From Adhaeribacter radiodurans (GTDB taxonomy: Bacteria > Bacteroidota > Bacteroidia > Cytophagales > Hymenobacteraceae): 64,000 nucleotides of DNA. Positions 1 through 64,000 of the stretch are shown here, in pieces. Where the stretch lies: assembly GCF_014075995.1 (NCBI RefSeq), contig NZ_CP055153.1, positions 1,922,001 through 1,986,000 on the forward strand. Direction: 5' to 3'. Position 1 is the first letter of the stretch. Every line of letters starts with the position of its first letter. The notes below the pieces were generated by a model. That model did not search any database, had not been told where the DNA came from, and worked only from the letters and a program-made list of their open reading frames with translations. The translations under genes were made by a program, and so were the position numbers.

Positions 1-2233
1 AAGTAAGACTGGCTTTTTTATCCCAGAATTCGCGCTTTCCGGCAAACCCATACCAATAATAACCCGAGTTGGTGCCTTGTAAACTTATCCATCCCGATCC
101 GAAATTTCCATTAGCTTGCAGGGAATAATCTTTCGGTAATTTGTAGGTGGAGTTAAAATTAATGTTCCAGACAATACCATTATTGCTCTGATTCAAAGCT
201 GGACTACGAAGGTCAACGTAGCGTATATCTATGCCACCGTTTACATTTAATTCTTTATTAGGTTGGCCCGATACATTTAAATTTAAACCGTATGCCTGAC
301 GGGTTGCAATATTTTGCGGTTTACTCAGGGATACACCGTTAGGTTCTACGATAGTTAAATATTCGATGGCATTATCGGTATAACGCCAGTAAAATGCTGT
401 ATTTACCGATAATCCTTTTTTAGTGTTTAAATTATACCCTAACTCAGTGGCATGATTTAATTCCGGCTTCAGGTAAGGATTGCCGGTATTCACATTTAAA
501 GTATCGCTGGCATTGAGCCAGGGATTCAGATACCAGATTAAGGGGCGTTGAATGCGCTGCGTATAACTAATTTTAAACGTTTGGGTTTTTATACCTTTAG
601 ATAGGGTAATACTCGGAATCAAATTATTGTATTGATTGGCTAATTTAGTTTGGGTAGTAACAAAATCACCTTTGATATCGGTATGCTCCAAGCGAGCCCC
701 GATGTTTACGCCCCATTTACTTTTAGTATCTAAACGTACCGAGGTGTAACCCGATGTAACCTGCTGTTTATAATTAAAATCATTTGACTGCGCAGGATTC
801 GGAATTAATTCGCCTGCTCCATCCAAGGATTCTTCAACGCGGTACTCGCTGCCAATATCGCGCAAAATGCCTTTAAGCCCTATTTCAATTTTTATATTAG
901 TAGTATCGTGTTGGCTTTTAATGGTGAAAGGATGCGTATAATCAATTTGTGAGGTGTATTCTTTATTACGGCTATAATTAGTGCTGTGCTGGCGGTAGGT
1001 AAGCTGCTCCGCTAAGGAGTAACTATCCGTATCGTAAAAATAGTTATCGGGCATCCGGCTAAACTGGGTCAAAAAAGAAAATTCCTGTTCCGGTTTTTTA
1101 AATGTTTTGGTATACCCTAAATCCAATTGTCCGTTACCATATGGATTTCTAAACCGGCGGTCGTTTCTAAAATTTTGTAATTCCTGCCCGGTAGGATCGA
1201 TGAGAAGGTTGTAAAGCGTGTTGTTGTTAGGATAACTACCGCCCCAGACATTCGCCGAAAAGTTAATACGACTCAAAGAATCCGGATCAAAATCAAAACT
1301 GATTTCGCCGTAACCGCCCGTTCCCGTATTATCAGCTAAACTCCTTTGAATGAGAATATTTACCGGCTGGTTGTTTAACAAAGTAGTACGGGTATTCTGG
1401 CTTTCCCATTGGTTGCGGTACTGGTAACCATTAGCCGAAAACGTTAAACCGATTTTCTTTTTCTTGTAATTTATATTGGTTCCGATAGAACGATTATAAT
1501 TTCCGGCCGTGATGTTGGTAGAGCCATTAAAGCCTTGTAAACCTTTTTTAGTAATAATATTAATTACTCCGGCCGAGCCTTCGGCATCGTACTTCGCGCC
1601 CGGACTGGTAATAACTTCCACGGATTTAATAACGTTAGCGGGCATTTGCCGCAGGGCATCGGCCAGGTTGCGGGCCATCATGGCCGATAGTTTGCCATTT
1701 ACTAAAACTTTAAGGTTGCTATTCCCGCGCATTTGCACATTACCATTTAAATCAACGGTAAGGGTAGGAACTTTGCGGAGCACATCGGCGGCGGTTCCGC
1801 CCGCATTAGAAATATCTTTTTCGGCGTTGTACACCAAGCGGTCGCCTTTATCTTCTACTAAAGTTTTTTGGCCGGTAACGGTAACTCCGCTGAGTATTTT
1901 TGTATCCGGACTTAGTTGGATTTTACCTAACTCCAGAACAGAACGATCCGTTGTAAGGGCAACCGGAATAATTTTGGTGCGATAGCCTACAAAGGAAATC
2001 TCCAGTTGGTAATTAACGGTGGGTAGGTTAGTGATTAGAAAAACACCGGCGGCATCGGTGGTAGTACCGGTAAAAAGTTTGTTTTCTTTTTTAAGAGCAG
2101 CCGTGGCGTAAGCTACTGGTTTAGAAGTAACGGAATCTGTAAGAGAGCCTGTAATTTTTCCCGGATAAGCCGATTGTGCTACAATAGAACGGGAGCCAAT
2201 AAGAATGATTAATAAAGCGACTAGATATTTCAT
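1..2233 (-). CDS. Outer membrane beta-barrel receptor, TonB-like (3' end missing)
   Basis: The reading frame is open from an ATG at 2233 to the left edge, giving 744 codons without a stop, so the C-terminus lies outside the window. The product starts with a signal peptide (about residues 1-20, ending VAQ). It continues with a carboxypeptidase-regulatory-like beta-sandwich (about 24-110) and a plug-like domain (about 125-240) with the segments VPTLTVD, MRGNSNLKVLVNG and SPGAKYDAEGSAGVINIIT. The rest is long beta-barrel with aromatic-rich strands. This is the layout of the Bacteroidetes outer-membrane-protein family 3 (OMP_b-brl_3), relatives of TonB receptors whose substrates are mostly unknown. 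It is likely a stand-alone gene, since the next gene upstream is more than 800 bases away. No substrate can be named. Confidence 0.9.
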   Translation of the reverse strand, partial: MKYLVALLIILIGSRSIVAQSAYPGKITGSLTDSVTSKPVAYATAALKKENKLFTGTTTDAAGVFLITNLPTVNYQLEISFVGYRTKIIPVALTTDRSVLELGKIQLSPDTKILSGVTVTGQKTLVEDKGDRLVYNAEKDISNAGGTAADVLRKVPTLTVDLNGNVQMRGNSNLKVLVNGKLSAMMARNLADALRQMPANVIKSVEVITSPGAKYDAEGSAGVINIITKKGLQGFNGSTNITAGNYNRSIGTNINYKKKKIGLTFSANGYQYRNQWESQNTRTTLLNNQPVNILIQRSLADNTGTGGYGEISFDFDPDSLSRINFSANVWGGSYPNNNTLYNLLIDPTGQELQNFRNDRRFRNPYGNGQLDLGYTKTFKKPEQEFSFLTQFSRMPDNYFYDTDSYSLAEQLTYRQHSTNYSRNKEYTSQIDYTHPFTIKSQHDTTNIKIEIGLKGILRDIGSEYRVEESLDGAGELIPNPAQSNDFNYKQQVTSGYTSVRLDTKSKWGVNIGARLEHTDIKGDFVTTQTKLANQYNNLIPSITLSKGIKTQTFKISYTQRIQRPLIWYLNPWLNASDTLNVNTGNPYLKPELNHATELGYNLNTKKGLSVNTAFYWRYTDNAIEYLTIVEPNGVSLSKPQNIATRQAYGLNLNVSGQPNKELNVNGGIDIRYVDLRSPALNQSNNGIVWNINFNSTYKLPKDYSLQANGNFGSGWISLQGTNSGYYWYGFAGKREFWDKKASLT

Positions 2234-3059
2234 AATTTAAAACTGTTAAGGTGTTAAGCCTTGCATTTAAATCTAATCTACTTCACTGGTTCACCGCGAC
2301 GCAGGTACAAACTATGGTATTACAAATAGGTACTGCAAAAAAGATTTTTAAATTATAGATTAAGAGAAGACTGACTTTCCTAAACAGAAAAGGTGAAAAG
2401 CATTCTTAAGGGCTTGTTTTTGAGTGGTGTACAGGGACTGTGAAATTATAACTGCTTTCAATTGCTGCGAATTGTATCTGTGGCATATGAAATCTTAAGT
2501 TTCTGTAGTAAGCTTTTAAAGGAAAATGATCCACTACCCTTGTAAAGAAATACTCAGAACTGTTATTTAATTACTAGATGCTCATTCCTCTCTTTTTGCA
2601 TAAATCCGCAAAAAAAAAAATTTAAATTATATGGGCGCAACATAATTTCTTACTGTACCCTTAGGTAGATGAAGCCCTAGAAATATTAGTTACCTGAAAA
2701 ATGAAAACCTTAAAAAGAGAAGAATGAAAAGTAAATAGAATAAAAATTTAGATGGACTAAGCAGGTTGATGCAGACTAGAAAATAGTGGATTTAGAATTT
2801 TATACGTTGTGGCATCAGCTAAAGCTAAGAACCTATAGTATAAACAGGTAGATTTTTAGAGTTTTAAGTATTACCAAAAAAATAAAAGAGTAGAAAGTAC
2901 TTTAGTAAAACCAAACTCCTTCTTCCTAACATACTTGGCTTATACCAGATACGTTAAGAAAAAGGAGTTTATTTACTTTTTCTATTAAATGTGCGCTTCG
3001 TTTTATAAGCAAGTTATTTGATTCTCAAAAAGGTGCTTTTTTAGATTTGAGCGAGTCTT
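2234..3059. other. 826-base AT-rich intergenic region
   Basis: No credible gene was found on either strand. It contains the probable terminator of the sigma/FecR/receptor operon at 2913-2970 and one copy of TTTAGTAAA at 2901-2909. The 5' leader of the receptor that starts at 2233 must also lie here, but I see no exact TAnnTTTG box on the minus strand. Confidence 0.6.
2913..2970 (-). terminator. Long hairpin terminator of the sigma/FecR/TonB operon
   Basis: Two 18-base arms (2913-2930 and 2953-2970) pair over their whole length if two G-U wobbles are allowed. Those wobbles exist only in minus-strand RNA; on the plus strand they would be C-A mismatches. The loop is 22 bases. The hairpin begins about 90 bases after the stop of the TonB receptor gene and is followed by a weak GGTTTTAC tail. 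The strand-specific pairing points to the minus operon, although the U-run is short. Confidence 0.5.
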
Positions 3060-5555
3060 TTAGAATTCAATCCGGTAATTCAGCACGGGAATGAGGCCAG
3101 TTTGGGTACTAATTTTAAGACTTTGCGTGTCTTTGTCGTAGTATTGATTATACATATTCAGGCGGTTGGTAACGTTCTGAATATCCAACGATAAAATATA
3201 GGAAGCTTTCGGGCGGTTTTTACGGTAGCTTACCCGGATATCTGTCCGGAAGTAATCGGGGGCCTGGGCTTCGTAACGTTCATTTTCGTAATAAACCGCT
3301 TTCCCTTCGGCACGTGATTGTTCTGCGTTTAAAGGTGTGTACCGATTTCCTCCCGCCCAAAGTACCCGCACATTCGCTCCAATTAAGTTAGTTTTTTCTT
3401 TCCCCACTCTAAATTCTTTACCGCCTAAAACATTTAAAATATGATTGCCATTGTACCGGGTGTTGTATTCTATACCATTTGCCGCCGTATATTTAGAGTT
3501 GTACAACGAACTGGTAATTAAAAAATAGTAATTATTAGTAAAGAACTTCTCCAAACTTAATTCTACTCCGTAGTTTTTACCTTTGCCATTACTTACTAAA
3601 CTATCAGCAATTAGGCCGGTTTCGGAGTTTAAGGCGGCAATTGTACTCTTCGGGTCGGGGCTAATGGCTAAATTATATAATTGCTGATAATAGGTTTCTA
3701 CTTTAAATCGAAGGTCTTCGCGCAGCATTTGATCGTAGGAAAGCACGTAATGTCTTGCCTTTGTTAACTTCAAATCTTTATTGGCTTGCGAATATTGACC
3801 ATTACCTAAAGGTTGTTGGGCAAAATAAACTGCCATTGATTCATTACGGCTATGGGTGCCTAAACCAGCACCGAGTGATTGAGTACCCGAAAAGTTCCAC
3901 CGAATGCCCAACCGGGGTTCCAGAGCACTATTCCCGTTTAAACCCAGCCGCATAAAATGAAGTCCGGAATTGAGTGTTAAATTTTCGGCTAACCGGTATT
4001 TCCATTGGCCATAAGCTTGCAGTAAGCCGGAGTAGCCCTCATTATCTACCCAGCGCTCAATAGCATTATTCCGGTCCTCATCCCTACCTTCGCTAAATAT
4101 GTCGAAGTTTAAATTACTATAAATGGCACCTACCCGAATGGTATGCTGGTTGTTTATTTTATGATTATACAATACGGATAATCGGCCGGCGTAATTTTTA
4201 TATGACTCATGGAAAAAAGTATTAGGTTTATAATCAGTGCCCAACGAATCGTAACGGTAACGATTAAAATTGCCGGACAAAGACAACACGGTTTCAAAGT
4301 AAGCTTTAGAATTCAGAAAATACACGTGCGATAAACCGGCGGCTCCCATTCCGGATTTAAAAACTTCATCGAACCGGTCTTCTTTTTCTTTCCATTCCGT
4401 GGAATTGTGGGTCGCTTCCTGCACCTGCGTGCTATACCCACCAATGCCCCATAAAGTAAAAATACCGGCCTTAGTAGTAGGTATATGTAGTTTAAAAGAA
4501 AAATCCTGAAATTCGGGCACGGCATCTCCCGAAATATTTACACCTACTTTTTTTAATATGGCTAAGGTTGAATAGCGATAATTAGCTAAATACGAACCTT
4601 TGTAGTTCTTTTTAAAAGGACCTTCGGCCGCAAAATCAAGACCTAAAACCCCGGCCTGAAAAGCGTATTCCCGTTTTTCGTTGTTGCCTTGGCGTAGTTT
4701 CATGTCGAAAATTCCGGATAATGCATTACCGTATTCGGCCGGAAAGGCGCCGGTATAAAAATCAGAGTTATCAATCATGTTTACACTTAAAATACTAATC
4801 CCGCCTCCGGAGGCACCTTCCTCACCGAAATGGTTGGGATTAGGTACTTCAATGCCTTCCATACGCCAAAGAATGCCTTTCGGTGAATTGCCCCTTACTA
4901 CAATCTGATTACCGCCATCGTCGTTTGTTGCCACGCCGGCGTACGATAAAGCGGCTCGGGCCGGGTCGTTGACGCTAGCCGCGTACCGTTTGGTTTCTTC
5001 CACGGAAATAGATCGGGCACTTAGGGTGGCCATGTCGTTCAGGGGTTGGCCTTTTTCGGGTTGGGCTGTAATTACCACTTCATCCATTTGCCGGATAGAT
5101 TCGGTAAGCCCAATAGTAAGAATTATTTCTTTACCCGAACCCAGTAGCAATTCCGGAATTACCTGCTCCTGGTAGCCAATGTAATTCACTTTTATAGTGT
5201 GGCGGCCCACCGGTACTTTTTCGATTTTAAAAAAACCTTCGTTATCAGAGGTGCTGCCTTTAACCGGATTTAAAGATATAATTGCTACCGAAGCACCAAC
5301 CAAAGGTGTTTGCGATTCGCTGTCGATTATTTTGCCCCGAATGGTTTGCGTTAGGTTTTGACCTAGGAGCGGAAGCTGGCTTGTTAGTAAAAAAAGGATT
5401 GCTATAATAGAAGCAATTGCTTTTTGCTTATAAGTTTTTTTAGAGAAATAAAGTGCCTTAGCACGTTGCCGTTCGTATTCGGCCAAGGACATTTCCCAGC
5501 CTTGCTGATAATCCTCAGCAATAGTTATCGTATTTTTATTTATGGACTGATTCAT
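3060..5555 (-). CDS. TonB-dependent receptor with carboxypeptidase-like domain
   Basis: An 831-residue outer membrane receptor. A hydrophobic export segment lies at about residues 45-64. A carboxypeptidase-regulatory-like domain follows (about 70-155, with GRHTIKVNYIGYQE), then a plug (about 175-290, IVVRGNSPKGILWRMEGIEVPNP) and a barrel that ends in an aromatic residue (YRIEF). It lacks an STN signalling domain; that domain sits in the adjacent upstream gene. It is the last gene of the sigma/FecR operon, 103 bases after the STN gene. An odd point is the 43-residue charged stretch before the hydrophobic segment, much longer than a normal signal peptide n-region. A start at the internal ATG at 5492 (residue 22) would shorten it but leave it long. 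The substrate is unknown. Confidence 0.92.
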   Translation of the reverse strand: MNQSINKNTITIAEDYQQGWEMSLAEYERQRAKALYFSKKTYKQKAIASIIAILFLLTSQLPLLGQNLTQTIRGKIIDSESQTPLVGASVAIISLNPVKGSTSDNEGFFKIEKVPVGRHTIKVNYIGYQEQVIPELLLGSGKEIILTIGLTESIRQMDEVVITAQPEKGQPLNDMATLSARSISVEETKRYAASVNDPARAALSYAGVATNDDGGNQIVVRGNSPKGILWRMEGIEVPNPNHFGEEGASGGGISILSVNMIDNSDFYTGAFPAEYGNALSGIFDMKLRQGNNEKREYAFQAGVLGLDFAAEGPFKKNYKGSYLANYRYSTLAILKKVGVNISGDAVPEFQDFSFKLHIPTTKAGIFTLWGIGGYSTQVQEATHNSTEWKEKEDRFDEVFKSGMGAAGLSHVYFLNSKAYFETVLSLSGNFNRYRYDSLGTDYKPNTFFHESYKNYAGRLSVLYNHKINNQHTIRVGAIYSNLNFDIFSEGRDEDRNNAIERWVDNEGYSGLLQAYGQWKYRLAENLTLNSGLHFMRLGLNGNSALEPRLGIRWNFSGTQSLGAGLGTHSRNESMAVYFAQQPLGNGQYSQANKDLKLTKARHYVLSYDQMLREDLRFKVETYYQQLYNLAISPDPKSTIAALNSETGLIADSLVSNGKGKNYGVELSLEKFFTNNYYFLITSSLYNSKYTAANGIEYNTRYNGNHILNVLGGKEFRVGKEKTNLIGANVRVLWAGGNRYTPLNAEQSRAEGKAVYYENERYEAQAPDYFRTDIRVSYRKNRPKASYILSLDIQNVTNRLNMYNQYYDKDTQSLKISTQTGLIPVLNYRIEF

Positions 5556-5658
5556 AGGTTTTATTAGGCAATAAGGTTCTGATAACCGCCAAAAGGCGGT
5601 TTTAAATATTCTGAAGCAAAATAGATGAGAAGTGTAGGGGAAGGGTTAATTACTAAAT

Positions 5659-7266
5659 TTAAAACCGGATACCGGCATTAAAGCCAATCCACATTTTTAC
5701 GTTGGTATCAAAAAAATTGGTTTTATTATAAAAGGTGTGTTTAGGAAAGGTAGAGCCCACTTCGGTTTCGCCGGGTTCCTGGTATTCCGAAACCATTACG
5801 TTAAAAGTGGGTCCGCCAAAAAGAGATAAGTGATTGGCTAGTTGTATGGTACCCAGTAACCGGAATTTGTTCAGCATATTTAACTCATAATCTTCGAATA
5901 GGCCATCCGGAAATTTTTCGTAACTTTTCTCAACCACGTAATACGAAACCACATCGGTGTTTAAATGCAACCGTTTGTAGAGTGTCCATTCCGAGCCAAA
6001 GCCTGCCCCATAACCCCAACGTTTTTTATCGTCCAGTTCCGCGCCTAAGGCAAAAATGGTATAGAATTTAGGTACACCAATTTTATAGGCTAAATTTACG
6101 TTAAAGTCATCGGCTGCGTAAACTTCCGCGTGGTGGTAGCCACCGTGTTTCACAAAACTTAAGAATCCGATTGGCACCCCGTTGATACTATCAGCCACAT
6201 TTATAAAGCCTAATTGAGTACCGTGTACGTAGCGGGCCTTGTTCAAAAAACCAGATAGTTGCGCCCCTTTTACATCGCGGGCAATATTCATAAAGCCGGC
6301 TCCCTGCACGCCTGTAATATTGCGGCTAACATTTAAAAAACCGGCAAACTGAACTCCACTGCTATTGCCGCCCGCTATATTCAGAAATCCCGCAAACTGG
6401 CCACCCTGTAAACTGTACCGATCAATAGCGCTATCTGTTATCGGCGTTAATTTATCCCGGTTTCCGATTATACTAAAATAGCCACTAAACTGAAAGCCGC
6501 GCACGTACTTTTTATCAATGTTGCCTACTCCCGCAAATTCAACGCCTTGCGAACCCGCCGCAGTGCCCACCAACAAATGAGCTGATACTCGGTTTACGTA
6601 CTCATTTGCCCGGGTGCCGTTGGTACTTATTGGATAAATAATGCCCAGGTGAAAAGGTTTAATTTCCAGTGAATCTTCGTCGAAGGCCACTGTTTTAACA
6701 GTTTTAATGGTAACAGTAGTACGTTCAGTATTGGAATCGGTACTACTTTGGGTGGCCAGTGTATCTTTAGTAGAATAAGGCTCATCGGCTATGCTACTGC
6801 TTGGAGGTGTTACACTGGTTTCCGGTATTTTAGGAGTAGGCTCCGGTTTGGTTTCAACGGGAGTTGTGGTTGGCTTTGGCGTTGGTTTAACGGGAGTATT
6901 GGAAGTAGGCAGAGGAAGTTTGCTTAAGGTAGATGCTTTGGGTAGACTTTTCGGCAAACCTTTTTTAATAATTACCTGGCCGTTTTTTTCCAGGTAACCT
7001 ACGGTCGTATTGGCGAGCAGTACATCCAATACTTCAGCTAAAGTTTTATCCTCTATTTCGGCCGATATCCGGTTTTTAGGAGGTAAATCGTTGTTCAGGT
7101 ACGAAAACCGAATAGCGTATTTCTGCTGAATGGATTGCAGTACCTGCGGTAAGGTAGCATTATTTACTTTAAGGGAGATTTTTGTTTTTAATGGTTGTGA
7201 TTGCGCCCAGCCGGTCGAAAAAATAAGGCAAAGCAAAGCCATTATGAAAAAACTACGTGTTTTCAT
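5659..7266 (-). CDS. STN-domain protein with LA_2272-like surface repeats
   Basis: A 535-residue exported protein in four parts: signal peptide (1-22); STN (secretin/TonB short N-terminal) domain (about 27-102, NATLPQVLQSIQQKYAIRFSY, then TLAEVLDVLL); a Pro/Thr/Ser-rich linker (about 103-195, many TP and KP repeats); and a C-terminal half. The C-terminal half starts with tandem units of the type GVQFAGFLN / GVQGAGFMN / GAQLSGFLN (about 239-370) and ends in a beta-rich region finishing AGIRF. The repeats resemble LA_2272-type surface repeats. In FecA-type systems the STN domain contacts the FecR anti-sigma factor in the periplasm. Here it is detached from the receptor and joined to a probable surface or outer-membrane module. 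It lies 29 bases after fecR. Confidence 0.85.
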   Translation of the reverse strand: MKTRSFFIMALLCLIFSTGWAQSQPLKTKISLKVNNATLPQVLQSIQQKYAIRFSYLNNDLPPKNRISAEIEDKTLAEVLDVLLANTTVGYLEKNGQVIIKKGLPKSLPKASTLSKLPLPTSNTPVKPTPKPTTTPVETKPEPTPKIPETSVTPPSSSIADEPYSTKDTLATQSSTDSNTERTTVTIKTVKTVAFDEDSLEIKPFHLGIIYPISTNGTRANEYVNRVSAHLLVGTAAGSQGVEFAGVGNIDKKYVRGFQFSGYFSIIGNRDKLTPITDSAIDRYSLQGGQFAGFLNIAGGNSSGVQFAGFLNVSRNITGVQGAGFMNIARDVKGAQLSGFLNKARYVHGTQLGFINVADSINGVPIGFLSFVKHGGYHHAEVYAADDFNVNLAYKIGVPKFYTIFALGAELDDKKRWGYGAGFGSEWTLYKRLHLNTDVVSYYVVEKSYEKFPDGLFEDYELNMLNKFRLLGTIQLANHLSLFGGPTFNVMVSEYQEPGETEVGSTFPKHTFYNKTNFFDTNVKMWIGFNAGIRF

Positions 7267-7295
7267 TCTTAAAATTATTTAAATTTTTTAGATTT

Positions 7296-8291
7296 TTAAT
7301 TACACCCCGGCCCTGTTATAAAATATTCGGTGCCTTTTTGGGTAATGGTTAGGTTGCCTGTAACCGCCAGTATATCCAGTACTTCTTTCAGGTCCGGATT
7401 CCGGAAAGATGTGGTAAACCGACATTGTAGTAAGGCTTGGTTTTGAATAGTAATTTTTATGTTAAAATAACTTTCCAGTTCGGCCGCTAACTGATCTAGT
7501 TGCATGTTGCTAAAAGTTAAGTTTTTAGTTTCCCAACTTCTGAAATTTTCATTTTGTATTATTTGCTTTTGGGCTACAGTCGTTTTTTCGCCTATTACGC
7601 CTTCCTGCCCCGGTACCAGAAAAATAGCATCGTCGGTTTCGGTGCGAGCAAAGGCTACTTTCCCTGTTACTACCTGCACCTTTACGGGTTCGTGGGCATA
7701 AGCCCGCAGGTTGAAAGAAGTGCCAATTACCTCAGTTTTGGTGCCTTCGGCGTAAATAGTAAATCTTTTTCCTTCGGCTTTAGCAACTTCAAAAAATGCC
7801 TCTCCTGTTAATTTTACTATCCGATTTTCCTTCTGAAAATTGGTAGGGTAGGAGAATACACTTTTTTGATTTAAGGCCACCGTACTGCCATCGGCCAATC
7901 GGATAGTTTTGGTTTCGTTGGCAGCGGTTCTTATTTCCGTCCAAGCTGGTTGAGTTGGCCGAGTAAGAAAGTAAGCGCTGGCTACCATTAGTAAAGAAAT
8001 AGTTGCGGCTACAGCCCACCGTATAACTCCCGTATTATTTTTCTTTACTAACGTGAGTGATATTTCCCGGGCTTGCACTTTTAACTGAAACCGTTGCCAT
8101 CCGCGCTCCACATCTGGTTCGTACGAATCTGTCGGCAAGGACGTATTTTTCCATACCCGTTCGGCCTGGGTGCGTGCTTCGTTTAATTCTGGTTCTGGTT
8201 GCTGCTGCGCCCAGGCTTTCGATTCTTCCGAAGCATTTCCACTGACTTCCCGGGCCAGGTGTTCCCAGAATGTTGGCCGGTTTTCATTCAT
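7296..8291 (-). CDS. FecR-family anti-sigma factor
   Basis: A 331-residue inner-membrane anti-sigma regulator. The N-terminal cytoplasmic part (about 1-85) should bind the ECF sigma factor. One membrane segment lies at about 88-110 (GVIRWAVAATISLLMVASAY). The periplasmic FecR domain (about 120-215) has TIRLADGSTVALN, LTGEAFFEVA and GTSFNLRAY. A DUF4974 domain follows (about 257-326, LTFSNMQLDQLAAELESYFNI). This is the standard Bacteroidetes form. Its partner sigma factor gene is at 9217-9798, separated from it by an inserted lipoprotein gene. The repeated promoter-like element AAGGTAGGGTAAG ends only 26 bases before the start codon. Confidence 0.95.
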   Translation of the reverse strand: MNENRPTFWEHLAREVSGNASEESKAWAQQQPEPELNEARTQAERVWKNTSLPTDSYEPDVERGWQRFQLKVQAREISLTLVKKNNTGVIRWAVAATISLLMVASAYFLTRPTQPAWTEIRTAANETKTIRLADGSTVALNQKSVFSYPTNFQKENRIVKLTGEAFFEVAKAEGKRFTIYAEGTKTEVIGTSFNLRAYAHEPVKVQVVTGKVAFARTETDDAIFLVPGQEGVIGEKTTVAQKQIIQNENFRSWETKNLTFSNMQLDQLAAELESYFNIKITIQNQALLQCRFTTSFRNPDLKEVLDILAVTGNLTITQKGTEYFITGPGCN

Positions 8292-8317
8292 GTACTTATA
8301 TAACAGTTAAAACAAGT

Positions 8318-8330
8318 CTTACCCTACCTT
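8318..8330 (-). promoter_or_regulatory. Promoter-like element before fecR (copy 1 of GGTAGGGTAAG)
   Basis: On the minus strand this reads AAGGTAGGGTAAG. The identical 13-mer lies before the lipoprotein gene at 9189-9201, and similarity continues past it (ACT, TTTAA, TGTT, ATA at nearly the same spacing). A repeat of this form at two promoter positions in an ECF operon suggests recognition by the ECF sigma factor. That is inference. The distance to the ATG would leave little or no 5' leader. Confidence 0.4.
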
Positions 8331-8366
8331 AAAGGTAAATTTTATTTTAAAAGTTACGAAAATAAT

Positions 8367-9101
8367 TTAATCTACTTGCGATACACTGCCGCTACCGGAA
8401 ATTTTGGTACTAACGGTAGGGTTACCTTTGTAACGTACCCGGCCGGAACCGCTGAGAGTTGCTTTTAAACGGTCGCTCACGCTTAATTCGCATTTACCGG
8501 AACCGCTCACCGAAATATCCGCTTCTTTGGTAATTAAGTCAAAAGCTTTTACATTACCGGAACCCGAAATATCAATGTCGTGGTAAACCGCATCGCCGTT
8601 TATTTCTACATCTGCCGAGCCGGATAATTCTGTATCAATGGACTGGGCACCTTTTAAAGTTAAATGAATATCGGTGTTACCGGAAGCTTCCAAATCAAAA
8701 TCATTTACTTGCCATTCGGTAAGGCTTCTAACGGAGTTTGCCCCAGAAACCGAAAGTTCGATTAATTGCGGCGTGGTAATGTAAATGCGAACGGGCCGGC
8801 TGGTTTTTACGTGTTTCTTATCGTATTTAATAATCAGCTTATTGTTCCGAACTTCAGTAGACAACTCCGATAAAACATTTTCCTGACCTTCGAGCAACAA
8901 ATCTTTACTAGGACCTTGCGTTAAGAAAATTTCAAATTCGCCACCGGCACTCACGGCATTATAATTAGTAACAGGACGGGTACGGGATACAACATCGCCA
9001 CGGCCCCGCAAAAATTCATCTTCGCAGGAGGTTAACAAAAAAGCAGTGGATATAGCAATACAAGCTTTGCTTACATTTTTAACTAAATAAGATTTCATCA
9101 A
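8367..9101 (-). CDS. DUF2807 (GIN domain) lipoprotein
   Basis: A 244-residue lipoprotein with signal peptide and lipobox (LLTSC, Cys26). The body is a DUF2807 'head GIN' right-handed beta-helix domain (about 45-225). It is built of degenerate repeats with SVSG, LSGSADVEI, ISGSGNVKAF, VSGSGKCEL and LSGSGRVRY, one motif about every 20 residues. Such proteins are common in Bacteroidetes and have no firm function; they are thought to be surface or periplasmic and adhesin-like. The gene sits between the ECF sigma gene and its fecR, which is unusual because these two are normally adjacent. It is probably co-regulated through its own copy of the GGTAGGGTAAG element. Confidence 0.9.
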   Translation of the reverse strand: MMKSYLVKNVSKACIAISTAFLLTSCEDEFLRGRGDVVSRTRPVTNYNAVSAGGEFEIFLTQGPSKDLLLEGQENVLSELSTEVRNNKLIIKYDKKHVKTSRPVRIYITTPQLIELSVSGANSVRSLTEWQVNDFDLEASGNTDIHLTLKGAQSIDTELSGSADVEINGDAVYHDIDISGSGNVKAFDLITKEADISVSGSGKCELSVSDRLKATLSGSGRVRYKGNPTVSTKISGSGSVSQVD

Positions 9102-9129
9102 AGTAAGATTTAAGGATTGTTTAGATTTT

Positions 9130-9179
9130 AATTGTTTAAAGGAAGAAGGGCGCCTGTGGTCTTCTTCTATAAAACAATT
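9130..9179 (-). other. Nested hairpin in the leader of the GIN lipoprotein gene
   Basis: Outer arms AATTGTTT (9130-9137) and AAACAATT (9172-9179) enclose inner arms GAAGAAG (9142-9148) and CTTCTTC (9161-9167). All pairs are perfect. It lies 29 bases upstream of the start codon at 9101 and overlaps the region just downstream of the promoter-like element. No U-run follows on the minus strand, so it looks more like leader structure than a terminator. Confidence 0.45.
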
Positions 9180-9188
9180 AAAGTAGTC

Positions 9189-9201
9189 CTTACCCTACCT
9201 T
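9189..9201 (-). promoter_or_regulatory. Promoter-like element before the GIN gene (copy 2)
   Basis: Minus-strand AAGGTAGGGTAAG, identical to the copy before fecR, followed by ACTACTTTAATTGTTTTATA. It sits in the 115-base gap between the sigma gene and the lipoprotein gene. Inferred to be an ECF-sigma-type promoter. Confidence 0.4.
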
Positions 9202-9216
9202 GGTTTAGAAAAAAAA

Positions 9217-9798
9217 TTAAAAAAAATCGGTGAGAATAAATAAAAGCAGCCCTACGAGGTATTCTTTCAGGTTTTCGCGCAAACGCTGCAAGGCAATACC
9301 CATGTGTTTTTCAACGGATTTGAGGGAAATATCAAGACGTTCGGCAATTTCTTTGTAGCTCAATTCTTCGAAACGGCTCATCGAAAATACCAGTTTGGTT
9401 TTAGGCGGTAAGGCATCAATAGCTAGCAATACCTGCGCTTCCGTTTCGAGTAAGGTTACCTGTTTTTCGGCAGTTTCACTACCCGGCATAATATCCGCTA
9501 ATGTATCAATATCAGTTTTAGCTTTTTGGGTTTTTAGGAAATTAAGGGCGGTATTGTAACAGGAACGATATAAATACGATTGAATAGCTTCGTCCATTTT
9601 TAAACTTTCGCGCATTTCCCAAACCTTCAGGAAAACCTCCTGCACAATATCTTCGGCAAAGTTAGCATCGCGTAATGTGCGGTAAAGGCTGCGGCACAAA
9701 CCCGCGTAATATTTCCGGAACAGCCACTCTACCTTCTCTTCCGGCGAAAGGGAAGGAAACATTGACAAAATCTTACCACCGGTATTTTCTGCGATCAT
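9217..9798 (-). CDS. ECF RNA polymerase sigma factor, FecI-like Bacteroidetes type
   Basis: A 193-residue sigma-70 family protein. Region 2 lies at about 22-95 (FRKYYAGLCRSLYRTL, FAEDIVQEVFLKVWE, YLYRSCYNTALNFLK). Region 4 lies at about 128-180 (LPPKTKLVFSMSRFEELSYKEIAERL, SVEKHMGIALQRLRE). There is no region 1 or 3, so it is an ECF factor. It should direct transcription of the downstream operon when released by the FecR protein. It has a hydrophobic C-terminal tail (LVGLLLFILTDFF), which often occurs in this subfamily. A probable housekeeping -7 box lies at 9820-9827. Confidence 0.95.
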   Translation of the reverse strand: MIAENTGGKILSMFPSLSPEEKVEWLFRKYYAGLCRSLYRTLRDANFAEDIVQEVFLKVWEMRESLKMDEAIQSYLYRSCYNTALNFLKTQKAKTDIDTLADIMPGSETAEKQVTLLETEAQVLLAIDALPPKTKLVFSMSRFEELSYKEIAERLDISLKSVEKHMGIALQRLRENLKEYLVGLLLFILTDFF

Positions 9799-9819
9799 GA
9801 AGCAAGTAGAGTACTACCG

Positions 9820-9827
9820 CAAAAGTA
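9820..9827 (-). promoter_or_regulatory. Bacteroidetes -7 box for the ECF sigma gene
   Basis: Minus-strand TACTTTTG fits the Bacteroidetes -7 consensus TAnnTTTG. It is 22 bases from the ATG, which gives a short leader of about 15 bases. No clear -33 element is present. Confidence 0.4.
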
Positions 9828-10118
9828 TGTTATTTCTGGGGTAAAGTAGGATAAAAAAGTAAATTAAAATTGCAGTAAACTTACTAAATGCATGAATTTA
9901 CGGGATGTATGGCAGCAATTTATACCAAATAGTAAAAAGCAGCTTCTATATTCAAAATCCGGCAGGTTTTCACAACCTTCCAGGTTTATTCCACAATAGT
10001 TTATCCTTCATTTTAATAGGGAACCTCTAAATACTAATGGGTATTACTAAATCTGGTCATAAAGATATTATTCTGCGAGGTGCTTCAGGACCAAACGGTT
10101 GTTAAATGTTAATAGCTA

Positions 10119-10131
10119 CCTTACCTACCTT
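10119..10131 (-). promoter_or_regulatory. Diverged third copy of the ECF promoter-like element
   Basis: Minus-strand AAGGTAGGTAAGG, close to AAGGTAGGGTAAG, and followed by AGCTATTAAC. It lies about 320 bases upstream of the sigma gene. It could give autoregulation of the sigma gene or be a chance resemblance. Confidence 0.25.
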
Positions 10132-10182
10132 TCACAGATGCTATAATAACAGCAAATACATTTACCTTATTCCAATTGAATA

Positions 10183-12528
10183 TTAATGGCGAATTAGCTT
10201 AATATAGCTGGTAGTAGTGGCATTCTCCAGACGTAAATAATAAATTCCGGCCGATGACATGTGGCGAGAAAAATCAAACGTAGCAATGGCGGAGTGAGCA
10301 GCATTTTTCTCGCCGCTAGTTAATGTACTTCCTACTGCTGAGATTAGAGTATACGTAAAGTTACCCCGAAGTGGAGCAGGCAAGAAAACCTTGAAATGAC
10401 CATCAGAGGTAGGAGTAGGATAGGCAAATAAATTTATTATATTCTTATTCGACTGTTCGGCCAAATATGCCACTCTTTCGGATTCACTTAAAGGTTTATC
10501 AATTACCGTAAAGTAAATGGTTAAAGGTTCTCTGGCATTTCCTTCACCATTGGCTTCTGAGTAAGGAGTAACTTTTAAAGTGTATTTGCCTTTGGCCGGA
10601 ACCCAGGCAATAGGATTACCATCCACATCGCCAAATAAAAAATAAGGAGCTTTTGATTCGGTTTGGCTGCGGTTTTGTTCTCCGGAAAGCTCAAAAGTAA
10701 CGCTCTTAACGGTAGTTGGGTTAAGTACTGCTTCCACGTTTAAATTGGAACTGGGTAAAGCCGCTAAGTTTAAAATAATGCCTTCAGTAAGAGTAGTTAT
10801 TACTTCCTTGGTATTTGTATTAATCAGGTTTAGTTTAGCTACATCCTGGTTGGGTTGTAAAACAAAATTGGCTACCACTTGCTTCCTATTGGTCATAGTA
10901 AGGGAAAGCAAAGTATTTTTACCTAGAGCATCTCCACTCCAGCCTACAAATTTATAACCCGGTGCCGGTACGGCGTTTAAAGTAACTTTGGTTCCATGGG
11001 CATAACTATCCTGCATAGGCTCTCTGGTAACCGAACCGGAACCGGTAACGGCAATCTGTAAATTATAATAAGGAACTGGCGTAACTTTTACCACTACCGG
11101 CACCTGATCCGTTAAAACGGGCGTACCGTTATCCGACGCTTTTACAAAAAAAGTATAGGTTCCTTCCTTAGAGGGGGTCCAATTAAAAACACCGGTGGCT
11201 GGTTGGATGTACGCTCCCGCTGGCGCATTTATTAAAGAATAATTCTGAATCTGCTTCGGATTGGCATCATTTGCAGAAACAGTAAAGCGTAACTTGCGGC
11301 CTACAATAACGGATTTGTTATTAACTACAGATAATTTAGGGGCAACATTAATTTCTTTCTGGCGCAACAAAGCTTCGAGGTAATAATAATCGGCATAAAT
11401 CAAGGGTACGTCAATTTCGGAGTTGCCGGGTTTGTGGCCGGTGCTGTGCAATAAAATAAAACCCCGGTTCTCGCCCTTCGGTGAAGCATACAAATTTGCC
11501 AGGCTATTTACTATTTTATCGGCGGCAGCACGGTACTTTTTATTATTCTTGCTATACGTGCTCAGTTCATACAAAGCCGAGGCCATTACTGCGGCAGCGG
11601 AAGCATCGCGGGGTTCATTCGGAATTAGAGGCGCATTAAAATCCCAGTAAGGCACTAAATCGGCGGGTAAATTTGGATGGTTTAAGATAAAAGATGCTAT
11701 GTTTTCGGCGTGGGTTAAGTAGGCGCGGTTCTTGGTTTCGCGATAGCACATGGTATAGCCGTACAGTCCCCAGGCTTGCCCCCGAGCCCAGGCCGAAGAG
11801 TCGTTGGCGCCTTGATGGGTGTTTTTCTGGCGAACTTTTCCGGTCACAGGGTCGTAATCGACAACGTGCCAGGAACTGTAATCCGCTCGAAAATGATTCT
11901 TCAGGGTAGTATCTGCGTGGCTCTTAGCAATATTATAATAAGTAGAATCTCCGGTTAAGCGGGTAGCGGCAAATAGCAATTCCAGGTTCATCATGTTATC
12001 AATAATAACCGGAAAAGGCCACTTCCGCGTAGCTTTCCAGGATTGAATGCAACCCACCTTGGGACTAAAGCGGGTAGCTAATGATTTTGCCGCTTGAATA
12101 ATAACCGAACGATAAGCGGTATCTTGAGTTAAACGATAGCCCGCGCCATAACTGCAATAAACTTTAAAACCTACATCGTGGGTTTCGGTATTAAATTGCT
12201 CTGACGCAAGCTGAGAAGTAAAAGCTTTTGCCTGATTCAGCCAGTAAGAATCCTGAGTATATTCATACAAAAACCATAAATTACCTGGAAAGAAACCACT
12301 CGTCCAATCCCGGGAAGAAATAAGTTTAAGTTCTTTTTCTGAATTTAATGTTCGGGGAGATACTAATTCCGGATGCTGAGGAGTTTGAGCTTTGGTAATT
12401 TCCTGCAGCATTACTTTGGTCTGAGTTGTTGCATGACGAAAGGCACTATCTGCATCTACCTGAGCCCAAACAGGTAAGCAGCACAGGGAAAGTAAAAGAA
12501 CCTGCAAAAGAATAATTTTATACTTCAT
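10183..12528 (-). CDS. Secreted GH88 unsaturated glucuronyl hydrolase with T9SS tail
   Basis: I take the start at 12528, where a normal signal peptide begins (MKYKIILLQVLLLSLCCLPVWAQ). An upstream in-frame ATG at 12603 would put 25 unlikely residues before it. The product has 781 residues. The GH88 (alpha/alpha)6 domain spans about 25-395. The family's two acidic positions appear as Asp177 (IIDNMMNLEL) and Asp243 (QGANDSSAWARGQAWGL). An Ig-like putative domain follows (about 400-485), then an InlB-type beta-repeat (about 490-558, GSGSVTREP...YKFVGWSGD) and a module with SVTFELSG and YTLKVTPYS. The type IX secretion sorting domain is at the C-terminus (about 705-781). The family removes unsaturated uronic acids from lyase-cleaved polysaccharides. 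No other polysaccharide-utilisation genes adjoin it. Confidence 0.9.
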   Translation of the reverse strand: MKYKIILLQVLLLSLCCLPVWAQVDADSAFRHATTQTKVMLQEITKAQTPQHPELVSPRTLNSEKELKLISSRDWTSGFFPGNLWFLYEYTQDSYWLNQAKAFTSQLASEQFNTETHDVGFKVYCSYGAGYRLTQDTAYRSVIIQAAKSLATRFSPKVGCIQSWKATRKWPFPVIIDNMMNLELLFAATRLTGDSTYYNIAKSHADTTLKNHFRADYSSWHVVDYDPVTGKVRQKNTHQGANDSSAWARGQAWGLYGYTMCYRETKNRAYLTHAENIASFILNHPNLPADLVPYWDFNAPLIPNEPRDASAAAVMASALYELSTYSKNNKKYRAAADKIVNSLANLYASPKGENRGFILLHSTGHKPGNSEIDVPLIYADYYYLEALLRQKEINVAPKLSVVNNKSVIVGRKLRFTVSANDANPKQIQNYSLINAPAGAYIQPATGVFNWTPSKEGTYTFFVKASDNGTPVLTDQVPVVVKVTPVPYYNLQIAVTGSGSVTREPMQDSYAHGTKVTLNAVPAPGYKFVGWSGDALGKNTLLSLTMTNRKQVVANFVLQPNQDVAKLNLINTNTKEVITTLTEGIILNLAALPSSNLNVEAVLNPTTVKSVTFELSGEQNRSQTESKAPYFLFGDVDGNPIAWVPAKGKYTLKVTPYSEANGEGNAREPLTIYFTVIDKPLSESERVAYLAEQSNKNIINLFAYPTPTSDGHFKVFLPAPLRGNFTYTLISAVGSTLTSGEKNAAHSAIATFDFSRHMSSAGIYYLRLENATTTSYIKLIRH

Positions 12529-13192
12529 AAAGTAGTTACCTTTTAAATTTTTCGTGCAACAGAAAAAGGGAAATGAGTAGGCCAAACCATGCCTGCATTT
12601 CATAAAATTCTGCCAGAGAAAAGTAAATTTAGTATTTATATTAATTATTAGAATGATTATACTAAAATATAGGGAGAAATCAAAGGATTCAGCTGCGAAT
12701 GATTTTGATGTTACCTGGATCCGGATTCCTTATTTTGTTTGAAGAGGCCTAAAAACTTGTATTAAGCTATTCTAATTTTAGCTCCTAATTATAAATCCCA
12801 TCTTCAAAAGATTATAACTATTTACTGAAAGTATATTAGCAGTTTTCTCGTGAAGGCTAACCGGCAGTTTTGATTAAAATAGAATTTGTTCGTGAATGGT
12901 TCAGAAATAGTAAATAATCCAGGCGGCTCGCATTAAAAATAAGGATGTTTTTATTCACCTTATTTATAAAGTATAAAATACTGGTTCCAGGAGTGTATTC
13001 AAAATTAATAATATACATCTGCGGTAAATAAAAGCAAAAAGACTTCTTCTTTATTGCTTAAAATACGAAACTCTACTTTGCTAAAACGTAACTCACACAT
13101 TGAGTACAATAAACAGTAATGAGTGTGACTGGGTTGATTTACTAAATGAAAATTTAGTAAATTCTTACCGAACTGATATTGGTTATTACATA
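12529..13192. other. 664-base AT-rich intergenic region
   Basis: Leader of the GH88 gene and 3' flank of the cyclophilin gene. No gene was found. It contains a perfect 10-bp A/T hairpin with a GAAA loop at 13138-13161. Confidence 0.55.
13138..13161. repeat. Perfect hairpin made of TTTACTAAA and TTTAGTAAA
   Basis: Arms TTTACTAAAT (13138-13147) and ATTTAGTAAA (13152-13161) pair perfectly around GAAA. It lies 32 bases downstream of the cyclophilin stop codon. No U-run follows on either strand, so an intrinsic terminator is doubtful. It is made of two inverted copies of a 9-mer that recurs throughout the window. Confidence 0.5.
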
Positions 13193-13918
13193 TTACTCTT
13201 CTACTTCCACGGTCATAAAAATGTCTTGCACGGGGAAATCGTTGGGATCTACAGGTACTTTGGCAATCTTATCCATTACTTCTAATCCTTCTACTACCTC
13301 GCCAAAAACCGTGTATTTTGTATCTAGGGAAGGAACGCCGCCGATAGTAGTATAGGTTTTTATTTGCTCCGGGGAAAAGGTGATTTTTTTATCTAAAGCT
13401 ATATCGTTGAGGCTTTCCTGGTTATGAACTACTCCCTGCACTAAGTAAAAATTATGCGACGAAGAAAGCCGCTTCGGGTTAAATTCATCGTCGTAACGCG
13501 CCATAGCCAAAGCACCACGTTTATGAAAATGATTCGGTTTTACTTCGCTCGGGACTCCGTATTTATCTTTTTTAATTTTGCGTTCGCGGGTATCGCCTCC
13601 CTGAATCATAAAATCGCGGAGTACCCTATAGAAAATAGTATTATCGTAAAAACCCATTTTGGCTAATCGCACAAAATTAGCCCGATGCAGAGGCGTATCC
13701 TCGTACAAGCGTACCTTAATTTTGCCCATGCTGGTACTAATGGTTACTAAAGTTTCCGGATTCTCTTTCCCGAATTTAGTAAGTACTTCGGTTACGTTGG
13801 CATCCGTTAGTGTTTCGTAGGTACCTAAATCAGCACGATTGGATTTGCCGGAACAAGCGATTAAAAATAAGCCACTTAATATGCTTAGCGCGCAAATACG
13901 AAACCGGAGTACTTTCAT
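13193..13918 (-). CDS. Cyclophilin-type peptidyl-prolyl isomerase lipoprotein
   Basis: A 241-residue lipoprotein. The signal peptide ends in lipobox LIAC (Cys22), so it should be anchored in a membrane on the periplasmic side. The cyclophilin domain spans about 55-240. Typical segments are TSMGKIKVRLYEDTPLHRANF, FYDNTIFYRVLRDFMIQGGD, GALAMARYDDEFNP, HNFYLVQG and YTVFGEVVEGLEVMDKI. It should catalyse cis-trans isomerisation of prolyl bonds in exported proteins. It is a monocistronic gene with a leader of about 100 bases before the next gene. Confidence 0.95.
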   Translation of the reverse strand: MKVLRFRICALSILSGLFLIACSGKSNRADLGTYETLTDANVTEVLTKFGKENPETLVTISTSMGKIKVRLYEDTPLHRANFVRLAKMGFYDNTIFYRVLRDFMIQGGDTRERKIKKDKYGVPSEVKPNHFHKRGALAMARYDDEFNPKRLSSSHNFYLVQGVVHNQESLNDIALDKKITFSPEQIKTYTTIGGVPSLDTKYTVFGEVVEGLEVMDKIAKVPVDPNDFPVQDIFMTVEVEE

Positions 13919-14017
13919 AAAAATAGAAAAAGTAAATACGTTAAGGGGAAGTAAAGATAAGCGTTAAGCTTTGGCTATTAAAATAATTCTTTTTAGCTAC
14001 CAGAGTCAAAATTCTTT

Positions 14018-15961
14018 TTACTTCTCCGGCGGTGTGTCGTCCAGCAAAAGAATTTTTAATTTCTGATACAAAAAAGAAACAATCAATAATAAAACCCCCA
14101 AAGAAATAAATGCCGCAATACGGCCACCCGCCGATATGTTCTGAATATCGAACAAAAACAATTTTAGTAAAGTGATAAAAAATAAACTTAATGAAACGAG
14201 CCGTAAAGTTTTTAATTTATAGCGCATGCCCAACAGCATAAATCCAAAAGAAGCCAAACCCCACAAAATAGGGAAGTATATTTTATGTTGCTGTTGCAGC
14301 AAATTTTTTAAGTTTTGACCGGACTTATATTGAATTAAAGCTAAAACATGATCGGCTTCAATACTAACCAAATACACCAAGGCACTACAGCCAAACCATA
14401 AAAAGTTATTCATTCGTTTGGTACGTAAGCCAATTGCCTGGCGGTAGTAAGTAAACGCATAATAAAGCAGTGCCAGTAACAAAAACAAGGCAAGGTAATG
14501 CAGCACAAAAGGTAGAATACTGCCACTTGGTTGTAGTAAATAAGCATTCCGGGCATCTTCTACGATGGGCTGTACCAGCAGAATATACGATCCGAAGCTT
14601 AAACCTAATAGTATCTCTCGCAAAGGCCAGCGGGTTGCCGTACCAGCGGGTAAAAACCGAAAAATAAGAATGGCAAATAAATAATGGTAACTGGCTATGA
14701 TCAGGTATTTAATAGCGCGCATTTCAATAGTGGTACTACTCAACTTATAAGTAAGTTCGAACAGAATAGCCAGGTACAAAAGCATGCCTCCCAAGCCACC
14801 AAGCAGGAGCCTAAGTTTAGGATCATCATTAAGCTGTTGTTTTAATTGCCAAAAGACTAACCCATTAACAAAGGCCATTACGCCCGAAAAAAGACCTAAA
14901 TACGTACCAACAGCTAATTGATTAAGTAAGTACAATCCGCACAAATAGAAAAAAATGGTGTTACTCAGTAATATACTTATTTCCAGAAAATTAAATGGTT
15001 GCTGTTGCTTCAGGTTATACACTACCGTCATGGCGAAGAATACGAGGTAAAACAGCATCGCAAATATAAACCCGCCTAAATAAGGAGCTTGCGGCTCGCC
15101 CATTGCTTTGGCTACCAGCCAACCCGCAAATAAGATTATCGTGGCTACATAAGAAATGAATGTAATAACCGGCCATTTTTTAAAGTAGGCCAGAATCAGC
15201 ATGCCGATATTTAAAATTAAAATATAAATGAATAATACCAAGTAATTGTTACCTCCCGAACTCGCTAAAAGAGGAGAGGCAAATCCACCTAAAAGAGCAA
15301 GTACCGCTAATTCCTGACGATCGTAGGTAATGGACATAAACACCGAAAACCCGGTAACGGCTACCATTAGTATAAATGCTATGGCTTGAGAAAACAGTTG
15401 ATATTCGTGAAAGGCTAAGGCAATGGTAAAATAGAGTACGGCTAAACCACCGCCTACTAATACCGAGCTAAAAGCCGCATATTGCTTCCGTAAATGATGG
15501 GCTAAACCCAATAAGGCAGCACCGCAGCTAAAGCCAATCAGCACCCGGCCCCAGGCATTAATCCAATTTTGGTCAATAGCAAACTTAACAAAGTAACCAA
15601 TTCCTAAAACCAGCACGGCAATGCCTAATTTATTTATCAGGTTCTCGCCAATAAATTTTTCTAAATCAGGGTTACGTTCAAAAAAGCCGGGTCGCTTACT
15701 TGGTTGTTTTTTAACCTCGCTACTAAGCAAACTTCGGTTAGGTGCTGCGGCCTGAACGGGTAAGGCAAATTCATCTTGGGTAATAAATACCGCCGGATCG
15801 GATTGGGAAGTAATAACCGGAGAATGCCTAATTTTAGTGATGTCTTGCCGTAATTGCCGCAACTCCGAACTTATTTCCCGCATTTTAATTAGAAGCAGCC
15901 ACACCAACAAGCCCACTATTAATAAAACAACCAATAAGCTAAAAAAGTATATAGCCTCCAT
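14018..15961 (-). CDS. DUF2339 polytopic membrane protein
   Basis: A 647-residue protein with many membrane spans. It has one N-terminal helix (about 5-25), then a cytoplasmic stretch (about 30-105) with a short coiled-coil-like part (LIKMREISSELRQLRQDI). After that, about 15-18 transmembrane segments run to the C-terminus. The segment NPDLEKFIGENLINKLGIAVLVLGI is characteristic of DUF2339. The family is widespread in Bacteroidetes and Proteobacteria and has no established function. The protein has no catalytic motif that I recognise. Confidence 0.85.
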   Translation of the reverse strand: MEAIYFFSLLVVLLIVGLLVWLLLIKMREISSELRQLRQDITKIRHSPVITSQSDPAVFITQDEFALPVQAAAPNRSLLSSEVKKQPSKRPGFFERNPDLEKFIGENLINKLGIAVLVLGIGYFVKFAIDQNWINAWGRVLIGFSCGAALLGLAHHLRKQYAAFSSVLVGGGLAVLYFTIALAFHEYQLFSQAIAFILMVAVTGFSVFMSITYDRQELAVLALLGGFASPLLASSGGNNYLVLFIYILILNIGMLILAYFKKWPVITFISYVATIILFAGWLVAKAMGEPQAPYLGGFIFAMLFYLVFFAMTVVYNLKQQQPFNFLEISILLSNTIFFYLCGLYLLNQLAVGTYLGLFSGVMAFVNGLVFWQLKQQLNDDPKLRLLLGGLGGMLLYLAILFELTYKLSSTTIEMRAIKYLIIASYHYLFAILIFRFLPAGTATRWPLREILLGLSFGSYILLVQPIVEDARNAYLLQPSGSILPFVLHYLALFLLLALLYYAFTYYRQAIGLRTKRMNNFLWFGCSALVYLVSIEADHVLALIQYKSGQNLKNLLQQQHKIYFPILWGLASFGFMLLGMRYKLKTLRLVSLSLFFITLLKLFLFDIQNISAGGRIAAFISLGVLLLIVSFLYQKLKILLLDDTPPEK

Positions 15962-16455
15962 GCAAACGTATTCCTGATAATGTTTAATTAGTAAACAGAT
16001 AATGTTAAAGCTAAATCTTTCTGCCCGGTTAAGCTCCCGTTTATCTAATTACTAAAGTGTTTTCTAAATAGTATAATGGCAAAAAGGAAGAAATTCCAAA
16101 AGAAAAGAAAGAATATTCTCCGTATCAGATGAAATATACGATTATTTCTAAATAGACTTTGTAACGCTTTACTAAATGATTGGATACGCCGTTTTGTAAG
16201 AAAGTTACCCGATTATAAATCCGTTATTCCGGCATTTTTTACTTTATAGCGTAACAAGCGACTAGAATAACCAAAACCATATCAGATTTGCAGCTTCTTC
16301 TCGAATAGCAAAAACAAAGAGCTATAATAAATAATGTTTTATAATGGAAAGTGCCTAAATATCATAAATTTGCGAACGAATAGGTGCAGTGCTGGTTAAT
16401 TTAAATCCTTACCCGAATTCCTATTCCTGAAGCGCGTACCTTAAATATATTTCTT
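15962..16455. other. 494-base divergent intergenic region
   Basis: Between the DUF2339 gene (minus) and the DUF2062 gene (plus). A plus-strand -7 box is at 16365-16372 and a TTTACTAAA copy at 16168-16176. No coding sequence was found. Confidence 0.5.
16365..16372 (+). promoter_or_regulatory. -7 box upstream of the DUF2062 gene
   Basis: TAAATTTG matches the Bacteroidetes consensus TAnnTTTG. It lies 83 bases before the TTG start at 16456. The -33 position is only weakly T-rich. Confidence 0.35.
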
Positions 16456-16956
16456 TTGCTTACACCTCATTCCAAACCTTCTTATTTTAAAAGGAAGGTA
16501 GTGCATCCTTTTAAAAAACTGCTTACCATGGGAATTACGCCCCAAAAGTTAGCTATTACGGGTGCGTTGGGGGTAGTTATAGGATTGATGCCCTTGTTTG
16601 GCATAACTTCTTTTGTGTGCACCATTTTGGCTTTGCGATTTAAGCTGAATTTGCCCGCCTTACTTTTAATTTGTTACTTAATTAGTCCGCTGCATCTAAT
16701 CTTGTACATTCCTTTTATTGAAGTAGGTTTAAAAGTTTTTCCTTTAACCACTTTTAAACTGAGTTTAAGCCAAATAACCGACTTATTTCAGCGCGACTGG
16801 CTTGTTGCTTTAAAAACTATTTGGTTAGCTAACCTGGCGGGAGTGTTGTTGTGGTTGGTACTGGCCGGACCACTTACTTTTTTTTGTTACGTGCTTTTAT
16901 TGCCGGTTGTACGAAAATTACTTCAACGCATGCCGGCGTCAAAAGAACAACCTTAA
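16456..16956 (+). CDS. DUF2062 membrane protein
   Basis: A 166-residue protein opening with basic PHSKPSYFKRKVVHPFKKLL, then TMGITPQKLAITGALGVVIGLMPLFG, which is typical of DUF2062. About three or four membrane segments follow, with PLHLILYIPF conserved. The first usable start is TTG at 16456; the next ATG would remove the basic head, so I keep TTG. The function of the family is unknown, though relatives are often fused to or near glycosyltransferases. The stop overlaps the end of the convergent GNAT gene by four bases. Confidence 0.85.
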   Translation: MLTPHSKPSYFKRKVVHPFKKLLTMGITPQKLAITGALGVVIGLMPLFGITSFVCTILALRFKLNLPALLLICYLISPLHLILYIPFIEVGLKVFPLTTFKLSLSQITDLFQRDWLVALKTIWLANLAGVLLWLVLAGPLTFFCYVLLLPVVRKLLQRMPASKEQP

Positions 16957-17480
16957 GTTACTGCCAGCTTTTTTTGCATCACGTAATCGTTCATAAAATA
17001 AGGGCCAATCGGAATATCTTCTTCGTAGGCTATGGTATACCCGCATTTCTCGTAAAAACTCCTGGCCGGATTGTTCCGGTTTACATTTAGCAACAAGGTA
17101 GTACCGCTAACGTGTTTTACCGCTTCCTCTACCGCATTAATAAGTAAACGACCCAAGCCATACCCGTGAAACGCCGGGGAAACGTATAATTTATTTAACT
17201 TAAAACTATTATCAGGTAAAGCTGAGTAGGAGGCAAATCCGGCTGGTGCCTGATCCTGGAACAAAAGTAAAAATTGCTGACCCGCTTCCATTTGCTGCTT
17301 TAACGCCTCGGGATTATAAATCTCCTGAAACATAAAGTTTAATTGCTCTGCCGATAAAATATTTTGATACGTAGGTGCCCAGGTTTGTTCCGCCAAAGTT
17401 GCAATAACCGGAATGTCGTCTGGATTAAAAGCTGTCCGGATAATCGTATTATTTGATTTAGCAGAAGTAGCAGCAGACAT
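16953..17480 (-). CDS. GNAT-family N-acetyltransferase
   Basis: A 175-residue single-domain acetyltransferase. The N-terminal strand (about 12-45, IIRTAFNPDDIPVIATLAEQTW) is followed by the acetyl-CoA binding motif A at about 85-125 (LNKLYVSPAFHGYGLGRLLINAVEEA). Motif B follows, with LNVNRNNPARSFYEKCGYTI. It should transfer an acetyl group to an unidentified amine. It converges on and overlaps the DUF2062 gene by four bases. Confidence 0.93.
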   Translation of the reverse strand: MSAATSAKSNNTIIRTAFNPDDIPVIATLAEQTWAPTYQNILSAEQLNFMFQEIYNPEALKQQMEAGQQFLLLFQDQAPAGFASYSALPDNSFKLNKLYVSPAFHGYGLGRLLINAVEEAVKHVSGTTLLLNVNRNNPARSFYEKCGYTIAYEEDIPIGPYFMNDYVMQKKLAVT

Positions 17481-17550
17481 AAGAAAATAGAGCAGTCAAT
17501 TAATTTGAAAAAATTAAGTTCGGGCTGAATTTATTCTTTTTAGTAAATTT

Positions 17551-18375
17551 TTACCGGTAAGACTGAATTGAAATAGGACTACCGGTTTGCAGAAAATTAC
17601 CAACCGACCTTGGCAGTACATTTTGGCCGAACATTACTTTGTTGTTTTTAGTACGGTAGGTAGCCAAAGTGCGGAGGGGTTCGGTACCTTTTTCGGCAGT
17701 GTCCTGATTTACGGTGGTTAAAACGCAACGCGAACAGGGCTTAACAGCCGCAAAATTTTGGTGACCAATTGTAAATTCCCGCCACGTATCTTCTACAAAA
17801 GGTTCACCACCCGAAAATACCAAATTAGGCCGGAAGCGATTCATGGGTAAGGGTTCCGGCAAACGATTATTTAAGTCTTTTAATGACTCCTGGCCAATTA
17901 ATAAAAAAGGATAAGCATCGGCAAAACTGACGGGCTCGTTATTAAAAGCATAATTCATATCAACGGGGCGATGCGCATTAGGAGGCATAAACACCAACCG
18001 GCAATTTATTTGCAACATTTGGCTAAACCAGGCATTCGCCTCCTGGCTAACTTCTACGGCAGATACCGTATCATCCCAGATGGTAACAGTTAAAGGAGTA
18101 TTCAGGTAATTGTTGGAGTCGAATGGCACAAACAAACTTTCGGCAACTTGCTGTTTATGCGTAACCAATAATCCAGTTGGCAATAGTTGTACCTGCAGCA
18201 AAGCCATTTTGGGAAATACCCGTTGCGTTAAAAAGGTATTGGTATCATCTACCAGTAACCAACGTCGGTCGTATTGCAGGCCTTGCGGTTCTACAATGGC
18301 CTCATTTACGCGTACTCCCCCCAACGACTTAATTGGGTAAATATAAATATCAGATAAAATCAGCGAAGAAGCCAT
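17551..18375 (-). CDS. MOSC domain protein (molybdenum-cofactor type)
   Basis: A 274-residue protein with an N-terminal beta-barrel MOSC_N domain (about 5-120, IYIYPIKSLGGVRVNEAIVEPQGLQYDRRWLLVDD) and a C-terminal MOSC domain (about 130-270). RFRPNLVF, the KPCSRCVLTTVNQDT motif and FGQNVLP are all visible. The conserved Cys in CSRC is the proposed sulfur/Moco site of the family (MOCO sulfurase C-terminal, mARC and YcbX relatives). YcbX-type proteins often carry a C-terminal ferredoxin domain, which is absent here. A possible role is N-hydroxylated-base detoxification or Moco handling. Confidence 0.9.
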   Translation of the reverse strand: MASSLILSDIYIYPIKSLGGVRVNEAIVEPQGLQYDRRWLLVDDTNTFLTQRVFPKMALLQVQLLPTGLLVTHKQQVAESLFVPFDSNNYLNTPLTVTIWDDTVSAVEVSQEANAWFSQMLQINCRLVFMPPNAHRPVDMNYAFNNEPVSFADAYPFLLIGQESLKDLNNRLPEPLPMNRFRPNLVFSGGEPFVEDTWREFTIGHQNFAAVKPCSRCVLTTVNQDTAEKGTEPLRTLATYRTKNNKVMFGQNVLPRSVGNFLQTGSPISIQSYR

Positions 18376-18503
18376 TTACTAAAAATCAGAAAAAAGTCAG
18401 AAGCTTAGCGTATAAACTTTTACCTATTTAAAACTTTACAATTGATTGGCAGGTAGTTTTATAAATGGTTTAAAAATTAGGCTTTACCTGCAACCTACCC
18501 GCC

Positions 18504-18728
18504 TTAAACTTTGCGGGGAGGTAAGGCAAAGGCTTCGGAAACATGTTCGAAATGGCCTTTGTGCGAACCATCGCAAAAAGGTTTATTGCTCGATAAACCA
18601 CAACGGCAAATAGAAACTATTTCGCGGCCGCCTAAATCATATACATTGCCTTGTGCGTCTACAATCTCGAAATCGTCGCCTTGTACTTTTAAAGAACCAT
18701 TGCTGTTTACAGTAATACGGGTTTTCAT
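18504..18728 (-). CDS. CDGSH iron-sulfur protein
   Basis: A 74-residue protein with one complete CDGSH signature, CRCGLSSNKPFCDGSH (about residues 41-56). The three Cys and the His bind a [2Fe-2S] cluster. An N-terminal part with GNVYDLGGREIVSIC precedes it. Likely a small redox or Fe-S handling protein. It is transcribed alone from a TATCTTTG box at 18755-18762. Confidence 0.93.
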   Translation of the reverse strand: MKTRITVNSNGSLKVQGDDFEIVDAQGNVYDLGGREIVSICRCGLSSNKPFCDGSHKGHFEHVSEAFALPPRKV

Positions 18729-18754
18729 AAATAAGCTATAGAGTTAAATCCGGA

Positions 18755-18762
18755 CAAAGATA
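18755..18762 (-). promoter_or_regulatory. -7 box of the CDGSH gene
   Basis: Minus-strand TATCTTTG fits TAnnTTTG and is 27 bases before the ATG at 18728, giving a leader of about 20 bases. Confidence 0.4.
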
Positions 18763-18928
18763 AGCCTAATAACGTAGGCTTACGGATTATGGCTTTAAAA
18801 ATTTATGGTTTATCAACGGATATTTGTCTGGTAGCGGCTAGTAAAAATTATACTTTGGCAGTTTTTTACAAGCTACATTTATAAATCCTTCTCTTGTATT
18901 TAACTTACTAAAAGTAATTTGATAGTAA

Positions 18929-20047
18929 TTAGCTGCGTTTCTTGTAATTCAGAATGGCCCAGGCATTAAGTAATAAGGCAAATCCAGCGGTAATTACTAA
19001 TTGCTGGGAAATATCTGCCAGGCTGCTGCCTTTTAAAATCACTATCCGGATTACCTGAATAAAGTAAGATACCGGGTTAATTTTAGTTAAATACTGTGCC
19101 CAAAGGGGCATACTTTCAATGGAGGTATATAAGCCGCTCATTAAAATAAAAACCATTATCAGAAAAAAAGAAAGCAGCATGGCTTGTTGCTGATTTTCGG
19201 AATAAGTAGAAAGCAGTAAGCCCAAACCCAAAACAGCCAGCAGATAAACGGCCGCGTACACATATAAAACCACCAAGTTACCAACCGGTACAATGCCGTA
19301 AAACAACCAGGCAATGAGCAATCCTAAACTTAGCACGAAAAGCCCCAGAACCCAAAAAGGAAGAAGTTTAGCCAGAATGAAATGATATTTTTTTACCGGC
19401 GTTACGTTAATTTGCTCAATGGTACCTATTTCTTTTTCTTTTACAATGTTTAAGGAGGCCAGAAAAGAACCAACCATTGTTACCAGCACTACTAAAATGC
19501 CAGGCACCATAAAATCTTTGTAATTTTGTAGGGGATTATACCAGTTAGATGCCGTTACCTCTATAACCTTTTGAGGGGAAAAACGGGCTGGCTGAATCCA
19601 CTCGGTGCGGACTTGGTTATTGTAGTCGCGGATAACACTTTGCAGGTAAGCATTGCCTAAACCTGCTTTCATACCATTTATAGCGTTTACTGCAATTAAA
19701 GTAGTTGTTTCGTTTTCTTTAACCATGTCTCTTTCAAAGCCATTAGGGATTTCTAAAATAATATCTGCCTGATCCTGGTCAAGGGTAGTAACTGCCTGCT
19801 GATACGATGGGGAATAGGCATAAAGTAAAAAGTAACCGGAAGAATTAATTTTGTTAATTAACTGCTGCGAACCAAGGGAATGATCGTGGTCTACTATGGT
19901 TAAGCGGATGTTTTTCATTTCGTAATCTGCGGCCCAGGGCAAAACCAGTAATTGCATTAGGGGCATCACGAATATAATGCGCAGAATAGCTTTGTTCCGG
20001 AATATTTGCCGAAATTCCTTTTGCAGCAAAAACTTTAGGGTTCTCAT
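18929..20047 (-). CDS. ABC-2 type permease (YbhR/YhhJ-like)
   Basis: A 372-residue efflux permease. The first membrane segment lies at about 20-40 (FRNKAILRIIFVMPLMQLLVLPW). A large extracytoplasmic domain follows (about 45-175), then five more segments from about 180 to 365. The ABC-2 signature region contains NPLQNYKDFMVPGILVVLVTMVGSFLASLNIVKEKEIGTIEQINVTPV. Its start overlaps the end of the other permease by four bases, so the two are translationally coupled and probably form a heterodimer. It is the last gene of the TetR-controlled efflux operon. Confidence 0.92.
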   Translation of the reverse strand: MRTLKFLLQKEFRQIFRNKAILRIIFVMPLMQLLVLPWAADYEMKNIRLTIVDHDHSLGSQQLINKINSSGYFLLYAYSPSYQQAVTTLDQDQADIILEIPNGFERDMVKENETTTLIAVNAINGMKAGLGNAYLQSVIRDYNNQVRTEWIQPARFSPQKVIEVTASNWYNPLQNYKDFMVPGILVVLVTMVGSFLASLNIVKEKEIGTIEQINVTPVKKYHFILAKLLPFWVLGLFVLSLGLLIAWLFYGIVPVGNLVVLYVYAAVYLLAVLGLGLLLSTYSENQQQAMLLSFFLIMVFILMSGLYTSIESMPLWAQYLTKINPVSYFIQVIRIVILKGSSLADISQQLVITAGFALLLNAWAILNYKKRS

Positions 20048-21192
20048 GATAACCGGATTTTAAAATTTTTGATACTTAAGCCCATAAAGACTATAGTCAT
20101 GCCTGTTAATACCAAGGTTTCTTGCCAGATTACCTGCCATCCTGCCCCTTTAATCATAACGGCTTTAACAATATCGTAAAACCATTTAGCGGGTACCAAA
20201 TTAGAAATAACCTGCAGCGGCAAAGGCATATTTTCTATCGGAAACATAAATCCGCTCAGCATAACGGTGGGCAAAAACAAACCCGTTAAAGAAATAAACA
20301 TAGCTGTTTGCTGCGAGTCTGTGGCAGTGGAAATAAGTAAGCCCAGGGATAAACTGGTAATGGTAAATAAAATACTGGCCGCCGAAAGAAGAAGCAAACT
20401 GCCATTAATGGGCACTTGCAGTACAAACACGCTCAAAAGCAAAATGCTGGCAATGTTGAGCATGGATAAAAGCAAATAAGGTACTGCTTTGGCTATTATA
20501 ATTTTAAGCGGCTTCACCGGAGAAACTAAAAGTATTTCCATTGTGCCCAGTTCTTTTTCCCGCACTATGGTTATGGCAGTCATCATGGTGCAAACCAGCA
20601 TGAGTACCATGGCCATTACCCCAGGCACAAAACTATAAGCACCTTGCAATTGTGGGTTGTACAACATGCGGGTTTCGGTGTGAATAGTATATGGTAAGCT
20701 GCTGTTAGCCGTTATGCGTTCCTGAAAATCTAGGATTATGGCCGAAGCATAGTTGATTAATGTGTTGGCTACGTTAGGGTCAGATGCGTCGGCAATCAAC
20801 TGTGCCTGGGCTTTGTTAAAATGCTGTAAGTCGGCATCAAAATTTTGCGGCAGAACCAAGGCAAGTTTTATGGTACCTGTTCTAAATTCCTGTTCAATTT
20901 CGGAGTAAGAATTCAAATATCGGGTTATTTCAAAATACTGGCTGGCGTCTATCTGGGATATTAAAGCTTGGGTACTAGCATCCTGAGCCTGATCCAATAC
21001 GCCCATGCGGGAATTTTTTACTTCGTTGGTTAAGGCAAAACCAAAAATGATAATTTGCACCACCGGCATTCCCAAAAGAATAATCAAGGTTTTAGGGTCG
21101 CGGAAAATATGGAAGAATTCTTTTTTTACCAGCGAGTAGAATTGTTGACTTCTTTTGGCTTTTTGCTTACCGTTTTTAGAATGATTTTTCAT
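20044..21192 (-). CDS. ABC-2 type permease (YbhS-like)
   Basis: A 382-residue permease with the same plan as its neighbour: a cytoplasmic N-terminus (QFYSLVKKEFFHIFRDPKTLIILLGMP), a large periplasmic loop and a C-terminal membrane bundle. VPGVMAMVLMLVCTMMTAITIVREKELGTMEILLVSP is the ABC-2 signature. It works with the two ATP-binding proteins encoded upstream and the HlyD/TolC pair. It is separated from the second ATPase gene by a 378-base gap, unusual for an otherwise tight operon. Confidence 0.92.
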   Translation of the reverse strand: MKNHSKNGKQKAKRSQQFYSLVKKEFFHIFRDPKTLIILLGMPVVQIIIFGFALTNEVKNSRMGVLDQAQDASTQALISQIDASQYFEITRYLNSYSEIEQEFRTGTIKLALVLPQNFDADLQHFNKAQAQLIADASDPNVANTLINYASAIILDFQERITANSSLPYTIHTETRMLYNPQLQGAYSFVPGVMAMVLMLVCTMMTAITIVREKELGTMEILLVSPVKPLKIIIAKAVPYLLLSMLNIASILLLSVFVLQVPINGSLLLLSAASILFTITSLSLGLLISTATDSQQTAMFISLTGLFLPTVMLSGFMFPIENMPLPLQVISNLVPAKWFYDIVKAVMIKGAGWQVIWQETLVLTGMTIVFMGLSIKNFKIRLS

Positions 21193-21570
21193 GAACTTTT
21201 GAAGTAATAAAAGGCTATCCTATTTTTAGTCCGAGACTTTATAAGTCTCCAGTTTAAGGTGCTAATACAATTCATCTGGCCAAGTTTGCCTCCTAGCCGG
21301 CGAATCTCGTTTATCTCACTCCTCCTCCTACGACAAGCTAAAAACAGGTGAGGAAATGCAATTATTTCTATTTTCTCTCTTTTCTCTCTTCCTTGCCTCC
21401 ATTACGCCATGCCGTTTTGCAACACCTGAACGCTAAAAGGACCTCCATAGCCAAACTGATAATTGTTGCTAATAACTACTGTTCTGCTACTTTACTTTGT
21501 AAACTGCCCTTGTTTTAAAATTTCTTTAAAATGCTTCCTTAATAAACTTAGGAGGGGCAGTAGATAGTAA
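21193..21570. other. 378-base gap inside the efflux operon
   Basis: No gene or gene fragment could be read on the minus strand. It contains a perfect 7-bp inverted repeat GAGACTT-TAT-AAGTCTC (21233-21249), 41 bases before the permease start, and a pyrimidine tract at 21366-21394. A separate promoter or a processing site for the permease pair could lie here, but none is recognisable. Confidence 0.5.
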
Positions 21571-22314
21571 TTACTCACCAGAGCGCTTAGCCTGGCGGGC
21601 GAGTTTTAGAAATACTTCGCCCATATTGGCAGCTGTAAACTGGGTTTTTAGTTCTTTGGGTTTGCCTAAGGCTTCTACCCGGCCATCTACCATTATCGAA
21701 ACCCGGTTGCAGTATTCGGCTTCGTCCATGTAGTGGGTAGTAACAAAAACCGTAATTCCCCGTTCGGCGGCTTCGTAAATCATTTGCCAGAATTCGCGGC
21801 GGGTAATTGGGTCTACACCGCCGGTAGGTTCATCCAGAAAAACTATTTGCGGCTCGTGAAAAATAGCCACCGAGAAAGCCAGTTTTTGTTTCCAGCCTAA
21901 GGGCAGGGAACCTACCAGTTGATCGGCTTCTTTTTCTAATTTTAATTTCTGCAGTACAACCTGGCTTTTTTCTTTAATAAATTGGTCGGATTTGCCGTAA
22001 ATACCGGCGTACAAATAAATGTTTTCTTTTACCGTAAGATCGGCGTACAAAGAAAATTTTTGACTCATGTAGCCAATGTTCTTTTTTATCTGCTCCGTTT
22101 GGGTAAATACATCAAAACCAGCTACCGATGCTTTTCCGGAAGTAGGTTTAGACAAGCCACAAAACATGCGGATGGCCGTAGTTTTACCCGCTCCATTAGC
22201 GCCCAAAAAACCAAAAATTTCACCTTTTTCAACTTCAAAAGAAATATTATCCACTGCTTTAAAGTTGCCGAAGGTTTTACTTAAATTTTCACAAATAATG
22301 CTAGCGTTATTCAT
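21571..22314 (-). CDS. ABC transporter ATP-binding protein (efflux, second half)
   Basis: A 247-residue ATPase with Walker A GANGAGKTT (about 39-47), Q-loop YMSQKFSLYADLTV and Walker B IVFLDEPTGGVD. It also has the H-loop TTHYMDEAEYC. The signature position reads LVGSLPLGWKQKLA rather than the usual LSGG, so this half may be a degenerate site in the dimer. It matches the C-terminal half of E. coli YbhF in type. It is 11 bases after the first ATPase gene. Confidence 0.93.
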   Translation of the reverse strand: MNNASIICENLSKTFGNFKAVDNISFEVEKGEIFGFLGANGAGKTTAIRMFCGLSKPTSGKASVAGFDVFTQTEQIKKNIGYMSQKFSLYADLTVKENIYLYAGIYGKSDQFIKEKSQVVLQKLKLEKEADQLVGSLPLGWKQKLAFSVAIFHEPQIVFLDEPTGGVDPITRREFWQMIYEAAERGITVFVTTHYMDEAEYCNRVSIMVDGRVEALGKPKELKTQFTAANMGEVFLKLARQAKRSGE

Positions 22315-22325
22315 CGGAAAAGAAT

Positions 22326-23252
22326 TTAACTTCTGTTTTTAGACATTAGCTGGATGAAAGAATCTTCAATGGTGGGCGAAACAACTTTTATTTCCAGCCC
22401 CGAATGCTTTTTATCTTGCAGGTATTTTTCCAACCGAATGGGATCGTAACCGGGTTGCATTACTACGTGGTGGTATTCGCCGAATGGATAAGTGGCAGTT
22501 GCCTGATCGTAAGTTTTCAGGTCATTTAATAATGGAAACATATGGGTAGAAGCAACGGCTAATAAAGGGTTATTGAATTGTTGATTTATGGTTTGCGGAG
22601 TATCAATTGCCAGAATGGTTCCTTCCTGAATTAAGGCTACCCGATCGCACATAGAAGCTTCGTCCATGTAAGGAGTAGATACCAGGGTGGTAATGCCTTG
22701 CTGCTTTAAATTGGCCAACATATCCCAGAATTCTTTCCGGGATACGGCGTCAACCCCAGTGGTAGGTTCATCTAAAAAGAGGACGGTAGGTTTATGAATT
22801 AAAGCGCAGCATAAAGCCAATTTTTGCTTCATACCGCCAGAAAGTTTGCCCGCTCTCCGATTTTTGAAAGGCTCAATCTGAATATAAATATCTTTTACTA
22901 AATCGTAATTTTCTTCGATGAAAGTTTCGAAAACGGTAGCAAAAAAGTCAAGGTTTTCCTGCACGGTTAAATCCTGGTATAAAGAAAACGTACCGGGCAT
23001 ATAACCTACCCGCTGCCGGATGATTTTATAATCCTTTACTACCTCAAGTTCATCCACCCAAGCGGATCCTGAATCAGCTACCAAAAGAGTTACCAGAATA
23101 CGAATGAGCGTAGTCTTACCAGCTCCATCCGGACCAATTAAGCCAAATAGCTCCCCGGAATTTACCGCCAGAGAAACTCCTTTCAGAGCTTCAACGCTTT
23201 GTTTACTGGTTTTATAAGTTTTAACCAGATTATCGACGGTTATTGTTTTCAT
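22326..23252 (-). CDS. ABC transporter ATP-binding protein (efflux, first half)
   Basis: A 308-residue ATPase with Walker A GPDGAGKTT, signature LSGGMKQKLALCCAL, Walker B VLFLDEPTTGVD and a C-terminal extension of about 85 residues. The H-loop reads STPYMDEA; the usual His is a Pro-Tyr here, so catalysis may rely on the partner. The start overlaps the end of the HlyD gene by four bases. Together with the next gene it corresponds to the two ATPase domains that are fused in E. coli YbhF. Confidence 0.92.
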   Translation of the reverse strand: MKTITVDNLVKTYKTSKQSVEALKGVSLAVNSGELFGLIGPDGAGKTTLIRILVTLLVADSGSAWVDELEVVKDYKIIRQRVGYMPGTFSLYQDLTVQENLDFFATVFETFIEENYDLVKDIYIQIEPFKNRRAGKLSGGMKQKLALCCALIHKPTVLFLDEPTTGVDAVSRKEFWDMLANLKQQGITTLVSTPYMDEASMCDRVALIQEGTILAIDTPQTINQQFNNPLLAVASTHMFPLLNDLKTYDQATATYPFGEYHHVVMQPGYDPIRLEKYLQDKKHSGLEIKVVSPTIEDSFIQLMSKNRS

Positions 23253-24193
23253 GAGGCTTGATTTAAAGCTACTTCACCGTACATTCCGATTTTCAGAAAG
23301 CCATTATTTTTAACTTTTATTTTTACCGCGTAAACTAAATTGGCCCGTTGATCTTTGGTTTGAATGGTTTTAGGAGTGAATTCGGCTTTGCTGGCCACCC
23401 AGGTTATAGTACCGGGTAATTTTATGTATTCCTCCTGGCCATTGTCTACCAATACTGTTACAACCTGTCTAATTTTAACTTGCGTTAACTGGTCGCCGGT
23501 AATGTAGGCCCGCAGCGTGAGGGTAGATAAATCAGCAATTTTGTATAAGGCTTTGCCGGGAGCGGTTACTTCGCCGGTCATGGCGTATTTAGTAAGAACC
23601 GTACCGGAAATGGGGTTGCGAACCTGCGCTTTATTTAGTTGACTGCCCAATTGCGCAATAAGTTTTTGCATCGGTTCTCTTTCACTCAAAATTGTCCGGT
23701 TCCGGGTGGCTACTTCGTTTTGCTGCACTTTAATCTGCTGCTGAATAACCTGGATTTGGCGTTCCGTTACTTCAATTTGCGTGTTTATATCATCGAGTTG
23801 CTTGCCGGTAGCAGCATCCAGTTTTACTAAATTTTCGGTCCGTTGTTTTTCTCGTAATAACGATTTTAGCTGCACTTGCTGAACGGCCAGCTGGTCTTTT
23901 AAGAGCAATACTTGTGGCTGCACGTCAGTGGTTCTTACCGCTAATGCATTTAAACTTGCCTCGGCTTGTTCTTTCTGCAGTTTTAGGTTTTCAGCATCTA
24001 TTACTCCTACAATTTTCCCGGCAGGTAAAATTTGTCCTTCCTGAATGTTCAAAGAATCTATTTCACCCCCAAGTTCTGCCGAGACAATCACTTCATCGGC
24101 TTCAAAAGTGCCTGAAGCATCATGTATGTCCTCTCCCGAATGGCAGGAAAGTAAACTACTTAAGGATAGCACTAGTATTTTTAGCTTTTTCAT
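23249..24193 (-). CDS. HlyD-family periplasmic adaptor (probable lipoprotein, YbhG-like)
   Basis: A 314-residue membrane-fusion protein. The signal peptide ends in a lipobox-like LLSC (Cys17). A biotinyl-lipoyl-like segment is split around a long alpha-helical hairpin (about 75-180, rich in Gln, Lys and Glu). It re-forms at about 185-215 (VRNPISGTVLTKYAMTGEVTAPGKAL), followed by a beta-barrel. It should bridge the ABC permeases and the TolC channel. It lies 11 bases after the TolC gene. Confidence 0.92.
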   Translation of the reverse strand: MKKLKILVLSLSSLLSCHSGEDIHDASGTFEADEVIVSAELGGEIDSLNIQEGQILPAGKIVGVIDAENLKLQKEQAEASLNALAVRTTDVQPQVLLLKDQLAVQQVQLKSLLREKQRTENLVKLDAATGKQLDDINTQIEVTERQIQVIQQQIKVQQNEVATRNRTILSEREPMQKLIAQLGSQLNKAQVRNPISGTVLTKYAMTGEVTAPGKALYKIADLSTLTLRAYITGDQLTQVKIRQVVTVLVDNGQEEYIKLPGTITWVASKAEFTPKTIQTKDQRANLVYAVKIKVKNNGFLKIGMYGEVALNQAS

Positions 24194-24204
24194 TTTGCGA
24201 TTAG

Positions 24205-25473
24205 TTAATTGCCTGAAATAGTTTGATAGTTTAGTTGCGATTGCAGGAGCTGCACCTGGTGAATAATTAAAGCTTGCCGGGCCTGGTCCTCGGCGTTTAC
24301 TTCCCGTAAAAAATCGTTAGCAGTTATAACAGCATTTTCTAATTGGGCCTGAGCTGCTTTTTTTACGCTTTCCCGAAGGGCTATTATTTCCTGGTCACTG
24401 CGAACCAATTCTTCCAGTTTTTGAATTTCGGCCCGTTCGCGGGTAAGCTGCAGGTTTACATTCAGGAGAAATACTTCTTGTTGCAGACTAGCCGTGTTTT
24501 TGTTTATGTCTAAAATCTTTTTTTCATTTCGGCTGGTGTACCAACCATTCAAGCGCCAGGTAAATCGAAGTCCGGTAAGATAAAAGTAATCGAACTCATT
24601 TTTTAGTAAATTCAGGCCGGGTCTACCGTAACCTCCTTGACCAAAAAAGCTGATTCCGGGGCGTAAGGCAACATCTATTAATTTTTTCTGCGCTTCCCAT
24701 ATTTGCATTTGTTTATTATACAAACTGAGTTCGGGTCGGCGAATTTCCGGAGTGGATGAAATAATAGGAACGGGCTTGTTTAATTTTGTATTCTGATCTA
24801 AGGATTCGCCGGTTAATAAACTTAACGCTTGTAAAAAGCCCGAGCGGGTATTTTGCAGTTCAACTATTCTTTGGCCCGCTTTCAGGTGTTCGGCTTGTAA
24901 CACATTCAGGTTAGATTTAAAAGTAACGCCGTTTGCCACTTGTGCCTGGGTTCTTTTAATACCAATGGTTAAATCTTTCTGAAATAGGGCTGCCTGTTTG
25001 GTCTGTTCTTCTAATAAAATAATGGCAAAATAAAGTTGATTCACTTGTTCCCGCAGCTTATATAATTCTACTTCCAGGCGTTGACTTTCGGTTTCGCTAT
25101 TCAGTTGCTGAACCAGTAACCGGGTTCTTCTTAAACCTCCATCGTACAAGGATTGTGATACATCAGCCAGAATCCGGTATTGGTCTTTAGTGGGTGCTTC
25201 TATGTCCAGGCCAGGAATAGGGGAGTTAATACTAGTTACCTCCGATTGGTAGCTAGCCTGACCCGTAAAAATTAGTTGGGGTAGGTAGTTTCTATTTATG
25301 TTTTGCTGCAGCAACGCATTACTTTCCTGAATTAAGTTTTTTTGCTTAGTAAGAGGATAGTGTTCACGGGCTTTTTGCTGAATTAGTTCTAAAGTAATTG
25401 TCTGAGCCCGTACGTAGGTGATGCTAGTAAATAATAAAATAACCAAAATGTTTAACCAATTAGTTAATTTCAT
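24205..25473 (-). CDS. TolC-family outer membrane efflux channel
   Basis: A 422-residue protein with a signal peptide (1-23, ending VRA) and two repeated helical hairpin/strand units typical of outer membrane efflux proteins (about 28-215 and 235-418). It should provide the outer membrane exit duct for the ABC/HlyD pump. It is 20 bases behind the tetR stop. Codons 3-8 of this gene contain TTAACCAATTAGTTAA, almost identical to the inverted repeat in front of tetR. Confidence 0.93.
   Translation of the reverse strand: MKLTNWLNILVILLFTSITYVRAQTITLELIQQKAREHYPLTKQKNLIQESNALLQQNINRNYLPQLIFTGQASYQSEVTSINSPIPGLDIEAPTKDQYRILADVSQSLYDGGLRRTRLLVQQLNSETESQRLEVELYKLREQVNQLYFAIILLEEQTKQAALFQKDLTIGIKRTQAQVANGVTFKSNLNVLQAEHLKAGQRIVELQNTRSGFLQALSLLTGESLDQNTKLNKPVPIISSTPEIRRPELSLYNKQMQIWEAQKKLIDVALRPGISFFGQGGYGRPGLNLLKNEFDYFYLTGLRFTWRLNGWYTSRNEKKILDINKNTASLQQEVFLLNVNLQLTRERAEIQKLEELVRSDQEIIALRESVKKAAQAQLENAVITANDFLREVNAEDQARQALIIHQVQLLQSQLNYQTISGN
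25452..25467. promoter_or_regulatory. Second TetR operator-like inverted repeat, inside the tolC start
   Basis: TTAAC-CAATTA-GTTAA agrees with the tetR operator candidate at 26120-26135 in 14 of 16 positions. It lies within codons 3-8 of the tolC gene, about 20 bases downstream of the tetR/tolC junction. It could be a second repressor site acting as a roadblock. Because it also encodes L-T-N-W-L-N, coincidence is possible. Confidence 0.4.
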
Positions 25474-25493
25474 AACAAAAATTGTTAAAGTTG

Positions 25494-26114
25494 TTATTTC
25501 TGTTTTTTTATGGAATTAATAATAAAGTCGGCGACTTCTTCTTTCCGCTGGTGCATTAAAAAATTAAACTGCAATTCATCCATTCCCGAAAGAAAATTCC
25601 AGATCGGACGACCTAGGAAAGGAAAAATACACATCGACATCATATTTAGTAAAAGCTGAGCCGGGCTGATGGGGTTAATAATTCCTTGTTTCACTTCTTC
25701 TTCAATCTGGTTAATCAAGGCGTGCAGATTTGGTTTTTGATTGCCCATCATAGTACTTAGAAAATCGTGTGATTGCTTATTTGCTTCATTTACCACGAAT
25801 AAAGGGATATAAGGATTTTCTGAAAGTACATTAATGTATTCCCGACAGAAGATCTGAATCTTCTCGAACAAGTTACAATCCATGGCAATAATGGCGTTAA
25901 GCTTTGGCAAAAATCTGCCTACAGCTTCCCGGAAGATAACTTCAAACAATTTTTCTTTACTTCGAAAGTAATAATGCAGCATAGCTTTGTTAATACCGGC
26001 TTCATCGGCAATATCCTGCATTCTAGCCCCTGCCATACCCTTATGAATAAAAACCGTTTTAGCTGCTTGTAAAATGCGCTGCTCAGTAGTTTGATCTTTT
26101 TCTTTTTTAACCAT
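25494..26114 (-). CDS. TetR/AcrR-family repressor of the efflux operon
   Basis: I place the start at the ATG at 26114. The longer frame begins at a TTG at 26138, and its first eight codons coincide with an inverted repeat and follow directly on a -7 box. The 206-residue product has a TetR helix-turn-helix at about 10-50 (QRILQAAKTVFIHKGMAGARMQDIADEAGINKAML, then HYYFRSKEKLFEVIF). A C-terminal ligand domain follows (about 60-200). It is the first gene of the tetR-tolC-hlyD-ABC-ABC-permease-permease operon and probably represses it, with release by a toxic compound. Confidence 0.9.
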   Translation of the reverse strand: MVKKEKDQTTEQRILQAAKTVFIHKGMAGARMQDIADEAGINKAMLHYYFRSKEKLFEVIFREAVGRFLPKLNAIIAMDCNLFEKIQIFCREYINVLSENPYIPLFVVNEANKQSHDFLSTMMGNQKPNLHALINQIEEEVKQGIINPISPAQLLLNMMSMCIFPFLGRPIWNFLSGMDELQFNFLMHQRKEEVADFIINSIKKQK

Positions 26115-26119
26115 TAAAT

Positions 26120-26135
26120 TTAACCATTTGGTTAA
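26120..26135. promoter_or_regulatory. Candidate TetR operator
   Basis: Perfect inverted repeat TTAACC-ATTT-GGTTAA lying between a -7 box (26136-26143) and the tetR start codon, so it covers the expected transcription start. This is the normal place for an autorepressor site. Confidence 0.6.
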
Positions 26136-26143
26136 CAAATGTA
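26136..26143 (-). promoter_or_regulatory. -7 box of the tetR/efflux operon
   Basis: Minus-strand TACATTTG matches TAnnTTTG exactly and abuts the TTAACC-N4-GGTTAA repeat. No strong -33 box is seen. Confidence 0.5.
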
Positions 26144-26407
26144 GAATCTTAATCTGAATTAAAAAAGACTTAACTAAAATATTTATAACTATTTGATAAA
26201 TATCTATTTGTTAAGGTAAATGAAGATATCGAATTACGTAAAGCTTAGATATATCTCTTCATAAATCACCGGTAAGAAACCTCAATTTTTAAAATATTCA
26301 GCAAGCAGGTTTATTTGATTCAGAAAATTTCTTTTCTCTATATTATTAGAACAAAGGGAAATCTGTTGGTTATAAAGTAACACCTATAACTTAATTCACG
26401 GACTTTT

Positions 26408-26980
26408 ATGCATATAGCCATTCTTTCCAGCAGCGTACGTACCGGACGAAATAGCCACCGGGTGGGGCTTAACTTTAAGTAGTATATCGAAGAAAACAAT
26501 ATTGTTACCGCTGACTTAATTGACTTGCAGGATTATAAATTTCCTATTTTTGAAGAACGGCTACGTTTTATGGTCAATCCTGCGCCCCAAATTTTAGAAT
26601 TTGCCACCCGCATGAAAAAAGCCGATGGAATAGTGGTAATAACGCCTGAATATAACGGTGGATTTCCGGCCAGTTTAAAAAATGTAATTGATTTATTATC
26701 GGAAGAATGGAAGCGAAAACCCACAGGTATTGTAACGGTTTCTATTGGCCCGTTTGGTGGTGTTTTGGTTTATCCGTCGCTTATTTTCTCTTTGTGGAAG
26801 AAAGGCGTTTGGGTAGTGCCGGCTCGCTACCAGGTGCCCCAAGTGCAGGAATCCTTTGATGAAAACAGAATTCCTGGTGATGTAGCTGGTACAGAAAAAA
26901 GAACTCAAACTTTTCTGCAGGAACTTAAGTGGTGTATGAGGCGAGAGAAAAAATGCAGGCTAAATCTTAACTCGACTTAG
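26408..26980 (+). pseudogene. NADPH-dependent FMN reductase, broken by a stop and a frameshift
   Basis: The natural start is ATG at 26408 (MHIAILSSSVRTGRNSHRVG), the flavin-binding loop of the NADPH-dependent FMN reductase family. An in-frame TAG interrupts codon 25 (26480-26482). The same frame then continues with family segments DLQDYKFPIFEE, VITPEYNGGFPASLKNVIDLL and TVSIGPFGG. Near the end, after ELKW at about 26932, the frame is lost by one base. In the shifted frame YEAREKMQAKS ends at a TAA (26968-26970), a more natural tail than the current CMRREKK reading. Two independent lesions argue for a pseudogene. An internal start at a TTG (26525) would lack the flavin phosphate loop. Confidence 0.8.
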
Positions 26981-26988
26981 ATTTCAAT

Positions 26989-27014
26989 AAAAAAGGTGTA
27001 GTTAAAACTACACC
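26989..27014 (-). terminator. Intrinsic terminator of the suf operon
   Basis: Perfect 9-bp hairpin GGTGTAGTT / AACTACACC with a 2-base loop. It is followed on the minus strand by six T residues (26994-26989) and lies 33 bases after the last suf gene. Confidence 0.8.
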
Positions 27015-27046
27015 CGACTAATTAATTTACCATTTAAGAGCTTATC

Positions 27047-27358
27047 CTATAAGAAACCCAGTTCTAATTTGGCTTCTTCGCTCATCATATCACGAGTCCA
27101 GGGTGGGTCAAAGGTAAGAAGCACGTAGGCATCTGTTACTCCCTCAATTGCTTCTAATTTACTCTGAGTTTCGAAGATTATATCGCCGGCCGCAGGACAA
27201 GCTGGAGCCGTTAAGGTCATGGTAACTCTAACTTTAGAACCTTCTTCAATTTTAATCTCGTACACCAAACCCAACTCGTAAATATTCACCGGAATTTCCG
27301 GGTCGTGTACTGTCCGTAAAACTTCTTCTACTTTGTCTCTTAATTCCGAAGGATTCAT
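27047..27358 (-). CDS. sufT: SufT/DUF59 Fe-S cluster assembly factor
   Basis: A 103-residue DUF59 (MIP18-like) protein. RTVHDPEIPVNIYELGLVYEIKI and TMTLTAPACPAAGDI carry the conserved DPE and Cys positions. Relatives assist maturation of Fe-S proteins. It is the last gene of the suf operon; its start overlaps the sufE stop by four bases. Confidence 0.9.
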   Translation of the reverse strand: MNPSELRDKVEEVLRTVHDPEIPVNIYELGLVYEIKIEEGSKVRVTMTLTAPACPAAGDIIFETQSKLEAIEGVTDAYVLLTFDPPWTRDMMSEEAKLELGFL

Positions 27359-27786
27359 GATGGATTCAGAGCTTGGGTTTGGTACGCCAGAGCGTACAGT
27401 TTTATTTGCTTTAGCATGGATAATAATCCATTGGAACGGGTAGGAGAGAGGTGGTTTTGTAAACCAATTTTGTTAATAAAATACATATTGGCTTCGGAAA
27501 TTTCCTGAGGCGTATGTCCGGATAATACCTGTACCACCATACTCACTAAACCTTTAGTAATAATGGCATCGCTATCCGCCGAGAAAACTAATTTACCGTT
27601 TTCATAATCAGCGTGCAGCCAAACTTTCGACTGGCAACCTTTAATCAGGTTTTCGTCAGTTTTATATTTATCGTCAATAAGAGGCAGGTCTTTCCCTAAC
27701 TGAATAATATACTCGTATTTATCCATCCAGTCATCAAACAACTCAAAGTCCTCTATAATCTGGTCCTGCCGTTCTTCTATCGTCAT
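27355..27786 (-). CDS. sufE: SufE sulfur acceptor
   Basis: A 143-residue SufE protein. The active Cys51 lies in NLIKGCQSKVWL, the site that takes the persulfide from SufS and passes it to SufB. The C-terminal helices (HLSPTRSNGLLSMLKQIKLYA) are typical. It starts 10 bases after sufS and overlaps the DUF59 gene. Confidence 0.95.
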   Translation of the reverse strand: MTIEERQDQIIEDFELFDDWMDKYEYIIQLGKDLPLIDDKYKTDENLIKGCQSKVWLHADYENGKLVFSADSDAIITKGLVSMVVQVLSGHTPQEISEANMYFINKIGLQNHLSPTRSNGLLSMLKQIKLYALAYQTQALNPS

Positions 27787-27796
27787 ATTTAATAAA

Positions 27797-29047
27797 TCAG
27801 CTTAATAAAGTAACCGCTTTTTTAATTCCGGTTACTAATTTGTCAATTTCTTCCGGGGTATTGTAAACAGCTATAGAAGCTCTTACTGTACCCGGAATAT
27901 TAAAGTACTGCATAATAGGCTCGGTACAATGGTGGCCCGTACGAACGGCAATACCTTGTTTATCCAGGATTTCACCAATGTCAAATGGATGGGCATCGCC
28001 TACCAGGAAGGATATAGAAGCTGCCCGGTGTTTCGCTTCGCCAATAAAACGAAGTTCATCAATGGTTTGCAAGGCTTCTACGGCATAGCTATATAACTGG
28101 CTTTCTGCTTCCTGAATATTGTTTAATCCTAAACCCTGAATATAATCAACGGCCGCTCCAAAGGCAATTCCTTCTGAAATGCTGGGAGTTCCTGCCTCAA
28201 ACTTCAGCGGTAATTCATTATAAGTTGTTTTCTTGAAACTAACGGACTTAATCATATCACCACCCCCTTGGTAAGGAGGTAATTGGTTTAGCCAGGATTC
28301 TTTGCCGTATAATGCGCCAATTCCGGTTGGTCCGTACATTTTGTGCGCTGAAATAGCCAGAAAATCTACATCTAATTCCTGCACATCTATAGGTAAGTGC
28401 GGAGCGGCTTGCGCGGCATCTACCAATACCGGAATATCTTGTTGATGCGCCCGGTTAATAATTTCTTTTACCGGGTTAATAGTACCCAAAGTATTAGAAA
28501 TGTAAGTAACCGCTACTAATTTTACCGTTTCGTCTAACAGCTCATCCAGTTCCTCTAAAACCAGCTCGCCTTTTTCGTTTACCGGAATTACCTTAATAGT
28601 AGCTCCTCGCTCTTCACAGATCATTTGCCAGGGCACAATATTAGAATGGTGCTCAATGGCAGAAATTAGAATACTATCACCGGCTTTTAAAAATTTACGA
28701 CCGAAACTGCTAGCCACTAAGTTAATGCCATCGGTAGTTCCCCGGGTAAATATTACTTCGTGGGTGTGTTTGGCATTGATAAAGGCGGTTACTTTCTTGC
28801 GGGCATCTTCGTAAGCCGAGGTTGCCTGCTGGCTCAAAAAATGTACTCCCCGGTGAACATTACTGTTGTACTGGGTATAGTAATCCTGAATGGTTCGTAG
28901 AACTAGTTCAGGTTTTTGGGTAGTAGCAGCATTATCTAAATATATTAATGGCTTGCCATAAACCTGGGTTTCCAAAATCGGGAAATCAGCCCGGATTTTA
29001 TGAATGTCCAGTTGAACGCTTGTTTCTAAACTTATATTTGCCGGCAT
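27797..29047 (-). CDS. sufS: SufS cysteine desulfurase
   Basis: A 416-residue PLP enzyme that removes sulfur from cysteine. The N-terminus has VYGKPLIYLDNAATTQKP. HHSN and the PLP lysine in FLAISAHKMYGPTG are present, with the catalytic Cys in VRTGHHCTEPIM. The RTGHHC form is that of group II (SufS-type) desulfurases, which need SufE; sufE follows directly. Confidence 0.97.
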   Translation of the reverse strand: MPANISLETSVQLDIHKIRADFPILETQVYGKPLIYLDNAATTQKPELVLRTIQDYYTQYNSNVHRGVHFLSQQATSAYEDARKKVTAFINAKHTHEVIFTRGTTDGINLVASSFGRKFLKAGDSILISAIEHHSNIVPWQMICEERGATIKVIPVNEKGELVLEELDELLDETVKLVAVTYISNTLGTINPVKEIINRAHQQDIPVLVDAAQAAPHLPIDVQELDVDFLAISAHKMYGPTGIGALYGKESWLNQLPPYQGGGDMIKSVSFKKTTYNELPLKFEAGTPSISEGIAFGAAVDYIQGLGLNNIQEAESQLYSYAVEALQTIDELRFIGEAKHRAASISFLVGDAHPFDIGEILDKQGIAVRTGHHCTEPIMQYFNIPGTVRASIAVYNTPEEIDKLVTGIKKAVTLLS

Positions 29048-29051
29048 AATT

Positions 29052-30398
29052 TTAGGCTTTAACCAACTCCTGTTCAGCAGGTATATGTTGGGTAATTAAT
29101 TTATTAATATAGGCTTCTACCGCAGGAATTCTAATATTCTGAGTAACGTCAAAAGCAAAAGCACTTACCAGTAAACGGCGGGCGGTTTGCTCCGAAATTC
29201 CCCGGGAACGTAAATAAAACATGGCTTCCTGGCTTAACTGACCTACGGTGGAACCATGGCTACATTTTACGTCGTCGGCGAAAATTTCTAATTGCGGTTT
29301 AGAATTTATGGTAGCTTTATTACTTAAAAGCAAGTTGTTGTTTTGCTGAAAAGCATTTGTTTTCTGAGCATCACGCTGCACAAAAATTTTACCGTTAAAC
29401 ACCCCGTTTGCATTATCTAACAACACGCCTTTATATACCTCGTTGCTTTCGCAATGCGGATGCAGGTGGTTCACTAAAGTATGGTTATCGGTAAGCTGAC
29501 GACCATTCAACAGATATAAACCATATAAATGGCTTTCGGTGTACTCATCGTTCAGGTTTAAGTGCAAGTTGTTACGCAGCAAATCAGCTTCCGGTAAAGA
29601 AAACGTGTAGTTGCTATATACACTATCGCGTTTCTGACTTACTTCGGTGTGGTTTACCTGCCGGGTATTTTTGCTGTTGTTTTGCAAATTATAATGGTGT
29701 ACCTGGGCATTTTCTTTTACTACAATTTCAGATACACTGTTTACAAAAATATCGCCGTTATGACTATCTGCAATAACAGATTCTACGATACTAACCGAAG
29801 CACTCCGGTTTACTACCACTAAATTCCGGGGCTGAATAAACAAATTTCCGGAACCCGTATAAATGTGAACCAAATATATTGGTTTCTCTAAAACTGTGTT
29901 AGCCAGAACTTCCAGGAATAAACCATTAGCATACCAAGCCGTGTTTAAAGCCGCAAAGTGATATTTTTCCAGGTTTATCTGCTGTCCAAAATTAGCCTGA
30001 AAAGCAGGTTCATTTTCAGCTTCTGCAATACTTTTAAGCGTAATACCGGCCGGTAATTCGTCGGACAAAGCTAGTTGTACCTGACCATTTACTAAAACAA
30101 CCCGGTAGGCATCTAAGCCAACCATATTAATGTTGTCTAAAGCAATAGCTGCTTTATCGGTATTTTGGATAACATCCGGGTTAAACTCATAAGATTGCTG
30201 CAAAAAAGGCAATACGTTGGTGTACTTCCAATCTTCTACTTTCCGGGAAGGAAAGCCCAAAGTACGGAAATGCTCCATGGCCTTTTTCCGGAGAGGCAAC
30301 GTTGACTCGTGTCCGGTAGTTTGTTTACTCGTTAACCAGTTATCAAACCCTTGTAACAGGTCTTGATACAAGGGGAGGGTGGATATTTGATTAGCCAT
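29052..30398 (-). CDS. sufD: SufD Fe-S scaffold subunit
   Basis: A 448-residue SufD. The N-terminal helical part (PSRKVEDWKYTNV) is followed by a beta-helix core. The C-terminal SufBD signature reads DDVKCSHGSTVGQLSQEAMFYLRSRGI. It forms the SufBC2D scaffold with its neighbours. It lies one base after sufC and four bases before sufS. Confidence 0.96.
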   Translation of the reverse strand: MANQISTLPLYQDLLQGFDNWLTSKQTTGHESTLPLRKKAMEHFRTLGFPSRKVEDWKYTNVLPFLQQSYEFNPDVIQNTDKAAIALDNINMVGLDAYRVVLVNGQVQLALSDELPAGITLKSIAEAENEPAFQANFGQQINLEKYHFAALNTAWYANGLFLEVLANTVLEKPIYLVHIYTGSGNLFIQPRNLVVVNRSASVSIVESVIADSHNGDIFVNSVSEIVVKENAQVHHYNLQNNSKNTRQVNHTEVSQKRDSVYSNYTFSLPEADLLRNNLHLNLNDEYTESHLYGLYLLNGRQLTDNHTLVNHLHPHCESNEVYKGVLLDNANGVFNGKIFVQRDAQKTNAFQQNNNLLLSNKATINSKPQLEIFADDVKCSHGSTVGQLSQEAMFYLRSRGISEQTARRLLVSAFAFDVTQNIRIPAVEAYINKLITQHIPAEQELVKA

Positions 30399-30399
30399 T

Positions 30400-31167
30400 T
30401 TAGTGGGCTGTTTCTTCCGTTTTAAATTCTTCTTTTATCCAATCGTAGCCTTTTTCTTCCAGTTCCATCGCCAATTCTTTGGTTCCGGACTTTACAATTC
30501 GGCCATCGTATAATACATGCACAAAATCGGGTACAATGTATTCTAACAGGCGTTGATAGTGCGTAATTAAAATAAAAGCGTTATGCTCATTGCGGATTTG
30601 GTTAACACCTTTGGCCACAATGCGCAACGCATCTATATCTAAGCCGGAATCTGTTTCGTCCATGATAGAAAGCTTAGGCTCCAGCATGGCTAATTGCAGA
30701 ATTTCATTCCGTTTCTTTTCTCCGCCCGAAAAACCTTCGTTTAACGAACGGTTTACCAACTTAGATTGAAACTCAACCAGCTTTTGTTTTTCTTTGGTAA
30801 GTTTTAAAAATTCTTTGGCTTCCAGCGCGGGTAAACCCCGGTATTCCCGAATTTCGTTTAACGCTGTGCGCAAGAAGTTAATATTAGATACGCCTGGAAT
30901 TTCTACCGGATACTGGAAGGCCATAAATAAACCTTCGCGAGCCCTAACTTCAGGTGCCATATCTAATAAATCCTTACCATCAAAAATTACTTCTCCTTCG
31001 GTTACCTCGTAGGTTTCCCGTCCCGCCAATACCGACGAGAGAGAACTTTTACCAGAACCGTTAGGACCCATGATGGCATGGATTTCACCAGCCTTTACTT
31101 CTAAATTAATTCCTTTTAATATTTTTTTGCCTTCTACTTCGGCGTGCAAATTTCTAATGCTTAGCAT
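30400..31167 (-). CDS. sufC: SufC ATPase of the Fe-S scaffold
   Basis: A 255-residue ABC-type ATPase. Walker A is [11 protein letters not shown] (about 34-44), the signature [13 protein letters not shown], Walker [13 protein letters not shown] and the H-loop [11 protein letters not shown]. The DETDSGLD form is specific to SufC. It powers the SufB-SufD scaffold and is soluble. Confidence 0.97.
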
Positions 31168-31190
31168 CTACTTTTATTATTTATTTAATA

Positions 31191-32636
31191 TTAACCCACG
31201 CTACCTTCGAGGGTAATAGACAATAATTTTTGGGCTTCTACCGCAAATTCCATCGGCAGTTGGTTTAAAACTTCTTTCGCGTATCCGTTCACAATAAGTG
31301 CTACTGCTTTCTCGGTAGCAATTCCTCTTTGATTTAGATAGAAGATCTGATCTTCACCAATTTTAGAAGTGGTTGCTTCGTGCTCTACAGTAGCAGTACT
31401 GTTTTTAGTTTCTATGTACGGGAACGTATGGGCTCCGCAATGGCTGCCAATTAGTAAAGAATCGCATTGAGTAAAGTTACGGGCACTATCGGCTTTAGAA
31501 CCAATTTGCACCAAACCCCGGTAGCTGTTATTACTTTCCCCAGCCGAAATTCCTTTCGAAATAATCCGGCTCTTGGTATTTTTACCTAAATGGTAAATTT
31601 TAGTACCGGTATCAGCAATTTGCTTGTTGCGGGTAACGGCTACCGAATAAAACTCACCACTGGAATTATCGCCCTGTAAAATTACGCTGGGGTACTTCCA
31701 GGTAATAGCCGATCCGGTTTCTACTTGCGTCCAGGAGATTTTAGCATTAGCTCCTTTGCAGATACCGCGTTTGGTTACAAAGTTATAAATTCCGCCTTTA
31801 CCGTCTTTATCGCCAGGGTACCAGTTCTGAACGGTAGAATACTTAATTTCGGCATTTTCCAGGGCAATTAGTTCTACCACAGCGGCGTGCAACTGATTTT
31901 CGTCACGCATCGGAGCCGTACAACCTTCTAAGTAACTTACGTAGCTACCTTCATCGGCAATAATTAAAGTACGCTCAAACTGACCGGTATTTTCGGTGTT
32001 AATCCGGAAATAAGTAGACAATTCCATCGGGCAACGAACCCCTTTCGGGATGTACACAAAGGAACCATCAGAAAATACCGCCGTGTTTAAAGCCGCGTAA
32101 ATATTATCGGAATGAGGCACTACCGAACCTAAGTATTTTTGAACCAGTTCCGGATGTTCCTGCACCGCTTCGCTGATGGAGCAGAAAATAACGCCTAATT
32201 CCTTTAGTTTTTCTTTATAAGTAGTAGCTACCGAAATGCTATCGAAAACGGCATCTACCGCTACACCCGCTAAGGCCTTTTGCTCCGATAACGGAATACC
32301 TAACTTAGCGAAAGTGGCTAACAACTCCGGATCTACTTCGTCCAGGCTATTGTATTTCTTTTTATTTTTGGGAGCGGCATAATAGGAAATTTTTTGAAAA
32401 TCCATTGCTGGTAAATCAAAATTCTGCCAATGCGGCATGGGTTCCTTCAAAAAAGCATGATACCCTTTTAAACGCCACTCCAGTAACCAATCCGGCTCGT
32501 TCTTTTTCTGCGAAATAAAATGGATAGTACCCTCATCCAGACCAGCCGGGGCAATTTCCATTTCAATATCCGTGACAAAGCCGTATTCGTATTCCTTGGT
32601 GGCAAAGTCGTTAATTATTTCATTACTATCTTTCAT
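31191..32636 (-). CDS. sufB: SufB Fe-S scaffold subunit
   Basis: A 481-residue SufB at full family length. Typical segments include [74 protein letters not shown] and the C-terminal [10 protein letters not shown] and [20 protein letters not shown]. Clusters are built on this subunit. It is the second gene of the operon, 21 bases behind sufA. Confidence 0.97.
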
Positions 32637-32657
32637 TCTTCCCGTAAGTTACAAGGT

Positions 32658-32984
32658 TTAAACCGCAAAGCTTTCTCCGCAACTGCACGTACGCGAAGCA
32701 TTCGGGTTATTAAAAAATAATCCTTTCCCGTTCAAACCATCTGAGTAATCCAGTTCGGTTCCGAACAGGTAAAGCAAACTTTTCCGGTCTACCACCACAT
32801 TTAAACCATTATGCTGAAAAACTTCATCGGTTTCTTTTTTGTCTGAATCGAATTGAAGCTGGTATTCTAAACCAGAGCAGCCTCCGCCTCGTACGCCTAC
32901 CCGCACAAAGGTATCAGTATCTTTATTTTCTTTTGCCAATAACTGGCTGATATATTCTTTTGCTTTTGGAGATACAGTAATCAT
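32658..32984 (-). CDS. sufA: SufA/IscA-type Fe-S carrier
   Basis: A 108-residue A-type carrier. The three ligand cysteines are in RGGGCSGLEYQL and in SRTCSCGESF near the C-terminus. It transfers clusters from SufBCD to target proteins. As the first gene of the operon it faces the divergent SufR-like regulator across 347 bases. A-type carriers are hard to split into SufA, IscA and ErpA by eye; context favours SufA. Confidence 0.92.
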   Translation of the reverse strand: MITVSPKAKEYISQLLAKENKDTDTFVRVGVRGGGCSGLEYQLQFDSDKKETDEVFQHNGLNVVVDRKSLLYLFGTELDYSDGLNGKGLFFNNPNASRTCSCGESFAV

Positions 32985-33331
32985 GATATTCCTGCTTAGT
33001 TAGTTAATTAACAAATATTCCAAGTAATAGGTTGCAAAATAAACTCTTGCTTTTAGCTATTCTATTCGTTCCTTCGTAAAAAAATGAGCCGATGGAATAC
33101 AAAATTGTAATAAAGTGTAAAATTAGGAAAATAATCTTTAATTAAGCTTTTTGCCGTTGCTTTAAGGGTTACGGGATAAATAGAATAAAAATATTCGCAG
33201 GAAAGCACCCTTTTGCATACTTTCTTGTTCCTAGTTTAGTAGAAGTTAAATTTCCAACGGCTCTGTTTAAGTAAGTTACATTTGCCTCTAACCCGAACTG
33301 GTTTCGAAAGCGACGCAAAGTTATCACAATA
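32985..33331. promoter_or_regulatory. Divergent control region of suf operon and SufR-like gene
   Basis: 347 bases without a gene. It must hold the promoters of the sufA-T operon (minus) and of the SufR-like gene (plus, -7 box at 33277-33284). I do not see the CAAC-N6-GTTG operator known from cyanobacterial SufR. No exact -7 box was seen for the minus direction. Confidence 0.5.
33277..33284 (+). promoter_or_regulatory. -7 box of the sufR-like gene
   Basis: TACATTTG matches TAnnTTTG, 47 bases before the ATG at 33332. Confidence 0.4.
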
Positions 33332-33994
33332 ATGAATAAAGCAAGTAATTACTTGGAAAGTAGTTCCATTAGTTCCCAATCGGCTACCGAAAAAATTTTA
33401 AAGGTATTAAAAACGGAGGGACCTAAAACGGCTGGCATTCTTGCCCAAATTTTAGGAATGACCGGTGAGGGGGCACGCCTGCATTTGCTAAAACTAGCCG
33501 AAGAAGGCCTGGTGCAAGCTACTTCCGAATCCAAAGGAGTGGGCCGCCCTACTTTAAACTGGAGTTTAACCGCCGCTGGTAATGCCCGTTTTCCGAATAC
33601 CCATAGTGATTTATCGGTACAACTTTTAAATACCATTAAAGCAGAATTAGGCGAACAAGTTTTAGAGCAAATCATTGACCGAAGGGGCGAAGAAGTACTA
33701 AACCGGTATGCGGAAGAATTAAAAGATTGCTTAACCTTAGAAGAAAAAATTAACCGCTTTGCTACCATTCGTTACCGGGAAGGGTATATTGCCAGTTGTC
33801 AAAAAGATGAACTGGGTTATTTACTCATAGAAAACCATTGCCCCATTTGCGCAGCGGCCACCGCCACCCCGGCTATTTGCCGGTCGGAGTTTCAAATATT
33901 AAAACGAGTGTTAGGGAATGAGGTAGATGTAAAACGGGTAGACCATATTTTGGAAGGTGCCCGTCGTTGTGCGTACCGCATTACATTAATCTGA
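33332..33994 (+). CDS. SufR-like Fe-S-sensing transcription regulator
   Basis: A 220-residue regulator. The winged helix spans about 15-85 (TEKILKVLKTEGPKTAGILAQIL, then GEGARLHLLKLAEEGLVQ, GRPTLNWSLT). The C-terminal domain has cysteines at 156, 170, 173, 183 and 213. C170-x12-C183 and a distal Cys213 resemble the cluster-binding pattern of cyanobacterial and actinobacterial SufR. It is divergent to the suf operon, where SufR-type repressors normally sit, so it probably represses suf when clusters are sufficient. A rho-independent terminator follows directly. Confidence 0.88.
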   Translation: MNKASNYLESSSISSQSATEKILKVLKTEGPKTAGILAQILGMTGEGARLHLLKLAEEGLVQATSESKGVGRPTLNWSLTAAGNARFPNTHSDLSVQLLNTIKAELGEQVLEQIIDRRGEEVLNRYAEELKDCLTLEEKINRFATIRYREGYIASCQKDELGYLLIENHCPICAAATATPAICRSEFQILKRVLGNEVDVKRVDHILEGARRCAYRITLI

Positions 33995-34020
33995 TAATAG
34001 AAATATTAAAATGAATAGTA

Positions 34021-34055
34021 AACCCGCCAAGTTTGTAATCTTGGCGGGTTTTTTT
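34021..34055 (+). terminator. Intrinsic terminator of the sufR-like gene
   Basis: Perfect 10-bp stem AACCCGCCAA / TTGGCGGGTT with a 10-base loop, followed by a run of T. It begins 26 bases after the stop codon at 33994. Confidence 0.85.
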
Positions 34056-34140
34056 ATCTCTAGTTTCCCTGGCTAAAGCCAGGGGCAATTTAGAAAGTTT
34101 ATATTGGTTTAATTTATTACCTCCACTTTAAACTGAAGAG

Positions 34141-34464
34141 TTATTCATTGGATTCTCCTTTTATTCGGAAAACGGCACCGGCTATATTTTCATTCACTCT
34201 TATTTGGCAGGACAAACGGCTATCCGGACCAGCTTCGGGTAAGGTATCCAGCATATCTAGTTCGGTATCGTTAACCGGCGGTAAAGAACCAGGTGCTTCT
34301 AAAACCTGTACGTGGCAAGTAGCGCAAATGCCCATACCGCCGCAAGTAGCCAGTATATTATATTCCGAGGCCTTTAACACTTCCATCAGGGAAAGATTAA
34401 TACCTTCCGGAATTACTATATCCTGCCGGGTGCCATTGCGGTCTTCTATGGTTATGTTAATCAT
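34141..34464 (-). CDS. [2Fe-2S] ferredoxin, adrenodoxin type
   Basis: A 107-residue ferredoxin with cluster cysteines 41, 47, 50 and 86 (CGGMGICATC and RLSCQI), the adrenodoxin/Isc-type spacing C-x5-C-x2-C. It probably carries electrons from the reductase encoded 15 bases upstream in the same operon. A role in Fe-S assembly is plausible from the suf genes nearby. Confidence 0.94.
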   Translation of the reverse strand: MINITIEDRNGTRQDIVIPEGINLSLMEVLKASEYNILATCGGMGICATCHVQVLEAPGSLPPVNDTELDMLDTLPEAGPDSRLSCQIRVNENIAGAVFRIKGESNE

Positions 34465-34479
34465 AAGTAATTAAGTAAA

Positions 34480-35484
34480 TTACAAAGCGTGAATACCATT
34501 TACGGTGGTGTATTTAAAACTTAGTTTTTGCTCCGGAAAAACGTATTTAAAGGCACTCTGCGCCATTAAAGCAGCTTCGTGGAAACCACATAAAATCAGC
34601 TTCAGCTTACCCGGATACGTGTTAATATCGCCAATGGCATAAATGCGCTCTACGTTCGTCGAGAAATCTTGAGTATTTACTTCAATGGCTGATTTATCCA
34701 CGGCTAAATTCCAGTCCGCAATTGGTCCTAACTTAGGAGTTAAACCAAATAGGGGAATAAAATAATCGACATCCAGGTTAGAAACAGTTTTATCTTTGCG
34801 CGAGATCGATATTTCTTTTAAATGGCCATTACCGTTAAGAGCTGTAACATTGGCATTTAAAATTAAATTAATCCGGCCTTGCTCCGCTAAGGAAAATACT
34901 TTCTCCGCCGAATCCGGAGCCCCCCGGAAGGTTTCGCCGCGGTGTACTAAGGTAACCTTGCTGGCTATTTCAGATAAAAATAAAGTCCAGTCTAAAGCTG
35001 AGTCGCCGCCGCCTGCTAAAACAATGCGTTTATCGCGGAACAGTTCCGGATTCTTTACCATGTAGGCTACGCCTTTGCCTTCAAAATCTTCAAGCCGTTC
35101 TACGGCCGGTTTACGCGGTTCGAAAGAACCTAGTCCGGCGGCAATTACTACTACCTGGCAGTGAATTTGAGTATTTTCGTTTGAAGTAATCAGGTAAGAG
35201 CCATCTTCCTGGCGTTCTAGTTTTTCTACCCGTTCGCCTAAGGTAAAGGTAGGGTGGAAAGGATTAATCTGATCTAAAAGATTATTTACTAAATCCTGAG
35301 CGTTAATGGCCGGGAAGCCAGGAATGTCATAAATAGGTTTTTGGGGGTAAATCTCAGATAATTGCCCACCTACCTGCGGTAAAGCATCTATTAAATGGCA
35401 GCGCATTTTTAATAATCCGGCTTCAAAAACGGCAAACAAGCCCACAGGGCCAGCACCAATAATGCATATATCAGTAGTTATCAT
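34480..35484 (-). CDS. Ferredoxin-NADP reductase, thioredoxin-reductase-like
   Basis: A 334-residue flavoprotein. The FAD-binding site is IIGAGPVGLFAVFEAG at the N-terminus and the NAD(P)-binding site AGGGDSALDWTLFL (about 160). The C-terminal FAD motif is RIYAIGDINTYPG. The CxxC redox pair of thioredoxin reductases is absent, which matches the YumC/TrxR-like ferredoxin-NADP+ oxidoreductases. The ferredoxin gene lies immediately downstream. Confidence 0.92.
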   Translation of the reverse strand: MITTDICIIGAGPVGLFAVFEAGLLKMRCHLIDALPQVGGQLSEIYPQKPIYDIPGFPAINAQDLVNNLLDQINPFHPTFTLGERVEKLERQEDGSYLITSNENTQIHCQVVVIAAGLGSFEPRKPAVERLEDFEGKGVAYMVKNPELFRDKRIVLAGGGDSALDWTLFLSEIASKVTLVHRGETFRGAPDSAEKVFSLAEQGRINLILNANVTALNGNGHLKEISISRKDKTVSNLDVDYFIPLFGLTPKLGPIADWNLAVDKSAIEVNTQDFSTNVERIYAIGDINTYPGKLKLILCGFHEAALMAQSAFKYVFPEQKLSFKYTTVNGIHAL

Positions 35485-36050
35485 GATTGTACTTAGGAAA
35501 ATTTAAAAATTAGTAAATGGAAACAGAATAATGCCTGTTTCTATCTCTGCTTTATAAAAGCAGAAATAATCTTAAAAGTTTATTTTTATAAGAAAGAGCC
35601 TGTGATACAAGGCAAGTGGAAATGGAAAGCCAACAGAAAATAGCTATAGACCTTCGGGGGACCTAGCTACAACAAATAATCTTAAAGGTAAGAAAAGGTG
35701 TTGGCGAAAAATCAGTCATTTTAATTTTACAAGTTTCTACTTGTTTTATTTGCAAAAGTAATACCTCTCCTTTATTAAACAAGCTATATTTAGTAAAAAT
35801 TGTTTGTGATTCATTCATCCAATCCCATAAAACGATTAAAATAAAAGAAGTAGCTTGATATGTTTCCTGCATAAACATCAGGAGAAACGCACAACTAGTA
35901 AAAAAAGTAAGCTTACCTTAAATTTAACAAGAACGAGTACTACTCATTCAGATTCATTTTTGGGGTACTTATTTCTCAAAAATTAACTAATATTGAGGCA
36001 AAATTTAACAAAAGGCCGATTAATGCGGCGTATTAAAAATATTAGAACGT
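35485..36050. other. 566-base divergent intergenic region
   Basis: No credible gene; a 71-codon minus frame inside it has no domain and low-complexity codon use. An imperfect inverted repeat with TAGCTA arms lies at 35641-35669, and a TTTAGTAAA copy at 35789-35797. Confidence 0.5.
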
Positions 36051-36488
36051 ATGTATACCGGATTACAACACCTGCATTCTTATTTGGCTTACCTGGTTTT
36101 ATTAGGTTTATTAGTTAGCATTTTAACGGCTATTGGCGGTTGGATGCAAAACCGCCCTTTTGCTGATAAAGACCGGAAACGTGCCTTGCTCGGATTAATT
36201 CCCACGCATTTGCAATGGATAATCGGGCTAATTTTATATTTTATTTCTCCGCTTGGCGCGGCAAATGCTTCGGGGGCTGCTATGAAAGATGCCAACTCCC
36301 GGCTGTATATTCTGGAACATCCGCTTACCATGATTATCGCGGTGGTACTCATTACCATTGGTTACTCCCGGGCCAAACGGTTAAAACTTGGCAAAGCTCG
36401 TTTCCAGAGCATTTTTGTGTTTTACGGCATTGGGCTTATTCTTATTTTAAGCCGTTTACCTTGGCGAGCTTGGTTTGCGGTTTCGTAA
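36051..36488 (+). CDS. Four-helix membrane protein with conserved histidines
   Basis: A 145-residue protein with four membrane segments (about 9-29, 45-66, 89-106, 117-135). His7, His9, His53 (PTHLQW) and His90 (LEHP) lie close to membrane edges, as in small b-type cytochromes, so heme binding is possible but unproven. The family is common in Bacteroidetes under inconsistent names. It is 65 bases upstream of the Mut7-C gene on the same strand. Confidence 0.75.
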   Translation: MYTGLQHLHSYLAYLVLLGLLVSILTAIGGWMQNRPFADKDRKRALLGLIPTHLQWIIGLILYFISPLGAANASGAAMKDANSRLYILEHPLTMIIAVVLITIGYSRAKRLKLGKARFQSIFVFYGIGLILILSRLPWRAWFAVS

Positions 36489-36553
36489 TCTCGAATTACT
36501 TAATTAAAAATAGATTAGTGATTAACGGGTAGGCAATTGGCCGTAAAAGGAGG

Positions 36554-37300
36554 ATGGCAAAACTAGCTTACTTTCGTTTTTACGGTAACCTGAATGATTT
36601 TTTGCCTTCTTTGCAGAAGGAAAAAGAAGTGAAATATTCATTTACCGGCACACCAGCCGTAAAAGATGCAATAGAAGCTTTGGGTATTCCTCACCCCGAA
36701 GTAGATATAGTTCTGATAAATGGTCAGCCTACCCAGTTTACTAATTTACTACAAGCCAACGATTCTGTAGCAGTTTATCCAACTGGTACGAACCACGTCA
36801 ATTTAGCCGCGTATTCCAGGCAAGCAACTTTACCGGTATGGCATAAATTTATTCTGGATGTACATTTAGGTAAATTAGCAAAAAACTTGCGACTACTGGG
36901 TTTCGATACGCTGTACCGCACCGATTACGACAATAAAACTATTGTACAATTAGCCGGTGCGGAGGAACGTATTATTCTTACCCGCGATGTAGGTTTACTA
37001 AAACATAAAACGGTACTTTGGGGATATTGGCTGCGTTCGCAGCACCCAGAAAAGCAATTAACCGAAGTACTCGCTTATTTTAAATTTCTTCCGCCTTTTC
37101 AGCCATTTACCCGCTGTTTGGTTTGCAACGGCATTCTGGCCTGGGTGCCAAAAGAAACAGTGCTGGAACAATTACCACCCAAAACCAAACTATACTTTCA
37201 GGAATTTTACCAATGCCAAAACTGCCTGCGCGTTCTCTGGAAGGGTTCTCATTACGACCGCATGCAAGTTTTTGTGCAACAATTAAGGCAAGTTGACTAA
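36554..37300 (+). CDS. Mut7-C RNase-like protein with ubiquitin-like N-terminus
   Basis: A 248-residue two-domain protein. Residues 1-83 form a ThiS/MoaD-like ubiquitin fold (FRFYGNLNDFL...VLINGQPT...SVAVYP). Residues 95-245 form a Mut7-C (DUF82) PIN-like nuclease domain with acidic residues D102, D124/D126 and D145 (FILDVHLGKLAKNLRLLGFDTLY, ILTRDVGLL). A zinc ribbon is formed by C188/C191 and C221/C224. The domain is related to the exonuclease Mut-7 C-terminus and predicted to act on RNA. The cellular substrate is unknown. Confidence 0.9.
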   Translation: MAKLAYFRFYGNLNDFLPSLQKEKEVKYSFTGTPAVKDAIEALGIPHPEVDIVLINGQPTQFTNLLQANDSVAVYPTGTNHVNLAAYSRQATLPVWHKFILDVHLGKLAKNLRLLGFDTLYRTDYDNKTIVQLAGAEERIILTRDVGLLKHKTVLWGYWLRSQHPEKQLTEVLAYFKFLPPFQPFTRCLVCNGILAWVPKETVLEQLPPKTKLYFQEFYQCQNCLRVLWKGSHYDRMQVFVQQLRQVD

Positions 37301-37732
37301 TATTTTATAAAGTTTGTTAGATGCTTTAAATTGTTTGCTGAAATACAAGCATGGTAGAATCTTAGTTGAAAATAAGAATATTTGTATTTTCTAGTTTAGT
37401 AACGAATCTTGCCATTGCATTACTAAAAATTGAGGATATTGGAAATTAATTTTAAAAACTAACCTGTAAATTTTAAATTCTTTAGACTTTTAAGCTAAAT
37501 AGAATTTTTCTACTATCTCTTGTAGATAATTTTATCTAAAAGGTTGAATTTAAGTTATATACCTCTCGATAATAAATCTTGGAATATTTCTTTTAACTCT
37601 TTGAAATAGGTAAATTAAGTGGTGTTAACCCACTTAGCTGCTGATTATTGTGTTCTGTTAAATTTTTATTTCTAGATGGTTCGGCCTAGTTTTGCGCCTT
37701 CTTTATTAATTTTTAACCAAGGTGTATAACTT
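37301..37732. other. 432-base intergenic region
   Basis: AT-rich, no gene found. A plus-strand -7 box TAGTTTTG (37687-37694) is placed for the M23 peptidase gene. Confidence 0.5.
37687..37694 (+). promoter_or_regulatory. -7 box of the M23 peptidase gene
   Basis: TAGTTTTG fits TAnnTTTG and is 38 bases before the start codon; the -33 zone is T-rich only. Confidence 0.35.
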
Positions 37733-39064
37733 ATGTTCAAACGTAATAAAGGTCTGTTCATTCTTATTGCATTATCTTTTCTCATTTTTATCTCCGCTGC
37801 TCAGACCCTAAACTTTGATATAAGCCGTGTTCTTTCTGGGTCGCAAACCACGGCCACCCCGAAACTGCCGGTTGTTCAAAAGGAAATAAAAAAATTAGCT
37901 CCCGTGGTATTTGGAATTTCTACCGATTCTTTAACCATTGTGGAAGGTACCATAAACCGGGGCGAGAGTATCTCGGATATTTTAACGAAATATAATATCT
38001 CGCCTACTATGGTTCATAACCTGGCTCAAAAAGCAAAGCCGGTTTTTAACGTTCGTCGCATTCAGTCGCGGCGCCATTATGTGCTATTACACAGCTTGGA
38101 TTCAGCTCAAACGGCGCAATATTTTATTTACGAGCCGAGTAGTACCGAGTACGTGATTTATGATTTACGCGGCGACTTAGCTGTAACCCGACATGAACGG
38201 GAAATAAAAGTAGTGGAACGGGAGCTAGCCGGTGAAATTAAAGGATCTCTATACGAGTCGGTGCTGGCTGCGGGCGGATCAGCGCAAATGGTAAATCAGT
38301 TAGCCGATGTTTACGGCTGGCGGTTGAATCTTAATCAACTGCAACCTGGCGACCAATTTAAACTAATTTTTGAAGAGAAACTGGTAAACAATACTACTAT
38401 TGGCTACGGCGCTTTAAAAGCTGCCTTTTTTGAACATAGTGGCCAACCGCTTTACGCCATTGGTTTCGATCAGGGAAAAGGAATTACTTATTTCGACCAG
38501 GATGGTAAAAGTTTTAAAAAGGCTTTCCTGAAAGAACCTTTGGAATACACCCGCATCAGTAGCCGTTATACCATGAACCGTTTTCATCCGGTGCAAAAGC
38601 GGTTTAAAGCGCACTTAGGCACCGACTTTGCCGCTCCCCGGGGCACCCCTATCCGGAGTGTCGGCGATGGTGTAATTTTAGATGCGGCTTACAATTTTGG
38701 TAATGGTTATTTCGTGAAAATTCAGCACAACAAAACATTTACTACACAATACCTGCATCTTTCCCGTTTTGCTAAAGGTATCCGGCGGGGCAGAAAAGTA
38801 ACGCAAGGCCAAACAATTGGATATGTAGGCAGTACAGGGCTTTCTACCGGTCCGCATTTGTGTTACCGCCTCTGGAAAAATGGCAAGCAAGTAGATGCCT
38901 TACGCGTAAAGTTGCCTTTAGCTGATCCTATTAATAAGAAAAACCAGGCAACTTTCTTTGCCAATAAAGAATTAATTATTAAAAGAATGGAAGCCATGGC
39001 CATTACTCCAACTAAATCTGATCTCCTGGCATCGGAAAAAGCTGAAACTTCGCGGAAAAGCTAA
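37733..39064 (+). CDS. M23-family peptidoglycan metallopeptidase with altered HxH motif
   Basis: A 443-residue envelope protein. One N-terminal membrane anchor (about 8-24) is followed by an OapA/LysM-like region (about 66-150, INRGESISDILTKYNIS) and the M23 domain (about 270-400). Zinc ligands H294 and D298 lie in AHLGTDFAAP, and H342 in YLHLS is present. The final HxH motif reads GPHLCYRLW, so the usual second His is Cys377. Cys could still bind zinc, or the enzyme may be impaired and act as a regulator, as EnvC/NlpD do. It is probably involved in cell-wall remodelling. Confidence 0.92.
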   Translation: MFKRNKGLFILIALSFLIFISAAQTLNFDISRVLSGSQTTATPKLPVVQKEIKKLAPVVFGISTDSLTIVEGTINRGESISDILTKYNISPTMVHNLAQKAKPVFNVRRIQSRRHYVLLHSLDSAQTAQYFIYEPSSTEYVIYDLRGDLAVTRHEREIKVVERELAGEIKGSLYESVLAAGGSAQMVNQLADVYGWRLNLNQLQPGDQFKLIFEEKLVNNTTIGYGALKAAFFEHSGQPLYAIGFDQGKGITYFDQDGKSFKKAFLKEPLEYTRISSRYTMNRFHPVQKRFKAHLGTDFAAPRGTPIRSVGDGVILDAAYNFGNGYFVKIQHNKTFTTQYLHLSRFAKGIRRGRKVTQGQTIGYVGSTGLSTGPHLCYRLWKNGKQVDALRVKLPLADPINKKNQATFFANKELIIKRMEAMAITPTKSDLLASEKAETSRKS

Positions 39065-39251
39065 AGAGTAAAAACTAAATCCAGCATTTTTTTGCTTATA
39101 GAGGGGATTAACTCTCAAGAACTAAATTCTTATTTAGCAATTTTAGTAAATTTTACTATTTACGCCAGCAAAAAATAATTAACCTGTGGCGGTTTAGGAA
39201 ATTTTATTCAGTATAGAAAGGTTAATAGACTACTGTTAATCATAATTTTAA

Positions 39252-39440
39252 ATGGAATTAAGCAAAGAAGATTTTAATTATAAGTTTCAGGATACATTAG
39301 AAAATATTTTAATTGCTATGGCGGAACATCCGGAAGTAAAACCGGAGAAATTCTACAGCATGGCTTGTATTCTCGAAAACTTAGCTTTTTTTGGACCTGT
39401 GGTGTACGATGTTATTCAAAATCCCAAAAAAGCCTCTTAG
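39252..39440 (+). CDS. Small uncharacterised protein
   Basis: A 62-residue, acidic, largely helical protein starting MELSKEDFNYKFQDTLENIL. It has no membrane segment and no motif that I recognise. The ATG is 188 bases after the M23 stop. Codon use is like that of the neighbours, and the sequence is not low-complexity, which supports a real gene. A TTTACTAAA copy follows its stop at 39454-39462. Confidence 0.55.
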   Translation: MELSKEDFNYKFQDTLENILIAMAEHPEVKPEKFYSMACILENLAFFGPVVYDVIQNPKKAS

Positions 39441-39594
39441 TAAGATAAATTAATTTACTAAATGATAAATACTTCGACGTAATTAGTTAAGAATATATTT
39501 TATATTAAGTTATTGCTTATCAGGTATTTAATGAAGTAGCAACTAATAACGAACAACTACTTATTTCCTCTTCAATACTATTTTGCTTTACCTG

Positions 39595-40701
39595 TTAAGG
39601 TAACAATTTTTTAAAGAACGGCACTAGTTGGTTAGCCAAAATAGCATGATCCTCAACGTTAGGATGGCCCGAACAGCCCCGGGCTTGCATGGACTCGAAG
39701 AAAAATAGAGCTACTGGTTTAGCCGTTGGGTACAAGGCATCCGTATTTCGTTTTACTGCCGTGAGGCAATTTTGTAGAAGAGTGCGGTTAGTGCCGTTTA
39801 TCATGGGGCTGCTTAAAAGGGCAATTTGAGCCTGTGGGTATTTAGTTTTTACTAATTGTACAAAGGCAATGTAGTTACTCACAAAACGGGCACTATCAAA
39901 AGGTAATCTTTCTTTTTTACCATCTCCATTGCTAAAATCATTGGTGCCTAAGGCTATGCTTACCACTTGCGGGGAGTAGGTAGTAAAATCCCAACTTTGC
40001 GGATTATTTACCTGAAAATCTGGTTTTCCGTATACTTGCGGCATGGTTGGCTCGTTGCTGTTCCAGTTGCGGTAAATGCCAATCCCACTCACGCTGCTTA
40101 ACACAAAATTACTCCCGAGCTGGCGGGCAACTCTGGGCCCATAGGCCATATAGGCGTTATGCTGGTCGTGGTACACGCCGGTACCGCAAGGTACTTCCGA
40201 AGGATCAGCCGCTGCCCCGCAGGTAATACTATTTCCGATAAACTCAATTAATGGCTGAGCTGGTTTTTTTACAGATTTTACATTTTTACCGGTAACTTTT
40301 TGAATTACAATGGCTCCGGTGTGGGCTTCGGTTGCTTTATATATCCAGACAGTATGCGTACCTGCATTAGAAGCTTTAATTTGGATAGGTTCTAGTGAGT
40401 TGCCAGAAATTTTAATTCTTTTCTGATACACGCCATCTAACTCGTATTGCAAATAATTATGCCCTTCAAAATTAGGAATAGTAGCAAATAATTGGCATTC
40501 TTCGCCTTCAAAAGTAAAACCAAAATGTACGGCTGAGCTGATTAACTCTACATTTTGTTCTTGGTTTACTAAATACCGACCATAAGGCTGCAAGGCAGTA
40601 GCCGGCAATGTATCTGCCGTTTGGAAATTAATTGCGGAGCGGACACAACTTAAACTTAAAAAGCAAAAGATGAAAAGCAGGAAATTTAAATAATACTTCA
40701 T
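39595..40701 (-). CDS. SGNH/GDSL esterase, CE2-like (carbohydrate acetylesterase)
   Basis: A 368-residue exported protein. The signal peptide ends LSLSC, possibly a lipobox (Cys19). The N-terminal beta-sandwich (about 35-135) matches the carbohydrate esterase 2 layout. The SGNH hydrolase domain follows (about 145-368), with Ser in IEFIGNSITCG, Asn/Asp in SIALGTNDFS and the catalytic His in RGCSGHPNVEDHA. It is likely to remove acetyl groups from xylan-type polysaccharides; the substrate is inferred. Confidence 0.9.
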   Translation of the reverse strand: MKYYLNFLLFIFCFLSLSCVRSAINFQTADTLPATALQPYGRYLVNQEQNVELISSAVHFGFTFEGEECQLFATIPNFEGHNYLQYELDGVYQKRIKISGNSLEPIQIKASNAGTHTVWIYKATEAHTGAIVIQKVTGKNVKSVKKPAQPLIEFIGNSITCGAAADPSEVPCGTGVYHDQHNAYMAYGPRVARQLGSNFVLSSVSGIGIYRNWNSNEPTMPQVYGKPDFQVNNPQSWDFTTYSPQVVSIALGTNDFSNGDGKKERLPFDSARFVSNYIAFVQLVKTKYPQAQIALLSSPMINGTNRTLLQNCLTAVKRNTDALYPTAKPVALFFFESMQARGCSGHPNVEDHAILANQLVPFFKKLLP

Positions 40702-41007
40702 AAACTTTTAACACGATTTTCTTACGGGTAGGGACAAGATTACGAACAATCCAGTTAGGTTCTACGGGTAAATTTTAAAATTGAACTTTCCTTTTAGAAG
40801 GCAAATCCTGTTCATTTCTGATTTTCTTGGTTTAAGTGGAAAAGAAAGGTTTGCTTAGAATTACGTATTACTTGGTTACTTTAAGCAGGTTTTCCGTTCT
40901 TTGCTCTAACTAACCCAGACATTAAATAGTAAATCTTTAAAAACTATTAACTCATTTATCCGGCTACAAAATTATTAATCTTCACTAGTAAATTCTCCCG
41001 ATTACGC
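40702..41007. other. 306-base divergent intergenic region
   Basis: Leader of the esterase gene (minus) and of the ABC ATPase gene (plus). No gene, box or hairpin that I can support. Confidence 0.5.
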
Positions 41008-42030
41008 ATGAACTCAACTTTACGGCCCAAAAAAGCACCGGCTACGCAAACTTTATTGCAGGTATCCGGCATTAATTTACTGGAGGCAGGTAACTGGGTT
41101 CTAAAAGATATAAACCTATCGCAACGAAGACTGCAAAAAATAGCCATTGCCGGCGAAACAGGTTCTGGTAAAAGTACTTTGCTGCAAACCATTGCCGGTT
41201 TAGTACAGCCTAGTTCCGGCGAAGTGCGTTTTGAACAGAAAAGAGTAAAAGGACCCCAGGAACACTTAATTCCGGGGCATCCGGGTATTGCTTACTTGTC
41301 GCAGCAATTTGAGTTACCGCGTTTCTTACGGGTCGAACAAGTTTTACAATATGCCAATAAGTTAACACCAGAAGAGGCCGAAACCTTATACGAAGTTTGT
41401 CGCATATCTCACCTGCTTCAGCGCCGCACCGAACATTTATCAGGGGGAGAGCGGCAACGGATTGCCCTGGCACGCTTACTTCTTTCCGGCCCTCAACTGT
41501 TATTGCTCGACGAACCTTATTCTAACCTGGATATTATGCACAAGAATATTCTGAAAGCAGTTATCCAAGACATTAGTGAAAGTCTGCAAATTACTTGTAC
41601 GCTCATTTCTCACGATCCGCAGGACACGCTTTCGTGGGCAGATGAAATTATAATAATGCAAACCGGAAAGATTATTCAGCAAGGAGCACCCAAGCAAATT
41701 TACCAACAACCGGTAAATGCCTATGCTGCGGGTTTATTTGGCGATTTTAATTTGTTACCCTTAGTAAAAGCAAAAAAAATAGCTAAACTGCCAACAGAAA
41801 TAAAAACCCAAAAGAATGTACTTATCCGGCCGGAAGATTTTAAAATTTCTTCTTCTGACGGAAGTAGCTTAACGGGAAAGATTAAAAAAGTAAATTTTTA
41901 TGGCAGCTATTACGTGCTGGAAGTAGGGTTACCAGGTTTGATGGTGAAAGTGAGAACGGATGTACGTGATTTTAAAACAGGTGATACTGTCTCGATTTCA
42001 ATTGCTCCGAAAGCACTTTGGTATGTGTAA
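41008..42030 (+). CDS. ABC transporter ATP-binding protein with TOBE-like tail, orphan
   Basis: A 340-residue ATPase of the PotA/CysA/MalK type. Walker A is GETGSGKST (about 48-56), the signature LSGGERQRIALARLL, Walker B LLLDEPYSNLD and the H-loop ISHDPQDTLSWADEI. A C-terminal TOBE-like region follows (about 255-335, VLIRPEDFKI...VNFYGSYYVLEV). No permease or binding protein is encoded nearby, so its partner is elsewhere or it serves several permeases. Confidence 0.92.
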   Translation: MNSTLRPKKAPATQTLLQVSGINLLEAGNWVLKDINLSQRRLQKIAIAGETGSGKSTLLQTIAGLVQPSSGEVRFEQKRVKGPQEHLIPGHPGIAYLSQQFELPRFLRVEQVLQYANKLTPEEAETLYEVCRISHLLQRRTEHLSGGERQRIALARLLLSGPQLLLLDEPYSNLDIMHKNILKAVIQDISESLQITCTLISHDPQDTLSWADEIIIMQTGKIIQQGAPKQIYQQPVNAYAAGLFGDFNLLPLVKAKKIAKLPTEIKTQKNVLIRPEDFKISSSDGSSLTGKIKKVNFYGSYYVLEVGLPGLMVKVRTDVRDFKTGDTVSISIAPKALWYV

Positions 42031-42945
42031 TTTTTTAACTTTTAGAATTACTGATCTTTGTGAATTCTGCAATTTTGATTGGAGGGATTCTTAGTTCCCT
42101 GTCTATAGTACTAACTTGTTCAGGAATTCAAATTTGCTTTATAACCAGTGGACTTGTTTTAGTTTATTCTGCCATTATTAATAACCTAAGCACAGGGAAG
42201 GAGAGGCGGTTATAACTTTTTTCTGTTTTCGAGCGCATTTCTTCTTTCAATCAATTAAAAATATAATTGCTCCTATAATATTAAAAGTTCTAAGCTTAGA
42301 ACCATTGGTTTTTCTTTTCGTACCATAATCTGTTCTGGTTGTTCTGATTTATTTCAAATTCATACCCTTGAAATATAATAAAAATACCAGGTGTAAAGTT
42401 TATACAATAAATTTATCATATTTGCATTGTTAAACTATGTATATCAATATGAAACAGTTGAACATTTTCTATTTCCTCTTCAAAGAGAAATAATCCTATC
42501 CCTTAAGAAGGAAGAACGGACATCGTTATAACTCTCCTTCTATTTTCATACCTATATTATTCATTTTATACCCTTTCTAAAAGAAAGTGGGAAGAGGCTA
42601 TTTTTACTTCTGGTAATAAAATTTCGCATGAAGTTCCATAGTGTAATTAAAGAAGTTTTTATGCCAATTACCACGAGTAAAAAGTACTTCTAGCCATTAC
42701 TTTTCTTTGCAAGGCCATTTAATGGCTCTGCTTTCTGAAAGGGATTCCCTTAGAATGAATAAGGTTTAATAAATTTTGTTTTAACTAAATAACTCCTTCT
42801 TATCGACTATGAAAGCCAATTAATTATGGCTTTTTGTAAAAACGAGTGCGCCCCTATTTTTTAGTAATAGTAAAGGCGCGGGAGCTTAAGAATTGATTTA
42901 AGCGCATTTGATAAGCAGGGAGATTATTATAAATCTTGATAAAAA
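42031..42945. other. 915-base intergenic region with an isolated terminator
   Basis: The longest gap in the window. No coding sequence was found on either strand. A plus-strand hairpin plus T-run sits at 42812-42835, nearly 800 bases after the nearest upstream gene, so it may end an untranslated RNA. A second, looser structure with GCGCC/GGCGC arms lies around 42848-42880. Confidence 0.5.
42812..42835 (+). terminator. Isolated intrinsic terminator
   Basis: AAAGCCA / TGGCTTT stem (7 bp) with an 8-base loop, followed by TTTG. No plus-strand gene ends within about 780 bases upstream. Confidence 0.5.
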
Positions 42946-43524
42946 ATGAAAAAGAATTATTATGCTTGCTGGTTTCGGCTGGATCAAGTAGACCAATATT
43001 TAATTTGGATAAATAAATCGAATAGTGACCCGGAAGAAGTTTTATTAGATGGGCAAGGTCGGGTACAGGTGTTTAAAAGTGAATTAAATTTGGTAAAGTA
43101 CGCTAAGACTAAGGGTATAAAAATAAAAAAGGAAGAACCCATCTTGCACAATTTAGATGCCGTAGAAGAATGGCTGCAACAACCAAACAATAACATTAAT
43201 TGTGATGATTGTTTGGCGGCCTGGAATTTATTTACCGATGTAGCGTATTCGTTAAAGTTAACTTTTAACGGCGACAAAATTGGTAGATTACGAAACCGGA
43301 TTTACGATAAACTCTTTTGGGGTAATAATGATTTTGTAGGCGATCCCATTCTGGGGCACCCTAGTGGGCAATTTTATATTCCGGAATGGTCCCCGGCGGA
43401 AGTATGTAAATTAGCCAAAATCTTAAAACAAGGATTTAAGCTGTTTAGGAGTAAATTAATTGAAGTAAAGGAAAATAAGAACTTTCTGCTTCAGGAATTA
43501 ACTGCTACTATTTTTTTGAATTAA
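42946..43524 (+). CDS. Uncharacterised protein
   Basis: A 192-residue soluble protein (MKKNYYACWFRLDQVDQYLIW...). It has two cysteines close together (NCDDCLAAWNLFTDVAYSL, about 85-103) and a lysine-rich C-terminal helix. I recognise no family. It appears monocistronic, with its own terminator at 43636-43661. The residue pattern is regular and the codon use normal for the window. Confidence 0.7.
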   Translation: MKKNYYACWFRLDQVDQYLIWINKSNSDPEEVLLDGQGRVQVFKSELNLVKYAKTKGIKIKKEEPILHNLDAVEEWLQQPNNNINCDDCLAAWNLFTDVAYSLKLTFNGDKIGRLRNRIYDKLFWGNNDFVGDPILGHPSGQFYIPEWSPAEVCKLAKILKQGFKLFRSKLIEVKENKNFLLQELTATIFLN

Positions 43525-43635
43525 TAATTTAAAATTAGAGCAAAGGCAATCTGCTTTTATTTTGTTTAATTAGATGAGCAGTAAAAATTGATTTATTTCT
43601 AATTATTAAGAGTTAAACCGGATTCCACTGAAAAG

Positions 43636-43661
43636 GCCTGGTACAAAGCCAGGCTTTTTTT
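43636..43661 (+). terminator. Intrinsic terminator after the uncharacterised gene
   Basis: GCCTGG (43636-43641) and CCAGGC (43649-43654) with a 7-base loop, then seven T residues. It lies 112 bases downstream of the stop at 43524. Confidence 0.75.
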
Positions 43662-43798
43662 AAGGTTTAATCACCCCTTTGTACCATAGGGAAAGGAAAA
43701 ATAAGATTATTTTAGTATAGTTCTGTTCTGTCTTGGAAGGGTAACAGGCAAAATTTACTAGTAATAGGAGATTTTTTGACCAGCTAAACTCCAAAAAT

Positions 43799-44263
43799 TT
43801 AAGCCGTTTGCTCTTTCTCCTTAGTAATTTGCTTTTCGCTGGCTGCTTGTAAGAACTCCAGGGATTGAGCCATATCCTGAGCAAGAGTTTTCGTTAACAT
43901 TTTCCGGAACAGCCATGCCAGAATACCGGTCATGCTTTCGCTAACCTGAACTTCGGTGGTCTCTCCTAAATCCGTTAAAACCCAGTTATGAATGGCATAT
44001 ATGCCGTACACTTTTCCGGTCCAGCCAAAAAATTTGTAAGGAGAAACCGTATGCAGCTTAGAGTGAATTTTCATTCCGCCAGTTTTCCAGTCAAAAGTAG
44101 TTTCAGGCGCTAAAGAACCGTTTAGCCTGGTTTCTTTTACGTTTGGCATCCAGCTTCTCCAATTACTTATATTAGTAAGCACCGACCATACTTGTTCAAC
44201 TCTGGCCTGTATTAAAATTTTTTGACTGCATACTACGGGTGCCTGATCATTGATAGGTATCAT
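43799..44263 (-). CDS. SRPBCC/polyketide-cyclase-like protein
   Basis: A 154-residue START/SRPBCC domain protein. The opening CSQKILIQARVEQVWSVLTNISNWRSWMP is typical, and TTFDWKTGGMKIHSKLHTVSP, FFGWTGKVYG and LTDLGETTEVQVSESMTG form the beta-grip strands. It should bind a hydrophobic ligand in its cavity. The Crp/Fnr gene precedes it by 109 bases on the same strand, so the two may be co-regulated. Confidence 0.85.
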   Translation of the reverse strand: MIPINDQAPVVCSQKILIQARVEQVWSVLTNISNWRSWMPNVKETRLNGSLAPETTFDWKTGGMKIHSKLHTVSPYKFFGWTGKVYGIYAIHNWVLTDLGETTEVQVSESMTGILAWLFRKMLTKTLAQDMAQSLEFLQAASEKQITKEKEQTA

Positions 44264-44372
44264 TTCTTAAGATTTTAGTAGTTGAACTTTTCACGTTCCG
44301 GCTCTCAGGTGCTAAGAACCAATACAAAGTTCAACTATTCATTTTTCATCACCCTTGACAAAAATCAAGAAA

Positions 44373-44942
44373 TTAAAATTTAATTTTTTTACGCAGCCTG
44401 CTCAAGGTTTCAGGAGTCATTCCCATCATAGAGGCTAAATAATGTAAGGGAACCTGGTTAAAGAGCTCCGGATTTTGGGCAAAATACAACTGGTAGCGTT
44501 CTTCGGCGGTCTTGGAAAGTAAGGTAAAAATGCGGTCTTCTAAAAGGGTAAAACAACGGGCAATAAACAGTTTTTCTAATTCGTGCCATTGCGGAATAAT
44601 GTGCCCCAAGTTATTGTAATCGGATTTATTAATGGAATACAACTGACTATCGGTTAGAGCCAGAATGTTCCATTTGGAAGGTTGATTAAAAATAATACCC
44701 GAAAGATCGGTTACAAAATAGCCTTTGGTAGAAATCCATTGGGTTATTTCTTTCCGGTCGGTGTTTACATAAACCCGAATGAGCCCCGATTTATGAAAAC
44801 TTAATGCGTTGCATACCTGTCCTTCTTTCAAGAAAAAATTACCTTTATTTAATTCCGTTAAATGAAAGAATGAAGTTATAGTTTGTACGTGTTCCTTACT
44901 TAAACCAAAATAAGAATTAATATAATGTTCCAGTTCGGTCAC
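44373..44942 (-). CDS. Crp/Fnr-family transcription regulator
   Basis: A 189-residue regulator with a cyclic-nucleotide-binding-like domain (about 18-115, FHLTELNKGNFFLKEGQVCNALSFHKSGLIRVYVN) and a C-terminal helix-turn-helix (about 160-189, PLHYLASMMGMTPETLSRLRKKI). It belongs to the Bacteroidetes-type Crp-like proteins, which lack the cAMP-specific residues as far as I can tell. Its probable target is the adjacent SRPBCC gene. Confidence 0.9.
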   Translation of the reverse strand: MTELEHYINSYFGLSKEHVQTITSFFHLTELNKGNFFLKEGQVCNALSFHKSGLIRVYVNTDRKEITQWISTKGYFVTDLSGIIFNQPSKWNILALTDSQLYSINKSDYNNLGHIIPQWHELEKLFIARCFTLLEDRIFTLLSKTAEERYQLYFAQNPELFNQVPLHYLASMMGMTPETLSRLRKKIKF

Positions 44943-45192
44943 GGCTTTATGTTTCGAGAAAACGCTTTTAGTAAGTATACAAGAATCTTTTTTGACCGGT
45001 GGTTTTGGAAATCCATCAATAAATAAAACGAATATACGTAAAAGTAAATTTATTCGCTCCAGCGAGCCTGCCGTTAAAATTAAGGAGGAAGGTAATCTAA
45101 GTTAAGCCATTGATGTTAAGTTGGCATCGATAAACTTGATTTATAAAGTAAATAGTAAAAAATTTATCTGGATGATAAAGTAAACCAACCAA

Positions 45193-45603
45193 TTAGCTTT
45201 TTTCCAATAACCATTCCATGGCTTCATAATGGTGCTGAAAATTACCAAAGCTGGAGGCCGAGTGGTTTTGTTTTAAAACTTTCTGATACAAATTTGCCAT
45301 GTGTTCATCATAAGGAGTGGACCCGGCGCAAACCCGGGCTACCTTTCTTACTACCGGAATTGGATAATTCTCCGCAAAATATTGTTGTACCTGTTCCTCG
45401 TCTACTGCAAAGTTGAGCTTGGCTGTAACATGGGTGGCATCTATTAAAATTTTTTCTATTTCGTATTTGTTAATTACTTCTATAACTTTTAACCAAAGTA
45501 AAGCTAAATCATCCAACGAAAAGTCTCCGATGCATCTCACTTCTACCATCTTTAACTCCGGATGATACTCCAGTTCCATATTATTTTTCGCAAATACTAG
45601 CAT
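45193..45603 (-). CDS. STAS/SpoIIAA-like small protein
   Basis: A 136-residue single-domain protein. The alternating strand/helix pattern with LEYHPELKMVEVRCIGDFSLDDLALL and IEKILIDATHVTAK fits a STAS/SpoIIAA-like fold. The conserved end (FGNFQHHYEAMEWLLEKS) is shared with the 138-residue protein at 50369-50785, so these are paralogs. The function is unknown. A TTG or ATG start choice is not an issue: the ATG at 45603 is preceded by a normal AT-rich leader. Confidence 0.75.
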   Translation of the reverse strand: MLVFAKNNMELEYHPELKMVEVRCIGDFSLDDLALLWLKVIEVINKYEIEKILIDATHVTAKLNFAVDEEQVQQYFAENYPIPVVRKVARVCAGSTPYDEHMANLYQKVLKQNHSASSFGNFQHHYEAMEWLLEKS

Positions 45604-46024
45604 ACTCGTTTTTTTATTGGCTGTAAGGTTATTAAATTTTTAAAGCTTCTAACCAGACAATACCTTGTTTGCTCTTAAGCTTGGCTAACAGAAGAATTAT
45701 AAACAACCAATTATAAATAGCGCAAATAGTAGAACCCATTTAAAACCAATATACGAAACAGAGCAACAAGAGAATAATGCTTTTTGTAAGTTAAGTTCTC
45801 TTTTTTGCTTTGTTCTTATTATTAAACCTGAATAAAACTTACCATTATAGATTATTTAAACCTTTTAATAGTAGTAAATTCAAATTAAAACTTAAATTCA
45901 TTTCTAAATTAAATTTTGGGTTTTCAGAAACCAGTTTTAATATTTTACGCATTATTGGTGCAAACAAGGATTGGTATGTTTAAATAATTCTTGTTTAAAT
46001 AACTATCAGGTAGGAGATACATAA
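45604..46024. other. 421-base divergent intergenic region
   Basis: AT-rich region between two STAS-like genes in opposite directions. I see no gene, exact -7 box or strong hairpin. Confidence 0.5.
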
Positions 46025-46453
46025 TTGAGCTACAAACTAAATTTAACCCTGGTTTATTCTAGTGAGTTTATTAAAATAGAAGCCGATCGGGAGCAAGACT
46101 ATCTGCTAGCTACCTGGCTGCAACAGCCAACGAGCGCTACCTTTCGGGAGCAACTGCAATGGGTAACAGATTACGCGTTAGCCAATCATATTAATAAAGC
46201 TTTGTTTGATATCCGCGAACGTGCCTATTTAGAAGTAGTTGATCAGAATTGGCTCATGCGCGAAATTATGCCATTGTTTAAAGAGAATAATTTAAGATTT
46301 GCCTATTTAATAAGTAAAACAACTTTAGCCGCCATGGATATTTTCCGGATTCAAGCTGCCGTTGAAGCAAATATGCCCGGTAAAAATCAGATGGAATTAA
46401 ATACATTTTTGAATAAAGATGAAGCTATAAACTGGTTAATGCAAACGAGATAA
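46025..46453 (+). CDS. STAS/SpoIIAA-like small protein, distant paralog
   Basis: A 142-residue protein with the plan of the gene divergent to it (strand, 'LLATWLQQPTSATFREQLQWVTDYAL', 'INKALFDIRER', C-terminal 'DEAINWLMQTR'). Sequence similarity is weak. The start is a TTG placed directly after an in-frame TAA; no earlier start is possible. The function is unknown. A bidirectional terminator follows. Confidence 0.7.
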   Translation: MSYKLNLTLVYSSEFIKIEADREQDYLLATWLQQPTSATFREQLQWVTDYALANHINKALFDIRERAYLEVVDQNWLMREIMPLFKENNLRFAYLISKTTLAAMDIFRIQAAVEANMPGKNQMELNTFLNKDEAINWLMQTR

Positions 46454-46534
46454 CATGTTGCTTTACAAGTTTTTATTGAAAGTTTAGTAAGGTATTGTTT
46501 GATTATGGAAGAAGATAGTACCCAACGTAGTTTT

Positions 46535-46571
46535 AAAAAAAGGCTTGGTTTCTACCAAGCCTTTTCTTTTT
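46535..46571. terminator. Bidirectional intrinsic terminator
   Basis: An 11-bp stem AAAAGGCTTGG (46538-46548) / CCAAGCCTTTT (46555-46565) with a 6-base loop. The flanking A-run and T-run let it serve the STAS-like gene on the plus strand and the VLRF1-like gene on the minus strand. Confidence 0.75.
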
Positions 46572-46702
46572 GTAATTAATCTAAAATGGGGTTAGCACGC
46601 TTGTAACAATCACTAGATTTTTTGATTGAAGTGCTTTTCAACGCTACTTTTTGCTCTTTCAAAAAGCAAAAATAAGTCTTAGATGGTATCCGATAAGTTG
46701 TC

Positions 46703-47371
46703 TTACTGAAAGTTCAGAAAAGCATTTATCTGGTTTTGGTATTTTTCTTCGTAAACAAACTCACCTCTTAATAAAAACTTATTGGTGTCGAGCAGTACTT
46801 CGTAATTAGGAATAGGAATGTGTTTGGGGATTTTATAAACCCGTTCGTCGTTTTTAGTAAAGGGAGTAGGTACTTTAGAATTAAAAAGATAAGGAATCAG
46901 AATTTTAGAACAACTTAGGGCAATGCGGTGGATGGGATAATCGGCAAAGTAATCTTGTAAACGTTGATTAATGTTTTCGAAAAATTCGGAGGTTTCGGCC
47001 AAACGTACCCGCGAGCCCGCCCGGGATTTGCCTTTGGTTTTTAAATATTTTACCTGGCTAACGCCTTGTTTCATTCGCACCATGTACGACCGGAATACCT
47101 TATGATCCAGGTTTAATCCGTTTTCGAAAAAACCCATGGCACAATGGCCTGATTGAATAAGTAATATAATGTAATTAACCTTACTTAATTCTTCGTCTGT
47201 CGCCAGGTTGGGAGATAGCACCAAAGGCAGTCGAAAATAAAAAAGTTCGTTATTATGCGCATCTAAGAAAATAAGCCGGTGTTTTTCAGAATCATACGTG
47301 TAGGCTAAACCTGATTCGGGGAGGTGGTTTAGTACTTGCCTGGCAATTGTTAAGGGTAACAAGCGGTTCAT
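46703..47371 (-). CDS. VLRF1-like (Vms1/ANKZF1-type) release-factor-fold protein
   Basis: A 222-residue protein. The central part has VRMKQGVSQVKYLKTKGKSRAGS, then FFENINQRLQDYF and IHRIALSCSKILIPYLF. This matches the eRF1-like VLRF1 domain: the GxxQ motif is G103-V-S-Q106, followed by the basic KxKSRAGSRVR loop. In Vms1/ANKZF1 this motif releases stalled nascent chains from peptidyl-tRNA. The ankyrin and zinc-finger parts of the eukaryotic proteins are absent. It overlaps the AI-2E permease gene by four bases. The family call is inferred from motifs; the function in Bacteroidetes has not been shown to my knowledge. Confidence 0.65.
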   Translation of the reverse strand: MNRLLPLTIARQVLNHLPESGLAYTYDSEKHRLIFLDAHNNELFYFRLPLVLSPNLATDEELSKVNYIILLIQSGHCAMGFFENGLNLDHKVFRSYMVRMKQGVSQVKYLKTKGKSRAGSRVRLAETSEFFENINQRLQDYFADYPIHRIALSCSKILIPYLFNSKVPTPFTKNDERVYKIPKHIPIPNYEVLLDTNKFLLRGEFVYEEKYQNQINAFLNFQ

Positions 47372-48426
47372 GGAGTTTCCTCCTCTTCATTGCCTAGTAT
47401 ATAAGCGTAAGGTTGTAGCTGGGTAATTTCGTCGAAAATAATTCTTAAAATGCCAAAAAAAGGCACGAACAAAACCATGCCGGATACGCCCCAAATTAGG
47501 CTGCCTAATAAAATAGCCATAATTGTAAACAAAGGATTTAATTTTACGCGCGAGCCAGTAATGTAAGGTGTTAGAAAGTTGGCTTCGAGCAATTGTGTTA
47601 CCATAAAAAATAATAATATTAGTACCGGTTGCCACAACGCATCCTGAATAAGCAAAGAAAAGGCAATAGGAAAGGCAATTCCTAAAAAAGAGCCGAAATA
47701 AGGTACAATGCGTAGTAAAGCGGTAATAAGGGCAAATAGCAAGGCGTGCTTCAAACCAATTGCCCAGAAACCTAAGGTATAAATAACAGCTAAAACGCTA
47801 ATCACCATAAAAGTACCCTGCAAATAATCGTGTACTACTTGATTAATGCGTAAAAATACCCGCCGCGATTCTTCGTGGTTGTGAAACCAGTTTACCTTAA
47901 TAAAGAAGTTTTGAATGCGGTGGCGGTACACCAGAAAAAAGAAGGTGTACGTTAGCACTATAAAAATCTGCAATAACAAATAAAGGCCTTGCACCAAAAA
48001 GTTTTTAAGGGTTTTACCTACCTCTTTTAAAAAATCGGGCTTTTTTTGTTCTAATATAACTTCTTGTTCAAATTCTGAAATATCGGTAGTTTCGGATAAC
48101 AGACCTTGCAGCCGGTTGGTTTTGTGTTTAATTTTTTGTTCTATTTCGGGTAAGTCGGTTTTCAGGTTCGCTAATTTAGTATACACTACGGTACTTAAAC
48201 CAGCCAGCACCAATAGCACGAGCAGAATGGATGATAGGGCAGCCATGGATTTTTTAAAACCTATGCGTTGCAACTTCAGGACGAAGGGATACAAGAGCAT
48301 AGCGAAAAAAGCCGCAACAGCCACCGGAATTAAGAATGGTTTACCTAAATACAGGATTAAAGATAAAAGAAATACGGCCAGTAAAAGCTTATTAAATTGG
48401 TTTAGGTTTATTCGTTTCGCGTTCAT
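47368..48426 (-). CDS. AI-2E family (PerM-like) membrane transporter
   Basis: A 352-residue membrane protein with about eight membrane segments and a coiled soluble stretch at about 70-130. Typical of the family are FYLVYR-like FFLVYRHRIQNFF, RINQVVHDYLQGTFMVISVLAVIYTLGF and LRIVPYFGSFLGIAFPIAFSLL. Some members export autoinducer-2 and others act in osmotic or ion transport. It overlaps the VLRF1-like gene by four bases, suggesting one transcript. Confidence 0.92.
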   Translation of the reverse strand: MNAKRINLNQFNKLLLAVFLLSLILYLGKPFLIPVAVAAFFAMLLYPFVLKLQRIGFKKSMAALSSILLVLLVLAGLSTVVYTKLANLKTDLPEIEQKIKHKTNRLQGLLSETTDISEFEQEVILEQKKPDFLKEVGKTLKNFLVQGLYLLLQIFIVLTYTFFFLVYRHRIQNFFIKVNWFHNHEESRRVFLRINQVVHDYLQGTFMVISVLAVIYTLGFWAIGLKHALLFALITALLRIVPYFGSFLGIAFPIAFSLLIQDALWQPVLILLFFMVTQLLEANFLTPYITGSRVKLNPLFTIMAILLGSLIWGVSGMVLFVPFFGILRIIFDEITQLQPYAYILGNEEEETP

Positions 48427-48808
48427 CTGTAAAAAAAACTAAACGCAAAAACTACCGGGATGTTTTTACTTCCTCCAGAGATATTCTACAATGGTGGAAT
48501 AGCCGGTTATAAGTTTTTTTCAGGTTCCGGTTTTGAGTTTTACTGCTGCTGCTCCGTTCTTTAGACAACCGCAACTAAGGCACTGTTGAAAATTGGAACG
48601 TGCCATAACCACTTCCCTAATTTATCATGAGCAAAAAACAAATCTAAATTTTTCTATTTAACTTAATTATGGTTTAATTAAAATACAAGAAAGAGATTAC
48701 AAGTAATAATCTCCGGCAAATGTTTTACATTGTTTTTTTACCAATTACAACAAGTTAAAAGAAATAACAAGTAGCGTTTCAGCCATTATCTGTCAACCAT
48801 ATTAGCTC
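48427..48808. other. 382-base divergent intergenic region
   Basis: No gene or clear signal was found; leader region for the transporter (minus) and DUF1801 protein (plus). Confidence 0.5.
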
Positions 48809-49171
48809 ATGAAAACTGCCTTTAAAAATGTAGACGAATACATTCAAACCTTTCCTAGTGATATTCAAATTTTATTGGATCGGGTTCGTACTACCATTAC
48901 CACCAATGCTCCCGATGCGGTGGAGAGTATTGCTTATGGCATGCCAGCGTATAAGTTAAACGGGAGCCCCTTAGTCTATTTTGCCGGTTTTAAAAAGCAT
49001 ATCGGATTTTATGCCACTCCAAGCGGACACTCTGAATTTGAAAAGGAACTTTCCGGCTATAAGCAGGGGAAAGGTTCTGTTCAATTTCCCCTGGATAAAC
49101 CCCTGCCGTATAACTTAATCGAGAGAATAGTAGTGTTTAGAGTTAAAGAAAATTTAGTAAAAACAAAATGA
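48809..49171 (+). CDS. DUF1801 (YdhG-like) protein
   Basis: A 120-residue protein with VDEYIQTFPSDIQILLDRVRTTI, ESIAYGMPAYKLNGSPLVYFAGFKKHIGFYATP and GKGSVQFPLDKPLPYNLIERIVVFRVKE. This is the DUF1801 family, whose members have been called iron chaperones (YdhG). It is cytoplasmic. A TTTAGTAAA copy lies within its last codons. Confidence 0.9.
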   Translation: MKTAFKNVDEYIQTFPSDIQILLDRVRTTITTNAPDAVESIAYGMPAYKLNGSPLVYFAGFKKHIGFYATPSGHSEFEKELSGYKQGKGSVQFPLDKPLPYNLIERIVVFRVKENLVKTK

Positions 49172-49388
49172 AAACTTGTTTAAAGAAAGGAACATTGTTG
49201 ATCCGGAAATAACAGATTAGATAAAAAAATTAGATATAAAAACCTCCATGTATCACCTACATTTAAAATAAAAATGGAGGTAGTTAATTAGTTCTCTGTT
49301 TTTGGAAATACTTAAAACATTTTAGGCCGATTGGGTAGGGAACATTATTATACCAATTTGCCCTTTCAGTTTAATTACCCCCAAACTT

Positions 49389-49742
49389 ATGATTTCAAAA
49401 GTTGTTCCGAAACTACCCTATATTAATAAGTTCGCCACCCTTCAGTTTTATGTTCAGCAATTGGGATTTACCTTACGATCCGATTATGGGGAATATCTTA
49501 TTCTCGATTCACCTGCTGCCGAGCTGCACTTTTTTGCTTACCCCAACCTAGTGCCTAGTAAATCTGACTTTATGATTTATCTCCGGGTACAGAAAGGCAT
49601 TGAAGAGCTGTATTTAAAACTACAAAAAGCTGGCATTGCCATACACCCGCATGGCCAATTGGAAACGAAATCCTGGCGGCAGAGAGAGTTTGCAGTAACC
49701 GATCCTAATGGAACCTTACTCACTTTTGGGCAGGCTATTTAG
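49389..49742 (+). CDS. VOC-superfamily (glyoxalase/bleomycin-resistance-like) protein
   Basis: A 117-residue VOC fold protein. YINKFATLQFYVQQLGFTLRSDYGEYLILDSPAAELHFFAY is one beta-alpha-beta unit, and AVTDPNGTLLTFGQAI is the C-terminal metal-site strand. Length and layout fit bleomycin-resistance-type antitoxicant binders. The substrate is unknown. Its stop codon lies inside an 18-bp perfect palindrome. Confidence 0.88.
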   Translation: MISKVVPKLPYINKFATLQFYVQQLGFTLRSDYGEYLILDSPAAELHFFAYPNLVPSKSDFMIYLRVQKGIEELYLKLQKAGIAIHPHGQLETKSWRQREFAVTDPNGTLLTFGQAI

Positions 49743-49755
49743 TAAATTTACTAAA
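49738..49755. repeat. Perfect 18-bp palindrome at the VOC gene stop
   Basis: TTTAGTAAATTTACTAAA is its own reverse complement. It consists of the recurring 9-mer and its inverse joined directly. The stop codon TAG of the VOC gene is inside it. Confidence 0.5.
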
Positions 49756-50368
49756 CATAATAAGGAAATTTAGTATAGAAAATAGCAGGATGAATAAGTG
49801 GCCTTAAAGCACTAACCAGATGAATAAACCAGATTATTGCTGATTGAGTAAAGCGGCTCGAATATCAAGCTTTAAGATGTTAAAGTCTTAGTCGAGTTAA
49901 TGGTTATTTACCAAATGTATATTCTTACAATCTCTCCAGCCAGTTTAGTAAATTTTTTTGTCTGGTTACTTAGCTTCAACTTGGATCTACCTGCACTTTA
50001 ACCGTTTTAAGGCAGAATAGGATAGGTATGTACCAGGTGAATACGAGCATCTGATAAGTAGATGACTTATTAAAATAATTATACTGGATTGGAAATATAT
50101 AAAGGCGTATACAAGAAATAATTTGAATTGAAAATTGGTGCAAGCCAATTTATCTGTTTTTTATATTTTACGTATAAAATAACTATTTTACATTATAGTA
50201 AAAGTTCGTTTGAACTTTAAACTTTATTTTATATTTATCTTCTTCTCCGCTATTCGCGCCTGATCCTTTTTGCTGTCCATTAAACAATTAATTATTAAGG
50301 ATTTAATTCTATTTATCTTCTTAACGGTTCAATCCTGATTTCGGTATTTTGTCTAGAATTAGGGTCCT
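49743..50368. other. 626-base intergenic region
   Basis: No gene on either strand. A TTTAGTAAA copy lies at 49944-49952. AT-rich leader of the STAS-like gene at 50369. Confidence 0.5.
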
Positions 50369-50785
50369 ATGATGGTGTATGAAAGTGATTGTTTTGAATT
50401 AGAATATCTACCGGAATACTGCCTGTTAGTAGTAAGATGGATGGGAATCTTAGAAATAGAAGAACTCGTTTTAATGATTAGGAAAATTGTTGAAGTAGTG
50501 GACAAGTATAAAATAGAAAATATCCTATTAGATGCTACTTACGTGGAAGCCAGTAAAAGCTTAACGGCTATTAAAACCGGACCAGTTCTGGAATACTTTA
50601 CTGCTCCCTGGCCTTTGCCAACGATAAAAAAAATTGCCCGGGTAACTTCTGGCCATGATCCTTACGATGAGGCTATTACGCAGCAGTATCAAACTCTTCT
50701 TCAATTTAAAGCCTCTAATATAGAATTTAGAAATTTTAAGCATCATTATGAGGCGATGTTTTGGTTGATAGACAAAATAAAATAG
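50369..50785 (+). CDS. STAS/SpoIIAA-like small protein, paralog of the 45.2-kb gene
   Basis: A 138-residue protein alignable end to end with that at 45193-45603: ELEYLPEYCLLVVRWMG, KYKIENILLDATYVEA, KKIARVTSGHDPYDE and the shared FKHHYEAMFWLIDK tail. This indicates a duplication, now about 5 kb apart and on the opposite strand. The function is unknown. Confidence 0.75.
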   Translation: MMVYESDCFELEYLPEYCLLVVRWMGILEIEELVLMIRKIVEVVDKYKIENILLDATYVEASKSLTAIKTGPVLEYFTAPWPLPTIKKIARVTSGHDPYDEAITQQYQTLLQFKASNIEFRNFKHHYEAMFWLIDKIK

Positions 50786-51566
50786 AACAAGTAAAATTAT
50801 AAGAGTATAAGTTATTTTGGTTTACGAACGGGAACAGTATGCCAGATGCCGGTATAAATAGTTAGACTAAATATTTATTTTAGGGCAATAAGTGTTTTGG
50901 TTCTGATATGATTTTGATTATTAATTTTCTGCCAGCTCTTAAAAGGAGTACTAAACGCCTTCGTTCTGAATGGCTACTTGGCGTTATTATTGTTTTAAAA
51001 AGCGAGATTACAGGAAGTAATTTGATTAATCAACCCTATTTTTAGAATTTAAAATTAAACTCAAACTCAAATTAAATAGTAAAAGAACCTTGGATGGTTC
51101 AAGACCTGTAGTTAAAAACAGGATTGTTGGAAATAAAAGTTTAAAACAATTTTTATTCTTACTTCCGTCATCCTGGAAGGATTTAACCAATTTAGAGTGA
51201 CTGCCGTAGTGTTTTCTAGAAAGTTTTAGCAAGTAATCCCCCTTAATACCAACAATCCGTTCTTCTTTTCTGCCGGTTAGTTCCTTTTAGGATGACAAAA
51301 TTGGAAGAAGTAGCTACAATCAAACTATTGTTCCGGCTGGTTTTCGACATTCCTGTTTTCAATACCTACCGGATTGGTTTCTTTTTAATATTATTAGAGT
51401 ATTTAGTAAATACTACCTGGTATTAATTATGGAGATGGCTTAAAAAGGAAATGAGATACCAAAGACCTGGAAATTCCACTTCTTTTGGTATCTCATTACT
51501 CCGATATTTCACAAAACGCCTTAGTCCGCTTAGTTAATGACTAGAAAATAAATTAGTAACTAGCCG
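50786..51566. other. 781-base intergenic region
   Basis: No supported gene; a 68-codon minus frame near 51026-51232 is low-complexity and probably spurious. It contains a TTTAGTAAA copy (51402-51410) and the strong terminator of the AhpD/TonB operon (51440-51497). Confidence 0.55.
51440..51497 (-). terminator. Terminator of the AhpD/TonB/MFS operon with nested hairpin
   Basis: A perfect 14-bp stem (51450-51463 with 51484-51497) surrounds a 20-base loop. That loop holds its own palindrome, TGGAA-A-TTCCA (51468-51478). On the minus strand a T-rich stretch (TCCTTTTTA) follows. It lies 70 bases after the last gene of the operon. Confidence 0.7.
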
Positions 51567-52118
51567 CTAAGTCCGTAAGTCAGTGGCAATATACCCTTCG
51601 GCGGCGCGTTGCGGGGCCCGGTTCACGTAAAACTGCAAATCATCGGGTGCCCAGGTAGCTAAACCATCTACGTAGCGATTGAACATACAGAAGGCGGCCG
51701 CAATTAAAACTGTATCGTGGATTTCGCGGTCGGTAGCGCCTAAGTTGCGGGCTTGCGCTATTTGATTGGAGGTTACCTTTTGGCCGCTTTGCTGCACGCT
51801 TCCGGCAATAGTTAGTAAGGCTTTCATCTTTTCTGATAAGTCAGCGGAGGAAAAATCTTTTTTAATTTCTTCAATGGTTTGAATATCGCAATGCAAATAA
51901 TGGCCGGCCAAAGCGCCGTGTACGTGCTGGCAGAAAAAGCAGTTGTTCAGGTAAGACACGTACGATCCAATTAATTCGCGTTCGCCGCGGCTTAGGGTAT
52001 TATCATCCGAGCGCAGCAGCGTTTCGGCTAAGGCGTTTAAGTGTTTGGCTGTATCGGGCTGGTACGCCATTAAACCCCGGATTCCGGGTAATTCGTTATT
52101 TAAATCAATATGAGCCAT
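51567..52118 (-). CDS. AhpD-like carboxymuconolactone decarboxylase-family protein (3 of 3)
   Basis: A 183-residue all-helical protein. The redox motif CFFCQHVH (C-x-x-C-x3-H) sits after a conserved RELIGSYVSYLNN. The C-terminal part has the repeated ending AAFCMFNRYVDGLATWAP. Members reduce peroxides with the CxxC pair or act as decarboxylases. This copy follows the second AhpD gene by only two bases. The three copies of the operon share the plan PGIxxL...QDSA/PDT...LLR...CxxCxxxH...NRYVDGL. Confidence 0.9.
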   Translation of the reverse strand: MAHIDLNNELPGIRGLMAYQPDTAKHLNALAETLLRSDDNTLSRGERELIGSYVSYLNNCFFCQHVHGALAGHYLHCDIQTIEEIKKDFSSADLSEKMKALLTIAGSVQQSGQKVTSNQIAQARNLGATDREIHDTVLIAAAFCMFNRYVDGLATWAPDDLQFYVNRAPQRAAEGYIATDLRT

Positions 52119-52120
52119 TT

Positions 52121-52678
52121 TTAAAATTTTAGGGCGGGTTGCGGGGTAACATAACCGTGTTCAGCCAGGCGTTCGCCCATGGCAGTATAAGCAGCATCAT
52201 CGGTAGGTGTTAAAGTAGCCAAGCCATCTACGTAGCGGTTAAACATACAAAAGGTGGCAGCTATTAGTACTGTATCGTGGATTTCGCGGTCAGTAACTTC
52301 CAATTCCCGGGCAGCGGCAATATCCTCAGGCAGTACAGCTTTACCCAATATTTGCGTTTTACCGGCAATGTGCAATAAAGCTTTAAGCTTCGGGCTAACC
52401 TCTGCCTGTTGCATATCCGCCAAAACAGCGTCTACGTGGTGCGCTTCTTCGGTGCCGTACAAACACCGGGCTGCGGCGGCGTGGCTGTTTCGGCAAAACA
52501 TACATTTATTTAAATGCGACACGTACGTGGCAATCAATTCCCGGTCAGCGGCCGGAAGCGGCGACTCGCCCCGCAATAATACTTGCGCCAGATTATATAA
52601 ATGTTGCCCGGTGTCGGGCCGGAACATTGCCAGCGATCGAATTCCCGGTACTCCTTCCGGAACGTTAATGTGAGCCAT
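52121..52678 (-). CDS. AhpD-like carboxymuconolactone decarboxylase-family protein (2 of 3)
   Basis: I set the start at the ATG at 52678 (MAHINVPEGVPGIRSL), which aligns with its neighbour MAHIDLNNELPGIRGL. The longer frame to 52759 has a poor extra 27 residues. This gives 185 residues with CMFCRNSH as the redox motif and ATFCMFNRYVDGLATLTP near the C-terminus. It lies 279 bases after the MFS gene, so it may have its own promoter, and two bases before the third copy. Confidence 0.9.
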   Translation of the reverse strand: MAHINVPEGVPGIRSLAMFRPDTGQHLYNLAQVLLRGESPLPAADRELIATYVSHLNKCMFCRNSHAAAARCLYGTEEAHHVDAVLADMQQAEVSPKLKALLHIAGKTQILGKAVLPEDIAAARELEVTDREIHDTVLIAATFCMFNRYVDGLATLTPTDDAAYTAMGERLAEHGYVTPQPALKF

Positions 52679-52957
52679 AGTTCTGTGTATTTTAAAAATT
52701 AGTAAATTATGAAAGGTTAGATAAATTAATTTTTGACTGTTAACCCACCGAAAACTCAATACCTGAAAAAACCAAGCATCAAGTTTCCAGCGGAACTACA
52801 GATTTTGAAATTTGGCTTTGGATTAGCCAGGTAAAGGATTGATTAACCAGTTTGCAGTAAATTTTTACGATTGCTTTTGGGATAAAATTTAAAAATCTAT
52901 CGCCAAAAGCTTCCCCCGATAATGAAATTTGTTATGTTTCTGAAGTTTTCATAAGCG

Positions 52958-54226
52958 TTAATGCTCCGTTTCAGGAGTAAATCCCTGTTTATCTTTCAGG
53001 AACAATACTACCAGCAGGCCAACCAGAAAAACTAAGGAAAACAGGAAAATAGCGTTACCGTAGCCGCCCAACTTGGAAACCAAGATGCCTACCAGCAGAA
53101 CCGCCGAAGCGGTAAACAAGCGGCCAATATTAAAACAAAAACCCGTAGCAGTAGACCGGATGCCCGTTGGAAACAACTGCGGAACATACACCGACAAAAC
53201 ACCCTGGCTCAATCCAAAAAACAACGCCAGTACCATAATCTCGACGTAAATAATGGACGTAAATACCTGGTTCGTTTTAAATAAAACAAACGACATGGCC
53301 GTGCAAACGCTAAAACACAACACCAACGACTGCCGCAGTCCCAGAAAACGAATAAGCCACCCCGACAGGAAACCGCCGCTTAAACCTCCCATTCCTAAAA
53401 ACATCATGCTGAGGCCCCGTTCGTGCGGCGCATCCGTAGCAATCAGGCTTTGTACCCAGGTAGGTAACCATGAGAATATGGCCCATAAACCAATGAGCAT
53501 GGCCCCAAATGTTAAAGAACCGCGGAGCAAAGCAGCACGGTGGGTCGCGGAAAACAACGCAGTTAAGTGTGGCTCTGATGTTTGGTTTTCGCGGCGGTAA
53601 GCCAGCCATTTACCTGATTCCTGCACGAACCAGATGCCCACTAAAGCCAGGATTAAAGGTATTAGTCCGATTAAAAACCCGGCCCGCCACGATGCCACCG
53701 TGTAATTAAGCAAACCTGCCGAAAAAATACCCACCGGAAAAGCAATGGACAATATACCCGTAAAAATTGCCCGGTTACGAGCAGGCCACACTTCGTTGAG
53801 CAAAGTAAACGAAACTACCAGTACGCCGCCTACCCCAAAACCACTCAGAAAACGGCTAATGACTACTACTCCCCAGGTAGGTGCCAAACCAGTAGCCATG
53901 GTAAACAAACCATAAAACCCAATCGCCAGTAGTAAAGCTTTTTTGCGCCCAAACTTATCGCTGATTAGTCCCCAGGAAAAACCTCCGAAAGCCCAGCCAA
54001 AAATAAACATAGCATTGATGTAGGCACTGGTATCGCTGCCAACTGCTAAGCTGGCACTACCCTGCAAATCGGCAATTACAATCGGCAGATATACAGCCAT
54101 TAAAGTAGAAACCGTGCCGCCCAGGGCACAACTAATAAAACAAAGCAAGAACAAAACAGTCCGGTAGCGTTGTCCGGTTTGGTCTTGGCGGGTAGCTAGT
54201 TGGGGGGGTAATACTGTGGTATCCAT
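52958..54226 (-). CDS. MFS transporter
   Basis: A 422-residue major facilitator with 12 membrane segments. The signature DKFGRKKALL follows segment 2 (GFSWGLISDKFGRKKALLLAIG). The cytoplasmic loop and the inner segments are typical of sugar-porter/aromatic-acid type permeases, but the substrate is not determined. It begins four bases after the TonB receptor gene, so it probably moves the same ligand across the inner membrane. Confidence 0.93.
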   Translation of the reverse strand: MDTTVLPPQLATRQDQTGQRYRTVLFLLCFISCALGGTVSTLMAVYLPIVIADLQGSASLAVGSDTSAYINAMFIFGWAFGGFSWGLISDKFGRKKALLLAIGFYGLFTMATGLAPTWGVVVISRFLSGFGVGGVLVVSFTLLNEVWPARNRAIFTGILSIAFPVGIFSAGLLNYTVASWRAGFLIGLIPLILALVGIWFVQESGKWLAYRRENQTSEPHLTALFSATHRAALLRGSLTFGAMLIGLWAIFSWLPTWVQSLIATDAPHERGLSMMFLGMGGLSGGFLSGWLIRFLGLRQSLVLCFSVCTAMSFVLFKTNQVFTSIIYVEIMVLALFFGLSQGVLSVYVPQLFPTGIRSTATGFCFNIGRLFTASAVLLVGILVSKLGGYGNAIFLFSLVFLVGLLVVLFLKDKQGFTPETEH

Positions 54227-54230
54227 GTGG

Positions 54231-56999
54231 TTACTTTAATAAGTCGTTGAAAATAATAGACACATGGTAAATGGCGCCAATCGCCGGCGAACCGTAGGTC
54301 TGGTATACCTGATTATTAAATAAATTGCTAGCCCCTAATTTTAAAGTGGAATTGGCTTTCGGTAACTTTTTGCTGATCTGAGCATCTACTAAAGAATAGG
54401 CTTTAATACGACCAGGCTGGTTGCCGTTGAATGTGCCGTACCAGTCAAAAGCGCTTTGCCAATGCCAGGCCAGGTTAAAACCAAAATCTTTAAATACGTT
54501 GGGATTACCTAAGGTAACATTGGTGCTGTACTCGGGAGTGTTGAAGGCCGCAATGTTGTCGCGGTTCGCATTTTTTAAATTAAAATCGGCCCAGGTAATG
54601 TTGCCACCCACGTTGTAGCCTTTGTTCAGGAGATAAGTCAGCGATAGGCCGGCGCCTTGTGAAGATACTTTATCGGGTGCGTTGGTATATAGCTGAAAGG
54701 CGTGCACTTTGCCGTTTAAAATATCAGTAGCCGCATCGAAATTAATATTGCCGTTAGCATCGTACACGTTGTTCTGTGGCTGAATGACTACCGTATTTAA
54801 AATAAAATCGGTGTACGAACTATAGTAATAATTAACATCTACCAATAATTTGCTGGCCAGGTAACTTTTATAACCTACCTCAAACGCTTTTTGCTGTTCC
54901 GGCTTAATGTAGGCCACATTAGATTTTTGCAATAAATTTAAATTTTCGGCTACCGCTTGCGGAAAAGGTTTACCACCGCCCGCAGCTGCCCCAAAAGCTC
55001 CACCGAAAGCACCTACCGAAGCGGCCGTAAACGAATTTTCGTACACGTTTAAGCCCCGACTGTTTTTAGGTGCACCCCCCAAAATAGTAATCGGCCCCAC
55101 GTTTAAATTAATAAACTGATCTACGGGAGTAGGATTGCGGAAGCCGGTTTGGTACGATGCCCGGAAGTAATGCATTTTATTGATCGCGTAGACGCCCGAA
55201 AAACGCGGCGTAAAGTTGCCTTTAAAATTTTCGTTTTTGTCGTAGCGCAGCGAGGCGGTTAGTTTAAGTTTATCGTCGAATAACTTTTTGGAAGCCTGCA
55301 CAAAACTACCGTATTCTTTAATCGTAATTTTCTGGTTTTTATCGTCGAACAAACTGCCGTTGGTAAACATATCGTAGTACCGGTAACTACCCCCGGCCAG
55401 CAACTCTACTACTTTAGTAAACTTGGTAAAATCGTATTGTCCTTCGGAATGGTAAAATTTACTATTACTAAACACGCCAGCCCCGCTTAAACCATAGTTA
55501 TGAATAGAAGCATCTTTAGCCTGATCAAAAGTAGCGGTACCGGGTAAAAACCGCCCTTGGTCGGCAAAGGCGCGGGCAGCCGTATGGTTGTTGGCCGTTA
55601 CGCCCGTAGCACTTCCGTTAAACGCGTGGGAATAACGGGTAAACCACATATCGTCGGCCTGGGTGGGGGCAACGGTTTGGCCGTCCAGGTTTTGTACCCA
55701 ATCGCGGTTTATAAACTGAGCCAGCGAGCGCGTATTGTACGAATCGTGGGAGTTCTCTGATACGGCATAGTTGCGCAGGAAAAAATTACTGCCTTTTAAC
55801 TCAGCCCGGTGGGTTTGCAGTACAAAATTATTTAAATCGAAGCGGCTGCTGCCGGTATAACTCGCCGTTCCCCGCCCATAGTTATATTGATAAATGGCTT
55901 CCAGGTTATTCGAAATCCGGTAATGTAGCGCGCCGTTTAATTTCAGGCTGTATACATTATAATTCATCAGATCTTTTTCTTCGTAACCGGTGCGCGATAC
56001 CAGACCAATACCCGGCAAAGTGCGCGATACTTCGTCGCCGTAAATATTTAGAGCATCCCGGCCCGGGTTATTAGGTCCGCGCTGCGCGGGGGCAGTTTGG
56101 GCACTTACATCGGTAAAATTAGTAGCGTACCAATCTACCCCCGACAAATAAGAAGCGTTGATTTTAATTGCGAACCGATTGTTAAAAGCTTTGGCGTAGC
56201 GGGCAGCAAAATCGTACAAACCCTTGGGCTGCACTTCGTTTTCGCCGAGGTGGTTCAGGCCGGCTTTGGCTTGCACTGTTAAACCTTGGTAGGTAAACGG
56301 ATCTTTGGTGCGCATCGATAGCAGTCCATTAAATGCCACTGGGCCGTACAAAGCCGAAGCCGCACCCGGTATAATTTCCACGCTTTCCACGTCAATATCG
56401 GACGCGCCGAACTGGTTGCCCACGGAAAAATTAAGGCCGGGCGTTTGGTTATCTACGCCGTCTACTAACTGCAAAAACCGGGAGTTGCCGGTACTGTTAA
56501 AACCGCGGGTATTTACCTGTTTGTAGGTAATGCTGCTGGTTACAGCTTCTACCCCTTTTAAATTTTGCAGGCCATCATAAAAAGTAAAAGAAGGATTTTC
56601 CTGAATGGCTTGGGTAGTCATTTTTTCGATACTAACCGGGGATTCCAGGATTCCTTCGTTCACGCGGCGAGCCGCAAAAACCATTTCGTTGAGCTGTACC
56701 GATTGGGGCTGCAAGGCAATGTTTATGGTTTGGCCCGAGGTTGTAACGGCCACTTCCTGCCGCTCAAAACCTACCGATGTAATTACCAGGTTAAACGGCA
56801 ATTTTACTTTTGGAACGGATAGGTTAAAGATGCCTTCGCGGTTGGTAATGGTACCGATCAAATTATCTTTTACGGAAATACTTACGCCGCGCAGTGGTTC
56901 TTTGGTGGCTGCGTCGGTAATGGTGCCGGAAACTTGAGAGTCCTGGGCGAATAAGGAAAGAGAGAAAAAAGAGAAATATAGGAGTAGGATTGCTTTCAT
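54231..56999 (-). CDS. TonB-dependent receptor of the AhpD/MFS operon
   Basis: A 922-residue outer membrane receptor. Signal peptide (1-18), carboxypeptidase-regulatory-like domain (about 24-105, GTITDAATKEPLRGVSISVKDNLIG), plug (about 115-230, MVFAARRVNEGILESPVSIEKM, RGFNSTGNSRFLQLVDGVDNQTPG, VESVEIIPGAASALYGPVAFNG) and a 22-stranded-type barrel ending in a hydrophobic NDLLK tail. No STN domain or nearby sigma/FecR pair, so it is a transporter rather than a signalling receptor. The ligand is unknown. It begins 20 bases after the first AhpD gene. Confidence 0.94.
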   Translation of the reverse strand: MKAILLLYFSFFSLSLFAQDSQVSGTITDAATKEPLRGVSISVKDNLIGTITNREGIFNLSVPKVKLPFNLVITSVGFERQEVAVTTSGQTINIALQPQSVQLNEMVFAARRVNEGILESPVSIEKMTTQAIQENPSFTFYDGLQNLKGVEAVTSSITYKQVNTRGFNSTGNSRFLQLVDGVDNQTPGLNFSVGNQFGASDIDVESVEIIPGAASALYGPVAFNGLLSMRTKDPFTYQGLTVQAKAGLNHLGENEVQPKGLYDFAARYAKAFNNRFAIKINASYLSGVDWYATNFTDVSAQTAPAQRGPNNPGRDALNIYGDEVSRTLPGIGLVSRTGYEEKDLMNYNVYSLKLNGALHYRISNNLEAIYQYNYGRGTASYTGSSRFDLNNFVLQTHRAELKGSNFFLRNYAVSENSHDSYNTRSLAQFINRDWVQNLDGQTVAPTQADDMWFTRYSHAFNGSATGVTANNHTAARAFADQGRFLPGTATFDQAKDASIHNYGLSGAGVFSNSKFYHSEGQYDFTKFTKVVELLAGGSYRYYDMFTNGSLFDDKNQKITIKEYGSFVQASKKLFDDKLKLTASLRYDKNENFKGNFTPRFSGVYAINKMHYFRASYQTGFRNPTPVDQFINLNVGPITILGGAPKNSRGLNVYENSFTAASVGAFGGAFGAAAGGGKPFPQAVAENLNLLQKSNVAYIKPEQQKAFEVGYKSYLASKLLVDVNYYYSSYTDFILNTVVIQPQNNVYDANGNINFDAATDILNGKVHAFQLYTNAPDKVSSQGAGLSLTYLLNKGYNVGGNITWADFNLKNANRDNIAAFNTPEYSTNVTLGNPNVFKDFGFNLAWHWQSAFDWYGTFNGNQPGRIKAYSLVDAQISKKLPKANSTLKLGASNLFNNQVYQTYGSPAIGAIYHVSIIFNDLLK

Positions 57000-57019
57000 T
57001 TTAAATGTTTTTTAAAAAA

Positions 57020-57580
57020 TTATTTTTTAAGGTGATCGTAGCCTTGGGGCAAGCGGGTATAACCATGGTCCACGAGGCGTTGCGCGAGCTGGTCATAGTA
57101 GGCCGGTTCCGCTGGCAAAGCAGTAGTCAGGCCATCGACGTAGCGGTTGTAGAGGCAAAACAAGGCGGCTATTAAAACAGTATCGTGGATTTCTAAATCG
57201 GTAGCACCAGCAGCTTTGGCTTGGGCAATAATCTCGGGCGATACTAGTTGACCGCTTTGCCGCACTAAATCCGCAATGGTGAGCAGCACCTTCATTTTAA
57301 AGCTTAGTGGTGCGGTGGCCACATCTTCTTTTACTTGTTTCGTTAGATTGGGGTCGCCGAGCAGCAAATCGGCAGCGGCGGTGTGGGCCGTGGTGCAAAA
57401 CGTGCATTCGTTACCCGATGATACCACTGTGGCAATTAGTTCGCGTTCGGCTTCGGTGAGCGTAGAAGGGCCGCGTAGCAACACTTGGGTTAAATGGCGG
57501 ATAGGTTCGGCGGAATCTTGCCGGTATTCGAGCAAGCCGGTAATGCCCGGCAAATGCGCTTCCAGAGGAATATAAGACAT
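57020..57580 (-). CDS. AhpD-like carboxymuconolactone decarboxylase-family protein (1 of 3)
   Basis: A 186-residue protein and the first gene of the operon. The motif is CTFCTTAH after ERELIATVVSSGNE, and the end is ALFCLYNRYVDGLTTALP. It is more diverged from the other two than they are from each other. The TonB receptor follows 20 bases downstream. A redox or dehydratase-like role on the imported compound or on peroxides is inferred only from family and context. Confidence 0.9.
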   Translation of the reverse strand: MSYIPLEAHLPGITGLLEYRQDSAEPIRHLTQVLLRGPSTLTEAERELIATVVSSGNECTFCTTAHTAAADLLLGDPNLTKQVKEDVATAPLSFKMKVLLTIADLVRQSGQLVSPEIIAQAKAAGATDLEIHDTVLIAALFCLYNRYVDGLTTALPAEPAYYDQLAQRLVDHGYTRLPQGYDHLKK

Positions 57581-57757
57581 GAAATAAGATTAAAAAAGTA
57601 AATAGACAGCCAGCCGCCCAATCACTAGCCGTTTAAAACAGCGTTATTTGGCGGAAAGCAAACAGAAGCGAATAGAATAAGCCAGAGCAAATTGCGCCAC
57701 GCAACAGCTTATAATAGCTGCTGGCAGCTACAATTAGCGGCAACTACCACAGGAATA

Positions 57758-57803
57758 GCGTATTTACCTAACCCGGAATACAGGTAAGTAAAGCAAAATA
57801 CGC
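57758..57803. other. Hairpin between the small envelope protein gene and the AhpD operon
   Basis: GCGTATTT (57758-57765) pairs with AAATACGC (57796-57803), with an inner TTACCT/AGGTAA pairing. It lies 50 bases after the stop of the gene at 57853 and about 180 bases upstream of the AhpD operon start. No U-run, so it may be leader structure or a weak terminator. Confidence 0.4.
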
Positions 57804-57852
57804 CCTCCTGGGTAAAATCCGGTAGGTTATTCGCGAAAACAGAAAAGAAGAA

Positions 57853-58407
57853 TTAACAACGGTTCTCTGGCGGTTCGCCGGGAACATCAAACGCCAAAGG
57901 AATGGGCGCACATGAAAGATAGGAGATATAAGAATTGGCCGTAGCAATGGGCGCAGCAAATTGGTAATCTATGGTTTTAAAGTCGTACTCGCTGAAGATT
58001 CCGCTTTTTTTAATGGTACTACCTGTTTGATTTTTCTTGCTTTGAGGCAGATCGTTTACGTGTTTCGTATAAGCTACACGGGCTTTACTTAAACGTTGCG
58101 TTGCCCGGTTAGGCAAACATTGCAAGTAAATAGTATCTTTCTCAATTTTGCGCTTCACGTAGGTGTATAAAACGCCCTTAATTTCTACTTGCCCGTCAAC
58201 CCGTTCATAATCGGGCCGGTCGGTAATGTAGGGTACAGAAATCGGAATTTTAAATTGGATCAGCTCACTTTCCCGATACTGGTTTAAGTCCAGTCGCGCC
58301 ACCAGGTTGGTATCCGTTTGGTAAATAAAATATTGGAACAACAGAGAATAGCCAGCTATGTTGAATAGATGAATCGCGAGTAGACCAATGGCAAATAATC
58401 GTCTCAC
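57853..58407 (-). CDS. Small envelope protein upstream of the AhpD operon, uncharacterised
   Basis: A 184-residue protein with one N-terminal membrane or signal segment (about 5-30, FAIGLLAIHLFNIAGYSLLFQYFIY). A beta-rich middle part follows (IQFKIPISVPYITDRPDYERVDGQVEIKGVLYTYVKRKIEKDTIYLQC). The tail is proline-rich with two cysteines (SCAPIPLAF...ENRC). Similar unnamed proteins occur near TonB receptors in Bacteroidetes. It is on the same strand as the AhpD operon, 272 bases ahead of it. I know no function. Confidence 0.65.
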   Translation of the reverse strand: MRRLFAIGLLAIHLFNIAGYSLLFQYFIYQTDTNLVARLDLNQYRESELIQFKIPISVPYITDRPDYERVDGQVEIKGVLYTYVKRKIEKDTIYLQCLPNRATQRLSKARVAYTKHVNDLPQSKKNQTGSTIKKSGIFSEYDFKTIDYQFAAPIATANSYISYLSCAPIPLAFDVPGEPPENRC

Positions 58408-58783
58408 TAAAGCTGGCTGGAGTTGTTAGAAAATCTTGCCTAAATCTAACATTTTTCAGATAACTTTATAATGTATTTAATTTAATTATTTTTCACTTTT
58501 ACCTATTACGGTATTTTTAGTAAAATAAAATCCACTTAGTTAGTAATTTTAAAAGTGGTTTAGGAAAATCGATTTACCAAAAACTTCTTTACGATTAGGA
58601 ATACGTCCATTTTCTCAGCTAGTCCTGGAAAGATGGTGGTTGTGATCTCTAGCTTTAAATTTAAAATTTTCTAATGATCTATTCTTTTTTAAGCAAAAAG
58701 GAAGCTTTTTTGTTAGAAATTTCCTTTTAGCTCAAAAGATGTGGTTGTATAACTCGTTTCTAACGAATCTTTGAAAATAGAAA
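58408..58783. other. 376-base intergenic region downstream of the molybdenum enzyme
   Basis: No gene. A 12-base inverted repeat with one mismatch (58692-58703 with 58721-58732) starts 52 bases after the stop of the molybdenum subunit gene and is a weak terminator candidate. A TTTAGTAAA copy lies at 58516-58524. Confidence 0.5.
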
Positions 58784-61009
58784 TTAAAGCAGTTTATCTA
58801 AAGTAATAGGTAAATCGCGGATGCGTTTGCCCGTAGCGTGGTAAACAGCATTGGCAATGGCAGCGGCTGTACCCACAATACCAATTTCTCCCATTCCTTT
58901 TACCCCCAATGGATTCACAATATCGTCGTGCTCTTCCACGAAAATTACTTCCAGGTCCTGAATATCAGCATTTACCGGTACGTGGTACTCGGCTAAATCG
59001 TGGTTAATAAACCGGCCGTAAGTAGGGTCCATCACCGATTCTTCTTCCAGGGCCATACCAATACCCCATACAATACCCCCTAAAATCTGATTACGGGCTG
59101 TTTTCGGATTAATCACCCGACCACCTGCAATAGCACTTACTACTCTTGAAACTTGTACGGTGCCAAAATCTTCGTCCACCCGAACTTCCACAAATACTGC
59201 CGAATGCGTGAACATGGAAAATTTCTTTTGTTTTGATTCTGGCGAGGTAGTAACCAAGGCTTCCATAAAGTTCTGGCCGGTTTGCTGCATAACTTCCGTT
59301 AATGTCATGGACTGAGCTGGATTACTTTTTAAAGATATTTTACCATCAGCAAAAATTACTTCTTCTAAGCGGTGTACTCCTGCTAAAGGTGAATTTTCTA
59401 GTTTGCGGATGTGGGCAATTAATTTTTCCTGAATACCCTCGCAAGAGGCTTTTACCGCTGAACCTACGGAAGCAGCCGTCCAGGAGCCACCTTCCAAGGG
59501 AGATTCGGGCAAGGAAGTATCACCTAGTTTAAAAGTAACATCTGTCAAGGGCAAGCCTAACGTTTCGGCGGCAATCTGGGTCATAATGGTGTAAGTACCC
59601 GTGCCTATATCGGCGGTAGCACTGGAAACTTTTAATTTACCATCAGCGGATAAAAATGCTTTAGCGGTGGCTTTTTGCTGTTTTATTTCCCAGGCACCGG
59701 TAGCCATACCGTACCCAATTAAGATTTTGCCTTCGCGCATAGATCGGGGCTCAGGATTACGTTTATTCCAGCCAAATTTTTCGGCTCCTTGCCAGTAACA
59801 TTCTTTTAATTCTTTGCTGGAATAAGGTTTATTTTGGCTCTGGTCAAGGTCGGAGTAATTGATAAAACGCAATTCTAATGGGTCTACGCCTACTTGGTAC
59901 GCTAGTTCGTCCATGGCGCACTCCAAAGCATACATACCCGTTACCCCACCCGGCGCCCGCATGTCCAAAGGCGTGTAAGCATCTATTTTAATTAATTTAT
60001 GAGCCAGTTGTACGTTATCGCATTTATATAACATAGCCGACCAATTAACCAGGTTCTCCGTATAATCTTCGAATTGCGATGTTTCAGAAAAGCCTTCGTG
60101 CACCACGGCTTGTAAAGCACCATCCGGCGAAGTACCTAAAACTACCTGTTGCAAAGTAGCGGGTCGGTGACCAAACGAAAACATTTGCTGACGCGTTAAT
60201 ACCACCCGCACCGAACGCTTTAATTCCAAGGCGGCCATTACCGCTAAAAACAACTGGTATTGCGGCCGCAAACCCGAACCAAATGCCCCGCCTACAAACG
60301 GCGATATAACGTGTGCCTGTTCTTTGGATAAATTAAATATTTTAGAAATATACTTCTGGCTGTTTTGTACTCCCTGGGTTTTATCGTAAACGGTCAGCTT
60401 GCCATCTTCTTCTACAATTACCGTAGAAGCGTGCATTTCCATGGGGTTGTGGTGTTCGCTTGAATGAAAATATTCAGCTTCCATTTTAATTGCTGATTCG
60501 CCTAACCCTTTTTGAGCATCGCCGCGGGGCGAAGGTTCAGCAGATTTATATTCTTTGGGGGTGTAAGCTTCGGCTTTCCGGGCTTTTATTTCAGTTACGG
60601 GAGTTTCGGTTTCGTAAGTTACTTCCACCAAGGAGGCTGCAATCCGGGCTAACTCAAAAGTATCTGCAACAACTAAAGCAATAGGTTGCTGACTGAACAA
60701 AATTTTATCGTCGTACAGGGGTCGAAAGGGTGCACCGGGTGGAGCATCTTCATCCTGATAACTTTTATCGAACCAAGCCAAACCGGGCCGGTTTTCGTGG
60801 GTAAACACTTGCAAAACGCCGGATAGTTGCAGGGCTGCTTCGGTATTTATTTTAGTAATTCTACCTTTGGCAATGGCACTGGAAAGTACCACGCCGTAGG
60901 TTAAGCCTTCCTGATAAAATTCGGCGGCGTATTTTGCTTCGCCGGTTACTTTAGCCCGTCCGTCAACGCGGCTGGTAGGTTGGCCAATATAGCTGGTGCT
61001 TGTCTCCAT
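58784..61009 (-). CDS. Molybdenum hydroxylase large subunit (PaoC/YagR-like)
   Basis: A 741-residue xanthine-dehydrogenase-family subunit that binds the molybdenum cofactor. Visible landmarks are GEAKYAAEF at the N-terminus, HNPMEMHASTVIVEEDG, FVGGAFGSGLRPQYQ, MRAPGGVTGMYALECAMDELA, GSWTAASVGSAVKASCEGI and the catalytic Glu in GVKGMGEIGIVGTAAAIANAV. It oxidises an aldehyde or N-heterocycle with water as oxygen donor. The start shares its base with the stop of the FAD subunit. Confidence 0.95.
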   Translation of the reverse strand: METSTSYIGQPTSRVDGRAKVTGEAKYAAEFYQEGLTYGVVLSSAIAKGRITKINTEAALQLSGVLQVFTHENRPGLAWFDKSYQDEDAPPGAPFRPLYDDKILFSQQPIALVVADTFELARIAASLVEVTYETETPVTEIKARKAEAYTPKEYKSAEPSPRGDAQKGLGESAIKMEAEYFHSSEHHNPMEMHASTVIVEEDGKLTVYDKTQGVQNSQKYISKIFNLSKEQAHVISPFVGGAFGSGLRPQYQLFLAVMAALELKRSVRVVLTRQQMFSFGHRPATLQQVVLGTSPDGALQAVVHEGFSETSQFEDYTENLVNWSAMLYKCDNVQLAHKLIKIDAYTPLDMRAPGGVTGMYALECAMDELAYQVGVDPLELRFINYSDLDQSQNKPYSSKELKECYWQGAEKFGWNKRNPEPRSMREGKILIGYGMATGAWEIKQQKATAKAFLSADGKLKVSSATADIGTGTYTIMTQIAAETLGLPLTDVTFKLGDTSLPESPLEGGSWTAASVGSAVKASCEGIQEKLIAHIRKLENSPLAGVHRLEEVIFADGKISLKSNPAQSMTLTEVMQQTGQNFMEALVTTSPESKQKKFSMFTHSAVFVEVRVDEDFGTVQVSRVVSAIAGGRVINPKTARNQILGGIVWGIGMALEEESVMDPTYGRFINHDLAEYHVPVNADIQDLEVIFVEEHDDIVNPLGVKGMGEIGIVGTAAAIANAVYHATGKRIRDLPITLDKLL

Positions 61010-62004
61010 TATGTTAAATCCTCCATTTTAGCAGCTTGTAAAATAGCCCGCACAATAGCGCGTTTGGCCAGTTCAATTTTAAAATTATTGTGTCCGTACC
61101 CTTTTGCTCCGGCTAGTAAAGCATTGGCAGCATTTTTTAAATTCTCCAAATTCACTTCTTTCCCTACCAGGCTAGCTTCCACTTCGGGTAGGCGCCAGGG
61201 TTTGTGCGCTACCCCGCCCAAAGCAAGGCGAGCTTCTTTTATAATGGTTCCCTCCAAATCTAAACCAACGGCAACTGATACTAACGCAAAAGCATACGAA
61301 GCCCGGTCGCGCAGTTTTAAATAAGTGTTGTACTCGGCAAAACCTTTAGCCGGAAGGTCGATGGACGTAATAATTTCGTCAGGGTCTAGATTGTTATCCA
61401 GGTGCGCGGTATTGCCGGGTAAGCGGTGAAATTCCAGGAAAGGTATGGTGCGTTCGCCATTGGGACCAGTTACTTTTACCGTAGCATCTAGGGCGGCTAA
61501 GGCCACCGCCATATCCGAAGGATGAACGGCAATGCACGACTCGCTGGTGCCTAAAATGGCATGAATGCGGTTAAAACCATTAATGGCCGAACAGCCGCTG
61601 CCAGGTTCCCGTTTATTGCAAGCAGTAGCGGTATCGTAAAAATAATAACAGCGGGTGCGTTGCAAAGAATTACCGCCGTTGGTAGCCCGGTTCCGTAATT
61701 GGGCCGATGCGCCCGCTAAAATTGCTTTAACTAAGAGCGGATAGCGGTTTTCTATTTGTTCGTTATAAGCCGTTTCGGCGTTGGTAGCCAGGGCCCCTAA
61801 GCGTAAACCTCCGGCATCATTTCCGGTAATCTGGTTAAAAGGCAAATGGCGGATATCAATTACATGGCTGGGTTGCTCCACGTTTACCTTCATCAGGTCA
61901 AGTAAATTAGTGCCGCCAGCAATAAAGCGGCCTTCCAGGCTAGTAGTTTTTTCCTGCAAGGCAGTTTCCAGGTTTTCTGCCCGGGAATAGGTAAAGCTAT
62001 TCAT
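61009..62004 (-). CDS. Molybdenum hydroxylase FAD subunit (PaoB/YagS-like)
   Basis: A 331-residue FAD-binding protein. The FAD motif is RFIAGGTNLLDLM, and LAGASAQLRNRATNGGNSLQRTRC is a second conserved segment. Cys119, 129, 138 and 157 are placed as in the PaoB branch, which carries an extra [4Fe-4S] cluster. It passes electrons from the Fe-S subunit to the acceptor. The start overlaps the end of the Fe-S subunit gene by eight bases. Confidence 0.94.
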   Translation of the reverse strand: MNSFTYSRAENLETALQEKTTSLEGRFIAGGTNLLDLMKVNVEQPSHVIDIRHLPFNQITGNDAGGLRLGALATNAETAYNEQIENRYPLLVKAILAGASAQLRNRATNGGNSLQRTRCYYFYDTATACNKREPGSGCSAINGFNRIHAILGTSESCIAVHPSDMAVALAALDATVKVTGPNGERTIPFLEFHRLPGNTAHLDNNLDPDEIITSIDLPAKGFAEYNTYLKLRDRASYAFALVSVAVGLDLEGTIIKEARLALGGVAHKPWRLPEVEASLVGKEVNLENLKNAANALLAGAKGYGHNNFKIELAKRAIVRAILQAAKMEDLT

Positions 62005-62533
62005 TTATATCGCCTCCTTCCTTTTGCCATACTTCCTGCACTGCTGCCAGAATATTGGTGTAAGCGCCGCACCGGCAAATATTACCGCTCATTAAGTCTT
62101 TTATTTCCTCAGTTGTTTTGGCTTTTCCTTCCGAAATTAAACCGATGGCCGAACAAATTTGACCGGGGGTACAATAGCCGCATTGGTAGGCATCGTGCTC
62201 GATAAAAGCAGTTTGCATGGGGTGCAGTTCGTCGCCTTTGGCCAGGCCTTCGATGGTAACAATATCGTTACCTTCTTCCATTATGGCGAGAGTAAGGCAG
62301 GAATTAATGCGGGTGCCATTTACTAAAACTGTACAAGCACCGCACTGGCCGTGGTCGCAACCTTTTTTAGTACCGGTTAAATGCAGGTATTCCCGTAAGG
62401 CATCTAATAAGGATACCCAGGGAGCGAGTTGCAGCTTTTTTTCGGAACCGTTTACCCGTAAGGTAATAGTGTGGGTGGGAGGCAAACCAACAACCGGCTT
62501 ATCTAAAGCTCCCTTTTCGGCAATTTTTTCCAT
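61997..62533 (-). CDS. Molybdenum hydroxylase [2Fe-2S] subunit (PaoA/YagT-like)
   Basis: A 178-residue protein with two [2Fe-2S] clusters. First cluster: Cys59, 64, 67, 79 (KGCDHGQCGACTVLVNG). Second cluster: Cys118, 121, 153, 155 (YQCGYCTPGQ and GNICRCGAY). PaoA of E. coli has a Tat signal; this protein has no twin-arginine signal, so the enzyme is probably cytoplasmic. It is the first of the three subunit genes. Confidence 0.95.
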   Translation of the reverse strand: MEKIAEKGALDKPVVGLPPTHTITLRVNGSEKKLQLAPWVSLLDALREYLHLTGTKKGCDHGQCGACTVLVNGTRINSCLTLAIMEEGNDIVTIEGLAKGDELHPMQTAFIEHDAYQCGYCTPGQICSAIGLISEGKAKTTEEIKDLMSGNICRCGAYTNILAAVQEVWQKEGGDINE

Positions 62534-62606
62534 TTTAAGTTTTATTTTACAGATTACGGCAGACTGTTCTGGTGAATAAATATTTACTGCGGGGCGGATA
62601 AAGAAT

Positions 62607-63602
62607 TTAGCCTTCGAAAAGCGGCACTTTAAAAATGTTAAATTCCAGTTCGGAAATATCTCCCTCCATCTGGTGAATGCGGGAGGTAGTTACATAAAAA
62701 TTATCCTGCTCATCAATGGTAAAGGTGTCAGGCCATTTTAACTCGGTATCCTGCACCAAAGTTTTTAATTCTCCTTCCGGAGTCCGGTACAGCACCGCGT
62801 TTTTTTCTAAATCGCCCAAATACAAATTGCCCAGGTGGTCGAACATCATACCGTCGGGAGCGGAGGTTTTGCCCAGATTTTCTACTTTTCCCGCTAATTC
62901 TTCTTCGCTTAAACTTTCATCATTTAGGGCCTGAGTAGGTACGCGGTACAAGGTATAACCGGTTAAGGCATGATAGTACAAGTATTGTTTATCCGGCGAA
63001 AGCGCAATACCATCGGCGTGCATTTGCGGTTTCTCACCTTCTTTTACCCATTTTTCGCCTTCCACGGTTAACCACACATCTTCGGATTTGGTAGAAGAAT
63101 GGTTATCTAATAAACGGCGGGGGATATTAGTTTTTAAATCTAAAACCACAATGGCTCCAATGCCCGACTCGGTAATGTAGATTTTGCCGGCTTCGCGGTC
63201 GATGCGTAAATCATTTAGGTAAGATTTTTCCGGGGCAATAGTTTTATCGAACGTCCATTTATTAATTAATTCGTTGGTGGTTAAATCGAACTCATACAAC
63301 ATGGCGTTGCCTACTACACCTTTCATCATGGGACTGGCTGGGTCCAGCACAAACAAAGAATTTTCGTGCGCTACTACGGACTGCACGCAGGTAAATTTAT
63401 TTTCCTCGGGTTTGCCGTTCCAGGTATTCCATTCGGCATTGGGGTAGGGGTGGTACTCTCCATTCAGGTTAACTTCCACTACCGAAAAAGGCAGGTTTTC
63501 GTGCCACCGCGGAAAATTGGCGAATAAGCGTCCGTGGGTGCTGATGGTAACGCCAGTTACCTGAATTCCTTTAAAGGAAGCTACTTTGGTTATTTCTTTC
63601 AT
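62607..63602 (-). CDS. Major royal jelly protein/Yellow-like beta-propeller
   Basis: A 331-residue six-bladed beta-propeller without a signal peptide. Blade motifs include FANFPRWHENLPFSVVEV, YLNDLRIDREAGKIYITESGIGAIVVLDL, MHADGIALSPDKQYLYYHAL, TSAPDGMMFDHLGNLYLGDLEKNA and WPDTFTIDEQDNFYVTTS. This is the MRJP/Yellow family, found in insects and scattered bacteria, whose bacterial role is unclear. It lies 73 bases upstream of the molybdenum enzyme genes and 43 bases after the TPP enzyme gene. Confidence 0.85.
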   Translation of the reverse strand: MKEITKVASFKGIQVTGVTISTHGRLFANFPRWHENLPFSVVEVNLNGEYHPYPNAEWNTWNGKPEENKFTCVQSVVAHENSLFVLDPASPMMKGVVGNAMLYEFDLTTNELINKWTFDKTIAPEKSYLNDLRIDREAGKIYITESGIGAIVVLDLKTNIPRRLLDNHSSTKSEDVWLTVEGEKWVKEGEKPQMHADGIALSPDKQYLYYHALTGYTLYRVPTQALNDESLSEEELAGKVENLGKTSAPDGMMFDHLGNLYLGDLEKNAVLYRTPEGELKTLVQDTELKWPDTFTIDEQDNFYVTTSRIHQMEGDISELEFNIFKVPLFEG

Positions 63603-63645
63603 AGAGGTAGTTATAGCTTTTAGAACTGGGCCAATTATTTAAATT

Positions 63646-64000
63646 TTATTCTTTTTCTTTTTTGATTTCTTCCTGAACAGCATGTCGTAAAGGTTCTTCC
63701 AGGTGCTGCTGAGCAGCGGTGTCTCCTTTGTTTATGGCCTCTGCAAGTTCAGAAGCAAATTTGGTGGCTACCTGCGGGGTAAAAACCAGTATTTCCGGGT
63801 CAGTGAGGGCATCAATTACTACGGGACGATCGGCTTGTAAGGCTTTTTCCAGCGCCGGAATTACCTGATCAGGTTGTTCTACCCGAATACCTATTAAACC
63901 AATATTTTCAGCGTACTGCGCGTAATTAAAATCAGGTAATACCTGCGAGTCGTCGAACTTAGGCTCACCCTGCATCAGGCGTTGTTCCCAGGTTACAAAG
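63646..64000 (-). CDS. TPP-dependent enzyme, C-terminal end (start beyond window)
   Basis: The frame is open to the right edge, giving about 117 visible residues. FVTWEQRLMQGEPKF and the following DFNYAQYAENIGLIGIRVEQPDQVIPALEKALQADRPVVIDALTDPE match the C-terminal TPP-binding domain of acetolactate-synthase/pyruvate-oxidase-like enzymes. The apparent ATG at 63975 is internal. It is likely co-transcribed with the MRJP-like and molybdenum enzyme genes. Confidence 0.85.
   Translation of the reverse strand, partial: FVTWEQRLMQGEPKFDDSQVLPDFNYAQYAENIGLIGIRVEQPDQVIPALEKALQADRPVVIDALTDPEILVFTPQVATKFASELAEAINKGDTAAQQHLEEPLRHAVQEEIKKEKE

Follow-up and report, generated by a model that had tools for sequence, protein, structure and literature searches.

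A TonB receptor, an MFS transporter and three AhpD-like proteins encoded in a conserved gene unit: a possible uptake-and-redox operon

Introduction

The enzyme Bmp8 is presented in the relevant section of PMC5577590 as a cysteine-dependent reductive debrominase, the cysteines of which are proposed to form a disulfide on removal of bromide. In the passages of PMC7918430 that deal with it, the same protein figures as a CMD homolog and as an enzyme that dehalogenates, and in another place as a decarboxylase; neither a TonB receptor nor an MFS transporter is named in the bmp cluster listed there. SusC/SusD and single-TBDR uptake loci are another point of reference, in that they group a TonB importer with presumed cargo enzymes.

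Here we describe a locus in which both types of components lie side by side. It is found in a stretch of 64,000 nucleotides of the Adhaeribacter radiodurans genome (hereafter the window; contig NZ_CP055153.1, positions 1,922,001 to 1,986,000 of the forward strand), and comprises three AhpD-like genes (A, B and C), a TonB-dependent receptor gene (T) and an MFS transporter gene (M). No description of this operon was found in the open-access full-text literature, a search that leaves most subscription papers outside its reach. A first-pass annotation of the window, made from the letters alone, had noticed these five genes and suggested that they serve one compound.

Results

Layout of the Locus

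The five genes lie on the minus strand in the order A, T, M, B, C, with intergenic gaps of 20, 4, 279 and 2 bases. Gene A (57020-57580) encodes an AhpD-like protein of 186 aa, T (54231-56999) a TonB-dependent receptor of 922 aa that would act as an outer-membrane importer, and M (52958-54226) a transporter of 422 aa with the Pfam domain MFS_1. Beyond a spacer of 279 bases (52679-52957) follow the AhpD-like genes B (52121-52678; 185 aa with the start taken at the ATG, the mechanical open reading frame beginning at an upstream TTG) and C (51567-52118; 183 aa). At 51442-51502, on the same strand, the unit ends in a terminator hairpin that has a U-rich tail; its stem-loop, at about 51447-51502, folds with -26.9 kcal/mol (z -4.5), an energy that no shuffle out of 200 equalled, and a simple scan of the window did not list it. 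Both the gene arrangement and the strong terminator proposed in the first-pass annotation are therefore borne out, the former by open reading frames and Pfam domains and the latter by folding energy.

Upstream of A, at a distance of 272 bases and in the same direction, lies the gene of a leader protein that we call h (57853-58407, minus strand; P0006 family), so that spacers of 272 and 279 bases stand 5' of A and B, respectively, a feature that counts against the reading of the locus given below. The first-pass annotation did not mention h, which is a member of the same conserved cluster. The spacer between M and B has a similar length in three congeners, with a sequence that is alike mainly in the nearest one; a conserved regulatory element within it was considered and rejected, as no strong block extends past the nearest congener. 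A link to the xanthine-dehydrogenase-type genes further upstream (58784-62533) was likewise dropped: such genes are absent from the displayed neighbourhoods of L114 and L116, and a single gene of the corresponding cluster (c52) lies near the operon in L115.

Conservation and Distribution

Related loci were collected by a scan of genome contigs with B as the sole search key, which returned 84 relatives, and the best 80 were kept. The window proteins were placed on these relatives by tblastn, and the counts of gene order rest on these placements, as gene prediction missed some B genes whose neighbours were called too long. Four of the 80 had no placement of B, leaving 76 loci, and 13 more were dropped for want of flanking sequence (at least 5.6 kb upstream and at least 1.5 kb downstream), leaving the 63 flanked loci, from the best 80 of 84 relatives, on which all counts out of 63 in this work are based. 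Genes are called "in order" when they share a strand, with other genes permitted in between.

Apart from the key B, the most constant gene is M, found in 61 of the 63 flanked loci, followed by C (60), A (59), T (51) and h (39). The order A-T-M-B-C recurs in 46, in 39 of which all gaps are at most 600 bases, and in 32 loci h stands in front of the ordered set. Given that only B served as the search key, the remaining genes were not selected for. An order due to chance or peculiar to one strain, the latter being an outcome that the first-pass annotation had named as its refutation, is ruled out by these 46 loci. The five genes form a conserved unit. A DUF3179 gene accompanies it in 29 of the 63 loci, a count that is based on gene calls instead of tblastn placement and may be low; this gene and the vanadium-haloperoxidase-type genes described below were also omitted from the first-pass annotation.

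All five genes were found in 57 loci, 51 of them among the 80 relatives, five in regions of related genomes and one in the window itself. Where an order is named, it is one of Chitinophagales, Sphingobacteriales, Cytophagales, Flavobacteriales and Saprospirales, plus a contig filed under Williamsia. The distribution is patchy, with a match to B (E 1e-20) in 26 of 395 genomes of the phylum, our own included. Closer to the window, three of seven congeners (G003, G005 and G006) and none of 29 other genomes of the family carry the three paralogs, and any match to B at E 0.001 occurs in 15 of 59 related genomes.

The AhpD-Like Proteins

A, B and C score above the Pfam cut-off for CMD, and a sequence check upheld the earlier observation that all three contain the CxxCxxxH motif (C59, C62 and H66 in B numbering) and NRYVDGL. 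They are 47-49% identical to each other, and in its own genome A matches only itself, B and C (E 0.001). With the family model TIGR01926 (cut-off 81.8 bits) C scores 91.0, A 81.6 and B 81.5 bits, A and B thus falling short by 0.2-0.3 bits. The AlphaFold2 model of B, the one paralog modelled, predicts an all-helical AhpD fold (pLDDT 93), and the top Foldseek matches of this model are the AhpD/peroxidase-related structures 3c1l, 6k40, 2pfx and 2prr (TM 0.73-0.76). The first-pass annotation had called these proteins peroxidase/decarboxylase-type: the CxxC motif and the nearest structures agree with the peroxidase-related half of this label, whereas "decarboxylase" is only the name of the Pfam family. 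NCBIfam includes a PcaC-type equivalog model, and none was among the NCBIfam matches of A, B and C up to E 0.001.

A phylogeny of the three paralogs, proposed earlier as a check, places them in separate clans with bootstrap/SH-aLRT values of 100/100 for A, 100/94 for B and 100/90 for C (85 rows, drawn from 26 hand-chosen loci). A recent tandem duplication of one AhpD gene is ruled out, since each of the three forms a lineage of its own that extends across orders. An active-site alignment of 257 rows, near-copies included (A, 78; B, 83; C, 96), shows no variation at E47, N57, H66, H134, D135 and N147; C62 is kept in 256 rows, the single exception being a B row. C59 is present in 245 rows (A, 69 of 78; B, 80 of 83; C, all 96); in nine of the 78 A rows, from Runella, Larkinella and Rhabdobacter, with the loci L077 and L119 apparently being a single genome, threonine replaces this first cysteine, so a relay of two cysteines is not universal. 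A, B and C are distinct, maintained and well-supported lineages with conserved active sites.

Selenocysteine in place of cysteine was considered for in-frame stops within the AhpD matches of L016 (B), L068 (C), G333 and G088, and rejected: the stops in L016, L068 and G088 are not at the catalytic cysteine, and that in G333 is the gene's own end. By eye, no signal peptide is apparent in A, B or C, and we read them as cytosolic. An extra gene lies between B and C in several loci (e.g. L010, L042, L051, L055, L069, L070 and L080), which weakens the idea of an obligatory B/C pairing; the first-pass annotation had suggested that the two could form a hetero-oligomer.

The Import Genes

T contains Plug and beta-barrel domains over the Pfam cut-off, plus CarbopepD_reg_2. 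It reaches 79.4 of the 368.25 bits of the SusC/RagA cut-off (TIGR04056), and its best NCBIfam match, the TonB-haemin family, is far under cut-off; within its plug region, and there only, it resembles the colicin I receptor (E 4.3e-12). The best subfamily of M, among the 25 families listed, is the aromatic acid/H+ symport family TIGR00895, at 159.9 bits against a cut-off of 418.55. Among solved structures, M has its top relatives in the SLC22 organic-ion transporters; its 41 matches also include GlcP and others.

In nine of the 63 flanked loci A-M-B-C occurs without T, which was counted at 40% identity or above. SusC/SusD genes lie close by in four of these nine (L007, L022, L051 and L070), and also in L050, where the operon genes stand in a different order; the SusC genes of L050 and L070, with 28-29% identity to T, are excluded by this threshold. 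An exchangeable outer-membrane part combined with a near-constant M and A-B-C fits an import system. We infer an import direction for T and M, although M could export, and the import genes and the AhpD enzymes may fairly be taken to serve one compound.

Neighbouring Genes and the Haloperoxidase Link

Twenty recurring neighbour clusters were annotated with Pfam, one member each. Besides h, they include DUF3179, PAP2, methionine-synthase-like, HIT, FG-GAP/ASPIC and SnoaL-like proteins, two SusD proteins, a SusC-type receptor, a second TonB receptor, an RND efflux pair, an ABC ATPase and a polysaccharide deacetylase. Clusters c6, c10 (barrel-like by eye) and c17 had no Pfam match, and c13 had one below cut-off. 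No ring-cleavage or iron enzyme was named among the 20 annotated clusters.

Two of the clusters in relatives (c5 and c7, 29 genes) are PAP2-type. The vanadate-binding signature of K-x6-RP, SGH and SR-x5-H is complete in 27 of the 29, all on the operon strand, or in 25 of 27 without L119, which apparently is one genome with L077. For one representative per cluster, the best solved relative is the haloperoxidase 4cit (E 4.7e-42 and 2.4e-15), which comes from Zobellia. Acid phosphatases of the PAP2 superfamily have parts of the same vanadate site, and therefore the signature does not establish halide oxidation. Many N-termini of the c5 and c7 proteins resemble lipoprotein signals, as judged by eye.

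Haloperoxidase-type genes occur in 16 of the 63 flanked loci (best 80 of 84 relatives): six from Runella, one each from Segetibacter, Terrimonas, Emticicia, Larkinella and Rhabdobacter, and five from metagenome bins. The other 47 have no full-signature gene within the fetched stretch, and in our own genome no frame of haloperoxidase size lies near the operon, the nearest being 1.49 Mb away. Six genomes held 3-8 PAP2 matches each in haloperoxidase-size frames, some of which hold two matches. Against an assumed chance of 2% per locus, 16 of 63 is a strong excess with a p of about 1e-13, or 4.6e-6 with nine independent cases, values that are rough owing to the relatedness of the loci. A distant arrangement, L123, combines four AhpD genes, an MFS gene and a TonB receptor distinct from T (23% identity) with a haloperoxidase-like gene in which SAH replaces SGH. 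The chemistry of the operon had been called not deducible from sequence; the link to vanadium-haloperoxidase-type genes narrows it.

The Leader Gene h

Neither Pfam nor NCBIfam gave a match for h up to E 0.001, and h is single-copy in its own genome; its family forms a cluster of 56 genes spread over 51 loci. In an alignment of 40 rows G19, G72, P179 and P180 are invariant, the C-terminal PP pair being present in all. The AlphaFold2 model (pLDDT 79) has a helix at 2-40, strands at 50-99, a helix at 101-118 and a tail of low confidence. The N-terminal helix is predicted to be membrane-type, followed by a small beta domain and a loose tail; a fold search of the PDB with this model gave a best match of only E 0.11.

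Of the 395 genomes sampled from the phylum, 64 contain the h family (profile, E 1e-5) and 26 the AhpD genes, the cut-offs being different. The h family occurs in nine of the 26 genomes with the AhpD genes and in 55 of the 369 without them (Fisher p 0.014). Ten of 20 hand-picked regions around h homologs include a full-signature haloperoxidase gene, often with h first, then a barrel gene and then the haloperoxidase. For two of the 20 regions, L188 and L192 (the latter among the ten), h itself was not recovered by the gene caller. The h homologs of L175, L179 and L180 precede another TonB receptor, without a haloperoxidase. Fourteen h genes were located in six AhpD-bearing genomes: eight have a PAP2 frame of haloperoxidase size no more than 10 kb away and seven lie near AhpD genes, with two near both and one near neither, and since the six genomes were picked for their AhpD genes, the h-AhpD adjacency there is partly selected. 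h may mark outer-membrane systems in general. For this unnamed membrane-protein family, present in about one in six of the sampled genomes, the haloperoxidase, AhpD and TonB loci now provide a context.

Signs of Transfer

A tree of the five joined proteins was built from 45 of the 57 complete loci, 12 having been removed by hand, mostly near-copies. In this quick unrooted tree without bootstrap, our genus, a member of the Cytophagales, groups with Sphingobacteriales (SH-aLRT 93), inside a 17-row group of Sphingobacteriales, Chitinophagales and the contig filed under Williamsia. All 14 other Cytophagales rows are outside that group, and two Sphingobacteriales rows (L055 and L059) fall among Cytophagales. 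The GC3 of the five core genes is 0.49-0.54, whereas the 23 genes that come before the operon in the gene list have 0.37-0.45; h has 0.44, and one of the genes listed after the operon, 62607-63602, also reaches 0.49. These observations suggest that the operon arrived by transfer, while the high GC3 may instead reflect expression.

Discussion

We assign a probability of about 0.5 to the reading of this locus as a mobile uptake-and-redox operon, in which cytosolic CxxC enzymes act on an imported organic anion, with a link to haloperoxidases. A small organic compound would pass the outer membrane through T and then be moved into the cytosol by M, an MFS carrier of the organic-anion type. There, A, B and C could process the compound or its products in three non-interchangeable steps through a thiol relay of Glu, CxxC and His. 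Their chemistry would most likely be reductive, with peroxide oxygen or halogen being removed as a disulfide is formed; for h we envisage a role as a partner of systems of this kind, anchored in the membrane. The compound probably derives from organic matter that haloperoxidases have altered, since some relatives adjoin vanadium-haloperoxidase-type genes and h is shared with separate haloperoxidase clusters. We infer both the reductive chemistry and the haloperoxidase-derived substrate. In a bolder version, which as a whole we consider unlikely, a halogen system of Bacteroidota would have two parts, the operon being the cytosolic one: surface-located vanadium haloperoxidases, or those of foreign organisms, would halogenate or cleave organic matter, T-M-A-B-C would import the halogenated acids, and three cofactor-free, thiol-based dehalogenases of the AhpD fold would strip the halogens stepwise, each serving one position or intermediate.

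Peroxide defence is a different explanation for the same redox motif. A, B and C would then be organic-hydroperoxide reductases directed against oxidised molecules imported by T and M, or against lipid peroxides, and the adjoining haloperoxidases would be a second peroxide sink. Haloperoxidases do use up hydrogen peroxide, the nearest structures of B at TM 0.73-0.76 (3c1l, 6k40, 2pfx and 2prr) are AhpD/peroxidase-related, and the TIGR01926 cut-off is passed by C and missed by A and B by 0.2-0.3 bits only. Such a function, however, needs neither a dedicated TonB receptor and MFS transporter (present in 51 and 61 of the 63 loci) nor three distinct paralogs, and most relatives live without these genes (a match to B in 15 of 59 genomes at E 0.001); we regard it as unlikely on balance.

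Two further explanations start from the import genes. If M were an aromatic-acid/H+ symporter, its best subfamily, it could feed a ring-cleavage pathway in which A, B and C would be lyases or isomerases of the carboxymuconolactone-decarboxylase type, as the Pfam name CMD would have it. This seems improbable to us: CxxCxxxH is the redox motif typical of AhpD, M with 159.9 bits falls short of the 418.55 required for that subfamily, and the 20 annotated clusters (four of them unmatched besides h) include no ring-cleavage dioxygenase or like enzyme. T could alternatively be a siderophore or haem receptor, with M as inner-membrane carrier and A, B and C modifying the siderophore, a proposal that would agree with the TonB-haemin family as its best, far-under-cut-off NCBIfam match and with the likeness of its plug region, and of no other part, to the colicin I receptor (E 4.3e-12). 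Given that this likeness spans the common plug domain, and that no ferric reductase, haem enzyme or Fur-type gene is among the 20 annotated clusters, metal or siderophore uptake appears very improbable.

With the uptake-and-redox operon as our preferred reading, what looked like one strain's odd operon becomes a module common to several orders, with testable chemistry. If the AhpD trio removes halogen or peroxide groups from compounds that have been imported, it would provide an oxygen-tolerant, cofactor-free way of handling the products of haloperoxidases, and, if true, this would give soil and water Bacteroidota a role in the natural halogen cycle.

How does this locus relate to the known systems? 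Unlike the Sus-type loci, with which it shares a TonB importer grouped with presumed cargo enzymes, it has a T below the SusC/RagA cut-off, a nearly constant MFS transporter and enzymes of the AhpD type, and the only glycan enzyme recurring among its annotated neighbours is the polysaccharide deacetylase, in four loci. With the vanadium haloperoxidases 4cit and 4usz it has a signature in common through the c5 and c7 neighbours of its relatives, the window itself containing none. Bmp8 (6ohi and 6ohj) has the same fold as B, at a Foldseek TM of 0.67-0.69, below that of the AhpD-type matches, and with 13-15% identity in the structural alignment; because a sequence profile search does not find Bmp8 among its matches even at E 10, the relation is one of fold only. 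Dehalogenation by the AhpD-like proteins is possible by this analogy. From the chemistry of Bmp8 and the presence of haloperoxidase neighbours, the leading ideas are that compounds derived from haloperoxidases undergo either reductive dehalogenation or reduction of hydroperoxides. Nearest of all are the AhpD proteins of TIGR01926 (3c1l, 6k40, 2pfx, 2prr and 2oyo), which share the fold (tested for B), the length and the E / CxxC / H site. What sets our locus apart from them is that A and B lie just under the family cut-off, and that its import gene set contains three diverged paralogs as a fixed element.

Gene context and variants of the AhpD-TonB operon

Immediately upstream of the AhpD-TonB operon, the window carries three co-directional, overlapping genes (58784-62533). 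Judged by eye, they encode an enzyme of the xanthine-dehydrogenase/aldehyde-oxidase type, with a large, an FAD-type and an iron-sulphur-type subunit. No such trio was seen beside the operon in the compared loci L114 and L116. Downstream of the operon, L009 and L019 encode an ASPIC/UnbV-type FG-GAP protein, a product of ~123 aa and DUF3179; in L173 the same genes lie downstream of a homolog of h (the leader gene upstream of A), in a fetched stretch without the operon. Both AhpD operons and haloperoxidase clusters can contain a short gene (~355 aa) resembling that of cobalamin-independent methionine synthase (L010, L051, L070, L080, L178, L192).

In loci from Runella, Larkinella and Rhabdobacter (L048, L072, L073, L075, L076, L077, L080, L082), Thr replaces the first Cys of CxxC in the AhpD-like protein A, making it a one-Cys variant of the enzyme. 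A haloperoxidase gene with the full vanadate-site signature is present in 8/8 of these loci.

The entire operon (62-77% identity) also occurs in L006, on a contig catalogued as Williamsia, an actinobacterium; this copy clusters with Chitinophagales rows, and the contig is probably misbinned.

Other settings of the enzyme were encountered further afield. In L128 and L129, from one distant family, a single AhpD gene resembling C follows apparent class III aminotransferase genes (identified by eye), a different gene context for the same enzyme type. An arrangement parallel to the operon is found in a distant lineage (L123; G333:C17:160001-180000), where four consecutive AhpD-like genes are accompanied by an MFS gene, a TonB receptor that differs from the operon's T, an FG-GAP-type gene (identified by eye) and a haloperoxidase-like gene.
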